64,000 nucleotides of DNA from Actinomycetota bacterium (GTDB taxonomy: Bacteria; Actinomycetota; Actinomycetes; Mycobacteriales; Micromonosporaceae), in contig VAWN01000035.1 in the NCBI GenBank assembly GCA_005885555.1, positions 1 to 64,000 of the forward strand, read 5' to 3'. Below the pieces are notes generated by a model, which was not told the origin of the DNA, made no database searches, and was given only the letters and a program-made list of their open reading frames with translations. Position 1 is the first letter of the stretch. Every line of letters begins with the position of its first letter. Of this stretch, positions 1 through 64,000 are shown in pieces. A program made the position numbers and the translations under genes.

Positions 1-508
1 CGGCGAGCAGGCAGGCGGTCTCGATCCGGGCGGACTGGGCCAGCGACTCCGCGGCGTCCATCGGTGCCATGTCCGCGCGGCCGGCGTAGCAGCAGTCGAG
101 AATCACCAGCCGCCGGTCGGTGCCGCTGCGCCGGACCGTGTTGTGTATCCACTCGTACGGGACGGCTGTCGAGTGCACCCGGCTCCGGTCGGTGTTGACC
201 AGACCCAGATACAACGTCTGCCCGTCGCGCTCGATCAGGCCGTGGCCGGCGAAATACACGATGAGCAGCCCGTCCGGGCGTACCGCCGCAGCCGCCTCGG
301 CGACCGCCAGGTCCACCTCCAGCGGCGAGGCCGGATCGACCAGTACCCGGCAGTTGTCCTCGGGCAGGCCCCACAGGTACTCGTCGCGCAGCGCCGCCGC
401 GAGCCCGACCAGGTTGGCCCGTACCGACGGCAGCGCGCGCAGCCGCGTGTACTCCGCCGAGCCGATCAGCACCGCCCGCGACGTTCGGGGGTTGGAGAGC
501 CTCGCCAT
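1..508 (-). CDS. Caspase-like (peptidase C14) effector, EACC1-associated type, 3' end outside window
   Basis: Reading the minus strand from an ATG at 508 gives MARLSNPRTSRAVLIG, then YFAGHG with the candidate catalytic His at residue 89, and LDCCYAG with the candidate catalytic Cys at residue 140. These are the two dyad motifs of the caspase/metacaspase fold. The frame is open to the window edge, so at least 169 residues are present and any C-terminal effector or sensor domain is lost. The start follows the EACC1-like gene by 5 bases, which suggests one transcript. Caspase genes with this N-terminus next to EACC1 genes are known in multicellular actinobacteria as predicted conflict (suicide or defence) effectors. 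That role is inferred here. The fold assignment is firm. Confidence 0.85.
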   Translation of the reverse strand, partial: MARLSNPRTSRAVLIGSAEYTRLRALPSVRANLVGLAAALRDEYLWGLPEDNCRVLVDPASPLEVDLAVAEAAAAVRPDGLLIVYFAGHGLIERDGQTLYLGLVNTDRSRVHSTAVPYEWIHNTVRRSGTDRRLVILDCCYAGRADMAPMDAAESLAQSARIETACLLA

Positions 509-513
509 GACCG

Positions 514-855
514 CTACGACTCGGACAGCTTCCGCAGTACCTCGGCGACGGCGTCGGGATCGTCGGAGGTGACGGCGACGCTCGACCCGTCCGGCAGCGG
601 AATGAGCACCACGACGGGATCCGGCTCGGGACTGACCGAACGCTTCCAGTCGAAGACCACCTTGACGAACTGGACCAGCGCGGCCGCGTCGACGACCACC
701 TGCAGGATCTCCATCGCGCCCTGGCTGGACTCCGAGGTGCCCGCCGCCCACGAGACGTCGGTACCGTGCGGAAGGCGCCGGTCCTCGTCGAGCCAGCGCT
801 GCAGATCGAGCGCCGCGTCGATGTCGGGGACCTGGAGATCCGTACGCACGCGCAT
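514..855 (-). CDS. EACC1-like (effector-associated constant component) small protein
   Basis: This small acidic protein of 113 residues lies directly upstream of the caspase-like gene. It starts at ATG 855, preceded by a strong GGGAGGGG at 861-868. An ATG 24 bases further out lacks that spacing. The sequence has a short beta-rich start (MRVRTDLQV), a helical middle (IDAALDLQRWLDEDR) and an amphipathic segment around VVDAAALVQFVKVVFDW, ending in PDAVAEVLRKLSES. Length, composition and position match the EACC1 family, a non-catalytic component encoded beside caspase or trypsin-like effectors in bacterial conflict systems. Its biochemical role is unknown. The family call rests partly on the neighbouring gene. 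Confidence 0.6.
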   Translation of the reverse strand: MRVRTDLQVPDIDAALDLQRWLDEDRRLPHGTDVSWAAGTSESSQGAMEILQVVVDAAALVQFVKVVFDWKRSVSPEPDPVVVLIPLPDGSSVAVTSDDPDAVAEVLRKLSES

Positions 856-1007
856 TCGAGCCCCTCCCGTCGGCTGCAATCGGACCTATGGACCCTACCG
901 ACCCTGCGACGGCCTGTCACTACGCTGTACACGCACTGATGTCTGCGGCGGATTCACTGAGCGGAACGCCCGGCGCTTTCCCGCCCGCTCCGGCACAGGA
1001 TCGGGAC

Positions 1008-2192
1008 ATGACGTCCCAGCAGCAGATCTCTGTCGCGGTCATCGGTGCCGGAATGGCCGGCCGCAGCCACGCCGCCGGGTACCGCCAGGCAACCACCGTC
1101 TTCGATCTCGGTGTCCCGCGCGTCCGGCTGGCCGCGATCGCGGACGCCAACACCACACTCGCCGCGGACGCCGCCGACCGGTACGGCTTCGAGAAGGCGG
1201 TGTCGACCTGGGAGGCGGTCGCCGAGGACCCGACGATCGACGCGGTGAGCATCGTGGTGGGCAACGCGCTGCACCGGCCGGTCGCCGAGGCACTCGTGGC
1301 GGCCGGCAAGCACGTGCTGTGCGAGAAGCCGCTGGCCGGCTCGATGGAGGATGCCCGCGCGATGGTCGCTCTGGCGGAGGGCGCCGACGTGGTCACCGCG
1401 GTCGGGTACACCTACCGCCGCAACCCCGCCATCGCCGCGATCCGCGACCACGTGGGCAGGGGCGACCTCGGCGACCTGTCGCTGTTCCACGGCCGGTACT
1501 GGTGCGACTATGCGTGCGATCCGCGGGGCCCGTTCGGCTGGCGGTACACCGGCGGCATGGGTACCGGCGCCCTCGGCGACATCGGCTCACACATCATCGA
1601 CATCGGTGAGTACCTGTTCGGCCCGGTCGAGTCGGTGTCCGGCGCCGCGCTGTCGGTGCAGATCGGCAAGCGCCCGCTACCGCTGGGCGCGGTCGTCGGC
1701 CACGAGGCGGTACCCGTCAGCGACGAGCTCGGCGAGGTCGACAACGAGGACACCGCGGTGTTCTCCGCCCGCTTCCGGTCCGGCCCCACCGCGTCGTTCT
1801 CGGTGTCGCGTACCGCCTTCGGCATGCCCAACGGCCTGGCCTTCGACGTGTACGGGCTGTCCGGGCGGGCCTCCTTCGACTTCCACCGGCCGGCCGAGTA
1901 CCTGCTCGACGACGCCCAGCCCCGCCCCGGTACCCGCGGCGTGCGCCAGATCATCGTCGGGCCGCAGCTGCCGTACTTCCGCGGCGGGTACCCGATGCAG
2001 GCCCCCGGCGTCGGCGGCGGCAACGCCGAGATGTTCGCCTACCAGGCCCGCGCGTTCCTCGACCAGATCACCGGCGCGGCCGACCCGGTACCCGCCAACG
2101 CGTCCTTCGCCGACGCGCTGCACACGATGGAAGTCATCCAGGCCGTCGTACGGTCCGCGCAGGCCGGCGGCGCCGCGGTACAGATTGGTTGA
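1008..2192 (+). CDS. Gfo/Idh/MocA family NAD(P)-dependent sugar or inositol dehydrogenase
   Basis: This is a predicted cytosolic oxidoreductase of 394 residues. The N-terminal Rossmann fold carries AVIGAGMAGRSHAAGY (GxGxxG) from about residue 9. It is followed by the family motif CEKPLAG and then YTYRRNPA. The C-terminal domain carries GDIGSHIIDIGEYLFG, whose Asp and His are in the usual catalytic region. ATG 1008 is chosen because it places the Rossmann strand at the N-terminus and has AGGA eight bases upstream. It is followed after 5 bases by a TIM-barrel isomerase. Such pairs oxidise and isomerise inositols, sugars or their derivatives. The substrate cannot be read from the sequence. Confidence 0.85.
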   Translation: MTSQQQISVAVIGAGMAGRSHAAGYRQATTVFDLGVPRVRLAAIADANTTLAADAADRYGFEKAVSTWEAVAEDPTIDAVSIVVGNALHRPVAEALVAAGKHVLCEKPLAGSMEDARAMVALAEGADVVTAVGYTYRRNPAIAAIRDHVGRGDLGDLSLFHGRYWCDYACDPRGPFGWRYTGGMGTGALGDIGSHIIDIGEYLFGPVESVSGAALSVQIGKRPLPLGAVVGHEAVPVSDELGEVDNEDTAVFSARFRSGPTASFSVSRTAFGMPNGLAFDVYGLSGRASFDFHRPAEYLLDDAQPRPGTRGVRQIIVGPQLPYFRGGYPMQAPGVGGGNAEMFAYQARAFLDQITGAADPVPANASFADALHTMEVIQAVVRSAQAGGAAVQIG

Positions 2193-2197
2193 TCGTC

Positions 2198-3196
2198 ATG
2201 GCCCTCAAGCTCGGCGCCTACACCGCCTGCCTGCACGACCGCCCGCTGGCCGACGCCCTGGAGATCCTGCGGTCCAACGGCCTGACCTCGGTGGAGGTCA
2301 ACAGCGGCGGCTTCATCCCGTCGCCGCACTGCCCCGTCGACCTGCTGCTGGCCTCCGACAAGGCGCGCCGGGAGTACCTCGCCGGGTTCGCCGCCCACGA
2401 CCTGGAGCTGACCGGGCTGAACTGCAACGGCAACCCCCTCAACCCGCTGCCCGCCATCGGCCCCAAGCACTCCGACGACCTGCGCCGCAGCATCGAACTC
2501 GCCGGCCTGCTCGGCATCCGCAACGTGGTGACCATGTCCGGTACCCCCGGCTCCGACCCCGACGCCCGGTACCCGTCCTGGGTGGTCAACCCCTGGGACG
2601 GCGTCTACCTGGAGGTCCTGGACTACCAGTGGGAGGTGGCCGCCCGGTTCTGGACCGAGATCGACGCGCTCGCCCGCGCCAACGACGTGCGGGTGGCCAT
2701 CGAGATGCACCCGCACAACCTGGTGTTCTCCCCGGTCACGCTGCGCCGGCTGGTGGACCTGGTCGGCGCGACCAACATCGGCGCCGAGATGGACCCGTCG
2801 CACCTGATGTGGCAGGGCATGGACGTCGTGGCATGCATCCGGTGGCTCGGGCCGCTGGTGTTCCACGCCGCCGCCAAGGACGCCGCGATCTTCCCGGGTG
2901 TCGCGATCCGCGGGGTGCTCGACACGTCCTTCGAGGCGGTACCCGCCGACGCGCCCGACAAGACACCGACCGGCTACGGGTACTGGTGCGCCCGCTGGCC
3001 CGACGATCCGGCGTGGCGGTTCGTCGCGGTCGGGCTCGGTCACGACGTGCCGTACTGGAGCGAGTTCCTGCGCGCCCTGGCCGAGGTGGATCCGGATATG
3101 GCGGTCAACATCGAGCACGAGGACGCCGGGTACTCCCGGCTGGAGGGGCTGACCATCGCGGCGGAGAACCTGCGCGCGGCGGCCGCGAAGATGTAG
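2198..3196 (+). CDS. Sugar phosphate isomerase/epimerase (xylose isomerase-like TIM barrel)
   Basis: A 332-residue protein of the AP-endonuclease-2 / xylose-isomerase-like TIM-barrel superfamily. Visible features are VAIEMHPHNLVF (Glu and His in the metal-binding region), GAEMDPSHLMWQGMD (the conserved Asp-Pro-Ser-His) and FHAAAKDA. ATG 2198 is taken as the start. A TTG at 2189 overlapping the previous stop codon is an alternative. With the preceding Gfo/Idh/MocA gene it forms a two-gene operon of the type used in inositol, rhizopine or unusual sugar catabolism. No transporter or kinase lies next to it, so the pathway stays open. Confidence 0.8.
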   Translation: MALKLGAYTACLHDRPLADALEILRSNGLTSVEVNSGGFIPSPHCPVDLLLASDKARREYLAGFAAHDLELTGLNCNGNPLNPLPAIGPKHSDDLRRSIELAGLLGIRNVVTMSGTPGSDPDARYPSWVVNPWDGVYLEVLDYQWEVAARFWTEIDALARANDVRVAIEMHPHNLVFSPVTLRRLVDLVGATNIGAEMDPSHLMWQGMDVVACIRWLGPLVFHAAAKDAAIFPGVAIRGVLDTSFEAVPADAPDKTPTGYGYWCARWPDDPAWRFVAVGLGHDVPYWSEFLRALAEVDPDMAVNIEHEDAGYSRLEGLTIAAENLRAAAAKM

Positions 3197-3229
3197 TTCC
3201 CGCCGGCGAGGGAGCCGGGTCGCTGCGGC

Positions 3230-3748
3230 TCAGGTCGGGAATGAGCCAGAGTCGGAAGGGGTGACGAATGCGTTGCCGTCGGAACCGGCCCCCAACGTGA
3301 GTGTCTCGACGGTGTACTGGCGCGACGTCGAGGTCAGGTCGATGGTGTCCGTGAACCGCCGGTATTCACAGTCCCGGGTGAAGGACCTGGCGCCGGTGTC
3401 CCAGTCACTTCCCGAGGTCACGAAGACGTTGTAGGAACCGTCATGGATCCCCTTGGCCGTTCCGGTCTGGCCGGCCCGCACGTACATCATGAGGACCGCG
3501 GCCGTGGAGTTCGCGGGCGCGAGGCTCACCACGACGTCGGTCGATTGCTTGTTCTCCACCTTGAGCACATTGGCGCCGCTGGTGTTCTTCTTGACGACGG
3601 TGCCGCTACCCAGCTGCCGGTTGGCGTCGGGGGTGGCTGGCGGAACGAAATCCACGATCGTGTAAGGGTGCGCCGCGTCGGCGGCGGCCAGAGCCTTGGC
3701 CGTGGTGCGCACCTGGGCCGCCTCGGAAGAGCTGCCGATGTAGGACAA
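3230..3748 (-). pseudogene. Unrecognised gene, probably frameshifted at its 5' end
   Basis: The 172-residue frame ends in a Ser/Thr-rich, beta-looking region (YNVFVTSGSDWD, RDCEYRRFTDTIDLTS) and opens only at a TTG. The frame is closed by a TAG about 40 bases upstream. Readable protein-like sequence continues in other frames upstream: FGDFRYRHSGVDFEHGPVLLG up to about 3785, and LDGAEYEAFQRGS up to about 3925. This fits a longer ancestral gene of roughly 3230-3935 with two frameshifts. No family is recognised. It lies in the degraded island beside tRNA-Thr, which has no GGTACC words and includes AT-richer stretches. Sequencing error cannot be excluded. Confidence 0.45.
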
Positions 3749-3943
3749 CGCCGAGATGAACTGTCGGTGGGCCGAGCTTACCTAGCAGTACCGGGCCATG
3801 CTCGAAGTCCACGCCCGAGTGCCGGTAACGGAAGTCGCCGAACGCCGAATCGTCGTTGTCCGTCAACAGGTGGGCCGCACCGACCCTCGCTGAAACGCCT
3901 CGTACTCTGCGCCATCGAGCCGGCCGATACCCACGATGAAAGT

Positions 3944-4330
3944 TCAATACAGTCGTATTCCCGAATCGGTGAGCTCCGCACTGCGGTCGCCATTCACCGT
4001 CGAGTTTCCCGCGACCAATTGGCCGGAGCCGAACCTGTCGTTGAAAGACTGAAAGATATAGTCTCCGGATTGCCAGATCGTGATGCTCGCCTGAGCTGAC
4101 CCTAGTCCCTGTTCGGACGTTCCGATAGCCTCGAACAGTATGTTCTTTCCGGAATCGAATTGGCCCACGTTGTCGCACCACGGAATCCACATATTCACTC
4201 GGCGATTGGCACCCGGACCGACGGAGAGGGACTGTCCAGGCCCCCCGGTGTCATTGGGGTTCTCCCGGTTCTGGACCAAGTAGGTAACTCTTGTCCCATT
4301 TGCGATTGATTTGATGGCTGTTACTCCCAC
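3944..4330 (-). CDS. Hypothetical protein, AT-richer orphan
   Basis: This is a 128-residue protein of no recognised family. It has a predicted all-beta look (TRVTYLVQNRE, VNMWIPWCDN, ASITIWQSGDYIFQSF) and no signal peptide or membrane segment. GTG 4330 is preferred because AGAGG lies nine bases upstream. GTG 4339 is an alternative. Codon use is noticeably less GC-biased than in neighbouring genes, and a TATAGA element lies upstream, consistent with acquisition by transfer. It sits between a broken gene and a serine-hydrolase fragment. A secreted or toxin-like role would be speculation. Confidence 0.55.
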   Translation of the reverse strand: MGVTAIKSIANGTRVTYLVQNRENPNDTGGPGQSLSVGPGANRRVNMWIPWCDNVGQFDSGKNILFEAIGTSEQGLGSAQASITIWQSGDYIFQSFNDRFGSGQLVAGNSTVNGDRSAELTDSGIRLY

Positions 4331-4360
4331 TGAGACCACCCTCTCCGGTCACGCTCAGCT

Positions 4361-4367
4361 ATCTATA
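4361..4367 (-). promoter_or_regulatory. Candidate -10 element of the orphan gene
   Basis: On the minus strand this reads TATAGAT, an unusually AT-rich hexamer for this genome, about 30 bases before the chosen GTG 4330. A weak TGGACA-like -35 lies 14 bases further up, which is closer than ideal. The remaining sequence between about 4331 and 4599 shows no gene. Confidence 0.3.
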
Positions 4368-4599
4368 GCGTAGTCGCTCTGTGTCCAGTCATCCTCAACT
4401 CGGCCTGAGCCACGACTGCCGCCACGCACCAAAGCCGCATAACACGAGGCCCGGCCATTTGATCCGTAGGATCGTCCTCGCGCATCTTCCACATCCGTGA
4501 CAGCACAGGGTTGCCCGAGGCCGGCAGCACCTGATGACGCACATCTGGTACACCGGTGGCCGAAGCCGAGCTTGGCCGTCGACGCCCGGGGTTCGAGTG

Positions 4600-5049
4600 C
4601 TACGCGAGGGCGCTGAGCAGGTCGCGCACGATCTGCTGGACGCGGCCGCTGTTGCCGTTGGTGAAGGTGAGCACCGCGATCGACAACGTCCGCGCCGGGA
4701 TGACGACCAGGATGCTGTCGTATCCCGCAAGGTCTCCAAGGTGTCCGACTGCGAGGTCGGTGGCAAGGCCGTCAAAGACCTGAGCGCCGAGGCCGTACCC
4801 GACACCGGGCGCCAGGTTTTCCTGTGCTGGCTGGGTGAGCATGGCGGTGGTGACCGTCGCGGGGAGGATCCGCCCGCCGTACAACTGGTAACCCCAGGTG
4901 GCAACGGTGGCGGCATCTGCCGCGATCCCCGCGAACGAGGCGTTGCCCAAACTGGCCAGGTAGTGACACGGCAGGTAGCCGTCCGGCGAGCGAATACCAA
5001 GCTCGCGGCGGGGGCGGCGAGCGGCGCCGGTGGGGGTTCGGCGTCCTGA
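4600..5049 (-). pseudogene. C-terminal remnant of a serine hydrolase (beta-lactamase/PBP-like)
   Basis: The frame encodes SFAGIAADAATVATWGYQLYGG, YGLGAQVFDG and GHLGDLAGYDSILVVIP. These are the closing elements of class C beta-lactamase-like serine hydrolases, including the HxG motif that replaces KTG. The catalytic SxxK and YxN parts are absent. Protein-like sequence fades out around 5020-5049, where it meets the integrase fragment read in the other direction. The gene therefore lost about two thirds of its length, and the remnant is not expected to be active. Confidence 0.7.
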
Positions 5050-5175
5050 GCCGCGGATCGCGATGCAGATCTTGAGGCAGGCTCAGTTCGCGATCACGAT
5101 GGAGATCTACACACAGGTGTCTTCGCAGGCCACCCGGGATGCGCTCAAACGGCTCGGCGAGAGTCTGGACGGATG
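5050..5175 (+). pseudogene. C-terminal remnant of a tyrosine recombinase (phage-type integrase)
   Basis: The plus-strand frame ending at TGA 5173-5175 reads RIAMQILRQAQFAITMEIYTQ, then VSSQATRDALKRLGESLDG. This matches the end of actinophage and integrative-element integrases, which typically end ...MQILGHSQ.AVTMEIYT.V...TRDALK.LG. The nucleophile Tyr in MEIYT is kept, but the LGH motif is altered to LRQ. Everything upstream is missing. The fragment ends 75 bases from the 3' end of the tRNA-Thr gene, the usual place for such an integrase. It is read here as the scar of an integrated element. Confidence 0.75.
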
Positions 5176-5250
5176 ATGGTCCGCTGCCGTACGCGGGGCT
5201 TGGATCAGGTGACGGCGCAGGCGGCAGGGCCTGTGACCTGGGGGGACGGA

Positions 5251-5322
5251 GCCGACGGGGGGACTCGAACCCCCAACCTACGCATTACAAGTGCGGTGCG
5301 CTGCCAGTTGCGCCACGTCGGC
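5251..5322 (-). tRNA. tRNA-Thr(UGU)
   Basis: On the minus strand the 72 bases fold into a cloverleaf. The acceptor stem is GCCGACG/CGTCGGC. The D arm is GCGC-AACTGGCA-GCGC. The anticodon loop CTTGTAA has anticodon TGT. The T arm is GGGGG-TTCGAGT-CCCCC. The outermost anticodon-stem pair is a C/T mismatch. CCA is not encoded. Its 3' end faces the integrase remnant at 5050-5175, so it may be an old attachment site. No direct repeat of the 3' end was found by eye. Confidence 0.93.
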
Positions 5323-5552
5323 GGACCTCGACGGTCGAGCCGTACGAATCGTACGCCGCACCGGCAGCGCCCCGCCGTACGGTACCCATTCAGTCAGAAC
5401 TACGGACAAACGTCCCGTACTGTGAGCCACCCGCTTGGCACCGTCCGCCCCGGACGTCTAGGTTAACTGCATTGCCTCGGCCATTCGTTGGCCGCGCGCC
5501 TTTTACTCGGATCGTCCGGCACGTTCCTGCCGGTGGAAGGATGCACTGCGTC

Positions 5553-6644
<1,092 letters not shown>

Positions 6645-6673
6645 GTTCGGTTCGGCGCATCAGGTTCGGCGCA

Positions 6674-7147
6674 TCAGGTTCGACGCGAAGCGCCGGAGGC
6701 GGCCAGGGCAACGGCCTCCTCCGGCGTTTCCACGTGGTGGACCCCCGGCACCGGCGCACCGGTGCGGTCGAGCATCCGCCAGCCGCCGAGCGAGACGACC
6801 GGTACCCCGCGGCGCATCGCCAACGCAAGCTCGCTGAGCGTGCCCCACGAGCCGCCGACCACGATCACCGCGTCGGCGCTCTCCACGAGGACCGCGTTGC
6901 GCGCCTGGCCGAGGTTCGTCGACAGGGTCACCGACGCCTCCGGTGCGCGACCGGTGTCGGGCCGGACCGCCACCACCAGCCCGCCGCCCGAGCGGGCGGC
7001 CGCGGTCACGGCCGCCATGACACCGGTACCCCCGCCGCAGAGCGTGACCACCCCCGCGGCTGCCAGCAGCTCGCCGACCCGGTGTGCCACGGCCCGGTCC
7101 TGCTCGCCGCACTCCGCGGGCCCGCACACGGCCACCTGGCGGGTCAT
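6674..7147 (-). CDS. SLOG-fold protein, TIGR00725/LOG-like nucleotide-binding protein
   Basis: A 157-residue Rossmannoid protein starting VAVCGPAECGEQD, with the glycine-rich loop LCGGGTGVMAAV and the phosphate-binding VVGGSWGTLSELALAM. These are typical of the LOG/TIGR00725 branch of the SLOG superfamily. The PGGxGTxxE motif of cytokinin-activating LOG enzymes appears here as GGSWGTLSE, so a nucleotide-sensing rather than phosphoribohydrolase function is possible. The ATG overlaps the stop codon of the Hsp70-like gene by four bases (ATGA), which indicates translational coupling. The joint function is not known. Confidence 0.75.
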   Translation of the reverse strand: MTRQVAVCGPAECGEQDRAVAHRVGELLAAAGVVTLCGGGTGVMAAVTAAARSGGGLVVAVRPDTGRAPEASVTLSTNLGQARNAVLVESADAVIVVGGSWGTLSELALAMRRGVPVVSLGGWRMLDRTGAPVPGVHHVETPEEAVALAASGASRRT

Positions 7148-9645
7148 GACGCGAAGCGCCAGATGCCGAAGTCCTTGTCGCCGGGACAGATGATCATGTG
7201 AGTGTTCCACGAGCAGCCGGCCGACCGTACCTTCTGCACGTCGCCGATCGACTTCCAGTCGCCGCTGTGCACGCCGAACCCGAACAGGCTCTGGTCCGTC
7301 GGGTAGGTGCCCGGGGTACCGGACAGGAGCAGCACCGACCCGGCGCTGAGCCGGACCGCCAGCCGGCCGGCCCCCCGGTTGCCCAGCCGGTCCTTGCCAT
7401 CCGGCCCGAGCAGCACGGTGCTCTCGTGCCCGGAGTCGGTGTCCTGCGCGAGCACGCCGTCGCCGACCGGTACGAGGAGGTTCGTGCCCGGGGCCTTCGC
7501 GTGCCAGGCCGTCTTGTTGCCACCGTGCGGGTCGGCGGCGATCACCTGGGCGGTCTCGGATTTCAGGCTGTCCAGGTCGAGCACGCACATGTTGCCGCCG
7601 CACGGCGCGAGCGCCTTGAGGTAGTGCGACTGGTCCGGTTGGTAGATCTGCTGCACGTTGCCGAAGTCGGTCAGCGAGTAGGAGGAGACCGTGTGCGCGC
7701 CGGAGTTGGCGGCGATGTAGAGCCGGCCGTCGTAGGCCGTCGCGAGCGCCACGTTGTCACCGGCGTTGCTCTTGAGCGCGCCGAGCTTGCCGTTGCCCGT
7801 GTTGATCACCCGGGCCTGCGCGTCGTCGGTCAGCTGCACGATGCGGCCGTCGTGGTACCCGCCGGCGAGCGCGCCGTCCAACCGGGTCGGCACGGTGACG
7901 TCATCGGGCGACACGACCGGCAACGTGGTGGCGTCGTTGCCGTACTGGTCCTTCAGGCTGCCCTGGGTCCACTTCACGGCTCCGCTGGCCGGGTCCAGGC
8001 CCAGCACCTTGTGGTTGTGCGTGTCGGTGACCACGACGACGCCCGGTTCGGGGATCACCACGTCGTCGCGGGACAGCGGGCGCTGCCACGGGTGGCCGTC
8101 GGACCAGCGGACCCCGTACACGGTGCGCGGCTGGTCGCCACCCTGGTAGCCGACGGCCAGCACGCCGTCGGGCAGCGCGACGAGGCCCTCCCAGTTCGAC
8201 GAGCCGGTCGCGCCGACCGCGGTGTGCCACCCCGTCGGCTTCTTCGCGGCCAGGTCGTAGCCGGTCACCTGCAGCTTCTGGTCCTTCGTCCAGGCGAGGT
8301 AGGCGCGGTCGCCGCTGACGGCGGTGAACGCGGTGCTGAGGCTCGCGTCGCTGCCGGTGTCCACCCGGGCGACCTGCGCGGCCTCGGTGAAGGACACTTC
8401 GGGGTACGGGTTGTGCAGCAGCAGCGTCACCACGGTCGCCGCGGCGAGCAGGGCCACCGCCGCGCCGGCGGCCACCCAGGCGAGGCGGCGGCGGTACCAG
8501 GGGCGGCGGGCCGGCGGCGGGGGTGGCGGCGACATCGGGGCCGGCGCCGGCGGCGCGCTTGCCACCACCGGCATCGGTACCGGTTCGGCCAGCGCACCCT
8601 CCGCGACCGGTAGCTCCGGCTGCTCCAGTACCGTCGGCGCGATGCCCAGCTGGGCGTGCAGTTGGCGGGCCACGATCGGCAACCGCGACGAGCCGCCCAC
8701 CAGGAACAGCCCGGCGAGCTGGTCCGGCCGCAGCCCGCACCGGTGGATCACCGCGCCGGTCTCCTGTACCGCCCGCATGATCAACGGTCCGGCGACCCGG
8801 TCGAGTTCCTCGCGGGTCAGGTGGACCGCCTGGTCCTGCCCGGGTACCGGCACCGGCGCCACCGGCGTGCGCGACAGCATCTCCTTGGCGCCACGGACGT
8901 CGTCCCAGAAGCGGTACCGGTCGCGCAGCCGCGCCGTGGTGTCCGGGTGCGCCAGCGCCGCCCAGGCCCCCGGGGCGGTACCCCCGAGCAGCCGGCCCAG
9001 GTGATCGACCAGCGCGGCGTCGACGTCCAGCCCGCCGAGGTTCTCGATGCCGCCGGCGCCCAGCACGGCGAACCCGTTGCCGGTGTTCTGCACCACGGCC
9101 ACGTCCAGCGTGCCGGCGCCGAAGTCGAAGACCGCGATCGACGCCCGCACCGGTACCGGCCGGCGCAGCACATCGGCGAAGTACCGCGCGGCGGCCACCG
9201 GCTCGGGTACCAGTCGCGGCGGCGGCCACCCGGCCTTGGCCGCGGCGCCGGCCAGGACGGCGCGCCGGGTCGGGCCCCACGCGGCCGGATAGGTGAGCAC
9301 CGCCGGGGGCAGGAACCCGACCGCCTCGACGGCGGCGCGCGCGACCGCTGCCAGTACCGCCGCCAGAACGTCCACAGTGGACACCTCGTGCCGGCCGAGC
9401 AGCACGGTGGCCTCGTCGATGCGGCGCTTCGGGTTCGGCTCCAGCCGGGCCGGGTCCAGCGCCGCCATCCGCAGCGCGTCCCGCCCGACGTGCAGGGCGC
9501 CGTTCGGGTCGAGGTACACCGCCGAGGGCAACAGCGGTACCCCGTCGAACAGCAGCGGCCGCGTCCGCCCGTCCGGCCAGCGCAGCACGGCCACGGTGTG
9601 GGAGGTGCCCAGGTCCACCCCGAGCGCGAAGCCCTCCGCTGTCAC
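7144..9645 (-). CDS. Membrane-anchored Hsp70-like ATPase fused to a beta-propeller
   Basis: An 833-residue protein with three parts. Residues 1-340 form an Hsp70/actin-type ATPase domain: FALGVDLGTSHT is phosphate-1, AVFDFGAGTLDVAVV is phosphate-2 and FLVGGSSRLP is the adenosine loop. A Pro-rich linker leads to one membrane helix at about 388-410. Residues 420-833 form a PQQ/WD-like beta-propeller of repeated blades, for example GLDPASGAVKWTQG. There is no substrate-binding domain of DnaK type. The propeller should be outside the cell and the ATPase inside, so this may be a sensor or envelope chaperone. It overlaps the downstream SLOG gene by four bases. Confidence 0.8.
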   Translation of the reverse strand: MTAEGFALGVDLGTSHTVAVLRWPDGRTRPLLFDGVPLLPSAVYLDPNGALHVGRDALRMAALDPARLEPNPKRRIDEATVLLGRHEVSTVDVLAAVLAAVARAAVEAVGFLPPAVLTYPAAWGPTRRAVLAGAAAKAGWPPPRLVPEPVAAARYFADVLRRPVPVRASIAVFDFGAGTLDVAVVQNTGNGFAVLGAGGIENLGGLDVDAALVDHLGRLLGGTAPGAWAALAHPDTTARLRDRYRFWDDVRGAKEMLSRTPVAPVPVPGQDQAVHLTREELDRVAGPLIMRAVQETGAVIHRCGLRPDQLAGLFLVGGSSRLPIVARQLHAQLGIAPTVLEQPELPVAEGALAEPVPMPVVASAPPAPAPMSPPPPPPARRPWYRRRLAWVAAGAAVALLAAATVVTLLLHNPYPEVSFTEAAQVARVDTGSDASLSTAFTAVSGDRAYLAWTKDQKLQVTGYDLAAKKPTGWHTAVGATGSSNWEGLVALPDGVLAVGYQGGDQPRTVYGVRWSDGHPWQRPLSRDDVVIPEPGVVVVTDTHNHKVLGLDPASGAVKWTQGSLKDQYGNDATTLPVVSPDDVTVPTRLDGALAGGYHDGRIVQLTDDAQARVINTGNGKLGALKSNAGDNVALATAYDGRLYIAANSGAHTVSSYSLTDFGNVQQIYQPDQSHYLKALAPCGGNMCVLDLDSLKSETAQVIAADPHGGNKTAWHAKAPGTNLLVPVGDGVLAQDTDSGHESTVLLGPDGKDRLGNRGAGRLAVRLSAGSVLLLSGTPGTYPTDQSLFGFGVHSGDWKSIGDVQKVRSAGCSWNTHMIICPGDKDFGIWRFAS
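9370..9382. repeat. Palindromic word GTCCACAGTGGAC
   Basis: An exact copy of the 13-base palindrome, inside the Hsp70-like gene, where it encodes STVD. It is one of five copies with the core TCCACAGTGGA in the window. Confidence 0.7.
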
Positions 9646-9650
9646 GCCGG

Positions 9651-10742
9651 TCAGGCTACCGCGCGCCGGCGAGCGACCTCCGCGAGCGCCACGGCCGCCG
9701 CGACCGAGGCGTTCAGCGACTCGACAGCGGACTGCATCGGGATGCTCACCCGCAGGTCACAGGTGTCGCCGACGAGCCGGGACAGCCCGCGCCCCTCGGA
9801 GCCGACGACCACGACCAGCGGCCCGACCGCCGCCTCCAGCCCGTACAGCGGGGTCTCCCCGTCGGCGTCCAGCCCGACCGCCAGGAAGCCGTCGGCCTGG
9901 CAGCGCTTGAGCGCCCGGGTCAGGTTGGTCACCTGGGCGATCGGCAGCCGGGCCGCGGCACCCGCGCTGGTGCGCCAGGCCGTCGCGGTCATCCCGGCGG
10001 CGCGCCGCTCGGGGAGGAACACGCCGTGCGCGCCGAACGCCGCCGCCGAGCGCACGACCGCACCCAGGTTGCGCGGGTCGGTCACGCCGTCCAGGGCCAC
10101 CAGCAGGGGTACCGGTTGCTCCAGCGCCGCCGCCACCAGGTCCTCGAACGGCTCGTAGGCGAACGGGGGTACCTGCAGCCCGATGCCCTGATGCAGTACC
10201 CCGCCGGTCATCCGGTCCAGCTCCGGGCGGCTGACTTCGAGAAGCGGTACCCCCCGGTCAGCCGAAAGCCGCACCGCCTCCTTGACCCGGTCGTCGAGCT
10301 CGATGCCGAGCGCCACGTAGAGCGCGGTGGCCGGCACGTGCGCGCGCAGCGCCTCGACCACCGGGTTGCGCCCGACCAGCAGCTCGGGCCCGTCCTTTGG
10401 CGGCGCCGACTTGCGCCCCGGGGCGACCTTCGGCCCCGGCTTGCCGCCCTGGGATCCCGGCTTGCCGCCCTGGGATCCCGGCTTGCCGCCCTGGGACCCC
10501 GGCTTGCCGGCTTTGGGCGCGCGGCCCTGCGCGGCGGCCGCCCGGCGCTCCTTCTCCTGCTTCCACGCGGTGCGTTCGGGTACCGGCCCGTCGCCGGAGT
10601 ACCCCTTGTGCCACGGCCGCTCATCGGCGGGCAGTGTGCGGCCCTTGCCGCGCAGGCTGGCCCGGCCCTGGCCGCCCGACCCGGTCGTGGCGCCCTTCTT
10701 CGACGAGGTGCGCCGGCCCCGGCGCTGCGAGTTACCGGGCAT
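9651..10742 (-). CDS. rlmB: 23S rRNA 2'-O-methyltransferase of the TrmH/SpoU family (RlmB-like)
   Basis: A 363-residue SPOUT methyltransferase that probably methylates G2251-equivalent 23S rRNA. The catalytic half shows all three SpoU motifs: [29 protein letters not shown] and [20 protein letters not shown]. The N-terminal 110 residues are a basic, Gly-rich, disordered extension with three PGSQGGK repeats. The RNA-binding domain begins near [15 protein letters not shown] 10742 has GGAG eight bases upstream, and the first 11 bases overlap the end of cysS. The cysS-rlmB arrangement is conserved in actinobacteria. Confidence 0.88.
10440..10502. repeat. Three 21-bp tandem repeats inside rlmB
   Basis: Three consecutive units begin CTTGCCGCCCTGGGATCCC; the third differs by one base. 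They encode repeated PGSQGGK in the disordered N-terminal extension. The unit length keeps the frame, so copy number could vary without harming the enzyme. Confidence 0.9.
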
Positions 10743-12135
10743 CGGAGATGCTCCAGCGCGGCCCGTGCGGGGTGTCCTCGACCGTCACGCCGGCCTGGTT
10801 GAGCTGGTCGCGAACCGCGTCCGCGGCGGCCCAGTCCTTGCGCGCCCGGGCCAGCGCGCGCTGCTCCAGTGCCAGCGCCACCAGAGCGTCCACAGTGGAC
10901 TTCAGGTCGCTGCCGGTGCCGGTCCACTGCGCGTCCAGCGGATCCAGCCCGAGTACCCCGAGCATCGCGCGTACCTCGGCCAGCGGCGTCTTCACGTCCC
11001 CGTCGCCGTCGAGCGCGACGTTGCCCGCCCGTACCGTGTCGTGCACGACCGCAACCGCCTGCGAGGTGTTGAGGTCGTCGTCGAGCGCGGCGGCGAACTC
11101 GGCCGGCAGCGCGCCGGGTTCGACGGCACCGACGCGTTCGGTGGCCCGTCGGACGAAGCCCTCCAGCCGCTGGTACCCGCTGGCCGCCTCGCGCAGCGCC
11201 GGCTCCGAATAGTCGACGACCGAGCGGTAGTGCGGCGTGGTCAGGTAGTACCGCAGCTCGACCGGCCGGACGCCGAGCGCCACGATCGTCTCGACGTTGA
11301 GCACGTTGCCCAGCGACTTGGCCATCTTCGCGCCGTCGAGGTTGAGCAGCGCGTGGTGTACCCAGTACCGGGCGAACGGCAGCCCGGCCGCGCGGGACTG
11401 GGCGATCTCGTTCTCGTGGTGCGGGAACACCAGGTCGAGCCCGCCGCCGTGGATGTCGAACTCCTCGCCGAGGTACCGCCGGCACATGGCCGAGCACTCG
11501 ATGTGCCAGCCGGGCCGGCCGCGACCCCACGGGGACGGCCAGTACGCGTCGTCGGGCTCGTCCGGCTTCGGACCCTTCCACAGCGCGAAGTCGCGCGGGT
11601 CGCGCTTGGCCCGCCCGGGCGCGTCGGCGGCCGGCTCCATCGCGTCGACCCGCTGGCCGGACAGGGCGCCGTAGTCCGGGTACGAGCGGACGTCGAAGTA
11701 CACGTCGTCGGAGCCGTCGGCGGCCGGGTACGCGTGGCCGCGCCCGATCAGCGTGCCGATCAGCTCGTGCATCTCGGTGATGTGCCCGGTCGCCCGCGGC
11801 TCGTAGGTCGGCGGCAGTACCCCGAGGCTGCGGTACGCCGCGCCGAGGATCAGCTCGTTGGCGTAGGCGATCGCCCAGAACGGCCGGCCCTGCTCGACGG
11901 CCTTGATGAGGATCTTGTCGTCGATGTCGGTGATGTTGCGGATGAACCGCACCGCGTAACCGGAGTGCAGCAGCCAGCGGCGCAGGACGTCGTAGTTGAG
12001 CCCGGAGCGCAGGTGGCCGATGTGCGGTTCGCCCTGGACGGTGAGCCCACACAGGTAGACACCGACGTGGCCGGGCGTCTTCGGGACGAAGTCGCGGACC
12101 GTCCGGGTCGCGGTGTCATACAGGCGCAGCGTCAC
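10732..12135 (-). CDS. cysS: Cysteinyl-tRNA synthetase
   Basis: A 467-residue class I aminoacyl-tRNA synthetase. [17 protein letters not shown] gives the zinc-binding Cys and the HIGH box. [11 protein letters not shown] and [11 protein letters not shown] give the other zinc ligands. [10 protein letters not shown] is the KMSKS loop. Start GTG 12135 gives the family-typical N-terminus [16 protein letters not shown]. An open frame reaching back to 12315 would run through the inverted repeat and is rejected. The 3' end overlaps rlmB by 11 bases, suggesting co-translation. Confidence 0.95.
10888..10900. repeat. Palindromic word GTCCACAGTGGAC
   Basis: An exact copy inside cysS, encoding STVD near the C-terminus. 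It is one of five copies with the TCCACAGTGGA core. Confidence 0.7.
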
Positions 12136-12197
12136 CCTGAAAGGGTAGCCGCCACGCTGGCCGCAACGCGCGAGGGTTGTCGCCCGCCGCGGCCACC

Positions 12198-12249
12198 GAG
12201 ATCTTGGACGCCAGCACCCCCGGCAAGGGGTACGAGCGTCCAAGATCTC
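12198..12249. repeat. 52-bp dispersed inverted repeat, copy 1
   Basis: Perfect 13-base arms GAGATCTTGGACG and CGTCCAAGATCTC flank a 26-base centre that contains a CCCC...GGGG inner hairpin. It sits between the divergent cysS and IclR genes. A second copy, inverted and nearly identical, lies at 19307-19358 with the same 13+26+13 geometry. Confidence 0.9.
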
Positions 12250-12279
12250 CGGAGGGCCGGCCGCTCCGCGCGGTGCGCG

Positions 12280-12285
12280 TAGGCT
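12280..12285 (+). promoter_or_regulatory. Leaderless -10 element of the IclR gene
   Basis: TAGGCT lies eight bases before the GTG start. There is no Shine-Dalgarno sequence, which fits a leaderless transcript. Confidence 0.5.
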
Positions 12286-12293
12286 GCGTTGAC

Positions 12294-12923
12294 GTGGAGG
12301 AGACCGCGCAGACACTGGACCGGGGGCTGCGGCTGCTCCAGTACGTGGCGGACACGCCGGGCGGGCTCACCATCACCGAGGCCGCCGGCCGGCTCGGTGT
12401 CGGCCGCGCCGTCGTGTACCGGCTGGCCGCGACCCTGTCCGCGCACGGCATGGTACGGCGGGATCCGGCCGGCCGGCTGCGCCTGGGTGCCGGCGTCCTG
12501 CACCTGGCCCGGCGGGCGCAGCCGCTGGTGGCCGACGCCGCCCTGCCGGCGCTGCGGCGGCTGGCCGAGCAGGTGGGCGCGACCGCGCACCTGACGGTGG
12601 CCGAGGGCGGCGAGGCGGTCGCACTGGCCGTGGTCGAGCCGAGCTGGACCCGGTTCCACGTGGCGTACCGGACCGGTTCACGCCATCCCCTCGACCGGGG
12701 CGCGGCCGGGCGGGCGATCCTGGCCGGGCGCAACGGTACCGCCGGCTGGGTGGCCAGCGCCGGGGAACTGGAAGAGGGCGCGCACGGTGTGGCGGCGCCG
12801 GTGCTCGGCGTGGAGGGGCTGGAGGCGAGCGTGGGTGTCGTCACGCTCGTACCGCTGGACGGCGCGACGGTCGGCCCGTCGGTCGAGGCCGCGTCCGCCG
12901 CCGTCGCGCGAGCCCTGCGGTAA
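12294..12923 (+). CDS. IclR family transcriptional regulator
   Basis: A 209-residue regulator. The N-terminal winged helix-turn-helix spans about residues 5-60, with [24 protein letters not shown] as the recognition region. A shortened IclR effector domain follows, with [18 protein letters not shown] and [15 protein letters not shown]. It is shorter than the usual 250-residue IclR protein. GTG 12294 is chosen for the TAGGCT box eight bases upstream and the lack of any ribosome-binding site. The target is unknown. IclR proteins often control homogentisate genes, but the hmgA/fahA block is 14 kb away. Confidence 0.85.
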
Positions 12924-12931
12924 CAGGCGGG

Positions 12932-13336
12932 TCAGCTCAGCGACTCGGTCGCCATGTTCTGTTCGTACAGCTCCGGGTTGGGCGCCGCGGGTAACTCGCG
13001 CCGTTGCCGGGGTGCCCGCCGGATGGGTACCGCGACGACCGCGGTGCCGTACGCGCAGATCTCCACCCAGGCGGAGTTGATGACACGGTGGTCGAAGCGC
13101 ATCGCGAGGATGGCGTTGGCGCCCTGCTGACGGGCGTGGAAGGCCATCCGCTCCACCGCTTCGCGCCGCCCGGCGACGAGGAACTGCTCCCCTGAGTCGG
13201 AGAGGTCGCCGCCCAGCGACCGGACGCCTTCGGTGAATTTGTTCTGGGGGCGGGCCGTTACGCCGACGACCTCGCCGAGGATCGACCGGATGTGGTATCC
13301 GGGCAGATCGTTCATGGTCACGACGAGCACGACCAT
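12932..13336 (-). CDS. YbjQ/UPF0145 family protein
   Basis: A 134-residue cytosolic protein. The core LPGYHIRSILGEVVGVTARP, then RMAFHARQQGANAILAMRFD and the closing strand VEICAYGTAVVAVP, are diagnostic of the YbjQ (UPF0145) pentameric fold. The C-terminal 25 residues are a variable tail. The function of the family is unknown; links to heavy-metal binding are not demonstrated. It is probably a single gene between IclR and fumC. Confidence 0.85.
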   Translation of the reverse strand: MVVLVVTMNDLPGYHIRSILGEVVGVTARPQNKFTEGVRSLGGDLSDSGEQFLVAGRREAVERMAFHARQQGANAILAMRFDHRVINSAWVEICAYGTAVVAVPIRRAPRQRRELPAAPNPELYEQNMATESLS

Positions 13337-13358
13337 TACTACCCGGTATCTTCCCCGC

Positions 13359-14747
13359 CTAATCAGCCCTGGTCATTTTCAGCACATCGAGTGCCTCGTC
13401 CAGTTGAGCACCGGTCACCGTGCCCGACTCGACGTGCCCGCGCTCGACGACGACCTCGCGGATGGTGCGCCGCTGGGCGAGCGCCTGCTTGGCCACCGCG
13501 GCCGCCTCGTCGTACCCGAGGTACCGGTTGAGCGGCGTGACGATCGACGGCGAACCCTCGGCGTACTCCCGCATCCGCACCTCGTCCGGTTCGATGCCGG
13601 CGATGCAGCGGTCGGCGAACAGCCGGGCCACGTTCGCCAGCAGCCGGATCGACTCCAGCAGGTTGCGCGCCATCACCGGCAGCATCACGTTGAGTTCGAA
13701 GTCGCCCTGCGAACCGGCGAACGCCACCGCCGCGTCGTTGCCGATGACCTGCGCGCCCACCTGCCGTACCGCCTCGCACACCACCGGGTTCACCTTGCCC
13801 GGCATGATGGACGAGCCCGGCTGCAGGTCGGGCAGGTGCAGTTCGGCGAGGCCGGCGCGCGGGCCCGAACCCATCCAGCGGATGTCGTTCGCGATCTTGT
13901 ACAGTCCGACGGCCACCACGCGAAGCTGGCCGGACGCCTCGACGAGCGCGTCCCGGGCGCCCTGCGCCTCGAAGTGGTTACGCGCCTCGGTCAGCGGCAG
14001 GCCGGTCACCTCGACCAGTCGCGCGATGACGGCGGCGGCGAACCCGGGCGGGGTGTTGATGCCGGTACCCACGGCGGTGCCGCCCAGCGGCAGTTCCGCC
14101 AGCCGCGGCAGGGTGTCGCGCAGCCGTTCGATGCCGTACCGCACCTGCGCGGCGTACCCGGAGAACTCCTGGCCGAGCGTGACCGGCGTGGCGTCCATCA
14201 GGTGCGTGCGGCCGGACTTCACCACCGCGTGCCACCGCTGCGCCTGACCGTCCAATGTGGACGCGAGGTGCTCCAGCGCGGGCAGCAGGTCGTTCGTCAC
14301 CGCGTCGGCCGCGGCCAGGTGGATCGACGACGGGAACACGTCGTTGGACGACTGCGAGGCGTTCACCACGTCGTTCGGGTGCACCGACCGGTCCAGCCGC
14401 TGCGCCGCGAGGGTGGCGAGCACCTCGTTCATGTTCATGTTCGACGAGGTACCCGAACCGGTCTGGAACACGTCGACCGGGAACTGCCCGTCATGCCTGC
14501 CCGCCTCGACCTCCGCCGCGGCCGCCTCGATCGCGTCGGCCACCTCGCGGGGTACCACGCCCAGCGTCGCGTTGACGTGTGCGGCGGCCGCCTTGATGCG
14601 GGCCAGCGCCGCGACGTGCGCGGGTTCCAGGCCCCGGCCGGAGATCGGGAAGTTCTCCACGGCGCGCTGGGTCTGGGCGCGGTACAGGGCGTCCGCCGGT
14701 ACCCGCACCTCCCCCATGGTGTCCCGCTCGATCCGAAAGTCGCTCAT
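13359..14747 (-). CDS. fumC: Class II fumarate hydratase
   Basis: A 462-residue TCA-cycle enzyme converting fumarate to malate without an iron-sulfur cluster. Visible motifs are [27 protein letters not shown], the B-site and catalytic His region [17 protein letters not shown], and the fumarase/aspartase signature [15 protein letters not shown] 14747 is chosen because it starts the family N-terminus [21 protein letters not shown] and has a GGGGG run just upstream. A second, unrelated class I fumarase lies 1.1 kb away in the same orientation. Confidence 0.95.
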
Positions 14748-14845
14748 GCCCCCATCGTGCCAGCCAGGCCCCGGCGAGGAGACCGATGCCGAGGGCCTGG
14801 TACCGCGGGCCGGATCGGCGGGTTCCGTGCGCCAACTGTGAAGGG

Positions 14846-15793
14846 TCAGAGCTTGGCCAACTGCTTCTGCATCAACTGGTCGGGCAGGTTCAGGTCGACC
14901 TTGTCGCCCTTCTCGCCGATCGACACCACGAACACCACGTCGCCCTTGAGCCCGATGGCGATGACGCTCACGTACCCCTGCGCGTCCTTCTTCGGATCGG
15001 CGAACGACTTGGCACCGGGTACCCCGGACACCTCGTGGGTCTGCTCCGCCGGGTAGCCCTGGCCGGTCGCGTCGAGGTTGTCGTGGAAGAAGCTGTCCGC
15101 GTGGTCGGTGGTGTCGAACTGGTACAGCCGGACATCGACGACGCTCGAACCGCCGGAGGTGATCCAGCACTGCACCGCGCCCTTGCTGAAGTTGTACTGC
15201 GTCAGCATGTCCTTGCGCGCCTTGGGATCGCTGCTCAGCTCGGCGGCCTGGTCCAGCGACAGGTTCCGGTCGGTGCCCAGCGGCTTCGGCCAGTTCTTCG
15301 AGCCGTTCGGCGGGTCGACGAGGAAGCTGCGCAGGTCACCGGTGTGGGTCGCGTCGGCGGTCGGGGTGGGCGTGGGGGCGGCGCTGTGGCCGGTCGACGC
15401 GGCCGGGCCGCTGGTACCGTTCGCGGACGGTTGGCCGCTGCCGCGGGTGAACCAGATCGCGGCGCCGATGCCGCCGCCGACCAGTACCAGGACGAGGATC
15501 ACCACGAGGGCGATGAGCCCGCCGCGGCCGCCGCGGCTCGGTTGCGGTGGCTGCTGCGCGTAGCCCGGCCCGATGGGGTACCCGGGGCCGCCGTACCCCG
15601 GCTGCGGCGGCGGTGGGTACTGCGGCTGCGGCTGGGGTTGGTAGTACTGCTGTGGCGGCTGCTGCTGGGTCTCGTAACCGCTGTAGGACGGGTAGCCGCC
15701 CCAGCCCGGGTCGTACCCCGACGGCTGTTCGGGCTGGCCCTGGTAGGGGTCTACCGGCGTTCCGTACTGCGGTCCATAAGGCGGTTGAGACAC
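14846..15793 (-). CDS. Membrane-anchored secreted protein with Pro/Tyr-rich cytosolic N-terminus
   Basis: A 315-residue protein in three parts. The cytosolic N-terminus is rich in Pro, Gln, Gly and Tyr (residues 1-90). One membrane helix, [20 protein letters not shown], lies at about 98-117. A Thr/Pro linker leads to an extracellular domain with [16 protein letters not shown] and [20 protein letters not shown]. Homologues are common uncharacterised envelope proteins of Micromonosporaceae. GTG 15793 has a GACAAT box seven bases upstream and no SD. Function unknown. Confidence 0.75.
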
Positions 15794-15846
15794 GCGCGCA
15801 ATTGTCGAACCGGTACGGGCCAGGCGACACCCCACAAACGGTCAGA

Positions 15847-17499
15847 TCACGCCCGACGCCCGATCGTTAGTACCGGTTTGATGGTCTCTGCGAAGAAGTC
15901 GTTTCCCTTGTCGTCCACCACGATGAATGCCGGAAAGTCGACAACCTCGATCCGCCAGACCGCCTCCATCCCCAGCTCGGAGTATTCGAGCACCTCGACC
16001 TTGCGGATGCAGTCCTGGGCCAGGCGCGCCGCCGGGCCGCCGATCGAACCGAGATAGAAGCCGCCGTACGTGGCGCACGCCTTGGTCACCTGTGCCGACC
16101 GGTTGCCCTTGGCCAACATCACCAGCGAGCCGCCAGCCGCCTGGAACCGCTCCACATACGAGTCCATCCGGCCGGCCGTCGTCGGGCCGAACGAGCCCGA
16201 GGCGTACCCCTGCGGCGTCTTGGCCGGGCCGGCGTAGTAGACCGCGTGGTCGCGCAGGTACCCGGGCATCGGCTCGCCGGCGTCGAGCCGCTCGGCGATC
16301 TTCGCGTGCGCGATGTCGCGCGCCACCACCAGCGGACCGGTCAGCGACAGCCGGGTCTGCACCGGGTACCTCGACAGGTCGGCGCGGATCTCCGACATCG
16401 GCCGGTTGAGATCGATCGGCATCACTTCCGTGTCGTCGAGTGAAATGTCGGGCAGGAACCGCGCCGGGTCGGTCTCCAGCCGCTCCAGGAACACGCCGTC
16501 GGCAGTGATCTTCCCGAGCGCCTGCCGGTCGGCCGAGCAGGACACCGCGATCGCGACCGGGCAGGATGCACCGTGCCGGGGCAGCCGCACCACCCGTACG
16601 TCGTGGCAGAAGTACCGCCCGCCGAACTGCGCGCCGATGCCGAACCGCCTCGTCAGCTCAAGGACTTCGGCCTCCAGTGCGACATCCCGGAAGCCGTGCG
16701 CGGCAAGGCTTCCCGACGTCGGCAGCGTGTCGAGGTACTTGGCGCTGGCGTACTTCGCGGTCTTCAGCGCGAACTCCGCACTGGTACCCCCGATGACGAT
16801 CGCCAGGTGGTACGGCGGGCACGCCGCGGTGCCGATCAGCCGCAGCTTCTCCTCCAGGAACTGCATCATCCGGGTCGGGTTCAGCAGCGCCTTGGTCTCC
16901 TGGTACAGGTACGACTTGTTGGCCGAACCGCCGCCCTTGGCCATGAACAGGAACTCGTAGCTGTCCGGGTGCGCGTCACCGGCGTAGATCTCGACCTGCG
17001 CGGGCAGGTTGGTGCCGGTGTTGCGCTCCTCCCACATGGTGATCGGGGCGAGCTGCGAGTACCGCAGGTTCAGCGTCGTGTACGCGTCGAACACGCCCCG
17101 GGTGATGGCCTCCTCGTCGGTGCCGTCGGTGAGGACGTGCCGGCCCCGCTTGCCCATCACGATCGCGGTGCCGGTGTCCTGGCACATCGGCAGCACCCCG
17201 CCGGCCGCGATGTTGGCGTTGCGCAACAGGTCCAGCGCGACGAAGCGGTCGTTCGGCGACGCGGCCGGATCGTCCACAATGGACCGTAGCTGGGTCAGGT
17301 GCGCCGGCCGCAGGAAGTGCGCGATGTCGTGCATCGCCTCGGCGGTCAGCCGGGTCAGCACCTCCGGCTCGACGGTGAGCAACCGGCGGCCGCCCGGCCC
17401 CTCCACGGCCGCGACGCCGTCGGTGGTCAGCAGCCGGTACTCCGTCTGGTCGGGGCCGAGCGGCAGCAGCGGGGAGAAGCGGTACGTCGGGGAGCCCAT
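15847..17499 (-). CDS. Class I (iron-sulfur) fumarate hydratase
   Basis: A 550-residue class I fumarase with fused alpha and beta domains. The [4Fe-4S] ligand regions are visible as [15 protein letters not shown] and [14 protein letters not shown], with a further Cys in [13 protein letters not shown]. The beta domain carries [14 protein letters not shown] and [13 protein letters not shown]. It is oxygen-sensitive in known members, unlike the neighbouring FumC. It is probably cytosolic and part of the TCA cycle. The close pairing of two fumarase classes may give activity under different iron or oxygen conditions. Confidence 0.93.
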
Positions 17500-17509
17500 G
17501 GCGCGGATG

Positions 17510-18805
17510 CTACCTGGAGTACCGGATCAAACCGACCTGCCGACCGACGTTGACGAAGAGCCCGTCGTCGGCGTAGCCGAGCACGGTCGCCGCGCTGGAC
17601 ACGTCGGCCAGTACCGCACCGCCCGCCGACACGACCGTCAGCCGGGCCGTCGCCAGGTCGGTGAACACCACCACGCCGGGACCGAGCGCCACCCCGGCAT
17701 CGCGCGCCGCCGGCCGGGTCCACCGGGTCGCGCCACTGCCGACCGAGACGGCCCGCACCGCCTTGCGGTCCGCGGTACGCACCAGCGCCAGCGCGCCGTC
17801 GGTGTCCAACAGCTTCTCTCCGGTACCGGCACGGAAGACCTCGTCCCCGGTCGCCGGATCGAGCAGCACGTCGCGCCCGTCCGGGCTGCGCGCCGCAAGG
17901 AGCCCGCCGCCACCGGGCGGGTTGGTGCGCTCGTCGCAGCCGTCGGCGTTGGCGGTCCGCAGGTCGTACCCGTCGCGCCGCCACACCAGCCGGTCTCCGG
18001 CCGGGTCGCGCCCCTCCGCGCTCAGCGTGCACTTACCGCGCTTGGCGTCCCCGCGCGACACCACCACCCGGGTACCGGCGACGGAGAACCACGCGGCCGG
18101 CGTGGAACGGTACGCCTGCGGCCGGGTACCGGTGACCGTGTCGACCACCTGTACCGCGTCGCCGACCGGGAACCCCAGCAGCGCCGGCGCCGGCCCGGGT
18201 GCGTGGTTGACCGGACCGAGCGGCCGCGGCCCGACCAGTTGCCGGTTCGCGCCACCGAGCGGGCGCGCGTCGCCGGACAGGGCCACCTGCCAGCGCACCG
18301 AACCGCCCCGCGGTGCGCGGCCGGTCAGCACGCAGACCACCCCCCGCGGGCACGAGATGCCGACGATCAGATCGCTGAATGTCCATGCGCCGACGGCATG
18401 GGGATCCGACCAGCGCACGTTTCCGGTGGCGGGATCGAGGGCCTGGTACCCCTGACCGGGTTGCCCCGCAACGACGACGGCGCCGGCGCCGGACCCGGCG
18501 ACCGCGCCCCACGCGACGGAGCGGGTCCACACCGGCGCGCCCCCATCGAGTGCGTACCCGCCGACCGTGCCGCCGGAGTCGATCACCGCGACGCCGCCCG
18601 CGGCGACCGCCCACGACGGCTGGTCGCCGATGCGTGCCGTCCACGCGGGCGCCGGCTGGGCCAGGGTCTGGCTGCGGTTCAGCCAGTTCTGCACCGCCGG
18701 CAGCGGGTTGCGGCCGGTGGCGACCACGTAGGTGACGCCGAGCGCCAACAGCCCGACGACACCGAGGGCGGCTTCGAACCGGCCGATGGCTCTCCCGTTC
18801 GCCAC
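17510..18805 (-). CDS. Membrane-anchored PQQ-like beta-propeller protein
   Basis: A 431-residue protein with an N-terminal signal anchor, [17 protein letters not shown], at about 13-29. The rest is a secreted domain of repeated propeller blades with alternating D/G-x-V-x-W motifs, for example [15 protein letters not shown] and [15 protein letters not shown]. It has the look of the PQQ-like or YVTN propellers. No catalytic residues stand out, and it probably mediates binding. It is the first of two such proteins in the window, with 23708-24913. It starts 10 bases from the class I fumarase start region but is probably transcribed first. Confidence 0.7.
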
Positions 18806-18868
18806 GCGATCACGGTAGCGATCAATGGTCGCGGGGGACGGCTCCCGCGCCGGGCGAGCGTGCGGCGG

Positions 18869-19282
18869 TCAGAGCGCGTGGAAGAACGCGCGGATGGCGA
18901 TCCGCACGATGATGATCAGGATGACGGCGCCGACCGCGGCACCGATCCGCCAGCCGAGCGAGCTGCCCCGGCCCGGCCGGCCGAACTGCTGCGGCGCGCC
19001 GTACTGCTGCGGCTGGCCGTACTGCTGCGGCGCGCCGTAGGGCGGTACCGGCGGATAGGCCGGCGGCTGTCCGGGCGGCGGGTAGCCCGGCGGCAGGGCG
19101 CCGTAGGGCTGCGCCGGTGGCGCGCCGTAGGGCTGCGCCGGCGGGGCGCTCTGCGGGGCCGGGTAGCCCGGCGGCGGGGCACCGTACGGCGGCTGCTGGG
19201 CCGGCGGATACGGCGGCTGGGCCGGCCGGTATGGCGGCGGGTAGCCGGGCGGGCCGCTCGGCGGGGTGGGATCCGGGTTCAC
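18869..19282 (-). CDS. Pro/Tyr/Gln-rich protein with C-terminal membrane helix
   Basis: A 137-residue low-complexity protein of PYGAPP and PPGYPPP repeats with one C-terminal membrane helix, WRIGAAVGAVILIIIVRIAI, at about 110-130. GTG 19282 overlaps the stop codon of the Lrp gene (GTGA), so it is probably translated with it. Tail-anchored Pro-rich proteins of this kind are widespread in Micromonosporaceae and have no assigned role. Confidence 0.6.
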   Translation of the reverse strand: MNPDPTPPSGPPGYPPPYRPAQPPYPPAQQPPYGAPPPGYPAPQSAPPAQPYGAPPAQPYGALPPGYPPPGQPPAYPPVPPYGAPQQYGQPQQYGAPQQFGRPGRGSSLGWRIGAAVGAVILIIIVRIAIRAFFHAL

Positions 19283-19833
19283 GGCCGCGATTCTGGCATG
19301 TCTGTCGAGATCTTGGACGCCTGTACCCCTTGCCGGGGGTGCTGGCGTCCAAGATCTCCCAGTCCGGCGGCCGCTTCGACGAGCGGCAGGGTGCGGTACG
19401 GGATCTGCTCGGCGAGCGCGATGATCGTCGAGGCGCGGACGATGCCGTCGTAGGCGACCACCTGGTCGATGACCCGCTGCAGGTCGGCGTTGGAGCGGGC
19501 GACGATGCGGCAGAGCAGGTCACCCGTCCCGGTGATCGTGTGCACCTCAAGGACCTCCGGGATGGTACCCAGATGCGCGGCCGCCGGGTCGTGCCCGCGG
19601 CTCTGTCGGATCTCCAGCGTGACGAAGGCGGTCACCCCGTACCCGAGCGCGGCCGGCGCGATGTCCGGCCCGTACCCGCGGATGACGCCCCGCTCGGTGA
19701 GCCGGTCGAGGCGGGCCTGGACGGTACCGCGGGCCACCTGGAGCCGGCGCGCGCACTCCAGTACCCCGATCCGGGGATGCGCGGTGAGCAGCGCGACCAG
19801 CCGGGCATCGAGACTGTCGATCGAGCGAGCCAT
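19279..19833 (-). CDS. Lrp/AsnC family regulator with a repeat-encoded C-terminal tail
   Basis: A 184-residue protein. The HTH is IGVLECARRLQVARGTVQARLDRL (about 22-45) and the ligand-binding RAM/AsnC domain contains FVTLEIRQSRGHDPAAAHL and ITGTGDLLCRIVARS. Normal members end near residue 150. Here the last 25-30 residues (QHPRQGVQASKISTDMP) are encoded by the 52-bp inverted repeat, which extends the frame to a stop overlapping the next gene. It is divergent from hpd and is a likely regulator of tyrosine degradation. A GACAAT box seven bases before the ATG suggests a leaderless transcript. Confidence 0.88.
   Translation of the reverse strand: MARSIDSLDARLVALLTAHPRIGVLECARRLQVARGTVQARLDRLTERGVIRGYGPDIAPAALGYGVTAFVTLEIRQSRGHDPAAAHLGTIPEVLEVHTITGTGDLLCRIVARSNADLQRVIDQVVAYDGIVRASTIIALAEQIPYRTLPLVEAAAGLGDLGRQHPRQGVQASKISTDMPESRP
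19307..19358. repeat. 52-bp dispersed inverted repeat, copy 2
   Basis: The arms are the same as in copy 1 at 12198 and the spacer is also 26 bases. The reverse complement of this copy is almost identical to copy 1. It lies inside the 3' coding end of the Lrp-type gene, which it extends. Confidence 0.9.
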
Positions 19834-19835
19834 GT

Positions 19836-21079
<1,244 letters not shown>

Positions 21080-21089
21080 CACTTACTGC

Positions 21090-21662
21090 GTGACCCAGCC
21101 ACCTCCCGGATACCCGCCGCAGGGGTACCCGCCACCGGCCGGCTACCGGCCCGCGCCGGTAGCCCCCAACGGCGCGCCGCTCGCCGACTTCGGCCAGCGG
21201 TTGCTCGCCTACGTCATCGACACGTTGATCCTGTCCGCGGTGCTGCTGATTCCGATCATCGTCATCCTCGCGGTGTTCATCCCGATGATCATCCACGCGA
21301 CCGGCAACGCGCCGGCCGGCGAGGTCAACGTCGGCCCGATCATCGGCGCCTACCTCCTGACGATCTTCGTGCTGATCGTTCTGTCGTTCGCGCTCCGGTA
21401 CCTGTACCTGGTGGTCTACCTGGTGGGCCACGGTGGGCAGACGATCGGCAAGCGGGCGATGAAGATCCGCGTCGTCCGGCTCGCCGACGGCGGGCCGGTC
21501 GACGCGAGCCTGGCCACCCGGCGCTGGCTCGTCGAGGTGGGGTGCGGCCTGATCGGCGTGGTCGCCCTGCTCGACGGCCTGTGGCAGCTGTGGGACCAGC
21601 CGTACCGGCAGTGCCTGCACGACAAGTGGCCGCAGACCGTCGTCGTCAAGGTGCCCGCATGA
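21090..21662 (+). CDS. RDD family membrane protein
   Basis: A 190-residue integral membrane protein. A short Pro/Tyr-rich start is followed by the RDD domain, with LADFGQRLLAYVIDTLILS (Arg, Asp), two to three membrane helices, and GHGGQTIGKRAMKIRVV with the closing DKWPQTVVV. It starts 10 bases after hpd and overlaps the next RDD gene by four bases, so the three are likely one operon. RDD proteins are putative transporters or scaffold proteins. The substrate is unknown. Confidence 0.8.
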   Translation: MTQPPPGYPPQGYPPPAGYRPAPVAPNGAPLADFGQRLLAYVIDTLILSAVLLIPIIVILAVFIPMIIHATGNAPAGEVNVGPIIGAYLLTIFVLIVLSFALRYLYLVVYLVGHGGQTIGKRAMKIRVVRLADGGPVDASLATRRWLVEVGCGLIGVVALLDGLWQLWDQPYRQCLHDKWPQTVVVKVPA

Positions 21663-22669
21663 GCGAGATCGCGCCCGGCTGGTACAAGGATCCCGCCGAG
21701 CCGAGCACCCAGCGGTACTGGGACGGTGACGGCTGGATCGGCGACCCGCTGCCGGCCGACGTCCCGGCGCCGACCGGCCCGCCCCCCGCGACCGCCAACG
21801 CCGACAAGGCCGCCAACGCGGCCAGGGCGGTCAAGCGGCCCGCGCCGGCCCGCCCGCCCGGCACCGCGCCACCGCCACCGGGCACCGCCCCACCACCGCA
21901 CCGCGCACAGCCGTCACTCCACCCGCAGCCCCCGCCCCACCCGCAGCCCCAGCCCGGCCGCCAGCCGCACCCGCAGCCCCAGCCCGGCCCGCAGCCGCCG
22001 CCGGGGGTACCGTTGCCGCCCGGCGTCCAGTGGATCGGCGGGATACCGTTCGTCCTGGCCCGCCCGCGCCCGCACGGCCTGCCGGTCGCCCCGCTCGGCC
22101 TGCGGTTCCTGGCCCGGCTCATCGACTTCGGCGCACTGCTCGGGCTGAGCCTGGTCGCCAACAGCTGGCTGCTGTACCTGTTCGTCTCCGACTTCGGCCC
22201 GTACGCCAGCGCGTTCCTCAAGGCGGCCCAGGCGGGCTCCAAGGCGGCGCAGCCGGCAATTCCCGACGGAATCAAGTACACGTTCACCCTCCTACCGCTT
22301 ATCGTCGTCCTGGTGTGGCTGGCCTACGAGGTACCGGCGATCGCGCAGAGTGGACAGACGTACGGCAAGCGCATCGTCGGCATCAAGGTGATGGCGCTGG
22401 AAGGCACCCAGCCGCTCGGCTTCGCCCGCGCGCTGCGCCGGTGGAACCCGCTGGCGCTGCCGGTCCTGCTGTGGACCTGCGGGCTGGGCTTCGTTCTCCA
22501 GTTCGTCGACTCGATCTCGCCGTGCTTCGGCGGCCCGTTACACCTCGCGCTGCACGACCGCACCGCCGCGACCGTGGTTGTCCACAGTGGACGGAAGGGC
22601 CACGAGATCACTCCCCTGCCCACCCCGGAGAACCTGCCCACCCCGGAGAAGACCGGAGAGCAACGATGA
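21659..22669 (+). CDS. DUF2510-RDD domain membrane protein
   Basis: A 336-residue protein. It begins with a DUF2510 motif, PGWYKDPAEPSTQRYWDGDGW (residues 6-26), followed by a long Pro/Gln/His linker (40-130). The RDD domain comes last, with LRFLARLIDFGALLGLSLV, two further helices and QTYGKRIVGIKVMAL. The ATG overlaps the previous stop by four bases, and its own stop overlaps the next start by four, so the genes are coupled. DUF2510 is a small membrane-proximal tryptophan motif of actinobacterial envelope proteins. Function unknown. Confidence 0.8.
   Translation: MSEIAPGWYKDPAEPSTQRYWDGDGWIGDPLPADVPAPTGPPPATANADKAANAARAVKRPAPARPPGTAPPPPGTAPPPHRAQPSLHPQPPPHPQPQPGRQPHPQPQPGPQPPPGVPLPPGVQWIGGIPFVLARPRPHGLPVAPLGLRFLARLIDFGALLGLSLVANSWLLYLFVSDFGPYASAFLKAAQAGSKAAQPAIPDGIKYTFTLLPLIVVLVWLAYEVPAIAQSGQTYGKRIVGIKVMALEGTQPLGFARALRRWNPLALPVLLWTCGLGFVLQFVDSISPCFGGPLHLALHDRTAATVVVHSGRKGHEITPLPTPENLPTPEKTGEQR
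22580..22592. repeat. Palindromic word GTCCACAGTGGAC
   Basis: An exact copy in the DUF2510-RDD gene, here read as V-H-S-G. This is a different frame from the copies that encode STVD. Confidence 0.7.
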
Positions 22670-23721
22670 GCCTGACCCGCCCGGACCTCGACGCGCTGCC
22701 CTCGTACGTGCCCGGCCGCTCGGTACCCGGTGCCATCAAGCTGGCCAGCAACGAGGTGCCGTACGGTCCGCTGCCCGGCGTGGTGGAGGCGATCGCCGAG
22801 GCGGCGGCGGGCAGCCACCGGTACCCGGACATGGGCGTCGTGGCGCTGCGCGAGAAGCTGGCCGCGCGTCTCGGCGTCGACCCGCAGCGGGTCAGCACCG
22901 GCTGCGGTTCCGTCGCACTGGCCGAGCATCTGGTACGCGCGACCACGCTGGGGCCGCAGGACGAGGTGCTGTACTCGTGGCGCTCCTTCGAGGCGTACCC
23001 CATCATCACCGCGGCGGGCGGCGCGACCAGCGTCCGGGTACCCAACCGGCCGGACCACAGCCACGACCTCGCGGCGATGGCGGCGGCGCTGACCCCGCGC
23101 ACCCGCCTGGTGTTCGTCTGCAACCCCAACAACCCGACCGGTACCGTGGTGCGCCGGGCCGAGCTCGACGCGTTCCTCGACGCGGTGCCGCCGACCACGC
23201 TCGTCGTCCTCGACGAGGCCTACCGCGAGTTCGTCACCGACGCGGACGTGCCCGACGGCCTTGCCGCGTATGGCGACGAGCCCAACGTCGTAGTGCTGCG
23301 CACGCTGTCCAAGGCGTGGGGCATGGCCGGGCTGCGGATCGGGTACGCCGTCGCGTCGCCCGCGGTCTCCGACGCCATCCGCAAGGTGGTCACGCCGTTC
23401 TCCGCGTCGGGTGTGGCGCAGGCGGCCGGGCTCGCCGCGCTGGACCAGGAGGCGGAGATGCGCCGCCGGGCCGTGCTGGTGGTCGCCGAACGCGAGCGGG
23501 TGCAGGCCGCGCTGCAGAAGCTCCTGCCGGAGGTACCCGACACCCAGGCGAACTTCGTCTGGCTGCCGCTTCGGGAACGGTCCTTCGACTTCGCCGCCGC
23601 CTGCGAGCGGATGGGCTTGATCGTCCGCCCGTTCCCCGAGGGGGTACGGGTGACCATCGGTACCCCGGAGGAGAACGACCAGTTCCTCGCCGCCGCCGAG
23701 GCAGCGCTCAACTCCCCGTGA
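22666..23721 (+). CDS. Histidinol-phosphate / aromatic aminotransferase (HisC/Pat family)
   Basis: A 351-residue fold-type I PLP enzyme. NPNNPTGTVV, VVLDEAYREF (PLP-binding Asp and Tyr) and the Schiff-base lysine region LRTLSKAWGMAGLRIGYAV are clear. Family members act on histidinol phosphate or aromatic amino acids. Its place at the end of the hpd operon favours a tyrosine/phenylalanine aminotransferase feeding 4-hydroxyphenylpyruvate to Hpd. The start overlaps the DUF2510-RDD stop by four bases. Its 3' end overlaps the convergent PQQ-like gene by 14 bases. Confidence 0.85.
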   Translation: MSLTRPDLDALPSYVPGRSVPGAIKLASNEVPYGPLPGVVEAIAEAAAGSHRYPDMGVVALREKLAARLGVDPQRVSTGCGSVALAEHLVRATTLGPQDEVLYSWRSFEAYPIITAAGGATSVRVPNRPDHSHDLAAMAAALTPRTRLVFVCNPNNPTGTVVRRAELDAFLDAVPPTTLVVLDEAYREFVTDADVPDGLAAYGDEPNVVVLRTLSKAWGMAGLRIGYAVASPAVSDAIRKVVTPFSASGVAQAAGLAALDQEAEMRRRAVLVVAERERVQAALQKLLPEVPDTQANFVWLPLRERSFDFAAACERMGLIVRPFPEGVRVTIGTPEENDQFLAAAEAALNSP

Positions 23722-24913
23722 GGAGCACCGTCGGGAACGGGTAGTAGTACTGGCTGTCCTTCTGGTCGGGCCGTCCCCCGGGCAGCAGCCGCTCGATCGC
23801 CACGAACCCGTTGGCCGCGTACACGTGCCCGGGTACCCACGGCTTGTGCCCGTTGATGACGTTGGCCGGGTACCCGCTGCGCTCCAGCCCGGTCTGTGAC
23901 TCCAGGTTGAACAGGTTGCCGTCCGGCGTGACGACGTGCACGAGACCGGGTTCGGTCGCGACGATCTGCGTGCCGGCGGGTACCGTGCCGGATCCCGGCC
24001 ACGACCACGCGGGCGCACCGGTGCGCGCGTCGTGCGCCACCACGTGCCCGTCGAGCAGGTGCACGACGAGGTCGCCGGCCAGCCGGACACCCGGCCCGGT
24101 CAGGTACGGCGCCGGGGCGAACCCGCCGTCCTCGCCGATCAGCCAGCCGCCGCCCGGTCCGGCGACGCCCGTGCAGCCCTGGCGGCCGACGGTGCAGCCG
24201 ACCGGCTGCATGGACTGCGGCGCGGGCAGCCGGTTGACGCGATGACCGTCCGCCGCGAGATAAACGTCCATTGTGGACGGTTGCCCGCACCGGTCGACGA
24301 CCACGACCTCACGCGGCACGGTGAACAGGCTGCGGCACTCCGGCCGGTCGCTGAACGGCTTGTGCCACAATGGTTTCCCGGTACCGGTGTCGAACGCGGT
24401 CAGCTCCCCGTCCTGCTGCGTCGAGATGACGGTCGCGGATGCGAGATACAGCCCCGGCGGCTCGTACACGGTGCCGGCACCCGTGCGGCGGCCGGCGTAT
24501 GCGGTCGCGTCAACGCCACCCTCGGCGCGCCAGGCGATCCGGCCGGTGTCCGGGTCGATCGCGACAAGCTCGCCGTCGGACCACTTCGACACCACGACGC
24601 GGTCGTCGGCGACCACGCCGACCAGTTGCGCCGGCCACCGGCGCAACGCCCACAGCGCGCTCGCCGGCGCGTCCATGTCCAGCGGACCGTCGGCCCAGAC
24701 CCGGTTCTGCGCGCCGTACACGCGCATCCGGGTGCCCACGAGCAGCGGCGCGTGCATCAGTTCGCCGTAGACCCGGCCCTCGACGGCGACGGGGGGCGGG
24801 AACGGGCCGCGGATGCGGTCCAGCGTGTCGCCGGGCGCGAACACCCGGACCGCGGCGAACACGGTCACCAGCAGCGCCGCCACCGCGCCGGCCACGAGCC
24901 GGTTCCGCCGCAT
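23708..24913 (-). CDS. Membrane-anchored PQQ-like beta-propeller protein
   Basis: A 401-residue protein with an N-terminal signal anchor (LVAGAVAALLVTVFAAVRVF, about 6-25). The secreted domain is made of propeller blades such as VAIDPDTGRIAWRAEG, TAFDTGTGKPLWHKPF and VAHDARTGAPAWSWPG. ATG 24913 is chosen; a GTG three bases upstream is possible. It follows fahA after 4 bases and is probably in the same operon, although no functional link to aromatic degradation is evident. Confidence 0.7.
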   Translation of the reverse strand: MRRNRLVAGAVAALLVTVFAAVRVFAPGDTLDRIRGPFPPPVAVEGRVYGELMHAPLLVGTRMRVYGAQNRVWADGPLDMDAPASALWALRRWPAQLVGVVADDRVVVSKWSDGELVAIDPDTGRIAWRAEGGVDATAYAGRRTGAGTVYEPPGLYLASATVISTQQDGELTAFDTGTGKPLWHKPFSDRPECRSLFTVPREVVVVDRCGQPSTMDVYLAADGHRVNRLPAPQSMQPVGCTVGRQGCTGVAGPGGGWLIGEDGGFAPAPYLTGPGVRLAGDLVVHLLDGHVVAHDARTGAPAWSWPGSGTVPAGTQIVATEPGLVHVVTPDGNLFNLESQTGLERSGYPANVINGHKPWVPGHVYAANGFVAIERLLPGGRPDQKDSQYYYPFPTVLLTGS

Positions 24914-24917
24914 CACC

Positions 24918-26030
24918 TCACCCCCTGAGCGGAACCACCCTACCTTCCACCGCGCCAAGGTCGACCACCCCGCCGTTCACCCCGGCGGCCCGGCCGCGGA
25001 TCGTGACGCTGTCCCCGTCGGCGAGGAACGCCCGGGTACCGCTGCCGGACAGCGCGACCGGTTCCCGCCCGCCCTCGGTCAGCTCCAGGAACGAGCCGAC
25101 CTGGTCGCGTCGCGGGCCGGAGATGGTGCCGGAGGCGAACAGGTCGCCGGTGCGCACGCTGGCGCCGTTGACGGTCAGGTGGGCCAGCTGCTGCGCGGGG
25201 GTCCAGTACAGGTCGCGGAACGGTGGCCGGGTCACCGGTACCCCGTTCCACTCCACGGTCAGCTCCACGTCGAAGGTGTACCGGTCCGCCTCGGTCAGGT
25301 ACTCCGCGACCGGCGGGTCCTGTTCCGGCGCGGACACCCGGGCCAACTCCGACAGCGGCACGATCCACGGCGACACGCTGGTCGCGAACGACTTGCCGAG
25401 GAACGGCCCGAGCGGCTGGTACTCCCACGACTGCAGGTCCCGCGCGGACCAGTCGTTGACCAGTACCACGCCGAACACGTGGGAGGTGAGGTCGCCGGTC
25501 GGCACCGGCTTGCCCAGCTGGCTGGGTACCCCGACGACGAACCCCAGCTCGGCCTCGATGTCCAGCCGCTGCGACGGTCCCACGTCACCCGGGCCGCGCT
25601 GCCCGGACGGGCGCACGATCGGGGTACCGGAGACGACGACGGTACCGGCCCGCCCGTGGTACCCCACCGGCAGGTGCCGCCAGTTCGGCAGGATCGGCGG
25701 CTGGCCGGGCCGGAAGATGCGCCCGACGTTGGCCGCGTGGTGTTCGGAGGAGTAGAAGTCCACGTAGTCGGCGACCCGGAACGGCAGCACCGGCTCGACC
25801 TCGTCCAGCGGTACGCACAGCCGGTCGGGAAGCTGCGCCGCCTGCTGTGCCACGACCGTCCACTGGGGAGGGCCGAGGGCGAGGAAGTCGTTGAGCGCGC
25901 CGTTCTGGAAGGTACCCAGCCCGTCGACCAGTTCCTCGCGCTCGGCCGCGGTCAGGTCGAAAACCGCGTCGCCGGTGCGGTACCCGATCCGGGTCCGTCC
26001 CTTGTGGACGAACACCCCGTACCCGGTCAC
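24918..26030 (-). CDS. fahA: Fumarylacetoacetase
   Basis: A 370-residue enzyme that cleaves fumarylacetoacetate, the last step of homogentisate degradation. Visible family features are VDFYSSEHHAANVGRIFRP with the catalytic His region, HLPVGYHGRAGTVVVSGTPI, and the metal-binding SQRLDIEAELGFVVG and VLVNDWSARDLQSWEY. GTG 26030 overlaps the stop of the upstream gene (GTGA). No maleylacetoacetate isomerase is seen in the window, so a glutathione-independent or mycothiol-dependent isomerase elsewhere must be assumed. Confidence 0.93.
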   Translation of the reverse strand: MTGYGVFVHKGRTRIGYRTGDAVFDLTAAEREELVDGLGTFQNGALNDFLALGPPQWTVVAQQAAQLPDRLCVPLDEVEPVLPFRVADYVDFYSSEHHAANVGRIFRPGQPPILPNWRHLPVGYHGRAGTVVVSGTPIVRPSGQRGPGDVGPSQRLDIEAELGFVVGVPSQLGKPVPTGDLTSHVFGVVLVNDWSARDLQSWEYQPLGPFLGKSFATSVSPWIVPLSELARVSAPEQDPPVAEYLTEADRYTFDVELTVEWNGVPVTRPPFRDLYWTPAQQLAHLTVNGASVRTGDLFASGTISGPRRDQVGSFLELTEGGREPVALSGSGTRAFLADGDSVTIRGRAAGVNGGVVDLGAVEGRVVPLRG

Positions 26031-26875
26031 GCCCGGGTTCCCGGCAGCAGGCCGAGCCGGGCCAGGTCCTGGACGGGTTCCAGGACACTGCAGCTGCCGA
26101 AGCTGATCCACAGTGGACGGTCGTCGTGCAGCAGCCGCCGGGTCGCCTCGATCAGCGGTACCGGATCGGTGATCGCCAGCGTGGCACCCACGTCGGCCAC
26201 CTCGGCACCCTGTACCGCCTGCATGGTGGCGACGAGCACGTTGAGGAAGCCGTGGTGGATGAACCCGGTCTCCGGGTCGGTGTGCCGGATCGCGTGGTGC
26301 AGCCCGGCGGTGAGCTTGAACGGCAGCTCGCGGTCGCGGCACGCGCAGATCACCGCGGCCAGCTCGATCGGCGTGGGGAACAGCTCCGCGGCCAGCCCCC
26401 CGGTGCGGAACTTGGCGGCCACCGGCAGGCCCTCCCGGCGCGCGTCGCCGAGCGCGTCCAGCGCGGAGAGGAGGCCGAAGGTCAGCGGTACCTCCGCATA
26501 GGCGCGCAACCCGTCGGACGGCCGCAGCAGGTCGAGCAGGGCGGCCACCCCGGGCTGCGGGTCCTCGCCGCGTTTGGCGACCGCGATCTCCACCTGGGCG
26601 ACCGCGGACGGCGCGGCGTCCAGTGCGGCGCGCAGCCCGGCGATGCCGGTGTCCGCGACCAGCCCGATCGCGAAGCCGTCGGTACCGCCGACCAGCTCGG
26701 CGAGCTGCCGGGTGGCCGAGGCGGGCACGAGCAGCGGACCGACCAGGTCGGCGTACCACGCGGAACGGTGCCGCCGATGGTCCTTGACCGCCTCGTGCAG
26801 CGGGACGCTCCCGGGGGGGTACACGGCGGCGTCGTCGACGAGGCGGGCGAAGACGACCGGCAGCGGTGTTGACAC
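26027..26875 (-). CDS. Conserved protein of the homogentisate operon
   Basis: A 282-residue cytosolic protein with no catalytic motif that I recognise. It starts STPLPVVFARLVDDAAVYPPG and contains AKFRTGGLAAELFPTPIELA and KLTAGLHHAIRH. The repeated beta-alpha look and KFRTGG/KLTAGLHH motifs suggest a TIM-barrel-like fold. It is translationally coupled to fahA and divergent from hmgA, so a role in tyrosine/homogentisate degradation is likely. A missing step such as maleylacetoacetate isomerisation is a possible but untested role. Confidence 0.7.
   Translation of the reverse strand: MSTPLPVVFARLVDDAAVYPPGSVPLHEAVKDHRRHRSAWYADLVGPLLVPASATRQLAELVGGTDGFAIGLVADTGIAGLRAALDAAPSAVAQVEIAVAKRGEDPQPGVAALLDLLRPSDGLRAYAEVPLTFGLLSALDALGDARREGLPVAAKFRTGGLAAELFPTPIELAAVICACRDRELPFKLTAGLHHAIRHTDPETGFIHHGFLNVLVATMQAVQGAEVADVGATLAITDPVPLIEATRRLLHDDRPLWISFGSCSVLEPVQDLARLGLLPGTRA
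26107..26118. repeat. Palindromic word TCCACAGTGGAC
   Basis: Lacks the first G of the 13-mer. Read on the minus strand it encodes R-P-L-W-I, a third reading frame relative to the other copies. Confidence 0.65.
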
Positions 26876-26888
26876 GGCTACCGAACAT

Positions 26889-26924
26889 ATCGGACGCTAC
26901 GAGAAACGGACAACAGCGTCCGAT
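26889..26924. promoter_or_regulatory. Inverted repeat operator between fahA operon and hmgA
   Basis: Perfect 10-base arms ATCGGACGCT and AGCGTCCGAT are separated by 16 bases, with an extra CGGAC half-site on each side of the second arm. The site lies between divergent genes of one pathway, so it is probably bound by the regulator of homogentisate degradation. The regulator is not identified. Confidence 0.6.
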
Positions 26925-26959
26925 TACCGGACGCGGGCGACCGAAAGGCGGCACCGTCG

Positions 26960-28111
26960 ATGCCCTACTACCGCCGCGCCGGTGAGGTACCGCCGAAGCG
27001 TCACACCCAGTTCCGCCGGCCCGACGGCGGCCTGTACGCCGAGGAGCTGATGGGTCAGGAGGGCTTCTCCTCCGACTCGTCGCTGCTCTACCACCGGCAC
27101 CCGCCGACCGCCATCGTGGCGGCCGAGGAGTTCACCCCGCCGGCCTGGTCCCGGCTGCCCAACCGGCCGCTCAAGCCGCGCCACTTCCAGACCCACAAGC
27201 TGGACACCTCGGGTGCCGATCCGGTACTCGGCCGCCAGCATCTGCTCGCCAACGACGACGTGCGACTGTCCTATGTGGTCGCAGAGCGCCCCTCCCCCTT
27301 GTACCGCAACGCAATCGGCGACGAGTGCCTGTACGTCGAGGAGGGCCGGGCGCTGATCGAGTCGACGTTCGGCGCGCTGGAACTGGCCGCCGGGGACTAC
27401 GCCATCATCCCGACCTCGGTGATCCACCGCATCGTGCCTGAGGGCACCGCCCGGCTCCTCGTCATCGAGGCCACCGGACACATCGGCCCACCGAAGCGGT
27501 ACCTGTCGGTGCGCGGCCAGTTCCTGGAGCACTCCCCGTACTGCGAGCGCGACCTGCGTGGCCCCGATCTCTTCCAGCGCGACGGCGACGAGACCGAGGT
27601 GCTCGTGCAGCACCGCCGCGGCTGGACCAAGCACGTCTACGCCAAGCACCCGTTCGACGTCGTCGGCTGGGACGGCTGCCTGTACCCCTGGGCGTTCTCC
27701 ATCCACGACTTCGAACCCATCACCGGCCGCGTGCACCAGCCGCCGCCGGTACACCAGACGTTCCAGGGGCCGAACTTCGTGATCTGCTCCTTCGTGCCCC
27801 GCAAGGTGGACTACCACCCGCTGGCCATCCCGGTGCCGTACCACCACCACAACACCGACTCCGACGAGGTGCTGTTCTACACCGGCGGCAACTACGAGGC
27901 ACGGCGCGGCTCGGGCATCGGACAGGGCTCGATCTCCTTGCACCCCAGCGGGTTCACCCATGGCCCGCAGCCGGGCGCGGTCGAGCGCGCGATCGGCGTG
28001 GACTACTTCGACGAGCTGGCCGTCATGGTCGACACCTTCCGGCCGCTGGACCTCTGCGAGCCGGCACTGTCCATTGAGGACAGTGCCTACGCCTGGACCT
28101 GGGCCAGATGA
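26960..28111 (+). CDS. hmgA: Homogentisate 1,2-dioxygenase
   Basis: A 383-residue cupin-type Fe(II) dioxygenase opening the homogentisate ring. The N-terminal cupin has IIPTSVIHRIVPEG. The C-terminal cupin carries PYHHHNTDSDEVLFYTGG, with the iron-binding His and Glu ligands, and SGFTHGPQPGA with the third His. It is shorter than the human enzyme, as usual in actinobacteria. It is divergent from the fahA operon across an 84-base region holding a perfect inverted repeat. Confidence 0.93.
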   Translation: MPYYRRAGEVPPKRHTQFRRPDGGLYAEELMGQEGFSSDSSLLYHRHPPTAIVAAEEFTPPAWSRLPNRPLKPRHFQTHKLDTSGADPVLGRQHLLANDDVRLSYVVAERPSPLYRNAIGDECLYVEEGRALIESTFGALELAAGDYAIIPTSVIHRIVPEGTARLLVIEATGHIGPPKRYLSVRGQFLEHSPYCERDLRGPDLFQRDGDETEVLVQHRRGWTKHVYAKHPFDVVGWDGCLYPWAFSIHDFEPITGRVHQPPPVHQTFQGPNFVICSFVPRKVDYHPLAIPVPYHHHNTDSDEVLFYTGGNYEARRGSGIGQGSISLHPSGFTHGPQPGAVERAIGVDYFDELAVMVDTFRPLDLCEPALSIEDSAYAWTWAR

Positions 28112-28135
28112 GTTGGCGCTCGCTGCGCTCGCGCG

Positions 28136-28171
28136 GCTCCGGGCCTCCTCAGGCGCCGCCCGGCCCGGAGC
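28136..28171. terminator. Bidirectional terminator hairpin
   Basis: The arms GCTCCGGGCC and GGCCCGGAGC are perfect over 10 bases, with a 16-base loop. It lies between the convergent hmgA and PPOX genes. No T run follows, as common in GC-rich actinobacteria. Confidence 0.7.
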
Positions 28172-28172
28172 G

Positions 28173-28559
28173 TCAACGGTCGACGACGCGGGTCGGGGTG
28201 ACCCGGACGACGACGCGCACGTTGTCCGGGCTGCCCTCGGTGAACGGCGTGCCGTCGTACTTGTGCGACAGCTCCTGGATCAGCTCCGGCCCGCCGTCCT
28301 CGGTCAGCGACACGGTGCCGCGTACCTCGACGTAGTGGTACGGGTCCGCCGGGTCGTACAGCGTCACGTTCACCCGCGGGTCGCGCTCCATGTTGCGGGT
28401 CTTGCGCCGGCCGCGGATGGTCGAGAAGACGATCTGGTCACCGTCCCGCTTGACCCACACCACGCTGGACTGCGGCGCGCCGTCCGGGTTGATGGTGGAC
28501 AGCACGGCGAACGTGGGTCCGTCGACGAGCCGCCTGGCGAGATCGGTGAGTGCGCTCAT
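28173..28559 (-). CDS. PPOX class F420-dependent oxidoreductase
   Basis: A 128-residue split beta-barrel flavin/deazaflavin protein. Motifs are [20 protein letters not shown], [23 protein letters not shown] and [15 protein letters not shown], typical of the F420-dependent PPOX family (TIGR03618-like). It probably reduces a small metabolite with F420H2 in the cytosol; the substrate is unknown. The ATG overlaps the ispF stop by four bases, so it is co-translated with the ispD-ispF pair. Confidence 0.85.
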
Positions 28560-29035
28560 GCGTCCATCGGTACCACAAGGGCCACGGCGACCGCGGCCAA
28601 CCCCTCACCCCGGCCGGTCAGGCCCAGCCCGTCAGTGGTGGTGCCGGACACCGTCACCGGCGCGCCGAGCGCGGCACCGAGCGCCTCCTGCGCCTCGTCC
28701 CGGCGCGTCCCGATCTTCGGCGCGACGCCGATGACCTGAATCGACACATTTCCAATGGTGAATCCCGCGGCGCGCACCCGGCCCGCGGTCGCCGCAAGCA
28801 GGGCCGCACCCGGCGCACCGGCCCACTCGGGGCGCGCGGTGCCGAAGTTGGCGCCCAGGTCGCCCAGGCCGGCGGCGGACAGCAGCGCGTCGCAGGCGGC
28901 GTGCGCGGCCACGTCGCCGTCCGAGTGGCCGGCCAGTCCCGGTACGCCGGGCCACCGCAGGCCGGCGACCCAGCAGGGCCGGTCGGGGGCGAAGGCGTGC
29001 ACGTCGGTACCCACACCGACGCGGGGAATGATCAC
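28556..29035 (-). CDS. ispF: 2-C-methyl-D-erythritol 2,4-cyclodiphosphate synthase
   Basis: A 159-residue MEP-pathway enzyme forming the cyclic diphosphate from the CDP-methylerythritol phosphate. [11 protein letters not shown] gives the zinc Asp-x-His, and [19 protein letters not shown] and GDLGANF are conserved. [14 protein letters not shown] closes the protein. It overlaps ispD upstream and the PPOX gene downstream by four bases each. Confidence 0.95.
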
Positions 29036-29727
29036 GAGCCGAGGGTACCGCTGGCGAGCAGCGCCTCAGCGAACACCAGGTCCACCGGCCGGGTGATCTT
29101 GAAGGCGGCCTCGTGTCCGGGCACGGTACCCACCGCCACGCCGAGCTTCTCCACCAGCCCCGCATCGTCGGTGTGTTCGTCCGCGGCGGCCGCGTGCGCG
29201 GCGGCCAGCACCGCGCGCCGGAACCCTTGCGGCGTCTGCACCGCCCGCAGCACCGACCGGTCCACGGTCCCCACGACGGTACCGGCGGCGACCTCCTTGA
29301 TCGTGTCGATCACCGGCAGTACCGGGATGACCGCGTCGGCACCGCCCCGTACCGCGGCGGCAACCGCCTCGACGAGCGCCGTCGGCGCGAGCGCGCGGGC
29401 CGCGTCGTGCACCAGCACGATCTCGTACCCGTCGGGTACCGCGGCCAGCGCCGCCGCCACCGATGCCTGCCGGGTGTCCCCGCCCGCGACGACGACGGCA
29501 CCCGGCCCGGCGAACGCGCGGACCGCCACCACCTCCCCCGGCGGCGCGGCGATCACGACTGATCCGACCGACGGCGCCGCGCTGACCCGGGCCAGCGCGT
29601 GGCTCAACAACGGCTGCCCGACCAGCAACCGCAGGGCCTTCGGGGTACCGGTCCCGAGCCGCACCCCGAGACCGGCCGCCACAACGAGAACCGCGACGTC
29701 ACCGCGCGCAGCTGACTGCGCGGTCAC
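29032..29727 (-). CDS. ispD: 2-C-methyl-D-erythritol 4-phosphate cytidylyltransferase
   Basis: A 231-residue cytidylyltransferase of the MEP pathway. The CTP-binding loop [16 protein letters not shown] lies near the N-terminus. [11 protein letters not shown] and [10 protein letters not shown] hold the metal and substrate region, and [16 protein letters not shown] is conserved. GTG 29727 is chosen as the first start before the loop. The frame itself runs on into carD and is not a fusion. carD-ispD-ispF is the conserved actinobacterial order. Confidence 0.93.
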
Positions 29728-29770
29728 ATCGCGGTCCTTGGGGGGAAACAGATTTCGCCGATTGGGCCGG

Positions 29771-30256
29771 TCAGGCCTCGGTAAGAACCTTGTCGAGGAG
29801 GATCTCCGCCTCGTCCTTCGTGCTCTTCTCGGCGAGCGCCACCTCGCCGACCAGGATGTCCCGGGCCTTGGCCAGCATGCGCTTCTCGCCGGCCGACAAC
29901 CCACGCTCCCGCTCGCGACGCCACAGGTCTCGCACGACCTCAGCGACCTTGAGCGGGTTGCCGGACGCCAACTTCTCCAGGTTGGCCTTGTAACGCCGCG
30001 ACCAGTTGGTCGGTTCCTCGGTGTGCGGAGCCCGGAGAACATCGAAGACCTTGGTGAGGCCTTCCTCTCCGACGACCTCACGGACACCGACGATCTCGGC
30101 GTTTTCGGCGGGTACCCGAACAGTCAGGTCACCCTGTGCAACCCGGAGCACAAGGTAGAGCTTCTCCTCGCCCTTGATGACCCGAGTCTCGATTGCCTCG
30201 ATGAGTGCGGCCCCGTGGTGGGGGTAGACAACGGTTTCGCCGACACTGAAAACCAT
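29771..30256 (-). CDS. carD: CarD-type RNA polymerase-binding transcription factor
   Basis: A 161-residue factor that stabilises open complexes at rRNA and other promoters. The N-terminal RNAP-interacting domain is [20 protein letters not shown]. The C-terminal helical DNA-binding domain contains [16 protein letters not shown] and [25 protein letters not shown] 30256 has AAGGGG 12 bases upstream. Essential in mycobacteria. It is first in the carD-ispD-ispF-PPOX operon. Confidence 0.95.
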
Positions 30257-30561
30257 AGGTTCGAAGCCCCTTTCGCTGTGTCTAGGGTAACACGGTGGTA
30301 CCCCCACAGCCCAGCCCAGGGGAGGGCGTTCGCGCTGGTCAGCACGGGTGTGAGCCCCGCATCCCGGGCTTGACACACACACTGATCCGTGCTTCCTCAC
30401 GAAGGGTAGCGGCATCGTGACCTGCCCGGATGGCAATTCGGGACATGTTGCATACATAGCCAGGAGTAACCATCTGACGGTTGGGGTACCCGTAGGGCCA
30501 ACTCCCACTGGCGCTACCCCGACGGGTGCGAGAAAGTGGACGCAAGGCCGAGGAGAACGTC
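30257..30561. other. Divergent promoter region of carD and a membrane protein gene
   Basis: These 305 bases hold no gene. On the carD side a GTTACCCTAGACA stretch about 25-40 bases before the ATG is a likely -10 region. On the other side a GGTTGGGGTACCCG stretch precedes the 30562 gene. It is slightly less GC-rich than coding DNA. Confidence 0.4.
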
Positions 30562-31311
30562 ATGGGCTCGCAGCGTGGGGACAACGGTGCCACACCCAAT
30601 GGCGGCGGCCTGCCCGACCTCCCTCCCGAGTGGGGGGTCGTCATCATTCCGGACGACCTGGCCGAGCTGACCCGGGAGTCCACCCAGGTCCGCCGCGAGC
30701 TGCGCTGGCAGACCCGGTCCGTCCGGTGGCGCCGCCGGCTGCATCTCAAGCCCCGCAAGGCCGGCCAGGAGAGCGTCGGGCTCGGGCTCCCTCTCCTGAT
30801 CATGGCGGTCGCCCTCATCGCGACACTCACCAGCCTCTTCGCGCTCGCCTGGCCGGGGGCCAGCGGGCATCAGGTCGCCAACCCGCCACGCCGCACGGGC
30901 ACCGGTTCCGGCACGCCTTCCGGCACCGGGCCGCAGGTAGCCGACCTCACCCTGGTCGCCGCCGACGGCAGCCGGGTACAACTGCGCAACAGCCTGCCCG
31001 CCGTGGTACTGCTCGCCGACGGTTGCGCCTGCACCGACCTGGAGTTCGACACGGCCCGGGCGGCACCGGCCGGGGTCAGCGTGCTCGCCGTCGGGCAGGT
31101 CGCTCCGGCGCTGCCCAGTCCGGTACCGATCGGGTTGCGGCTGCGGGCACTCGCCGACCCGGACGGCCGGCTGCGCAGCACGTACGGCGGCTCGCCACCG
31201 ACCGGCGGGGTCGTTGCGATCCTGGTCAAAGGCACCGGCGAGGTGATCCGGACGGCCCCCGGCGTCACCAAGGTCGACGACTTCGCCGCCGACCTAGCCA
31301 AACTCACCTGA
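30562..31311 (+). CDS. Membrane-anchored secreted protein, hypothetical
   Basis: A 249-residue protein. A cytosolic start with a charged stretch (RRELRWQTRSVRWRRRLHLK) precedes one membrane helix (LPLLIMAVALIATLTSLFAL, about 76-95). The outside domain, about 120-249, has a thioredoxin-like order of strands with a CxC (DGCACTDLEF) in the place of a redox motif, then PDGRLRSTYGG and GTGEVIRTAPG. It resembles peroxiredoxin/TlpA-like secreted proteins, but the active site is not canonical. ATG 30562 has GGAG at a good distance. Confidence 0.65.
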   Translation: MGSQRGDNGATPNGGGLPDLPPEWGVVIIPDDLAELTRESTQVRRELRWQTRSVRWRRRLHLKPRKAGQESVGLGLPLLIMAVALIATLTSLFALAWPGASGHQVANPPRRTGTGSGTPSGTGPQVADLTLVAADGSRVQLRNSLPAVVLLADGCACTDLEFDTARAAPAGVSVLAVGQVAPALPSPVPIGLRLRALADPDGRLRSTYGGSPPTGGVVAILVKGTGEVIRTAPGVTKVDDFAADLAKLT

Positions 31312-31370
31312 GCCCCGCCCCACCCCGCCCCACCCCACCGCCCCCGCTCGCCGCGCTCACCCCGCCACGC

Positions 31371-31458
31371 CCCGCTCGCCGATCTTGGACTTGTGGTGCC
31401 CGACTCGCGGAGCGGCGCGCCTTTTGTCGCGGACACAACTCCAAGATCGGCGAGCGGG
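31371..31458. repeat. Long imperfect palindrome sharing the GATCTTGGA core
   Basis: Arms of 25 bases (31371-31395 and 31434-31458) match with one mismatch and flank a 38-base centre. The stem contains GATCTTGGAC, the same core as in the two 52-bp repeats. It lies between convergent genes, so it may also terminate transcription. Confidence 0.85.
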
Positions 31459-31486
31459 GGCGCGGGGTGGGGCGGGGGGCGGCGGG

Positions 31487-32554
31487 TCAGGTGCGGGACA
31501 GGAGGGCTGCGTAGAGGGTCAGGCCGGGGCCGAAGGCGAGGGCCACGATCCACTCCCGGTCCGCGGCACGCAGTGCCTCCACGATCATCAGTACCGTCGG
31601 CGAAGAGCAGTTGCCGTGCTCGGCCAGTACCCGACGGGACGGCGCCAGGTCGTCATCGGTCAAACCGAGCCGGGACTGGATGACGTCGAGGATCCGCGGC
31701 CCGCCCGGGTGCACCGCCCAACCGTCCACATCGGACAGTGCCAGCCCGTGCCGGCCGAGCAGGTCGGCGACCAGCGGGCCGACATGCGCGTCGAGCACGT
31801 CGGGTACCCGGTTCGACAGGCCCATCCGGAAGCCCAGATCGGTCACGTCCCAGGTCATCTGGTCGGCGGCGGTCGCATCGGTCACCGAAACGACGTCCAG
31901 CAACCGGTACCCCTTCGCGGAAGGCCGGACCACGACGGCGGCCGCGGCGTCGGAGAACAGCGCGTGCGCGACGATCTGCTCCGCCTCGGCGGTCGGCGGC
32001 TGCACGTGCAGGCTGGTCAGCTCCAGGCAGAGCAGCGCGGCGGGGCGGCCCCGCGAGCGCACGAAGTCGCCGACCACGCCGAGCCCGGGCAGCGCCGCGT
32101 AGCAGCCCATGTGCCCGATGAACAGCCGCTGCGCGTCGGCCGGCATGCCCAGGTCACGGGCGAGCAGGATGTCCAGCCCCGGCGTCACGTACCCGGTGCA
32201 CGAGCACACCGCGAACAGCCCGACCTCGGCGGCGGGCAGGCCGGCCGCGGCCAGCGCGTCGCCCACCGCGGCCTTGCCGAGCGGGAGCGCCTCGGTGAGG
32301 TACCGGCGCATCCGCCGCTCGGTCGACCAGCCGGACACGTCCTCGACGAGCGGGTTGAGCGCGCCGTGCCGGGTCACCACGCCGGAGTTGGCGAACAGCC
32401 GCGACGCGAGGGCGCGCTGCACACCCGTGTAGTGCGTCGCGAAGAACCCGCGCCACAGGTCGTCCTGGCGCAGCGCGGGCGGGTGTGAGACGCCGATCCC
32501 GCAGACGAGCGCTGGCTGGGGGCCGCTCCGACGCGCTACGCGGCCGCGGCTCAC
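31487..32554 (-). CDS. Type III polyketide synthase
   Basis: A 355-residue chalcone-synthase-like homodimeric ketosynthase that condenses malonyl units on an acyl-CoA. The catalytic Cys is residue 151 in FIGHMGCYAALPGLG, with His in GWAVHPGGPRI and Asn in EHGNCSSPTVL. GYVTPGLD precedes the active Cys as usual. GTG 32554 overlaps the stop of the upstream flavoenzyme gene by four bases. The neighbouring methyltransferase and UbiA prenyltransferase suggest an alkylated, prenylated, methylated phenol or quinone, as in the alkyl-O-dihydrogeranyl-methoxyhydroquinone cluster of Actinoplanes. Confidence 0.92.
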   Translation of the reverse strand: MSRGRVARRSGPQPALVCGIGVSHPPALRQDDLWRGFFATHYTGVQRALASRLFANSGVVTRHGALNPLVEDVSGWSTERRMRRYLTEALPLGKAAVGDALAAAGLPAAEVGLFAVCSCTGYVTPGLDILLARDLGMPADAQRLFIGHMGCYAALPGLGVVGDFVRSRGRPAALLCLELTSLHVQPPTAEAEQIVAHALFSDAAAAVVVRPSAKGYRLLDVVSVTDATAADQMTWDVTDLGFRMGLSNRVPDVLDAHVGPLVADLLGRHGLALSDVDGWAVHPGGPRILDVIQSRLGLTDDDLAPSRRVLAEHGNCSSPTVLMIVEALRAADREWIVALAFGPGLTLYAALLSRT

Positions 32555-33714
32555 CACCGCGGCGCCGATCCGTCGGCGTCCGGGTCGCCGCCCAGCGCCG
32601 CGATGCCCAGCCAGTCGGCGCACACGTCGGACGTGGCCGGCTGCAGGGAACCGCAGCGGGCGTCGCGGTACAGCCGTTCCAGGGGGTTGCCGCGGCGGGT
32701 GGCCGAGGTACCGGCGGCCTCCAGCATGCTCGCGGCCACCTCGGCGGCGGTGGTACCGGCGAGCAGCTTCGCCCGCCACACCCAGCGGTTGGTTGCGGTG
32801 TCCCCCGGCGCGGCGTCGACCCGGCGGGCGGCCTCGGTGACGACCAGCCGCGCGGCGGCCACGGCGGCGTCGGCCCGCCCGATCCGGGCGCGCACGTTGG
32901 GCAGGCTGGCCAGGCCCCGCCCGGTCAGATGGGTCACCGCGGCGTCGATCGCGGCCTGCGCGACGCCGACGTACACGGCCGCATAGCTGGCCACCAGCCA
33001 ATGTGGCATCAGCTGCGCGAACCACAGCGCCAGCCCCTCGACGCCGCCGAGCAGCGTGCCGTGGGGTATCCGCACGTCGAGGTGCATGTCGTGGGAACAG
33101 GTCGCGCGCATGCCCAGCGCGTCCCAGGTCGGTTCGATGCTCAGGCCCGGCGTGCCGGCCGGTACCAGGAACTGCGACACCGTCTGCGGATCGTCGGCAC
33201 GGCGCGCGGCGACGAGGTATGCGTCGGCGTGTCCGGCGCCGGAGACGAACGTCTTGGCGCCCTTGATGCGGTACCCGCCGTCCTCGCGGGTGTACACAGT
33301 GGACAGTTGGGAGAGCCGGGAACCGACGCCCCGCTCGCTCATCGCGACCGCGTAGAACCTGCCCTCGGCGGCACCACGCAGGAACTCGTCGCGGGCCTGA
33401 AAGAACTCGTCGGGTACCCCGAGCGCCGACGCCATCGACGGCGGTATCCCGGCCAGCGCACCGGTGATCGAGGCGTGCATGTTGAACACCAGCGCGGTGG
33501 CGCCGCTGCCGCGGGCCAGCTCGTAGGCCACGTCGGCGTAGTCGGCGAACCCGGCCCCGAGCCCGCCGAGCCGGACCGGCACCATCAGCCCGAACAGGCC
33601 GACCGTGCGCAGGTCGGCGAAATCGTCGACCGGGAAGCTGCCGTCGCGGTCGTGCGCGGCCGCCCGCGCGGCGAACCGCGGCGCCACCCGTCGCGCATCG
33701 TCAACGGCCGTCAC
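32551..33714 (-). CDS. Acyl-CoA dehydrogenase-like flavoprotein, probable monooxygenase
   Basis: A 387-residue acyl-CoA dehydrogenase-fold flavoprotein. The FAD domain shows GFADYADVAYELARGSGATALVF, MSERGVGSRLSQLSTVYT and YRIKGAKTFVSGAGHADAYLV. The C-terminal helical domain starts at GVEGLALWFAQLMPHWL. The catalytic Glu of true dehydrogenases is not evident, so it may be a flavin hydroxylase of the HpaB/DszC kind. It is coupled to the polyketide synthase by a four-base overlap and probably hydroxylates its phenolic product. Confidence 0.8.
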   Translation of the reverse strand: MTAVDDARRVAPRFAARAAAHDRDGSFPVDDFADLRTVGLFGLMVPVRLGGLGAGFADYADVAYELARGSGATALVFNMHASITGALAGIPPSMASALGVPDEFFQARDEFLRGAAEGRFYAVAMSERGVGSRLSQLSTVYTREDGGYRIKGAKTFVSGAGHADAYLVAARRADDPQTVSQFLVPAGTPGLSIEPTWDALGMRATCSHDMHLDVRIPHGTLLGGVEGLALWFAQLMPHWLVASYAAVYVGVAQAAIDAAVTHLTGRGLASLPNVRARIGRADAAVAAARLVVTEAARRVDAAPGDTATNRWVWRAKLLAGTTAAEVAASMLEAAGTSATRRGNPLERLYRDARCGSLQPATSDVCADWLGIAALGGDPDADGSAPRW

Positions 33715-33756
33715 GACGCCTCCTGGTTCGCTTCGCCCGGCGTTCCGGTGCGGCGC

Positions 33757-34446
33757 TCACGATTTGACCCCGCGCCCCTGGTACAGCACGGCTGTGCTCC
33801 ACGTCGGTACCATGCCCACCGTCCCTCGTCGGGTCACCAGCCAGCGCGCCAGGTCCAGCGCGGCCGGTCGTAGGCCGCGTACCCCCAGCCGTACCCCATG
33901 CCGCGCGCATTCATCCACAAGTATGCGTGGGGAGACGAACAGCTCCGGATCATGCAGTCCGGCGATGGCCGGTTCGATCCGCTCGGCCAGCGTCACCGCG
34001 AGGAACCGGCTCAGCGCGGTCGCGTTGAGCGTGTCGAGGACCAGTACCCCACCCGGCCGCAGCACCCGGCACGCTTCGGTCACCACGGCCGGCCAGCCGG
34101 GCACGTGCTCCAGCAGCTCACCGGCGCTCACCACGTCGGCGCAGCCGTCGGCGAGCGGGAGCCGGGTGGCGTCGGCGCGGATCGCGTCCACGCCGTGCGC
34201 GGCCGCCTGCGCCAGCGCCGAGCTGACAAGATCGATGCCGAGGTGCCGGTACCCCTTGGGCTCGACGTGCGGCGCGAGCAGCCCGGCGCCGCAACCCAGG
34301 TCGACCAGCACGGCGCCGGGGCGGGCCGCGGGCGGCACGAGCCGCGCCCGCGCCGCGGCCAGGCCGTGCAGCATCGTGAACACCCCGCCGGGCCGCCACC
34401 ACTCCTGGGAGAGCAGGTCGTACTGCGCGAGATCGTTCCGCGGCAC
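33757..34446 (-). CDS. UbiG-like SAM-dependent O-methyltransferase
   Basis: A 229-residue class I methyltransferase. Motif I is LVDLGCGAGLLAPHV. DLVSSALAQAAAHG and ADVVSAGELLEHVPGWP are motifs II and III. It resembles UbiG, the 2-polyprenyl-6-hydroxyphenol methylase. GTG 34446 gives the family start VPRNDLAQYDLLSQEWWRPGG and has a CAAGCT box six bases upstream. GTGs at 34479 and 34482 are possible. It heads the three-gene minus-strand arm of the polyketide cluster and likely methylates a phenolic hydroxyl. Confidence 0.85.
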   Translation of the reverse strand: MPRNDLAQYDLLSQEWWRPGGVFTMLHGLAAARARLVPPAARPGAVLVDLGCGAGLLAPHVEPKGYRHLGIDLVSSALAQAAAHGVDAIRADATRLPLADGCADVVSAGELLEHVPGWPAVVTEACRVLRPGGVLVLDTLNATALSRFLAVTLAERIEPAIAGLHDPELFVSPRILVDECARHGVRLGVRGLRPAALDLARWLVTRRGTVGMVPTWSTAVLYQGRGVKS

Positions 34447-34492
34447 CGTCTGAGCTTGGCACGGATCGAGGTGAGCCACCACACTTGCCGTC

Positions 34493-35308
34493 GTGCCCCG
34501 CGTCCTGGACCTGCTGCGCTCGTCCCACCCGGAGCCGGCGGCGGCGGTCACCGCCGTGGCCGCGCTGCTCGCCGTCATGGTCGGGCGCGGCGCGGGCGGT
34601 GCGGTCGCCGTCGGTGCCGCGATCGGCGCCAGCCAGCTCTGTGTGGGCTGGACGAACGACTGGCTCGACGCCGGCCGGGACCGGGCCGTGGGCCGCCGGG
34701 ACAAACCCGTCGCGGCCGGGCGGGTGTCCCGGCGCGCGGTCGCGCTGGCCGCCGTCGTGTCGGGTCTGGCGGTGGTACCGCTGGCGTTGCTCTCCGGCCC
34801 GCGCGCCGCCGCGGCCGCCACGCTGGGCCTGGTGAGCGGGCTGTCCTACGACTGGCCGCTGAAATTCACCGTGCTGTCGCCGCTGCCGTACCTGGTCTCG
34901 TTCGGAGTGCTGCCGGCGTTCGTGGTGCTGGGCAAGCCGGCGGTACCGCCGTGGTGGCTGGTCGCCGCCGGCGCGCTGCTCGGCGGCGGGGCGCACTTCG
35001 TCAACGTGCTGCCGGACCTGGCCGACGACGCGCGGACGGGGGTCCGCGGGCTGCCCCAGCGGCTCGGCCCGACCGGCTCGTGGCTGGCCGGCGGCGCGCT
35101 GCTGCTGGCCGCGACCACCGTGCTGGTCTTCGGCCCGCCGGGAGCGCCGTCGTGGGCCGGCATCGCGATCCTGGCCGCCGCCGCGGTGGTGCTGCCGACC
35201 GGGTGGTACCTGTCCCGCCGGCCCGGTTCCCGTGCGCCCTTCCGGGCCGTCCTGATCGTGGCGCTCGCCGACGTCGTGCTTCTGCTGATCTCGGGTACCG
35301 GGGCCTGA
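34493..35308 (+). CDS. UbiA family prenyltransferase
   Basis: A 271-residue integral membrane enzyme with about eight helices. The first Asp-rich motif is NDWLDAGRDRAVGRRDKP and the second is the weaker NVLPDLADDARTGVRG. It attaches a prenyl chain to an aromatic acceptor. The GTG start lies 46 bases from the divergent methyltransferase start, so both share a control region. The acceptor is likely the product of the adjacent type III polyketide synthase. Confidence 0.88.
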   Translation: MPRVLDLLRSSHPEPAAAVTAVAALLAVMVGRGAGGAVAVGAAIGASQLCVGWTNDWLDAGRDRAVGRRDKPVAAGRVSRRAVALAAVVSGLAVVPLALLSGPRAAAAATLGLVSGLSYDWPLKFTVLSPLPYLVSFGVLPAFVVLGKPAVPPWWLVAAGALLGGGAHFVNVLPDLADDARTGVRGLPQRLGPTGSWLAGGALLLAATTVLVFGPPGAPSWAGIAILAAAAVVLPTGWYLSRRPGSRAPFRAVLIVALADVVLLLISGTGA

Positions 35309-35374
35309 AGCGAACCGCGCCACGACCGGCTACTACGCTGTACCGCGGTCCTGCTAGCTACGAGGAGGCGCGCT

Positions 35375-36145
35375 GTGACCCGCTGGAACCGTGGGCCGCT
35401 GGCCGTGGGCGGCCTCGCCGTCGCCGGAGCCCTGACCGCCACGCTGCTCAGCGCGTGCGGCGCCGGGCAGATCGCGCAGACGGCCGGCATCCAGCCCGGC
35501 GTACCGGGAGTGAACGCGCAGGCGCCCGGCCGGCTCGTTTTCGTGCGCAACGCCACCGTCGACTATGCCGGGCCGAAGGGATACCCGAAGGGAGCCAGCG
35601 CGCCGCTGTCGTTCTGGGTCTTCAACGACGGCCAGGAGCCGGTCAACCTCGTCGGGGTGACCGGGGCGCAGGTCACCCTCGACGGCCGGGCGCTGCCGGT
35701 ACAGGTGACGGCGCTGTCCGGGGCGGCGAGCGCCTCGCCGTGCGTGTCGCCCCGCTCGCCGAGCGCCGGGCCGCTTCCGGGGGTCAGCGCCTCGGCGTCC
35801 CCGCTGCCCTCGACGTCCGGTCCCGCCAAGCCCTCGGGGTCGGCTTCGGCGTCCGCCTCGCCCTCGCCGTCCGCGTCGCCGTCGGCCAGCCCGAGCCCGA
35901 CCGGCGCGACCAGCTTCACCATGACGATCCCCTCGTCCGGCTGCGTGGAGCTGAGCGCGCGGGCCGCCCAGTACCTCCAGGTCGGCGCCCTGCCCGAGCC
36001 GCTGGGCAACCAGCAGGCGGTCCGGGCGGTCTTCCAGTTCACCGCGTCGGACGGGCAGAACTTCACGATCGGCGACCAGAACCCGCCGCTGGACCTGCCG
36101 GTGGCGCCGCCGTCCAGCGCCCTGCCGCGGCCCTCGGCCACCTGA
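35375..36145 (+). CDS. Lipoprotein with Ser/Ala/Pro-rich insertion
   Basis: A 256-residue lipoprotein. The signal peptide ends in the lipobox LLSACG with Cys at about 28. A beta domain (GRLVFVRNATVDY, PVNLVGVTGAQVTLDG) is interrupted by a low-complexity ASASPSPSASPS stretch (about 125-185), and a closing strand domain has CVELSARAAQYLQV. It resembles copper-chaperone/PCu(A)C-like or DUF461-type lipoproteins, but no metal ligands are clear. An AGGAGG-like SD precedes the GTG. Confidence 0.75.
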   Translation: MTRWNRGPLAVGGLAVAGALTATLLSACGAGQIAQTAGIQPGVPGVNAQAPGRLVFVRNATVDYAGPKGYPKGASAPLSFWVFNDGQEPVNLVGVTGAQVTLDGRALPVQVTALSGAASASPCVSPRSPSAGPLPGVSASASPLPSTSGPAKPSGSASASASPSPSASPSASPSPTGATSFTMTIPSSGCVELSARAAQYLQVGALPEPLGNQQAVRAVFQFTASDGQNFTIGDQNPPLDLPVAPPSSALPRPSAT

Positions 36146-36170
36146 GCCGTTCCTGTCGTACACCCGGGGT

Positions 36171-36176
36171 ACCTTT
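36171..36176 (+). promoter_or_regulatory. Leaderless -10 element of radA
   Basis: TACCTT lies six bases before the GTG of radA, with no SD between. It overlaps a GGTACC word. Confidence 0.45.
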
Positions 36177-36182
36177 TCGCCC

Positions 36183-37589
36183 GTGACAACGACCCGGGCC
36201 GGCAAGGTGGCTTACGAGTGCGACGCGTGCGGACACCGGCCGCCGAAATGGGTCGGGCGGTGTCCGGAGTGCGGCGAGTGGGGTTCGGTGATCGACTCCA
36301 CCGGCGGCGCGGGGCTGCCCGGCACGCTGCGCGCGGTCACCGCCCGGGCACCGCTGGAGCCGGCCCGGCCGATCGCCACGATCAGTGCCGAACCGGCCCG
36401 CTACCGGCCGACCGGGGTCGGCGAGCTCGACCGGGTGCTCGGCGGCGGTCTCGTCCCGGGTGCGGTCGTGCTGCTCGCCGGCGAGCCCGGGGTCGGCAAG
36501 TCCACGCTGCTGCTCGACGTGGCCCAGCAGTGGGCGGCCGGTTCGGGTACCCCGGCGCTGGTCGTGTCCGGCGAGGAGTCGGTGAGCCAGGTCCGGCTGC
36601 GCGCCGAGCGGCTCGGTGCCCTGCACGACCGGCTCTACCTCGCCGCCGAGACCGACCTGGAGGCGTTGCTCGGGCACCTCGACGCGGTCCGGCCGGGGCT
36701 GCTCGTCGTCGACTCGGTGCAGACCATCACCGCGCCCGGCACCGACGGGGTACCCGGCGGGGTGACCCAGGTCCGGGCGGTGACCGCCGCGCTCATCGCG
36801 GTCGCCAAGGAACGCGGGATCGCGACGGTGCTCGTCGGCCACGTCACCAAGGACGGCCAGGTCGCCGGTCCGCGGGTCCTGGAGCACCTGGTCGACGTCG
36901 TACTCCAGTTCGAGGGCGACCGGCATTCCGCGCTGCGACTGGTACGGGGTCTGAAGAACCGGTTCGGCGCCGCCGACGAGGTGGGCTGCTTCGAGATGCA
37001 CGAGGGCGGGATCGCCGGCCTGCCCGATCCGAGCGGGCTGTTCCTCACCCGCTACGCCGAACCGACGGCGGGCACCTGCGTGACGGTGGCGATGGAGGGC
37101 CGGCGGGCCCTGGTGACCGAGGTGCAGGCGCTGATCGGCGCGCAGGTCGCGGGTTCGCCACGGCGCACGGTGTCCGGCCTGGACTCGGCGCGGCTGGCGA
37201 TGGTCCTGGCGGTGCTGCAACGGCGCACCGGAGCCAAGCTGCACGACCGGGAGGTGTTCGCCGCCACGGTGGGCGGGATCCGGGTCGTCGAGCCGGCCGC
37301 CGATCTCGGCATGGCGCTCGCGGTCGCGTCGGCGACGCACAACCTGCCCCTCGCCCCCGATCTGGTGGCGATCGGCGAGGTGGGGCTGACCGGGGAGGTG
37401 CGCCGGGTCGGTGCGATACCGCGCCGGCTCGCCGAAGCGGCCCGCCTGGGCTTCCGCCGCGCCCTGGTACCGCCGGGCACCGCGACCACCGGCCCGGCCG
37501 GCGTGACCGTTCAGGAGGTGGGTGATGTGCGTGCGGCGGTACAGTCGGCGGCCCGCGCCTCCGCCGAACCGCCGCGGCGCGGCAGCTGA
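36183..37589 (+). CDS. radA: DNA repair protein RadA
   Basis: A 468-residue branch-migration ATPase of the RecA family. The N-terminal zinc finger is YECDACGHRPPKWVGRCPECG. Walker A is LLAGEPGVGKSTLLLD, Walker B is LLVVDSVQT, and the RadA signature KNRFG appears in GLKNRFGAADEVG. A C-terminal Lon-protease-like domain follows. It is placed 55 bases before disA, the conserved pair in which RadA restrains DisA in Bacillus. Confidence 0.95.
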   Translation: MTTTRAGKVAYECDACGHRPPKWVGRCPECGEWGSVIDSTGGAGLPGTLRAVTARAPLEPARPIATISAEPARYRPTGVGELDRVLGGGLVPGAVVLLAGEPGVGKSTLLLDVAQQWAAGSGTPALVVSGEESVSQVRLRAERLGALHDRLYLAAETDLEALLGHLDAVRPGLLVVDSVQTITAPGTDGVPGGVTQVRAVTAALIAVAKERGIATVLVGHVTKDGQVAGPRVLEHLVDVVLQFEGDRHSALRLVRGLKNRFGAADEVGCFEMHEGGIAGLPDPSGLFLTRYAEPTAGTCVTVAMEGRRALVTEVQALIGAQVAGSPRRTVSGLDSARLAMVLAVLQRRTGAKLHDREVFAATVGGIRVVEPAADLGMALAVASATHNLPLAPDLVAIGEVGLTGEVRRVGAIPRRLAEAARLGFRRALVPPGTATTGPAGVTVQEVGDVRAAVQSAARASAEPPRRGS

Positions 37590-37632
37590 ACCGCTGAGCG
37601 GACCGGACCGTTACGAGTTCGACCGCGATCCG

Positions 37633-37638
37633 TAGACT
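37633..37638 (+). promoter_or_regulatory. Leaderless -10 element of disA
   Basis: TAGACT lies six bases before GTG 37645, with no SD. disA may therefore have its own promoter besides read-through from radA. Confidence 0.5.
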
Positions 37639-37644
37639 GTTCGG

Positions 37645-38826
37645 GTGCCGATCGACCGTGACGCCTACCGCACCGGCGGTGCCGGCCCGCCGAGGCCGGG
37701 CACCGGCCTGGCGTTCCGCCCTGGCGGTGGCGGGGTCGCCAGCTGGGCCGGCGGCACCGCCAGCACCGATCCGTTGCGCGCCACGCTGGCGCTGATGGCT
37801 CCCGGCACGGTGTTACGCGACGGACTGGAACGGATCCTGCGCGGCCGCACCGGCGCGCTGATCGTGCTCGGCCACGACCGCACCGTGGAATCGTTGTGCA
37901 CCGGCGGTTTCCCGCTCGACATCGAGTTCTCCGCGACCCGGCTGCGGGAACTGTGCAAGATGGACGGTGCCATCGTGCTGTCCTCGGACGGCACCCGCAT
38001 CGTCCGCGCCAACGTCCACCTGATGCCCGACCCGGCGATCCAGACCGAGGAGTCCGGCACCCGGCACCGCACCGCCGAACGGGTCGCCAAGCAGACCGGG
38101 TACCCGGTCATCTCGGTCAGCCAGTCGATGCACATCATCGGGCTGTACGTCAACGGCCAGCGGCACGTCCTCGACGACTCCGGCGCGATCCTGTCCCGGG
38201 CCAACCAGGCGCTGGCCACGCTGGAGCGGTACAAGCTGCGGCTGGACGAGGTGTCCGGAGCGCTGTCCGCGCTGGAGATCGAGGATCTGGTCACCGTGCG
38301 GGACGCGGTGGCCGTGATCCAGCGGCTGGAGATGGTACGGCGGATCGCCGACGAGATCGCCGGGTACGTCGTCGAACTGGGTACCGACGGCCGCCTGCTG
38401 GCGTTGCAGCTCGAAGAGCTCATGGCCGGGGTGGACGCCGACCGTATCCTGGTCATCCGCGACTACCTGCCCACCGGCGCCGGGCTGCGGCAGCTGGAGG
38501 ACGCGCTCGAAGCCCTCGACGTGCTGTCGCCCACCGACCTCATCGACCTCGTGGCGGTCGGCAAGGCACTCGGTCACCCGGGCGCCTCCGACGCGCTCGA
38601 CGTGCCCGTGTCGCCGCGCGGCTTCCGGCTGCTGGCCAAGGTACCCCGGCTGCCCGGTGCGGTGGTCGACCGGCTGGTCGACCACTTCGGCTCGTTGCAG
38701 CGGCTGCTCGGCGCCACGGTCGAGGACCTGCAGGCGGTCGACGGGGTGGGCGACGCGCGGGCCCGCGGCGTACGGGAGGGCCTGTCCCGGCTGGCGGAGG
38801 CGTCGATCCTGGAGCGCTACGTCTGA
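37645..38826 (+). CDS. disA: DNA-integrity scanning diadenylate cyclase
   Basis: A 393-residue octameric enzyme making c-di-AMP and scanning DNA. The cyclase domain has the catalytic [14 protein letters not shown] (DGA) and [23 protein letters not shown] (RHR) motifs. A helical spine follows, and a C-terminal HhH DNA-binding domain contains [19 protein letters not shown]. An extra 35 residues at the N-terminus are Gly-rich. It is the likely source of c-di-AMP in this organism. The stop codon lies in a 17-bp tandem duplication. Confidence 0.95.
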
Positions 38827-38847
38827 CCGGGCGCTACGTCTGACCGG
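38814..38847. repeat. 17-bp perfect tandem duplication across the disA stop codon
   Basis: GCGCTACGTCTGACCGG occurs twice in a row. The first copy carries the disA stop codon TGA; the second lies between the convergent genes. Confidence 0.9.
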
Positions 38848-39540
38848 TCACTTGCCGGCGATGGTGAAGGTGACCGGACTGCTCACCTTGCTGTCGAGCT
38901 TCGCCACGATCTGGTAGGTGCCCGGCGGTAGCGGCCGGCCGCCGCTGCACGACTGCCCCGCGCTGCCGTCCCAGCCGATCTTGAAGCTGTCTTCGATGCC
39001 GGGGCCGAACGTGACCACGTTGTTCTGCCCCGCACCGGACTGGCACGAGTCGGACGACCACAGCGTCTGGCCGTTCTGCATGACGTGCAGCTCCTGCGGG
39101 TTGGAGCCGACGTCACGCTTGCAGCTGCGCGAGGACGCGTTCCTGATCTTCAGGTTCAGCTCGTAGGCGTAGGTGCCGCCGGTGATCCGCTGTACCGACG
39201 GCGTCAGCTGGATCTCGGCATCGGTGCACGGCTCGCCCGCGGTGTCGGCCACCGCCGGGCCGGCCGGTGCCTGCGCGGCCGGCGACGCGCTCGCGCTGGG
39301 ATCGTCGCCCGGGTCGGCCGCCGTGGGAGACGCGCCGATCACCGGGTGCAGCTCCGACGGCGTCGTGGTCGGCGTCGGGCTGGGCGAGGTGGCACCGCTC
39401 GCGCGGTTGGTGGCACCGGAACCGCTCGACCCGCCGCACGAGTACACGACCAGCAGGATGAGTAGCAGGAGCCCGCCGGCCACAAGGGCCCGGCGCCGCC
39501 AGTAGACGGCCGGAGGGTGCGGGCCAACCGTCAGGTTCAT
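38848..39540 (-). CDS. Membrane-anchored secreted protein, hypothetical
   Basis: A 230-residue protein with a membrane helix (ALVAGGLLLLILLVVYSC, about 18-35), a Ser/Thr/Pro linker and an outside beta domain. The domain has paired Cys residues (EPCTDAEIQL, SSRSCKRDV, SDSCQSG, QSCSGG), likely forming two disulfides, and LPPGTYQIVAKLDS. This is a common actinobacterial DUF4232-like arrangement of unknown function. The 3' end abuts disA in convergent orientation. Confidence 0.7.
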   Translation of the reverse strand: MNLTVGPHPPAVYWRRRALVAGGLLLLILLVVYSCGGSSGSGATNRASGATSPSPTPTTTPSELHPVIGASPTAADPGDDPSASASPAAQAPAGPAVADTAGEPCTDAEIQLTPSVQRITGGTYAYELNLKIRNASSRSCKRDVGSNPQELHVMQNGQTLWSSDSCQSGAGQNNVVTFGPGIEDSFKIGWDGSAGQSCSGGRPLPPGTYQIVAKLDSKVSSPVTFTIAGK

Positions 39541-39593
39541 GATTCCCTCACCGTAGAGGGAAAGCGAGGCAGGATCACGGCGACGCGCCGTGG

Positions 39594-40109
39594 CTACAGG
39601 TACACCTTGCGGGCGAAGATGGCGTGCGGTCCGGCGACCCGGTCCAGGAACAGCAGGCCCGCGCAGTGGTCGAGCTCGTGCTGCACCGCCCGCGCCTCGA
39701 ACGCGTCGGTGGTCAGGGCCACGGTCTCACCGGTACCCGGAGCCTGGCCGGTCACCGTCAGCAGCCCGGCCCGCTTCACGTCGCCGGTCAGGTCCGGTAC
39801 CGACAGGCAGCCCTCGCGTGCCTTCTGCCACCGGCTCGCCGCGACCACCTCGGCGTTGCACAGCACGAAGGTGCCGTGGCAGGTGCGGGTCTTCGGGTGC
39901 CCGGACACGTCCACGGCGAACACCTGTACCCCTTCGCCGATCTGTGGCGCCGCCAGCCCGACACAGCCCGGCGCAGACCGCATCGTGGCGACCAGGTCGG
40001 CGGCGAGCGCGACGGTCCACGGGTCGGCCGGGTCGACCTTCTCGGCCGCGCGGGACAGCACGGCATCCGGCGCGCGGACCACGGCCCGGACACGACCCGC
40101 AGCACTCAC
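39594..40109 (-). CDS. def: Peptide deformylase
   Basis: A 171-residue metallohydrolase removing N-formyl groups from new proteins. The three motifs are present: CVGLAAPQIG (motif 1, with the first Gly replaced by Cys), EGCLSVP (motif 2, metal Cys) and QHELDHCAGLLF (motif 3, HExxH-type). It overlaps the ACT-domain gene by four bases. The motif 1 change is common among second deformylases of actinobacteria, so this may not be the only copy. Confidence 0.92.
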   Translation of the reverse strand: MSAAGRVRAVVRAPDAVLSRAAEKVDPADPWTVALAADLVATMRSAPGCVGLAAPQIGEGVQVFAVDVSGHPKTRTCHGTFVLCNAEVVAASRWQKAREGCLSVPDLTGDVKRAGLLTVTGQAPGTGETVALTTDAFEARAVQHELDHCAGLLFLDRVAGPHAIFARKVYL

Positions 40110-40624
40110 AGCACGTCCGCCTCGGCGGTCCGCAGGGTCACGTCGACGCCGAGCTTCTCCGCCACCTCGTCCAGTTCCGCCATCAGCTCATCGACGTCCA
40201 CAGTGGACGGTAGGTCGACCTCGGCGGAGAGCAGGTACAGGCTGCCGGACAGCCGCGTGGTCAGGTCGGTGATGTTCCCGCCCGCCCGGGCCAGCACGCC
40301 GGTCACCGCGGCCACGATGCCCAGCCGGTCCGCGCCGTGCACGAGCAGCGCGTACGGGGTACCGGGGGCGACCGTGGCGGTGTCCGGCGGTACCACCCGG
40401 ACCGCCACGATCAGGTTGCCGTCGGCGGTCACCGGAGCCAGCGCCTCCTCGACCTCGGCCGCGTCGACCCTCCCGAGGCAGATCAACGTCATCGCGAAGT
40501 GGCCGCGGAGCAGGGTCATGGTCGAATCGGTGAGGTTGAACCCGAGTCCGGCGAGCACCCCGGAGACGTCGGCCACAATGCCGGGCCGGTCCTGGCCGAC
40601 CACGGTAATCGCGAGTTCGTACAC
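40106..40624 (-). CDS. Two-ACT-domain protein, glycine cleavage regulator-like
   Basis: A 172-residue protein of two ACT domains. The first begins YELAITVVGQDRPGIVADVSGVLAGLGFNLTDSTMT and the second PYALLVHGADRLGIVAAVTGVLARAGGNITDLTT. This is the GcvR-like architecture, which binds amino acids such as glycine or serine, with no DNA-binding domain. GTG 40624 is chosen from the conserved YELAIT start and a CAAACT box seven bases upstream. It is coupled to def. Confidence 0.82.
   Translation of the reverse strand: MYELAITVVGQDRPGIVADVSGVLAGLGFNLTDSTMTLLRGHFAMTLICLGRVDAAEVEEALAPVTADGNLIVAVRVVPPDTATVAPGTPYALLVHGADRLGIVAAVTGVLARAGGNITDLTTRLSGSLYLLSAEVDLPSTVDVDELMAELDEVAEKLGVDVTLRTAEADVL
40196..40208. 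repeat. Palindromic word GTCCACAGTGGAC
   Basis: An exact copy inside the ACT-domain gene, encoding STVD. Confidence 0.7.
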
Positions 40625-40685
40625 CCTGCGCAGTTTGCCGCAGCCGGGTACGCCCGGCCAAACCGACCTGGCAGGCTGTCGTGTC

Positions 40686-41588
40686 GTGGGTACCGTCGCC
40701 GAGGCGCTGATCGACTGGTTCGCCGTGCATGCCCGGGACCTGCCATGGCGGCGGCCGGACGCCGGGCCGTGGGGGGTGCTGGTCAGCGAGGTCATGTTGC
40801 AGCAGACGCCGGTGGCCCGGGTCGAGCCGATCTGGTACCAGTGGCTCGCGCGCTGGCCCCGCCCGGCCGATCTGGCGGCCGACCCGCCCGCCGAGGCGAT
40901 CCGCGCCTGGGGCCGGCTCGGGTACCCCCGCCGCGCCCTGCGCCTGCACGAGTGCGCGAGGTCGATCGTGACCCGGCACGGCGGCGAGGTACCGGCCGAG
41001 CTCACCGACCTGTTGGCGCTGCCCGGCATCGGCGGGTACACCGCGCGGGCGGTGGCCGCATTCGCGTTCGGGCAGCGCCAGGCCGTCGTGGACACCAATG
41101 TGCGGCGGGTGGTGGCGCGGGCGGTCGCGGGTACCCCCGACGCCGGCCCGGCCACGACGGCGGCCGACCTGGCCGCGGTGGCCGGGCTGCTGCCTGCCGA
41201 GCCGGCCCGCGCGGCCCGCGCCAGCGCGGCGTTCATGGAGCTGGGCGCCCTGGTCTGCACCGCCCGCGCGCCGCGGTGCGCGGCTTGCCCGCTGGCCGCC
41301 CGGTGCGCGTGGCGGCGCGCCGGCCGCCCGGCGCCGGAGGGTCCGACCCGGCGGCCGCAGGCCTACGCCGGCACCGACCGCCAGGTGCGCGGGCTGCTGC
41401 TGGCCGTGCTGCGGGACGCGACCGGGCCGGTACCCGCGGCGCAGCTGGATCTCGTCTGGCCGGATGCCGGGCAGCGCGGTCGGGCATTGGCGAGCCTGGT
41501 CGCCGACGGGCTCGTCAGCGCAGTGGAAGGGCACCGTTACGCGCTGCCACATGAGAACCGGACCATGACAGGTGACCCGGCTGGCTAG
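40686..41588 (+). CDS. mutY: A/G-specific adenine glycosylase
   Basis: A 300-residue base-excision enzyme removing A opposite 8-oxoG. The early motif SEVMLQQTPVARVEP, the helix-hairpin-helix LLALPGIGGYTARAVAAFAFG with its following catalytic Asp (VVDTNVRRV), and the [4Fe-4S] cluster C-x6-C-x2-C-x5-C (CTARAPRCAACPLAARC) are all present. The C-terminal Nudix-like recognition domain is reduced to about 80 residues. GTG 40686 is chosen; GTG 40681 is out of frame. Confidence 0.93.
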   Translation: MGTVAEALIDWFAVHARDLPWRRPDAGPWGVLVSEVMLQQTPVARVEPIWYQWLARWPRPADLAADPPAEAIRAWGRLGYPRRALRLHECARSIVTRHGGEVPAELTDLLALPGIGGYTARAVAAFAFGQRQAVVDTNVRRVVARAVAGTPDAGPATTAADLAAVAGLLPAEPARAARASAAFMELGALVCTARAPRCAACPLAARCAWRRAGRPAPEGPTRRPQAYAGTDRQVRGLLLAVLRDATGPVPAAQLDLVWPDAGQRGRALASLVADGLVSAVEGHRYALPHENRTMTGDPAG

Positions 41589-41591
41589 GCT
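41586..41591 (+). promoter_or_regulatory. Leaderless -10 element of the deacetylase gene
   Basis: TAGGCT lies six bases before GTG 41598 and overlaps the mutY stop codon. The same hexamer precedes the IclR gene. Confidence 0.55.
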
Positions 41592-41597
41592 CGGCTC

Positions 41598-42458
41598 GTG
41601 GTCTTGTCCCTCCGGACCCGGGTCGCCGCGATCGGCGCGCTGCTCATCGTCGCCGTGACGACCCTGGCCGCCGCCACCCGGCCGGCACCGCCGCGCACCC
41701 ACTGGACGACGGGTGCGGGCACTGGCGTGCCGTCGGCCGGGGCGCCCGACGGCGGCGACGACCTCGCCTCGCCCGACCCGTCGGGGCCGTCGACCAGGCC
41801 GTCGGCGGGGCCGGCGTCCCCGGGGAAGCTCCCGGCGTTCGGGCCGCCGCCGGTACCGCAGCCGATCACGGTACCCGCCGGCCCGCTCGCGCCGATCTAC
41901 CACCGGCTACCGGTCACCCAGCCGGTGGCGTTCCTGACGATCGACGACGGCTGGTTCCAGCTCCCCGACGACCTGACGCTGATGCGCGACGCGCACATCC
42001 CGTTCACGATGTTCCTGATCGCGCCGGTGGCGGCGAAGAACCCCGGCTTCTTCAAGGAGCTCGAATCGGCCGGCGGGGTGATCGAGGACCACACGATCAG
42101 CCATCCGAGCCTGCGCGGCGCCGCGTACCCGTTCCAACACCACGAGATCTGCGACGGCCGCACCTCGCTCGAACACACCTTCGGCACCACGCTGCACCTG
42201 TTCCGGCCACCGTTCGGCAACTACGACCAGACCACGCTGCGGGTGGTGCACGACTGCGGCCTGCAGGCGGCCTTCTACTGGTCGGAGACGGTGAACAACG
42301 GCGTCGTGGCGTACCAGACCGCCGACCACAGGATCGAACCCGGCGACATCATCCTGATGCACTTCCGCACGACGTTCGTCCGCGACGTGACCGCCGCGCT
42401 GATCGCGATCCACAACGCCGGCCTGACCCCGGCGCTGCTGGAGAACTACATCGCCTGA
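41598..42458 (+). CDS. Secreted polysaccharide deacetylase (NodB domain)
   Basis: A 286-residue protein. The N-terminal signal anchor (IGALLIVAVTTLAAA, about 12-26) and a Pro/Ser-rich linker lead to a NodB homology domain from about 100. Motifs are AFLTIDDGW (catalytic base and metal Asp), EDHTISHPSL (HxxxH metal ligands), LFRPPFGNYDQTTL and DIILMHFRTTF. It probably acts on peptidoglycan or another cell-wall polysaccharide outside the membrane. Transcribed convergently to clpC. Confidence 0.88.
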   Translation: MVLSLRTRVAAIGALLIVAVTTLAAATRPAPPRTHWTTGAGTGVPSAGAPDGGDDLASPDPSGPSTRPSAGPASPGKLPAFGPPPVPQPITVPAGPLAPIYHRLPVTQPVAFLTIDDGWFQLPDDLTLMRDAHIPFTMFLIAPVAAKNPGFFKELESAGGVIEDHTISHPSLRGAAYPFQHHEICDGRTSLEHTFGTTLHLFRPPFGNYDQTTLRVVHDCGLQAAFYWSETVNNGVVAYQTADHRIEPGDIILMHFRTTFVRDVTAALIAIHNAGLTPALLENYIA

Positions 42459-42483
42459 GCCGGCCCGCCGCTCCGCGCAGCGA

Positions 42484-42515
42484 ACGGCCCCGACCTTCCC
42501 ATCGGTCGGGGCCGT
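42484..42515. terminator. Strong terminator hairpin between deacetylase gene and clpC
   Basis: Perfect 12-base arms ACGGCCCCGACC and GGTCGGGGCCGT enclose an 8-base loop. It can serve both convergent genes. No T run follows. Confidence 0.85.
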
Positions 42516-42525
42516 CTGATGTGCG

Positions 42526-45057
42526 TCAGCTTGCCGCTGGGTCCTCGGTGCCGGTCAGGTTGGCCGGTACCGTCTCCGGTACGCTGGCCGGCTTGTCGGC
42601 ACCGTGGAAGAGCAGCTTGGACTGCTCGACGTTGGTCGGGTCGCCCTCGCAGTCGACCACGATGATCTGACCCGGCTTGATCTCGTTGAACAGGATCCGC
42701 TCGGACAACGAGTCTTCGATCTCCCGCTGGATCGTGCGGCGCAGCGGCCGGGCGCCCATGACCGGGTCCCAACCCTTCTTCGCCAGCCACAGCTTCGCGT
42801 TGTCGGTCAGCTCCAGCGCCATGTCCTTGTTGCGCAGCTGGTTCTCGATCCGGGAGATCATGATGTCGACGATCTGCAGGATCTCGTCTTCGCCGAGCTG
42901 GTGGAAGACGATCGTGTCGTCGATCCGGTTCAGGAACTCGGGCCGGAAGTGCTGCTTGAGCTCGTCGTTGACCTTCTGCTTCATCCGCTCGTAGTTGCTC
43001 TCCTGGTCCTCCGAGGCCTGGAAGCCCAGCGACACCGCCTTGGCCACGTCGCGGGTACCCAGGTTGGTGGTCAGGATGATCACCGTGTTCTTGAAGTCGA
43101 CGATGCGGCCCTGGCCGTCGGTCAGCCGACCGTCTTCCAGGATCTGCAGCAGCGTGTTGAACACGTCGGGGTGGGCCTTCTCGATCTCGTCGAAGAGGAC
43201 CACCGAGAACGGCCGCCGGCGTACCTTCTCGGTCAGCTGCCCACCCTCGTCGTACCCGACGTATCCGGGCGGGGCACCGACCAGCCGGGACACCGTGTAC
43301 CGGTCGTGGAACTCGGACATGTCCAGCTGGATGAGCGCGTCCTCGCTGCCGAACAGGAACTCCGCCAGCGCCTTGGACAGCTCGGTCTTACCGACGCCGG
43401 ACGGGCCGGCGAAGATGAACGAGCCGGACGGCCGCTTCGGGTCCTTCAGGCCGGCCCGGGTACGCCGGATCGCCTTGGACACCGCCTTGACCGCGTCTTC
43501 CTGGCCGACGACCCGCTTGTGCAGCTCGTCTTCCATCCGCAGCAGCCGGGAGGTCTCCTCCTCGGTCAGCTTGTAGACCGGGATGCCGGTCCAGTTCGCC
43601 AGCACCTCGGCGATCTGCTCGTCGTCGACCTCGCTCACCACGTCGAGGTCGCCGGCCTTCCACTCCTTCTCCCGCTGCGACTTCTGCGCCAGCAACTGCT
43701 TCTCCCGGTCGCGCAGCTGCGCGGCCCGCTCGAAGTCCTGGGCGTCGATCGCGGACTCCTTGTCGCGGCGTACCTGGGCGATCCGCTCGTCGAAGTCGCG
43801 CAGGTCCGGCGGCGCGGTCATCCGGCGGATCCGCATCCGGGCACCGGCCTCGTCGATCAGGTCGATCGCCTTGTCCGGCAGGAACCGGTCGGAGATGTAC
43901 CGGTCGGCCAGCGTCGCGGCGGCCACCAGCGCGGCATCGGTGATCGACACCCGGTGGTGCGCCTCGTACCGGTCCCGCAGCCCCTTGAGGATCTCGATGG
44001 TGTGCGCCAGCGACGGCTCACCCACCTGGATCGGCTGGAACCGCCGCTCCAGCGCGGCGTCCTTCTCCAGGTGCTTGCGGTACTCGTCGAGGGTGGTCGC
44101 GCCGATCGTCTGCAGCTCCCCACGGGCCAGCATCGGCTTGAGGATGCTCGCCGCGTCGATCGCGCCTTCGGCGGCACCGGCGCCGACGAGCGTGTGGATC
44201 TCGTCGATGAACAGGATGATGTCGCCGCGGGTGCGGATCTCCTTGAGCACCTTCTTCAGGCGCTCCTCGAAGTCACCGCGGTAGCGCGAACCGGCGACCA
44301 GCGCGCCCAGGTCGAGCGTGTAGAGCTGCTTGTCCTTGAGCGTCTCGGGTACCTCGCCCTTGACGATGCACTGGGCCAGGCCCTCCACGACGGCGGTCTT
44401 GCCGACGCCGGGCTCGCCGATCAGCACCGGGTTGTTCTTGGTGCGCCGGGAGAGCACCTGCATCACCCGCTCGATCTCCTTCTCCCGCCCGATCACCGGG
44501 TCGGTCTTGCCCTCCCGGGCGAGCTGGGTGAGGTTGCGCCCGAACTGGTCGAGCACGAGCGACGTCGACGGGGCGGCCTCGCCCTGCGCGCCGGTGCCCG
44601 ACGCGGCCGGCTCCTTGCCCTGGTAGCCCGACAGGAGCTGGATTACCTGCTGGCGGACCCGGTTGAGGTCGGCGCCGAGCTTGACCAGCACCTGCGCGGC
44701 GACACCCTCGCCCTCGCGGATGAGACCGAGCAGGATGTGCTCGGTGCCGATGTAGTTGTGGCCGAGCTGGAGCGCTTCCCGCAGGCTGAGCTCCAGCACC
44801 TTCTTGGCCCGAGGGGTGAAGGGGATGTGTCCGCTGGGGGCCTGCTGGCCCTGGCCGATGATCTCCTCCACCTGCTGGCGGACGCCTTCCAGGGAGATCC
44901 CCAGGCTCTCCAGAGCCTTGGCGGCCACGCCCTCACCCTCGTGAATGAGGCCGAGCAGGATGTGCTCGGTGCCGATGTAGTTGTGGTTGAGCATCCGGGC
45001 CTCTTCCTGGGCCAGGACGACAACCCGCCGTGCTCGGTCGGTGAACCGCTCGAACAT
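42526..45057 (-). CDS. clpC: ATP-dependent Clp protease ATPase subunit ClpC
   Basis: An 843-residue AAA+ unfoldase that feeds ClpP. Two N-terminal Clp repeats (both with [13 protein letters not shown]) occupy residues 1-150. AAA1 has [15 protein letters not shown] and [13 protein letters not shown]; the middle UVR/coiled-coil domain lies around [19 protein letters not shown]2 has [16 protein letters not shown] and [16 protein letters not shown]. The ClpP-docking LGF loop is [11 protein letters not shown] 45057 has GAGGAG upstream. A TACAGTTATGG stretch near 45128 is the likely -10. The 277 bases upstream hold no gene. Confidence 0.97.
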
Positions 45058-45334
45058 CCCTCGTAGCTCCTCACGTGCGCCGCGGTGCGTTGAAGCCCCC
45101 ACAGCACCGGTGTTGTCCGTGCCATAACTGTATCGCCGAGCACCGACACAGCAGCCCGGTCCGGCCGTCCGGCGTCCGATCGGGTTCCGGATCGGCACCG
45201 GTGGAACGACCCCGGCACCGGCCGCTTGCTCGGCATTTGAGCCAACCAGACACCCGCAACCCGTGTTCCGCACGCGGGAGAACTACGCGCAGAGCGAAAT
45301 CACCAGCCGGCCCCCCACCGGGGGATGGACGCGA

Positions 45335-45372
45335 CGGAGGGCGCCGCCGACCACGGTCGGGGGCGCCCTCCG
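45335..45372. terminator. lsr2 terminator hairpin
   Basis: The 18-base arms CGGAGGGCGCCGCCGACC and GGTCGGGGGCGCCCTCCG match with one mismatch. The closing bases must open to make a loop. It lies 14 bases past the lsr2 stop. Confidence 0.75.
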
Positions 45373-45385
45373 GTCCGGTCCCGCC

Positions 45386-45739
45386 TCAGCGTCCGGCGTC
45401 GGCGTTGTACTCGTCCACGATCTCCTGCGGAATCCGGCCGCGGTCGGAGATCGCCTTGCCCTTGCGCTTCGCCCAGGACCGGATCGCCTTGTTCTGCTCC
45501 CGGTCGGCCGCCGCACTTCCGCGAGCGCGCGCAGCGGCGCGACCACCGACGACCACCCCGCCCCGGCCGACCCGCCGGCTGTGCGAGATGAATTCGGCGA
45601 AAGCGTTGCGCAGCTTCGTCGCGTTCTTGTCTGAGAGGTCAATCTCGTACTGGACGCCGTCGAGCGCGTACTTCACCGTCTCGTCGGCCTTGCCGCCATC
45701 GAGGTCGTCCTCCAGGACGACAATTTCCCGTCTCGCCAC
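45386..45739 (-). CDS. lsr2: Lsr2 nucleoid-associated protein
   Basis: A 117-residue xenogeneic silencer that bridges AT-rich DNA. The N-terminal dimerisation domain has DDLDGGKADETVKYALDGVQYEIDLSDKN. The C-terminal domain has AIRSWAKRKGKAISDRGRIPQEIVDEY with the RGR AT-hook-like DNA-binding motif. GTG 45739 gives the family start; a GTG at 45757 is possible. It sits upstream of clpC in the conserved lsr2-clpC pair. Confidence 0.93.
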   Translation of the reverse strand: MARREIVVLEDDLDGGKADETVKYALDGVQYEIDLSDKNATKLRNAFAEFISHSRRVGRGGVVVGGRAAARARGSAAADREQNKAIRSWAKRKGKAISDRGRIPQEIVDEYNADAGR

Positions 45740-46257
45740 CTTACTGATTCCCTTCACACAATCGGCAAGATGCCGATATGAGAAACGATAACCCCGCCGA
45801 CCGGCGTACCGTCAATAGATCCGCAAGTTTGGCTCGACGAATTTCTCGGCGCCGCTACTTTCGGCTACTCAGAGGGTACGTGGGGCACGGACTGGTCATG
45901 GTCGCCACCAGCGGGTACGCGGATAGGACGGCCCGATTGCCACACTTTTCGGCGGCACCGGGCGCGCGGTATTCGACACGCCTCTCCGCGCAGGCCGTGC
46001 CGACTCCAAGCGCGCGGCGCAACTGCGCGGCGCGCAACCAGGCGGTACCCGGCCACGGCACGACGTGCGCGCCGAACGATCTCGGGACCGGACCAAGTCC
46101 GCTGTTCGGGATACAGATCCATGCTCGATACATTGCTGTGCGTGACGAATGGCCGCCGCGGCGCACCGGCCGCGCGGTGTGGCGGCCCGGCCGGAGAATT
46201 ACCGGTGCGGCCCGGCCGCCGCCGGAAAGACCAGTGCAATGGCCAATCCCGGCCGGC
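45740..46257. other. AT-richer intergenic region upstream of lsr2, no gene seen
   Basis: About 520 bases without a convincing gene. Open frames exist on both strands (103 and 160 codons) but have no protein-like composition. AT-rich patches such as ACGAATTTCTCGGC and TATGAGAAACGATAA near 45776 suit an autoregulated Lsr2 promoter. Confidence 0.5.
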
Positions 46258-46263
46258 TAACCT
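46258..46263 (+). promoter_or_regulatory. Leaderless -10 element of the methyltransferase gene
   Basis: TAACCT lies six bases before ATG 46270 and no SD is present. Confidence 0.5.
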
Positions 46264-46269
46264 GAGCAA

Positions 46270-46989
46270 ATGTCGCAAGGACTCTCCTTCGGCCCGGCCG
46301 CCGAACTGTACGACCGGATCCGTCCGACGTATCCGCCGGCAGCGCTCGAATGGGCGCTCGGTACCGCTCCGTCGCGGGTACTCGATCTCGGCGCCGGTAC
46401 CGGGATCCTCACCCGGGTCGTCCGAAGACTCGGTCACGATGTGGTACCGGTCGAGCCCGATGCCGCCATGCGCGACCGGTTGGCGCGAGCCACTGCGGGA
46501 ATCACCGCGCTGGCCGGGCGCGCCGAGGAGATCCCGGTACCGGACGGGTCCGTCGATGCCGTGGTCGCCGGCCAGGCCTACCACTGGTTCGATCAGGAAT
46601 CCGCGCACCGGGAGATCGCGCGGGTACTGAAGCGCGGCGGCGTATTCGCGCCGATCTGGAACATCCGCGACGAGACCGTACCGTGGATCGCCGAACTGTC
46701 CCGGATCGCCGACGGCGCCGAGCGGGCCGGTGGCGGCGTGCACGAGGGCTGGATCGAGGACGAGTTCGGGCCGGAGTTCGGCCCGGTCGAGCGCGCACTG
46801 TTCGCGCACGAGGTACTGCTGAACGCCGACCTGCTCGTCCAGCTCATCGCGAGCCGCTCCTACTACATCACCGCACCGCCGGAGCGCCAGGCGAAGATCG
46901 AATCCGAGGTACGGCAACTGGCGGCCGGCCTGCCGGAGACCTTTCCGCTGCCCTACGTGACCGTCACCTACCGGTCGAGACGCGTCTGA
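46270..46989 (+). CDS. Class I SAM-dependent methyltransferase
   Basis: A 239-residue methyltransferase. It starts SFGPAAELYDRIRPTYPPAAL, and motif I is VLDLGAGTGILTRVV. VEPDAAMRDRL, VDAVVAGQAYHWFD and IARVLKRGGVFAPIWN complete the fold. This is the small-molecule Methyltransf_11/25 class found widely in actinobacteria. The substrate is not evident. Convergent with coaX, whose stop codon abuts its own. Confidence 0.82.
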   Translation: MSQGLSFGPAAELYDRIRPTYPPAALEWALGTAPSRVLDLGAGTGILTRVVRRLGHDVVPVEPDAAMRDRLARATAGITALAGRAEEIPVPDGSVDAVVAGQAYHWFDQESAHREIARVLKRGGVFAPIWNIRDETVPWIAELSRIADGAERAGGGVHEGWIEDEFGPEFGPVERALFAHEVLLNADLLVQLIASRSYYITAPPERQAKIESEVRQLAAGLPETFPLPYVTVTYRSRRV

Positions 46990-47751
46990 CTACGAGTTGC
47001 GCTCGAAGATCAGGCGCAGGCCGATCAGCGTCAGCATCGGCTCGTGATGGGTGATCGTCGCGCAGTCGTCGAGCACCACGGTGGCCAGCCCGCCGGTCGC
47101 CACCACCGCGGCGACCTCGCCACCGAGTTCCGCGGTGATCCGCCGGACCAGCCCGTCGACCTGGCCGGCGAAGCCGTAGATCACGCCGGACTGCAGGCAC
47201 TCGACGGTGTTCTTGCCGATCACCCGGGGTGGCCGGACCAGCTCCACCTTGCGCAACTGGGCCGCGCGGGCGGCCAGCGCGTCGACGGAGATCTCGATGC
47301 CGGGGGCGAGCGGGCCGCCGAGGTACTCGCCGCGGGCGGAGACCACGTCGAAGTTCGTCGAGGTACCGAAGTCCACGACGATCGACGGGCCGCCGTACAG
47401 GGTGTACGCGGCGAGCGTGTTCGCGACCCGGTCGGAGCCGACCTCCTTCGGGTTGTCGATCGCGAGCTGCACCCCGGTGCGGATGCCCGGCTCCAGGATC
47501 ACCGCCGGCAGGCCGCCGTAGTACCGGGTGAGCATGGTGCGCAGGTTGCGCAGCGCCATGGGTACCGTCGAACAGGCCGCCACCCCGGTGATCTGCACAT
47601 TGTCGGCGGCCAGCAGCCCGCGGAACATCAACCCCAGCTCGTCGGCGGTGGACCGGGCCTCGGTCTTGACCCGCCACGAGTGCACCAGCTTCTCGCCCTC
47701 GAAGGTGGCCAGCACGGTGTTGGTGTTCCCGATGTCGATACAGAGCAGCAC
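46990..47751 (-). CDS. coaX: Type III pantothenate kinase
   Basis: A 253-residue ASKHA-fold kinase making 4-phosphopantothenate, the first CoA step. LLCIDIGNTNTVLATFEGE is the phosphate loop. GSDRVANTLAAY, IVVDFGTSTNFDVV and GGPLAPGIEISVDAL are conserved. It follows nadC by 10 bases in the nadB-nadC-coaX operon, and panD and panC lie upstream. Confidence 0.95.
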   Translation of the reverse strand: MLLCIDIGNTNTVLATFEGEKLVHSWRVKTEARSTADELGLMFRGLLAADNVQITGVAACSTVPMALRNLRTMLTRYYGGLPAVILEPGIRTGVQLAIDNPKEVGSDRVANTLAAYTLYGGPSIVVDFGTSTNFDVVSARGEYLGGPLAPGIEISVDALAARAAQLRKVELVRPPRVIGKNTVECLQSGVIYGFAGQVDGLVRRITAELGGEVAAVVATGGLATVVLDDCATITHHEPMLTLIGLRLIFERNS

Positions 47752-47761
47752 GGCGTGAATG

Positions 47762-48592
47762 CTACTGACGCGGCCGCAGGTCCAGCGCGATGTCCAGGAT
47801 CGGCGAGGAGTGGGTCAGCGCGCCGACCGACAGGTAGTTCACGCCGGTCGCGCCGTAGTCGCCCGCCCGGTCCAGGGTCAGCCCGCCGGTCGCCTCCAGT
47901 TCGGCCCGCCCGCCGACCGCGGCGACGACCTCGCGCAGCAACGGCGGCGGCATGTTGTCGCAGAGCAGGAACGTCGCGCCCGCCTCGACCGCCTCGACGG
48001 CTTCGGCGACCGTGGTCACCTCGACCTGTACCGGCACATCCGGGAACGCCTCCCGGACCCGCCGGTAGGCCGCGGTGATCGAACCGGCCGCGAGCTTGTG
48101 GTTGTCCTTGATCATGGCGACGTCGTACAGGCCCATCCGCTTGTTGGTGCCGCCGCCGACGCGTACCGCGTACTTCTCCAGCTCGCGCAGGCCGGGCGTG
48201 GTCTTGCGGGTGTCCAGCACGGTCGCGCCGGTACCGGCGAGCGCCTCGGCCCAGGCCCGGGTGTGCGTCGCCACGCCGGACAGGTGGCAGAGGAAGTTCA
48301 GCGCGGTGCGTTCCGCGGTCAGCAGCGCCCGGGTGGGCCCTTCCACGGTCGCCAGCACCTCGCCCCGGGCGACCCGGTCGCCGTCGGGCACCTTGGCCGC
48401 CCACGCGACGGTACCGGTCGACGCGATCTCGAACACCAGGGCGGCGACGGCCAGCCCGGCCACCACCCCGTCCGCCCGCGCCACGAGATCCCCGACGTCG
48501 GTCTGGCCGGCCGGGATCGTCGCCACGCTGGTCACGTCGAGCCCGTCCGGCCCGAGATCCTCGGCGAGCGCGCGCTCGACGATGCTCCTCAT
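47762..48592 (-). CDS. nadC: Nicotinate-nucleotide pyrophosphorylase (carboxylating)
   Basis: A 276-residue quinolinate phosphoribosyltransferase. The N-terminal domain has ALAEDLGPDGLDVTS. The barrel has TRKTTPGLRELEKYAVRVGGGTNKRMGLYDVAMIKDNH, the PRPP and quinolinate site, and LEATGGLTLD. ATG 48592 overlaps the nadB stop by four bases; an ATG at 48604 is less likely. With NadB it makes nicotinate mononucleotide from aspartate-derived quinolinate. NadA is not in the window. Confidence 0.95.
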   Translation of the reverse strand: MRSIVERALAEDLGPDGLDVTSVATIPAGQTDVGDLVARADGVVAGLAVAALVFEIASTGTVAWAAKVPDGDRVARGEVLATVEGPTRALLTAERTALNFLCHLSGVATHTRAWAEALAGTGATVLDTRKTTPGLRELEKYAVRVGGGTNKRMGLYDVAMIKDNHKLAAGSITAAYRRVREAFPDVPVQVEVTTVAEAVEAVEAGATFLLCDNMPPPLLREVVAAVGGRAELEATGGLTLDRAGDYGATGVNYLSVGALTHSSPILDIALDLRPRQ

Positions 48593-50214
48593 GCGGGCTC
48601 CCACGTCCCGGTCAGCCCACCGGTACCGTCGATGCCGGCCAGCAGGTGCCCGAGCCAGCGCGGCGACGCGGCCGGGAAGTCCTCCCGCCAGTGGCAGCCG
48701 CGCGTCTCCTCGCGCCGCCGCGCGGCCGCGACCAGCGCGGACGCCACGGTGAGCAGGTTGCTCGCCTCCCAGCTACCGGTGTTCGGCCGGGCGCCGGGCG
48801 CGGCCAGCCGGGCCAGCGCCGCGGCCGCCCGGTCCAGCGACGCCGCGCTGCGCAGCACCCCGGCGCCGTCGGTCATCTCCCGCTGGAGGGGCGCGCGCAG
48901 GCCCGCGTCCAGCACCGAACGGGGGGCGTCGGCCGGCGCCGGGTCGGCCGGCGGGGGCAGTTCCCGCCGGATGTCCGCGGCGATCCGGCGGGCGAACACC
49001 AGGCCCTCCAGGAGCGAGTTGGAGGCCAGGCGGTTGGCGCCGTGGACGCCGGTACAGGCGACCTCTCCGCAGGCGTACAGGCCGGGGATCGAGGTGCGGC
49101 CGGCCAGATCGGTGCGCACGCCACCGGAGGCGTAGTGCGCGGCCGGCGCGACCGGGATCAGGTCCGTGCGCGGGTCCACCCCGGCGGCCAGGCAGGCGGC
49201 CGTGATCGTGGGGAACCGGTGGGCCACGTCCGGCAGGTGGCGGGCGTCCAGGAACACATGGTCGGTACCGGTGGACCGCAGCTCCCGGAAGATCCCCTTC
49301 GCGACCACGTCGCGGGGTGCCAGCTCGGCCAGTTCGTGCTGGCCGACCATGAAGCGCTTGCCGTCCGCGTCGACGAGGTGGGCACCCTCGCCGCGCAGCG
49401 CCTCCGACACCAGCGGCTGCTGGTCGACGACGGCCGCACCGCCGAGGTACAGCGCCGTGGGGTGGAACTGGACGAACTCGATGTCGGTGACCACCGCACC
49501 GGCCCGAAGCGCCACCGCCACTCCGTCGCCGGTGGAGACCACCGGGTTCGTGGTGACCGCGAAGATCTGGCCCATGCCGCCGGTCGCCAGTACCACCGCG
49601 CGGGCGAGCACCGCACCGACACCCTCCTCGGTACCCTCGCCGAGCACGTGCAGCGTCACCCCGCAGGCCCGGCCGGTCGGGTCCTGGAGCAGGTCGACCA
49701 CGAGCGCATGCTCGACCAGCCGGATCCACGGGTCCCGCCGCACCGCCGCATGCAGCGCCCGCTGCACCTCCGCCCCGGTCGCGTCGCCGCCGGCGTGCAC
49801 GATCCGGTTCGCGTGGTGGCCGCCTTCCCGGGTCAGCATGAGCCGGCCGTCCGGGTACCGGTCGAACTCGGCACCCCAGCGCATCAGCTCCCGTACCCGT
49901 GCCGGCCCCTCGGTGACCAGCACCTCGACCGCCGCCGGATCGCTCAGCCCGACCCCGGCGACCAGCGTGTCCTCGGCGTGTGCCGCCGGCGTGTCGAGCG
50001 GGTCGAGCACCGCGGCGATACCCCCCTGCGCCCACCGGGTCGAACCGTCGTCGATGTTCACCTTGGTCACCACGGTGACGTGCAGTCCGGCCTCGCGCAG
50101 GTGCAGCGCGGCGGTGAGCCCGGCGATGCCGGAGCCGACGACGACCACGTCGGTGTTCTCCGCCCAGCCCGGCTCCGGTGCGCTCAGCCGGCGGGGCAGC
50201 GTGGGCAGATCCAT
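48589..50214 (-). CDS. nadB: L-aspartate oxidase
   Basis: A 541-residue flavoprotein oxidising aspartate to iminoaspartate for NAD synthesis. The FAD loop is VVVVGSGIAGLTAALHL. DGSTRWAQGGIAAV, EGGHHANRIVHAGGDATG, EFVQFHPTALYL and TGVHGANRLASNSLLEGLVF are signatures of the NadB/FrdA family. ATG 50214 is chosen; no strong SD is seen. It is followed by nadC and coaX in one operon. Confidence 0.94.
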   Translation of the reverse strand: MDLPTLPRRLSAPEPGWAENTDVVVVGSGIAGLTAALHLREAGLHVTVVTKVNIDDGSTRWAQGGIAAVLDPLDTPAAHAEDTLVAGVGLSDPAAVEVLVTEGPARVRELMRWGAEFDRYPDGRLMLTREGGHHANRIVHAGGDATGAEVQRALHAAVRRDPWIRLVEHALVVDLLQDPTGRACGVTLHVLGEGTEEGVGAVLARAVVLATGGMGQIFAVTTNPVVSTGDGVAVALRAGAVVTDIEFVQFHPTALYLGGAAVVDQQPLVSEALRGEGAHLVDADGKRFMVGQHELAELAPRDVVAKGIFRELRSTGTDHVFLDARHLPDVAHRFPTITAACLAAGVDPRTDLIPVAPAAHYASGGVRTDLAGRTSIPGLYACGEVACTGVHGANRLASNSLLEGLVFARRIAADIRRELPPPADPAPADAPRSVLDAGLRAPLQREMTDGAGVLRSAASLDRAAAALARLAAPGARPNTGSWEASNLLTVASALVAAARRREETRGCHWREDFPAASPRWLGHLLAGIDGTGGLTGTWEPA

Positions 50215-50233
50215 CCCGCCAGTGTTCGACACG

Positions 50234-50423
50234 GTGCCCCCGGGTCGCTGCGCGGGGTCCGCTATCGCGCCGTCTTCCCTCGTCGCTACGCTCCTCAGTC
50301 CAGACAACGCCGGCCCCCGCTGCGCTCAGTGCCCCCGGGTCGCTGCGCGGGGTCCGCTATCGCGCCGTCTTCCCTCGTCGCTACGCTCCTCAGTCCAGAC
50401 AACGCCGGCCCCCGCTGCGCTCA
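50234..50423. repeat. 95-bp perfect tandem duplication upstream of nadB
   Basis: The unit starting GTGCCCCCGGGTCGCTGCG occurs twice, at 50234-50328 and 50329-50423, and a truncated third begins GTGTCACG. Each unit contains CGTCGCTACGCTCCTCAG, also found with small changes at about 51344. Confidence 0.95.
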
Positions 50424-50426
50424 GTG

Positions 50427-51296
50427 TCACGCAGGTAGCGGGCGGGTGCCCAGATTGCGTACCGTGCCATGCAGCGGTGTGTCCGCCGAGGCGTAGCAGG
50501 CGAAGGTCTGGTCGCTGCCCAGCCAGGTCTCGGCGGTGGTCGGACCGACATAGCCGATCTTGAGATCGGGCCGGGTCGCGGTGGACGGCAGGCCGAGGTA
50601 CGTGAGGGCGACCTGGCCGCAGCCCCTGGTCACCGCCGACGCGAGCGCCCTGGCGTCGAACGGGGCGTTGTCCGGGGTGATCCGGTAGGCGCCGACGAAC
50701 TCGCCGCTGTGCTCGTCGGTGCAGGAGGCGTACCGGACGGTGTCGCCGGTGCGCGCGACGCAGCCGACCGCCAGCGGACCGCCGTCGCCGACCCCCTTGA
50801 GGCTGCTGGTCCGGGTGACGTACTCCGTCCCGCCCGGCCCGGTCACCTGCACCAGCGCGCAGCCGAAGAAGCCGTCGCGCGCCGGCGTGATCCAGTTCGC
50901 CAGCAGGGTCACCTGGTCGCGGTGCCAGTCGCCGCCGAGGTACACCGAGGCGAAGGCGCCGCACGCCCGGCGCACCTCGGCGAACATCAGGTTCGTGGCG
51001 ACCTTGGCGTCGTCGCCCTTGGCTGCCCGGGAACGGTTGATCAGGTCGTGGTCGACCTGGCCGACGTGGTACACCTCGGCGGTGTGCGCGGAGCCGCACG
51101 GTACCGGCGACCCCTGCCACGGCAGCTGCCCGCGCGCCACCGCCGGCTGTACCGCCCAGCAGGTGCCCGCCTTCGGCGCGTGCGCCGGCGGCCTGGTGGG
51201 GATCGGCGCGCTCCGGTTGATCCACCACACCAGGCCGACCGCGGTCAGGCCGAGTACCCCGATAGCCGCCAGCCGACTTCCCCACGAGCGCGCCAT
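50427..51296 (-). CDS. Secreted septum-formation-domain protein
   Basis: A 289-residue protein with a signal anchor (LAAIGVLGLTAVGLVWWI, about 9-26). Two septum-formation-like modules follow. Each holds Cys-His pairs: AGTCWAVQPA...VPCGSAHTAEVYHV, then VGCVARTGD...ASCTDEHSGEFVGAY. These resemble the DUF4190-linked septum formation domain of actinobacteria. It may act at the cell envelope, but no catalytic site is seen. A paralogue follows upstream at 51431-52345. Confidence 0.75.
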   Translation of the reverse strand: MARSWGSRLAAIGVLGLTAVGLVWWINRSAPIPTRPPAHAPKAGTCWAVQPAVARGQLPWQGSPVPCGSAHTAEVYHVGQVDHDLINRSRAAKGDDAKVATNLMFAEVRRACGAFASVYLGGDWHRDQVTLLANWITPARDGFFGCALVQVTGPGGTEYVTRTSSLKGVGDGGPLAVGCVARTGDTVRYASCTDEHSGEFVGAYRITPDNAPFDARALASAVTRGCGQVALTYLGLPSTATRPDLKIGYVGPTTAETWLGSDQTFACYASADTPLHGTVRNLGTRPLPA

Positions 51297-51430
51297 GTTG
51301 CCCCGTCCACTAGCTTCGCGGCGCTCAGACGCCCGGCCTTACCTCGTCGCTACGCTCCTCGGTCCAGACCGGGCCGCGCCGCTCCCGCTCACTCCCTCAG
51401 TTCCAGCGCGGGCCAGCTTAACGGGTCGCC

Positions 51431-52345
51431 TCAGGCTTTCCTGGGCGCTCCGCCGCGCAGGCCCTTGACGGAACCGATGATCCGCGCGCCGTTGACGCTC
51501 TTGCCGTTGAACGCCAGCGCGAAGCAGCGCTCGCTGCGGTCGCCGAGGTTCCACTGGTCCTCGTTGAAGCCCTGCGCCATCCAGCCGAGGTAGTTGCTGA
51601 TCGCCTGGTCGCCGCTGTACCCGAGGAAGTGCGCGACGATCGCCTCACAGCCGTTGTTGGCCAGCTTGCGCCGGGCGTTCTCGTCGGCCGGCCAGGCACC
51701 GTCGGCGGCCTGGTATATGCCGGCGAACTCGCCGTTGTGCGGCTTGTCGCAGTCCGCGTCGTCGGTCTTGGTGACCGCGTTCTTCCCGTCGTCGGTCACG
51801 GTCAGGCAGGTGACCGCGAGCGGCCGGGAACCGCGCAGGCCATCCTTGACGCTGCCGCTGGTGGCCACGGTGTTGTAGTCGCTGTCCTGGAAGTGGATGG
51901 CGTCGCAGCGGTACCAGCGGGCGCCGCCGGTCCACGCCTTGTCGTCCGGCAGCACGAGGCCGAGATCGACCTTGGCGGACTGCCAGTCGCCGCCGAGGTA
52001 GTCGTTGGCCGCCTGCTGGCACCGGGTGTAGGCGGCCTTGCGGGCGGCACTGCCGGCCAGCGGTGGCGCGGTGCGGTCGGCGTCGGCGCCGGTGAGGGCA
52101 CCCACGAAGACGGTCTCGGTCTGGTGCGTCTCGCTCTTGCAGTCGACCGCGCTGTCGAAGTCGCCGTACCACGTCGGGTCGTACTCCCGCGGGTAGCACA
52201 CCCCGGCGTCCGGGATCGGCGTCTGCGCCCTGGCGAACGCCGGCCATCCGTTGGTCAGGTCGCCGTCGACCCCGGCCGGCCTGGCACAGCCGCCGGGGGC
52301 AAGCGCGACGGCCGCCATGGCCACCAACGCCCACCAGCGCCGCAT
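51431..52345 (-). CDS. Septum-formation-like lipoprotein
   Basis: A 304-residue lipoprotein with lipobox APGGCARP (Cys at about 20). It has the same two-module plan as its neighbour: VCYPREYDP...VDCKSETHQTETVFV, then VTCLTVTDD...ADCDKPHNGEFAGIY, and a YLGGDW motif shared by both proteins. The pair probably arose by gene duplication, with one copy becoming a lipoprotein. Function unknown. Confidence 0.75.
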   Translation of the reverse strand: MRRWWALVAMAAVALAPGGCARPAGVDGDLTNGWPAFARAQTPIPDAGVCYPREYDPTWYGDFDSAVDCKSETHQTETVFVGALTGADADRTAPPLAGSAARKAAYTRCQQAANDYLGGDWQSAKVDLGLVLPDDKAWTGGARWYRCDAIHFQDSDYNTVATSGSVKDGLRGSRPLAVTCLTVTDDGKNAVTKTDDADCDKPHNGEFAGIYQAADGAWPADENARRKLANNGCEAIVAHFLGYSGDQAISNYLGWMAQGFNEDQWNLGDRSERCFALAFNGKSVNGARIIGSVKGLRGGAPRKA

Positions 52346-52384
52346 GGTCGCTCCTCCCCGTCACCCCAGGGTGCGGAGCATACT

Positions 52385-52837
52385 TCAGGCCGGCCGGACA
52401 GGCGGACCACCCGATCGGGCGAAAGTATCGCCCCGGACCAATCCGGGCGCCGCAGCTCCGGGCGGTGGCGCCGCAGGATCATTCCCAAGATCCACAATCC
52501 GGTTGTCCGCGTCGACGTGCACGACGGCCGGACGGTACCGGCGCGCCAGCGCGTCGTCCATCTGCGCGTACGAGATCAGGATCACCAGGTCGCCGGGGTG
52601 CACCAGGTGCGCGGCGGCGCCGTTGATGCCGATCACGCCGGTGCTGCGGGGGCCCGGGATCACATAGGTCTCCAGCCGCGCCCCGTTGGTCACGTCGACG
52701 ATCGCCACCTGTTCGCCGGGCAGCAGGTCGGCCGCGTCCATCAGGTCCTCGTCGACGGTGACCGAGCCGACGTAGTGCAGGTCGGCCTGGGTGACCGTGG
52801 CCCGGTGGATCTTCGACTTCAGCATCGTCCGCAGCAT
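52385..52837 (-). CDS. panD: Aspartate 1-decarboxylase
   Basis: A 150-residue pyruvoyl enzyme making beta-alanine for pantothenate. The self-processing site Gly-Ser is in [18 protein letters not shown], cutting before Ser25. [12 protein letters not shown] and [19 protein letters not shown] are conserved. The C-terminal 30 residues are a variable Pro-rich tail. It follows panC by 3 bases in the DUF2520-panC-panD operon. Confidence 0.95.
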
Positions 52838-52840
52838 CGG

Positions 52841-53653
52841 TCACAGCTCCACGGGTGCGTTGTCGATCAGCCTGGTGGTACCGATCCGGGCCGCCACGAG
52901 CAGCCGCGCGGACCCGTGCCGGGGTGGCGGCGGACCGAGATCGGGAGCGGTCAGGGCTAGGTAATCCGGGTCGGGCAGCGCAGCGCGGGCCGCCGCGAGC
53001 ACCGCGGAAGCACCGTCGCGCCCGGCGGCCGCCCCCGCCCGCAGCGCCCGGGACAGCGCCAGCGCCGCCTGCCGTTCCGCCGGGGACAGGTACCGGTTGC
53101 GGCTGGACAGCGCCAACCCGTCCGGCTCCCGTACCGTCGGCACGCCCACGATCTCCACCGGCAGGTCGGTGTCGCGCACCATCCGCCGCACCAGCGCCAG
53201 CTGCTGGTAGTCCTTCTCGCCGAAGAACGCCAGCCGCGGCCGGGTCAGGTGGAACAGCTTGAGCACCACGGTCAGCACGCCGTGGAAGAACCCGGGCCGG
53301 CTCGCGCCCTCCAGGATCTCGCCGAGCGGCCCCGGGTCGACCCGAACGGCCGGCTCGCCGTCCGGGTACATCTGCGCGCGGTCCGGGGCGAACACCACGT
53401 CCACCCCGTTCGCGGCGCAGATCGCCAGGTCGCGGTCGAGCGTGCGGGGGTACCGGTCGAAGTCCTCGTTCGGCCCGAACTGCAACGGGTTCACGAAGAT
53501 CGTGACGAGCACCTGCGCGGACCGCTCACGGGCGGCCCGGATCAGGGCGATGTGCCCGTCGTGCAGCGCGCCCATGGTCAGCACGACCCCGACGGCGCCT
53601 TCGAGCTTGTCCCGCGCGCTGTCCAGCTCGCCGCGGGTGGTGGCCACGATCAT
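52841..53653 (-). CDS. panC: Pantothenate synthetase
   Basis: A 270-residue ligase joining pantoate and beta-alanine. [19 protein letters not shown] holds the HIGH-like nucleotide loop, with [35 protein letters not shown] and the KMSKS-like [15 protein letters not shown] 53653 overlaps the DUF2520 stop by four bases. Confidence 0.95.
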
Positions 53654-54414
53654 GTCAGCTCCTCGATCGGCGCGGCCTGCGCCGCGGTCAGCCGGCCGGC
53701 GGCGACCGCGCGCTGCGCGGTACGCCGGGCCATCGCGCGGTAGGCGGGTCGGACTCCGGCGGGCAGCGCGGCCAGGTGGGCGGCCACCGTCTGCGCGTCG
53801 CCGCGGGACACCGGGCCGGTCAGCGCGGCGTCACCGAGTCGCAGCGCGTTGTCCAGCGCCGCGTGTACCAGCGGATCCAGCACCTTCTCCGGCCGCGTGA
53901 CGCCCGCGGCGCGCAGCGCGTCCAGCGCGTCGTTGACGAGTGTGACCAGGTGGTTGGCGCCGTGGGCCAGGGCCGCGTGGTACAGCGCGCGGTGCTCGTC
54001 GGCGATCCATTCGGGGGTACCCCCGAGCTCGCGCACCAGTTCCTCGGCCAGCGGCCGGACGTCGGGCGGGGCGGTCACGCCGAACGAGATGCCCTTGCGC
54101 AGCCGGGCCAGGTCTTCCGGCCGGCCGGTGAACGTCATCGCCGGGTGCAGGGCGAGCGGCCGGGCGCCGCGCGCGACGGCCGGTTCCAGGACACGCAGTC
54201 CGTACGCTCCCGAGGTGTGCGCGACGACGTTGGCCGGTCCGAGGCCGGCGACGACGGAGGCGAGCGCGTCGTCGGGTACCGCGATGATCGTGATGTCGTC
54301 CGGGCGGCCGGTGACGACCGGGTGGCCCGCGTCGGCGAGGGCGGCGGCGAGTACCGACCCGACCCGGCCGGTGCCGATGATGCCCACGGCACGGCCGCGC
54401 GGCGATGCGCTCAT
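53650..54414 (-). CDS. Rossmann-like and DUF2520 domain protein
   Basis: A 254-residue NAD(P)-binding protein. The N-terminal Rossmann fold has [21 protein letters not shown]. The DUF2520 half contains LHPAMTFTG and [21 protein letters not shown]-like sequence. Members are encoded next to panC in many actinobacteria and are suspected ketopantoate reductases or pantothenate accessory proteins. It is coupled to panC. Confidence 0.85.
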
Positions 54415-54512
54415 CTTTCGCTGATCCAGTCCTCGATGGTGGGGTACCGGTCGGGATCAAGTATGGATGCGCTGGCCGGCGGCCGGACAGGACCTGTGGC
54501 AACCTTCACTTG

Positions 54513-55457
54513 ATGAAGCGGGAGCGCTGGTCAACGGCTATGCGGCGGGCGCTGTACGCGCCGGGTACCGGGTTCTTCGTCGGCCACGGGCATCCGGCGG
54601 AGCACTTCCGGACCAGCGCGCACGCGTCTCCGCTGTTCCCCGGCGCGATCGCCGAGCTGCTGGTCCGGGTCGACGCCGCCCTCGGCCATCCGGCCAAGCT
54701 CGACGTCGTCGACGTCGGCGCGGGGCGCGGTGAGCTGCTCGTCGCGCTGGCCTATGCGGTACCGGCGGAGCTGCGCGACCGGCTGCGCCTGACCGCGGTC
54801 GAGCTCGCCGACCGGCCGGTGCCGGTGCCGCCGGACATCGACTGGCGCAACTCCCTGCCGGAGCCGGTGACCGGCCTGCTGCTGGCGACCGAATGGCTGG
54901 ACAACGTACCGCTGGACCTCGCGGCGCTGGACGGGGCCGGAGTCGCGCGGTACCAGCTGACCGACGGTTCGCTGGGCCGGCCGGTGTCCCGCGCCGACGC
55001 CGCCTGGCTGGCCAGGTGGTGGCCGCTCGAACCCGGCCACGTCGCCGAGATCGGGCGGCCGCGCGACGAAGCGTGGCGCCGGGCGGTGGGCACGGTACGG
55101 CACGGGCTGGCGCTCTGCGTCGACTACGGGCACGTGGCCGGGCAGCGACCGGCGCTCGGCACGCTGACCGGGTACCGCGGCGGGCGGCAGCTGCCACCGG
55201 TACCGGACGGCAGCTGCGACCTGACCGCCCACGTGGCGGTGGACGCGCTGGGCGGCACGCTGATCCGGCAGCGCGAAGCGCTGCGGGCGCTGGGCGTGTC
55301 CGGCCGGCGCCCGCCGCTGAGGCTGGCCACCGAGGACCCGGCGGGCTATGTGCGGGCGCTGGCCGCGGCCGGCGACGCGGCCGAGCTGACCGACCCGGCC
55401 GGGCTCGGCGGTCACTACTGGATCCTGGAGCCGGTCGGCCTAGACTCCGTGCTGTGA
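54513..55457 (+). CDS. MidA/NDUFAF7-like SAM-dependent methyltransferase
   Basis: A 314-residue methyltransferase. After [23 protein letters not shown]-like sequence (the YGxxGFY region of the family), motif I is [16 protein letters not shown], and [16 protein letters not shown] is the conserved EWLDN-type acidic motif. [10 protein letters not shown] and [13 protein letters not shown] (TAHV) match NDUFAF7 and MidA. NDUFAF7 dimethylates an arginine of the NuoD-type subunit of complex I. This gene lies 52 bases before a nuoD homologue. ATG 54513 is chosen; 54540 is possible. Confidence 0.82.
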
Positions 55458-55459
55458 CG

Positions 55460-55540
55460 CGCGAACGAGCGCAGCGAGCGAGCCGGCCGGCTCAGTGGTG
55501 TCCTGCCTCATGACGGCGGCGAGCGAAGCGAGCCGGCGGC
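55460..55540. repeat. Two GAGCG(N)AGCGAGC words around the nuoD start
   Basis: GAGCGCAGCGAGCGAGCC near 55468 and GCGAGCGAAGCGAGCC near 55518 are related. The second lies in the 5' coding end of the NuoD gene. CCTCATG and CATGAGG arms enclose it. Confidence 0.6.
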
Positions 55541-56670
55541 ATGAGGTGGTCGTCGGTACCGGCAGCGGACTGGCGACCTCGGACATGGTGCTCAACATCG
55601 GCCCGCAGCACCCGTCCACGCACGGGGTGCTGCGACTGCGCCTGGTCCTCGACGGCGAACTGGTGGTCTCCGCCGAACCGATCATCGGGTACATGCACCG
55701 GGGCGCGGAGAAGCTGTTCGAGGTGCGCGACTACCGGCAGATCATCGTGCTGGCCAACCGGCACGACTGGCTGTCCGCGTTCTCGAACGAGCTGGGCGTG
55801 GTACTGGCCGTCGAGCGGCTGATGGGCATCGAGGTACCGGAGCGGGCGGTCTGGCTGCGCACCGCGCTGGCCGAGCTGAACCGGGTGCTCAACCACCTGA
55901 TGTTCCTCGGCTCGTACCCGCTGGAGATCGGCGCGATCACCCCGGTCTTCTACGCCTTCCGCGAGCGGGAGACGCTGCAGGCGGTCATGGAGGAGGTCTC
56001 CGGCGGCCGGATGCACTACATGTTCAACCGGGTCGGCGGCCTGAAGGAGGAGGTACCGGCCGGCTGGACCCGCCGGGCCCGGGAGGCGATCGACCTGGTC
56101 CGCCGGCGGCTGCCCGACCTGGACAACCTGATCCGCCGCAACGACATCTTCCTCGCCCGTACCGTCGGCGTCGGGGTGCTGTCGGCCGCCGACGCCGCCG
56201 CCTACGGCGCGTCCGGTCCGGTCGCGCGGGCCAGCGGGCTGGACTTCGACCTGCGGCGGGACGAGCCGTACCTGGCCTACGGCTCGCTCGACGTGCCGGT
56301 GGTGACCCGGACCGCCGGGGACTGCCACTCGCGGTTCTCCTGCCTGCTCGACCAGGCGTACGTGTCGCTGGACCTTGCGGCGCAGTGCCTCGACCGGGTC
56401 GACGGGTTGCGCGGGCCGGTCAACGTGCGGCTGCCGAAGGTGGTCAAGGCGCCGGAGGGGCACACGTACGCGTGGACCGAGAACCCGCTCGGGATCAACG
56501 GGTACTACCTGGTGTCGCACGGTGAGAAGACGCCGTGGCGGCTCAAGCTGCGCACCGCGTCCTATGCCAACGTGCAGGCGCTGGCGACCCTGCTGCCCGG
56601 CTGCCTGGTACCCGACCTGATCGCGATCCTCGGCTCGATGCTGTTCGTGGTCGGCGACATCGACAAGTAG
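55510..56670 (+). CDS. nuoD: NADH-quinone oxidoreductase subunit D homologue (NuoD2-like)
   Basis: A 386-residue homologue of complex I 49-kDa subunit. [43 protein letters not shown] and [16 protein letters not shown] are family motifs, and [16 protein letters not shown] and VGDIDK close it. His34/His38 are kept. The quinone-contact tyrosine of classical NuoD (DY in MDYLHSF) is Trp87 here (HDWLSAF). No other nuo gene is nearby, so it is an extra or specialised copy. ATG 55510 is chosen; GTG 55495 and ATG 55585 are possible. Confidence 0.88.
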
Positions 56671-56681
56671 CGGCCGGCCGG

Positions 56682-57767
56682 TCAGCGCCAGCGGTTGTCG
56701 GACATCTCGTAGTCGGGGCGGCGCGGGCGCGGGTTGACGGTCGCCGGCTCGTCGCGCCAGCCCTGCGTCCACGCGGCGGCGGGCTCCGGACCGGTCGCGG
56801 TGATCGCCGGCGGTTCGCCGCGTTCCCAGCGCGGCTCGGGGCGGTCCCAGTCGTTGCGCTCGTCCCGGCGTACCTGGGCCCAGCGGTCCTCGACGTGCAC
56901 CTCATCGCTGCGTACCTCGGCCCGGCGGGTGCCGATGCGCAGTTCCTGGCCGCGGTCGTCGGTGCGGGTGGCGGCCCAGCGATCGGTGCCGCCCCAGAGC
57001 GGATCGGTGGTGGGCTCGGCGGTCCAGGCGTGCGACCGCGGCTCCGCACGGTCGTAGGACTCGTCCCGCTCGTACGGGCGGGGCCGGCGCGGTTCATGTT
57101 CGGCCCGGTGGGAATCGCCGGACCGCACCTCGGCCAGCCGCTCGCGCAGCCGCTGCTCGGTCCAGGACTCCTCGGGCGGCCGGGCGCTGTGGGCACTGTG
57201 GGCGCTGTGGGCGGGCCGGGTCGCGGTGGCCGGCTCGGCGGCCCGGGTGCCGTAGACGGTACCCGACGAGCGTTCCTGGTCGACGATCATCTGCCGGGTG
57301 GTGACCTGGACGGTCTCCGTGTGCCGCACCACGCCGCCGGCCACCATCGCGCTGCCCACCGACGCCGGGGCCGGTTCCGGGGTACCGGCGCGCAGCGCCT
57401 CGACCTGGGTACGCAGCGCGTCGACGGTCTGGTACAGCGTCTGCACTTTCTCCGAGTACGCCCGGTGGGTCGCCCGTGCCGCGCCGGCGATGTCCTTGCG
57501 GATGTCTTCGCGCAGCGTGTCGATCTCGTCGTAGAGCTGGTCCTCAAGGTCGAGCCGCACGGTTACCGCATCCGGGCGCAGCATGATCGAAAGCCCGACC
57601 AGGACGACCGTGAGGATGGTCAGAACAGCGGCAACGCGCAGCCCGGCGGCGCCGGTGCTGAGCAGAAGCAGCGCGGCCGCCACCGGAGCAAGACCCACCC
57701 CGGTCCAAAACATAACTGTCGGTAACTGCCCGCCCCCCCGAGCCTTCTGGGCATTCGAGGCCGGCAT
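56682..57767 (-). CDS. Membrane protein with coiled coil, hypothetical
   Basis: A 361-residue protein with two membrane helices near the N-terminus (VMFWTGVGLAPVAAALLLL and VAAVLTILTVVLVGLSIML). A coiled coil follows (LYDEIDTLREDIRKDIAG to QTVDALRTQVEALRAG), then a long charged, disordered tail rich in Arg, Asp, Glu and Trp. ATG 57767 gives the family start MPASNAQKARGGGQLPT and has TAACCT eight bases upstream. A longer frame reaches 57854. Function unknown. Confidence 0.7.
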   Translation of the reverse strand: MPASNAQKARGGGQLPTVMFWTGVGLAPVAAALLLLSTGAAGLRVAAVLTILTVVLVGLSIMLRPDAVTVRLDLEDQLYDEIDTLREDIRKDIAGAARATHRAYSEKVQTLYQTVDALRTQVEALRAGTPEPAPASVGSAMVAGGVVRHTETVQVTTRQMIVDQERSSGTVYGTRAAEPATATRPAHSAHSAHSARPPEESWTEQRLRERLAEVRSGDSHRAEHEPRRPRPYERDESYDRAEPRSHAWTAEPTTDPLWGGTDRWAATRTDDRGQELRIGTRRAEVRSDEVHVEDRWAQVRRDERNDWDRPEPRWERGEPPAITATGPEPAAAWTQGWRDEPATVNPRPRRPDYEMSDNRWR

Positions 57768-57775
57768 GGCATCAG

Positions 57776-57781
57776 AGGTTA
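57776..57781 (-). promoter_or_regulatory. Leaderless -10 element
   Basis: On the minus strand this reads TAACCT, eight bases before ATG 57767. It is the same hexamer as that before the 46270 gene. Confidence 0.45.
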
Positions 57782-57941
57782 CCGAGACTTTCCGGATTGC
57801 GGAATGGGCCGATCTTAGCCGGTCGATCAAGGACGGTGCGTGATGGCGGGTCACAAGGCGTCAAACGATCGAGCACCGGTCCGGTTGACGAGCCGGGCCG
57901 GCCCATTTACGGACCAGCCCGGCAAAATCGCACTTTCGTGG

Positions 57942-58946
57942 TCAGCTCTGTGCAAGCGCCGCATCTGACGTCGTCACGAGGCCCATGCTGATCTGGCCGC
58001 CGTTCAGCGCCTTCTTCGTCAGCGGGCCGCTCACGTCGAGCGACTTGAACTGGCCGAACTGAATCTTGTACGTGTTCTGCAGACCCACCTGGCAGAACGG
58101 GCGCTTCGGGCACTCCGCCGGACCACCCAGGATCGAGTCCTTGCCGGAGCACTTGCTGGCGAAGTCGGACAGCGACTTCACGCCGTACTTGCTGGCGAAC
58201 GCCGTGGTGACCGCGAACGCGTTCTGGTCGTTGGCGGTGGACGCCTTGCCGAAGCTGAGCCCCACCTTGCCGCCCAGGTCCTTGAGCGCGGCCACGGTCT
58301 TGTCCACGTCGGGGGACGCGACCGGTGCGGCACTCGCCCCGTTGACCTTGCCGTTGATGAACTCGGCCAGCGTGGCGGCATACTCCGGTACCACCTGGAT
58401 CTGGCCCTTCTCCAGCGACGGCTCGTACAGTTCCCGGTTGCCGATCGCCTGGGTCGTGGCGGTGTACCCGGCCGCGGTCAGCGCGATCTTGTACAGCTCG
58501 GCGAGCGTCTGGCTCTCGCTGAAGTTCCCCGCGCCGATCACGACGGGCCCGCCGGCCCCCTTGGTGATACCACCGGTCAGATTGTTGGCCTGGGCGAACT
58601 CCTGCGCCGCCACGGCCGAGGTCTTGTGGTCGATGTCGGTCGCCTTGTTCAAGGCGATCAGTTTCTGCGGATCGAGAGTGGTGGACACCTTGTCCAGCGC
58701 CGCGATGAGTTCCGGCTTGGCCACCTTGCTGTTGACCGCTGCGATGATGTTGTCCGCGTTCTGCAGGTGCTTGTCGTCGTCGAGAAGAACAAGCTTGTCA
58801 CCGGCGACCGGCGCGCATCCGCCGGCCGCCGCGTTGCTCGCGGGTGCCTGGGTACCCGAGGAGCCGGCCTTGCCGCACCCCGCCACCAGACCCGCCGCCG
58901 CCAGAAGCCCGACCAGGCTCACAGCGACGCGCGAAACCCTCTGCAT
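57942..58946 (-). CDS. Osmoprotectant ABC transporter binding lipoprotein, circularly permuted
   Basis: A 334-residue OpuAC-type (glycine betaine/choline) binding lipoprotein with lipobox GLVAGCG (Cys24). The order of its parts is unusual. The segment LVLLDDDKHLQNADNIIAAVN...LNKATDIDHK, normally at the C-terminus, lies at residues 51-123. The usual N-terminus VVIGAGNFSESQTLAELY is at 135-152. The protein ends in QISMGLVTTSDAALAQS, which normally continues into the LDDDK segment. It delivers substrate to the two permeases (59048-60444) and the ATPase (60447). Confidence 0.88.
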   Translation of the reverse strand: MQRVSRVAVSLVGLLAAAGLVAGCGKAGSSGTQAPASNAAAGGCAPVAGDKLVLLDDDKHLQNADNIIAAVNSKVAKPELIAALDKVSTTLDPQKLIALNKATDIDHKTSAVAAQEFAQANNLTGGITKGAGGPVVIGAGNFSESQTLAELYKIALTAAGYTATTQAIGNRELYEPSLEKGQIQVVPEYAATLAEFINGKVNGASAAPVASPDVDKTVAALKDLGGKVGLSFGKASTANDQNAFAVTTAFASKYGVKSLSDFASKCSGKDSILGGPAECPKRPFCQVGLQNTYKIQFGQFKSLDVSGPLTKKALNGGQISMGLVTTSDAALAQS

Positions 58947-59047
58947 ATTGTGTTGCCCGCCTTCCGTGTCCCGGCGCGACCGGGAATGGCCGCGCCGCGT
59001 GTCCGACGGGCGGTCACGGTGATGACGACCGCCCACCCGGCAGACTG

Positions 59048-59764
59048 TCACACATTCGCCGCCGTTGCGCCGGCCCGTCGCATGCCTCGCGCGCGCCGCA
59101 GCGGCCGCGGGGTGACCAGCCGTTCGACGACTGCGAAGGTACCCTCGACCAGCAGCGCCAGTCCCGCGACCAGCAGGCCGCCCGCGATGATCTGCCCACC
59201 GGCCACGTTGATGCCCAGCCCGAAGCCCTCGGAAATGATCTCGCCGAGCCCACCGCCGGCGACCAGCGCGGCGAGCGCCGCGGTCGCGACCACCTGGACG
59301 GCGGCGGTCCGGAACCCGGCGGCCAGGTACGGCACCGACAGCGGCAGCTCCACCCGCCACAGCATCTGCCAGCCGGACAACCCCATCCCGCGGGCGGCGT
59401 CGCGGACCTGGGGGTCGACCTCGCGCAGCCCGGTGTACGCGTTGGCCAGCAACGGCGGGATCGCGAACACGGTCAACGCGAGGATCACCGCGGTCTGCCC
59501 GATGCCGAGGGCGGTCAGCGAGATCAGCGTCAGCAGGGACAGCGTCGGGACGGCCAGCGTGACGTTGGACACCGTGATCACCGCGCCGCCACCGCGCCGC
59601 CGGTGCCCGAGCCACAGCCCGAGCGGCCAGGCGATGAGGCAGCCGAGCAGCACCGCCGCGGCGGAGATCCGCAGGTGCTCGACCAGCCGGTCGAAGATCC
59701 CGCCCGGGTTGGTCCAGTTGAGCGGGTCGTTGAGCCACTGGATGGCTTGCTGAAACAGGGTCAT
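59048..59764 (-). CDS. Osmoprotectant ABC transporter permease
   Basis: A 238-residue permease with six predicted helices and the EAA loop DPQVRDAARGMGLSGWQMLWRVELPLSVPYL. It belongs to the OpuCB/ProW-like BPD_transp_1 family. ATG 59764 overlaps the stop of the upstream permease by four bases, so the two are translated together. It acts with the binding protein at 57942 and the ATPase at 60447. Confidence 0.9.
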   Translation of the reverse strand: MTLFQQAIQWLNDPLNWTNPGGIFDRLVEHLRISAAAVLLGCLIAWPLGLWLGHRRRGGGAVITVSNVTLAVPTLSLLTLISLTALGIGQTAVILALTVFAIPPLLANAYTGLREVDPQVRDAARGMGLSGWQMLWRVELPLSVPYLAAGFRTAAVQVVATAALAALVAGGGLGEIISEGFGLGINVAGGQIIAGGLLVAGLALLVEGTFAVVERLVTPRPLRRARGMRRAGATAANV

Positions 59765-60444
59765 CGCGCCCGGCTCCGGGTCCACGGGGTCAGCAGCCGG
59801 CCGAGACCGGCGAGCACCAGGTCAAGCGCGAGGCCGAGCAGGAAGATGATGATCGTCGCGGTCATGACCTCGGATTTGTACCCGGCCCGGAAGCCGATCG
59901 TCAGGAACTCGCCCAGACCGCCGTGGCCGATCAGAACCCCGACGGTGACCAGGGCGACCGTCGACACCGTGGCCAGCCGTACCCCGGTCAGGATGCCGGG
60001 CAGCGCCAGCGGCAGGTCGATGCGCCAGAGCTGGCCGAACCGGCCGTACCCCATGCCGCGCGCCGCGTCGCGCACCGGTTCGGGCACCTGGCTCAGCCCG
60101 GCGACGGTGTTGCGCACGATCACCAGCAGGGCGTAGGTCACCAGGCCCACCAGTACCGTTGCCTGCCCCACGCCGACGAACGGCGCCAGCAGGGCGAACA
60201 GCGCGAGCGACGGAATCGTGTAGAGCACGCCGGTCAATGCGAGAATCGGTCCGGTGAGCCGGCGGAACCAGTACGCCAGCACGGCCAGGGGGACGGACAC
60301 GAGGGTGGCCAGCAGCACCGCCTCGGCGGTCAACTGGGCGTGCTCGCGCAGGGCGGCCAGCACCGCGTCGGTGTTCTGCTGGAGGAACTGCCAGGAGAAC
60401 CAGGGGTTGTCCGCGTCGGCGTAGGCGAGGACCGGAGGGGGCAT
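59761..60444 (-). CDS. Osmoprotectant ABC transporter permease
   Basis: A 227-residue permease paralogous to the following one. The EAA loop is EPVRDAARGMGYGRFGQLWRIDLPLALPGI, and VLYTIPSLALFALLAPFVG is a typical helix. ATG 60444 lies two bases from the divergent GTG of the ATPase gene. The N-terminus (NPWFSWQFLQQNTDAVLAALREH) is well conserved in the family, so the start cannot move far downstream. Confidence 0.9.
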   Translation of the reverse strand: MPPPVLAYADADNPWFSWQFLQQNTDAVLAALREHAQLTAEAVLLATLVSVPLAVLAYWFRRLTGPILALTGVLYTIPSLALFALLAPFVGVGQATVLVGLVTYALLVIVRNTVAGLSQVPEPVRDAARGMGYGRFGQLWRIDLPLALPGILTGVRLATVSTVALVTVGVLIGHGGLGEFLTIGFRAGYKSEVMTATIIIFLLGLALDLVLAGLGRLLTPWTRSRAR

Positions 60445-60446
60445 AG

Positions 60447-61466
60447 GTGGACGGTACCGGTAACGGCTCGGCCGCGCCGATCACGCTGGACGGTGTCGGC
60501 AAGCGGTACCCGGACGGCACGGTCGCCGTCGAGGCGCTCTCGCTGGACATCCCGGCCGGTGAGCTGGTCGTGCTGATCGGCCCGTCGGGGTGCGGCAAGT
60601 CGACGGTACTGCGCATGATCAACCGGCTGATCGAGCCGACCAACGGGCGGATCCTGCTCGACGGCGAAGACGTGACCGGGGTACCCGCGGTCGAGCTGCG
60701 CCGCCGGATCGGGTACGTCATCCAGCACACCGGGCTGTTCCCGCACCAGACGATCCAGGCGAACGTGGCGACGGTACCGAGGCTGCTCGGCTGGCCGCGC
60801 ACCCGCGTCCGGGACCGGGTCGACGAGCTGCTCGACCTGGTGGGGCTGGAACCGGGCCGGTTCGCGAAGCGGTACCCGCATGAGCTGTCCGGCGGTCAGC
60901 AGCAGCGCGTCGGCGTGGCCCGGGCGCTGGCGGCCGATCCGGTGGTGCTGCTGATGGACGAGCCGTTCTCGGCGGTCGACCCGATCGTGCGGGTCCGGCT
61001 GCAGGACGAGTTCCGTAAGCTGCAGGCGACGGTGCGCAAGACGATCGTGCTGGTCACGCACGATCTGGACGAGGCGGTGCGGCTGGGCGACCGGATCGCT
61101 GTGCTGTCGGAGGGCGGGCACCTTCAGCAGTACTGCCCGCCGGCCGACCTGCTGGGCAGCCCGGCCAACGACTTCGTGCGCGAGTTCGTCGGCGCCGACC
61201 GGGGCATCAAGCGGCTGACCGTGACGCCGATCCCGCTGGAGGCGCTGCGCCCGGCGGCGGAGGTCGTCGGAGCGGACGGCGGCGCAGCGGACGGCGGTGT
61301 GCTGGACGGCGGCCCGTCGGTACCGGCGTCGGGCACCATGCGGGACGCGCTCGCGGCACTGCTCGAAGGCGGACGGGGTTGGGTGGCTGTCAAAGACGTG
61401 TCGGGCAAGCCGCTCGGCGTGCTCACCGCCACCGAGATCGCGATGGCGGCGAGCACGTCCGACTGA
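60447..61466 (+). CDS. Osmoprotectant ABC transporter ATPase with C-terminal CBS-like region
   Basis: A 339-residue OpuCA-type ATPase. Walker A is IGPSGCGKSTVLRMIN, the Q-loop is GYVIQHTGLFPHQTI, the signature LSGGQQQRVGVARALAADP, Walker B VVLLMDEPFSAVDP and the H-loop VTHDLDEAVRLGD. The C-terminal 60 residues (VPASGTMRDALAALLEGGRGWVAVKD) look like a single CBS motif, which senses ionic strength in OpuA. GTG 60447 is the only usable start before the first strand. Confidence 0.92.
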   Translation: MDGTGNGSAAPITLDGVGKRYPDGTVAVEALSLDIPAGELVVLIGPSGCGKSTVLRMINRLIEPTNGRILLDGEDVTGVPAVELRRRIGYVIQHTGLFPHQTIQANVATVPRLLGWPRTRVRDRVDELLDLVGLEPGRFAKRYPHELSGGQQQRVGVARALAADPVVLLMDEPFSAVDPIVRVRLQDEFRKLQATVRKTIVLVTHDLDEAVRLGDRIAVLSEGGHLQQYCPPADLLGSPANDFVREFVGADRGIKRLTVTPIPLEALRPAAEVVGADGGAADGGVLDGGPSVPASGTMRDALAALLEGGRGWVAVKDVSGKPLGVLTATEIAMAASTSD

Positions 61467-61511
61467 CCGGCGCGCAGGCCCGACTGACCTACGGGCGCAG
61501 GTCCGACTGAG

Positions 61512-61985
61512 CTACGGGCGGCCGACGGCTGAGGCCAGGCCCACGATCCAGCCGACGAACAGGCCGTACACGGCGCCGCCCGCCGCCCATGTGAAGGCGC
61601 CGAGCACGCTCGCGTTGACCTGGATGAAAGCGGCGAGGAAGCCGGCCACCGCCGCGGCGAAGATGTACCCGCCCCACCCGGCCAGGAACTGGCTGGCGTT
61701 GCCCCGGGATCCGGCCATCATGGCCACGAAGACCCCGGTCAGGATGATCAGCAGCAGCGCCTTGATGTCGTTGGCGAGCAGTGTCTGCACCGATTCCTTG
61801 GAGCTGAACGACCAGCTCGGCCAGGCGAGGGTGTGCAGGAAGAATCCCCATGCGGAATTGGGGCTGGCGTTACGGTTCGCCCAGTCCACGTAGGCCGGGT
61901 TACCGAATGCGAGTACCAGAATGAGGGCGGCGAGGACGGCGGTACCCGGAGCCGTCCGGACCCGCCCGCCTGTCATGACAGCCAT
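61512..61985 (-). CDS. Small integral membrane protein, hypothetical
   Basis: A 157-residue protein with about four membrane helices (AVLAALILVLAF, ALLLIILTGVFVAMMAG, GGYIFAAAVAGFLAAFIQV, AVYGLFVGWIVGLASAV). No known domain is recognised. The N-terminus may start at ATG 61976 instead. It faces the ATPase gene convergently. Confidence 0.65.
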   Translation of the reverse strand: MAVMTGGRVRTAPGTAVLAALILVLAFGNPAYVDWANRNASPNSAWGFFLHTLAWPSWSFSSKESVQTLLANDIKALLLIILTGVFVAMMAGSRGNASQFLAGWGGYIFAAAVAGFLAAFIQVNASVLGAFTWAAGGAVYGLFVGWIVGLASAVGRP

Positions 61986-62047
61986 ACGGCCGAGTATGGG
62001 TTCGCCCGGTCAGCCCTGCCATTTATCCGGGCGAATAGTAACTGATG

Positions 62048-62317
62048 TCAGTGTTTGAGTAGGTAATCGATGAACACCGCGCGCACCAGCGGCTCCTCGT
62101 CACCGTACTCGTGCCCGGTGGTCTCTTTCCACACCGCGATCGCGTCATCGACGGTCGACTGGATGCCCAGCGCGCCGTCGTCGCCGTTCTCGGGTACCCG
62201 CAGGTGGGCGAAGAGGGACCAGAAGAACGCGAGATCGTGCCGTTCCCGGGCCGTTTCGAAAGCGCGCTTGCGCAGTTCCTCGGTGGACAACACGTCCAGC
62301 TCGGCGAAGGTGCTCAC
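62048..62317 (-). CDS. Small conserved actinobacterial protein, hypothetical
   Basis: An 89-residue acidic protein, STFAELDVLSTEELRKRAFE to AVFIDYLLKH, mostly helical. GTG 62317 overlaps the stop of the upstream membrane protein gene (GTGA), so it is translationally coupled. Homologues with the same start are common in Micromonosporaceae. Function unknown. Confidence 0.75.
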   Translation of the reverse strand: MSTFAELDVLSTEELRKRAFETARERHDLAFFWSLFAHLRVPENGDDGALGIQSTVDDAIAVWKETTGHEYGDEEPLVRAVFIDYLLKH

Positions 62318-63618
62318 TGCCGGGTACCCCAACGGTCGTCGATCGCGCCGGCCCAGGTGTCGTCGTTCGTGCGGGCCGGTAGCTGGCTGGTCCAGCCGCT
62401 CTGCCGAGGTGGAGTGTATCCAGCGGAGTTGGCCGCCTCCTCCAGCCGCGCCGGGGCAACCCACGGCTCGTCCTCGTCTTCGGGGTACTGCCGCGCCGAG
62501 GCCGGCCGGCCGAACGACTCGACCAGCCGGGTCACCACGAGACCGGCCGCGATGGCCCCGGCCGCCAGGGCGTAGTCGGAGATCCGCAGGTTGGCGACGT
62601 TGGCGTAGGTGAGCACGAGGGCGAACAGGGTGGCCACGAACAGGCTGCCGAAGATCCCGCCACGGCGGCCGAAGGCGCTGGTCCCCCCGAGCAGCGCCGC
62701 GCCCAGCGCGAGCCCGGTGACCGCCAACCCGTCAGCCGGCAGGCCGACGTTCGCGAGCAGGCCGAGGATGCCGGCCAGCCCGGCGAGCGCACACGACGCG
62801 ACCATCGCGAGGCAGGCGATCACCGCGGCACCGGTGCCCCGGCGCAGCGCCGGATCGCCGATCGGCCGGTACCGGCCCAGCCCGCGACGGATCGGCTTGA
62901 CCAGGCCGAGGAAGCCGCCGAGCAGTACCAGGGCGGCAAAGGCGCCGTACCAGTAGAACGCGTGCCGGGTCGGCTGGTACGTGGTGCCGAGCTGCCCCGG
63001 TGTGGCCTGCCGCTGGATCCACACGATCAACCCGAGTGCGCCGCCGAGACTGCTCGCCCAGGCCGGCACGTGGAGCAGCACCGTCACCAGCCCGATCACC
63101 AGGCCCACACCGGCGGCCAGCGGCAGCGTGATCGCGGCCGTCTTCAGGAAACCGTGACCGGAGTGGGTCGCGAAGAACACCGCGGCGGCGACGGCCACCG
63201 GACCGGCCGCCAGGTTGACCACGCCGGCCCGCAGGGACAGGCCCACGGACAGGGTCAGGAAACCCAGCGTGGCCGCGGTGAGCAGCACGCCGCGCAGGCC
63301 GTCGCCGGTCAGCACGGCGCGGTGCGTCTGGTAGAGCCAGGCCGCGAGGCCGGCGGCGGCCAGCAGCAGCACCAGCTCCCACAGCGCGTGTACCCCCATC
63401 CGGTCCATGCCGGGATCACCGAGCTGCGGGTCGTCGAACACGTCATCGAGCTCGGCCGGCGTGACCGCGCGCCGGGAGAAGCCGAGCGTGCTCGTGCTCT
63501 CCGGCGGCGCCGGGTAGTCCTCGGTATAGCTCGGCGGACGGTACACGGGTGTCGTCGTCTCGCGGTCATCCCGGAAACCCTCGCCACGGAAGCGGGGCGT
63601 CTGATCTCCGTACGACAC
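62314..63618 (-). CDS. BPD_transp_2-like membrane permease
   Basis: A 434-residue protein. A cytosolic N-terminus of about 75 residues is followed by 8-10 helices (LWELVLLLAAAGLAAWLY, GVVNLAAGPVAVAAAVFFA, LPLAAGVGLVIGLVTVLL), then a charged C-terminal tail. SLRAGVVNLAAGPVAVAAAV resembles the RbsC/LivH-type permease core. No ATPase or binding protein lies beside it. GTG 63618 has GGGAGG six bases upstream. Confidence 0.7.
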   Translation of the reverse strand: MSYGDQTPRFRGEGFRDDRETTTPVYRPPSYTEDYPAPPESTSTLGFSRRAVTPAELDDVFDDPQLGDPGMDRMGVHALWELVLLLAAAGLAAWLYQTHRAVLTGDGLRGVLLTAATLGFLTLSVGLSLRAGVVNLAAGPVAVAAAVFFATHSGHGFLKTAAITLPLAAGVGLVIGLVTVLLHVPAWASSLGGALGLIVWIQRQATPGQLGTTYQPTRHAFYWYGAFAALVLLGGFLGLVKPIRRGLGRYRPIGDPALRRGTGAAVIACLAMVASCALAGLAGILGLLANVGLPADGLAVTGLALGAALLGGTSAFGRRGGIFGSLFVATLFALVLTYANVANLRISDYALAAGAIAAGLVVTRLVESFGRPASARQYPEDEDEPWVAPARLEEAANSAGYTPPRQSGWTSQLPARTNDDTWAGAIDDRWGTRQ

Positions 63619-63688
63619 GTTGGGCCTCCCTACCAGGTACGGGCCCGAAGTTACCCGTCGATGTTCCCGGGGGAAAGGCGGCAGTACA

Positions 63689-64000
63689 TCATTCGGCCGG
63701 GTTGTCCTCGTCTGGTGGCTTCGGTACCCGGCAGGAGCGCTCCAGCCACAGCGCCGCGCCGACCAGCGCGACGGACGCGACCAGGCCGGTCGCGGTCGGC
63801 GGGACGTCGGCCCGGGCGTGCGTCAGGTCGCCCTGGGCGAGCAGCCAGACCAGCGGGCCGCCGTACAGGCCGGTGAAGATCGCGCCGGCCGGGGAGGACG
63901 CCTTGGCCAGTACCACGTACTTGGCCACCGCCAGCGGGTCCAGCGGCGGCGCACCCGGTTTGCGGTCGATGCGCGCCTTCGTGGTGCGGGCGAGGAACGC
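63689..64000 (-). CDS. DUF3180 family membrane protein, 5' end outside window
   Basis: The visible 103 C-terminal residues begin AFLARTTKARIDRKPGAPPLDPLAVAKYVVLAKASS and contain two membrane helices. This is the DUF3180 family, which lies after folK in most actinobacteria. The reading frame stays open to the right edge, and the start lies beyond it. Confidence 0.85.
   Translation of the reverse strand, partial: AFLARTTKARIDRKPGAPPLDPLAVAKYVVLAKASSPAGAIFTGLYGGPLVWLLAQGDLTHARADVPPTATGLVASVALVGAALWLERSCRVPKPPDEDNPAE

Follow-up and report, generated by a model that had tools for sequence, protein, structure and literature searches.

Sequence evidence for natural circular permutation of an OpuAC/ProX-type substrate-binding lipoprotein in Actinomycetota

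Do some actinobacterial substrate-binding lipoproteins begin with the segment that closes the chain in their relatives, and where would such a rearrangement leave the hinge and the membrane anchor? The question is raised by a gene in the window, i.e., the whole stretch of 64,000 nucleotides analyzed here (contig VAWN01000035.1, Micromonosporaceae). The open reading frame at 57942-58946 on the minus strand (ATG at 58946, stop at 57942-57944) encodes a protein of 334 aa, P0001, which the initial annotation had described as a circularly permuted osmoprotectant-binding protein with its lipid anchor on a different lobe. The open reading frame, residue numbers, and motifs given there all match the P0001 sequence: LVLLDDDK lies at residue 52 (the sequence after the short tether begins LVLLDDDKHLQ), VVIGAGNFSESQTLAELY at residue 135, and QISMGLVTTSDAALA close to the C-terminus. 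In P0001 numbering, we divided the chain into piece A (residues 133-232, the start of lobe 1), piece B (233-270), piece C (271-332), and piece S (50-123), the displaced segment. The features of the locus are as follows.

57942-58946, minus strand: gene of the permuted substrate-binding lipoprotein P0001, 334 aa, order S-A-B-C and not A-B-C-S (sequence, profile, and rotation evidence)
58875-58946, minus strand: signal peptide, residues 1-24, with lipobox LVAGC (residues 20-24), Cys24 predicted to be acylated (sequence)
58800-58874, minus strand: tether, residues 25-49, including Cys44 (codon 58815-58817) (sequence and Cys count)
58578-58799, minus strand: piece S, residues 50-123, hinge strand 2 and the C-terminal part of lobe 1, now N-terminal (phmmer and profile matches)
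58551-58577, minus strand: Gly-rich linker TGGITKGAG, residues 124-132, joining the old C-terminus to the old N-terminus (sequence)
58251-58550, minus strand: piece A, residues 133-232, N-terminal part of lobe 1 (alignment and rotation scan)
58224-58250, minus strand: putative sole remaining inter-lobe peptide crossover, residues 233-241, equivalent to the EgtUC linker 332-340 (1sw1/EgtUC alignment and borders given in PMC9732360)
57945-58223, minus strand: lobe 2, residues 242-334, i.e., the rest of piece B and piece C (sequence and alignment)
57945-58223, minus strand: within lobe 2, Cys266 in the B/C linker (codon 58149-58151), and also Cys279 and Cys285 (sequence)
59048-59785, minus strand: ABC permease (BPD_transp_1), immediately upstream of the binding-protein gene (profile match)
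59761-60444, minus strand: second ABC permease (BPD_transp_1), overlapping the first by 25 bp (profile match)
60447-61466, plus strand: ProV-like ATPase, divergent (profile match; TIGR01186, 318.9 bits, slightly below the cut-off of 326.6)

Sequence comparison confirmed that P0001 is an OpuAC/ProX-type substrate-binding lipoprotein with its C-terminal segment placed at the N-terminus. The OpuAC profile PF04069 matched residues 134-333 over profile positions 2-185 (116.5 bits; curated cut-off, 21.2) and the N-terminal segment (window 58590-58796) over positions 187-256, i.e., two stretches in reversed order, whereas the normal relative L020 matched in one stretch (2-256). The same reversal was found with phmmer against the EgtUC chain and against AfProX (1sw1), where residues 134-327 aligned to chain 7-192 and residues 52-121 to chain 201-271 (E 1.4e-8). 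When the segment was returned to the end, P0001 gave a single alignment to 1sw1 chain 8-270, with an E-value of 2.9e-12 compared with 1.4e-8 for the native order. We also scored every rotation of the mature chain with a reference HMM built from 81 normal-order actinobacterial relatives; the native order scored 251.7 bits, and the top ten rotations, starting at residues 124-133, tied at 325.8 bits. This effect was general, as rotation added 73-95 bits in 53 of 53 permuted proteins and cost 84-123 bits in all 81 normal proteins, which are the HMM's own members.

The initial annotation had itself raised the alternative of a separate N-terminal domain without homology to the family, in which case the real C-terminal segment would simply have been lost. 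The segment is indeed weak by itself in a single-sequence search (11.7 bits to 1sw1). However, it contributed 72 bits over the core alone with the HMM of the 81 normal relatives (from 253.5 to 326.0 bits), whereas the core joined to shuffled segments (n = 500) reached at most 267.1 bits, a gain of no more than 14. Additionally, a single segment HMM matched ahead of the core in permuted proteins, at 100-114 bits, and after it in the normal ones, and BLAST with the segment returned, at 38-78 bits, the segments that follow the core in normal relatives. A separate domain is therefore excluded, and we leave it virtually no probability. In none of 134 proteins (53 permuted and 81 normal) was the segment matched with confidence both before and after the core, the only extra match being a weak one in L112 (E 0.4); rows L002 and L003 (the same gene as L001) and the second ORF of L110 were dropped. 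Some candidates were examined and rejected. A PF04069 match at 57741-58547, running past the stop (two TGA), was considered as a leftover C-terminal segment, but the downstream translation lacks that segment and the match is attributed to chance. Genomes G144 and G072 were considered as further permutants on the basis of partial N-terminal coverage, but in their loci, L111 and L113, the segment follows the core.

Among the loci compared, L020, L021, and L022 were the nearest normal relatives by score for both core and segment, with identities to P0001 of 51-56% (core) and 49-53% (segment); both parts thus most simply derive from one ancestral gene. These shared neighbors argue against a fusion in which the segment came from a different OpuAC paralogue and the original C-terminal segment was lost later, without permutation of any one gene. 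Unlike copies could recombine, given that two genomes have adjacent binding-protein genes: L213 (G569) and L214 (G080) each have two adjacent normal-order genes by permeases of the same kind, the second copy in L214 being distant. Yet fusing near-identical tandem copies is itself permutation by duplication, for which such side-by-side genes would be raw material, and we consider fusion of paralogues quite unlikely. The reading that we prefer is that a gene was duplicated in tandem and fused in frame, after which the outer parts would have been lost; a linker of 8 or 9 residues connects the old termini in all 50 distinct proteins of S-A-B-C order, and no intermediate carrying the segment twice was found among the proteins compared. 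P0001 thus appears to be a natural circular permutant of an F-III binding protein (the cluster name is that of PMC9732360), judging from its homologous parts, their rotated order, and the single alignment obtained once they are rotated back. Overall, P0001 very probably arose by genuine circular permutation of an actinobacterial OpuAC/ProX-type (AfProX/YehZ-like) lipoprotein and serves the adjacent ABC importer.

Structure prediction, which had been proposed as a check, gave a confident fold for the permuted chain. AF2 on 45 sequences gave a pLDDT of 95.4 and a pTM of 0.90 for P0001, with pLDDT below 50 only in model residues 1-3 (P0001 38-40); prediction from the single sequence was useless (pLDDT 34.8). 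In VIA-align comparisons with the AfProX/YehZ/OpuBC/EgtU-type chains listed, the model from residues 89-97 to 297 was aligned to about the first 200 residues of the chain (e.g., 4z7e: Z 15.0, 190 residues, rmsd 1.9). The top row was 2b4l, with model 1-227 aligned to chain 41-272 (Z 16.1, 190 residues, rmsd 5.2), and the Foldseek whole-chain TM-scores to solved chains were at most 0.59 among the matches listed. Such ranges and low TM-scores would be expected of a permutant under sequential aligners and are no proof of permutation. Swapping is a usual route for displaced segments, and a domain-swapped dimer, in which the S segment from a partner chain completes lobe 1, is compatible with the sequence. 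We nevertheless consider it very unlikely: the S-A linker is short throughout the 50 proteins, and the monomer model is confident nearly throughout. The permutation of a periplasmic-binding fold proposed initially is thus borne out by the sequence, the conserved clade, and the confident model.

To locate the cut, we used the lobe borders of EgtUC, in which D1 comprises residues 233-331 and 445-506 and D2 residues 341-432, with two hinge strands between them (PMC9732360). The aligned EgtUC chain has 277 residues, and its end was taken as residue 506; on this inferred numbering, P0001 330 corresponds to EgtUC 424 and P0001 54 to EgtUC 432, which places the cut after D2 and ahead of hinge strand 2. 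Read from its N-terminus, the permuted chain would pass through S (hinge strand 2 with the remainder of lobe 1), A (lobe 1), and B-C (lobe 2), and its lobes would be connected by one peptide crossover (residues 233-241) instead of the former two. Regarding the anchor, its proposed transfer to a different lobe needs revision, as the EgtUC borders put the new N-terminus at the border of lobe 2 and hinge 2, leading into lobe 1. The lipid anchor of P0001 thus seems to have moved to the hinge, not plainly to lobe 2. Venus flytrap action would be retained, with the lipid tether at the hinge. A lipobox-like motif is present in 50 of 50 S-A-B-C proteins.

Two cysteines are conserved in the window-type proteins. 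One lies immediately before the moved segment (C44, eight residues ahead of LVLL in P0001) and is present in 53 of 53 window-type proteins, the only group in which its counterpart was counted. The other is the B/C-linker Cys of lobe 2 (C266), found in 50 of 50 distinct S-A-B-C proteins versus 2 of 112 normal-order (A-B-C-S) proteins; this count leaves out the C-S-A-B proteins described below, which are cut at that linker. Conversely, C279 and C285 are invariant in alignment A1, including six normal cores, and are thus not particular to the permuted form. We infer that C44 and C266 are probably disulfide-bonded, which would hold the new N-terminus to lobe 2; Cys44, just before hinge strand 2, and Cys266 would then together substitute for the crossover lost at the cut. 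The anchor would be pinned to lobe 2 only if this disulfide forms. The cysteine pair is confined to one clade and therefore represents a single inherited evolutionary gain, not many events.

We next consider the ligand. The betaine contacts of AfProX are Y63, D109, Y111, R149, Y190, and Y214 (PMC10087775), and their equivalents in P0001 by phmmer alignment are Y189, D240, N242, R282, T325, and D65. Three of the four aromatic residues of the betaine cage are thus gone (Y111 to N242, Y190 to T325, Y214 to D65), and one is kept (Y63 to Y189). Across the 53 permuted proteins, the column of Y189 is Y in 53, that of D240 is D in 52 and N in one, that of N242 is N in 53, that of T325 is F in 45, L in 7, and T in one, and that of D65 is D in 53; an aromatic residue thus persists at the Y190 place in most of them but is missing throughout at the Y111 and Y214 places. 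A similar, more varied picture holds for the 81 normal relatives: Y in 81 for Y189; D in 69, S in 8, and N in 4 for D240; N in 63 and D in 18 for N242; F in 29, T in 19, G in 14, and others for T325; and D in 58, Q in 17, E in 5, and S in one for D65. R282 is invariant in alignment A1. D65 and N66, both in the moved segment, are invariant in 53 of 53 permuted proteins, which would fit one pocket shared across the cut. The ProX of Mycobacterium tuberculosis likewise has no cage; PMC5894108 describes polyphenol binding to it at 20-70 uM and states, with data not shown, that binding to betaine, choline, or carnitine was not detected. The cage is not conserved in P0001, and the term "osmoprotectant-binding" in the initial annotation is therefore doubtful. 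In addition, P0001 scored 43.1 bits with the OsmF equivalog NF049931, below its curated cut-off of 400. Judging from these residues, its ligand is probably something other than betaine or choline, and a "glycine betaine" or "osmoprotectant" annotation should not be read as its substrate.

The P0001 gene is the last in a run with the two permease genes (59761-60444 and 59048-59785). A same-strand permease was found within 600 bases upstream at 38 of 50 S-A-B-C, 90 of 112 A-B-C-S, and 9 of 11 C-S-A-B loci, and was absent within that distance from 12, 22, and 2 loci, respectively (L053 has one at 789 bases). The ATPase gene lies upstream on the opposite strand also in six longer permuted loci (L036, L038, L051, L053, L062, and L065). 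In the window, the permease start (ATG 60444, minus strand) and the ATPase start (GTG 60447, plus strand) are 2 bases apart in opposite directions, leaving no space for ordinary leaders; the true ATPase start may lie somewhat downstream of 60447. The window's genome contained one match to P0001 at E 0.001, and PF04069 matched the P0001 gene (split in two rows) and two weak places. Elsewhere in the window, a Methyltransf_28 gene (PF02636, 54405-55457) stands directly before an orphan-looking gene resembling the complex I 49-kDa subunit (PF00346, 55495-56670). NDUFAF7/MidA of the Methyltransf_28 family methylates the 49-kDa subunit in mitochondria, and the pairing is suggestive.

How widespread is the order seen in the window? 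In a sample biased to the window protein, 173 distinct proteins comprised 112 of A-B-C-S (hereafter ABCS), 50 of S-A-B-C (SABC), and 11 of C-S-A-B (CSAB) order, and none of the 173 had a second copy of any piece above 12 bits. The proposed survey of family members thus yielded 50 distinct proteins that share the SABC order of P0001. A scan of one genome per species over 84,980 named species, which detects close relatives only, returned 44 loci; judged by the side of the core on which the segment lies, 38 were permuted, in Micromonosporaceae, Cellulomonas, and Geodermatophilaceae (including Blastococcus), and six were of normal order, in five Streptomyces and one MAG. Within the window's own family, 51 of 61 genomes had a match, 47 of which were collinear over nearly the whole permuted protein; window-type proteins were present in 48 of the 61 genomes (the 47 full-length ones and one truncated at a contig end), and the other three matches covered the core only. 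In the window's class, at least 15 full-length window-type matches were found among 296 genomes. One permuted gene (G318:C55:42361-43365) has a single TGA inside an otherwise full-length match, either as a pseudogene or through a sequencing error. In a tblastn search of plasmids, none of 324 records had a single place covering 80% of P0001; because this search may overlook weak segments and joins pieces regardless of their order, it neither shows nor excludes permutants outside Actinomycetota.

A search of 246 genomes of the phylum revealed the third order, CSAB, in nine that lie outside the window's class, and at least two more cases (L205 and L206) were among the matches listed for 246 genomes of the window's own class. 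In the class of G517, 6 of 24 genomes carried it. These 11 distinct actinobacterial proteins (L166-L174, L205, and L206; L166 and L167 are truncated by contig ends) are cut inside lobe 2, and their anchor and tether lead into lobe-2 sequence. The CSAB profile matched 27 related solved sequences in two stretches in 27 of 27 cases, whereas the normal profile matched 23 of the same sequences in one stretch, the other four being sensors with inserted GFP. G383, G407, and G412 have a normal-order copy elsewhere in the same genome as the CSAB gene. Other than in L167, the N-termini of the CSAB proteins have (I/V/L)AS(Q/T/K/S) ahead of an (L/M/F).(L/F)G.PP strand, and the C-termini end a few residues beyond (S/A)DLA; both ends retain part of one linker, which is weak evidence for permutation by duplication.

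We counted permutation events on a tree of the re-ordered pieces (87 rows subsampled from 172, quick search; the partial L167 was dropped). The 20 window-type rows formed one clade (SH-aLRT 99). The 10 CSAB rows fell at three places among normal rows, with well-supported branches forcing at least two changes. Placing all 10 CSAB rows in one group was rejected (p-AU 0.0007), and grouping the eight from outside the window's class was compatible with the data (p 0.43); for this reason, we counted two CSAB origins and not the three places drawn on the tree. ABCS, being the order of the AfProX, EgtU, OpuBC, and YehZ chains, was taken as ancestral. This gives a minimum of three permutation events in the phylum, with SABC arising once and CSAB twice, barring exact reversals to normal order.

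Does the permutation matter to the protein? It could be neutral, a frozen accident that affects neither anchoring nor the hinge, with a cysteine pair unrelated to the cut. Function does look unchanged, since normal and permuted relatives are alike at the pocket positions and an upstream permease is common. Conversely, the cysteine pair accompanies the permutation, window-type proteins are kept in most genomes of the window's family (48 of 61), and the permutation arose repeatedly. We consider neutrality plausible, at somewhat less than an even chance. Our fuller reading is that the family was permuted repeatedly at two places and that, in the window's clade, the cut lies at the hinge, leaving a flytrap held by one peptide strand and a clade-specific disulfide, with the tether at the hinge. 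This reading is offered tentatively, and we would put it, too, a little below the halfway mark.

P0001 can be compared with several known systems. With the AfProX/EgtU/OpuBC/YehZ-type proteins, P0001 shares the sequence family by phmmer, the core fold, and the equivalent of AfProX R149 (R282); its normal-order relatives match these chains by profile, and it likewise adjoins ProW-like permeases and a ProV-like ATPase. It differs from them in segment order, cage aromatics, and, by our mapping, in having one inter-lobe crossover. M. tuberculosis ProX (PMC5894108), also actinobacterial, resembles P0001 in lacking the aromatic cage. Natural permutation of such binding proteins is known already. Bacillus subtilis OpuAC (2b4l) appears, like P0001, to be a natural circular permutant, in its case relative to Lactococcus OpuAC (3l6g); the two match at E 2.2e-70 in two stretches, the better one aligning 2b4l 8-158 to 3l6g 104-255. 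Circular-permutation relations among glycine-betaine-binding structures were recorded by CPSARST in 2008 (PMC2395249), and the text of the L. lactis OpuAC paper makes no mention of permutation, swap, or topology.

B. subtilis OpuAC appears to have the CSAB topology, with C first, like the second actinobacterial type. The piece HMMs placed S clearly at 78-148 and A and B marginally at 185-202 and 259-267, and did not find C; hhalign of 2b4l against the normal profile recovered S and, weakly, A, and no other piece. The VIA-align ranges described above would also fit CSAB order in 2b4l. The protein is distant by sequence, being absent from the matches of profiles A2 and A3, and its cut lies in lobe 2, in contrast to the hinge-2 cut of the SABC order. 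The glucose-binding lipoprotein TpMglB-2 (Tp0684, "Type Ic") is, like P0001, a permuted and membrane-tethered substrate binder, and its authors suggested that tethering may have favored permutation (PMC4990184). It has a Type I fold and belongs to another family, and its permutation adds a fourth crossover, whereas that in P0001 would remove one of two. In the open-access literature, we found no report of permuted actinobacterial OpuAC/ProX-type proteins, nor did we find in print the hinge-2 cut or repeated events within Actinomycetota.

Three features set these proteins apart: where the chain is cut, the fact that one family was permuted more than once, and a cysteine pair specific to one clade. 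Domain searches list such permutants as ordinary OpuAC matches, which is a warning for annotation. Permutants that still share about 50% identity with unpermuted relatives in both parts are well suited to studying why permutation occurs. Furthermore, three topologies of one binding protein occur in one phylum, mostly beside permeases of the same kind. They allow tests of three questions: does delivery to the transporter change when the anchor sits at the hinge or on the other lobe, does closure require both inter-lobe crossovers, and can a disulfide stand in for one of them?
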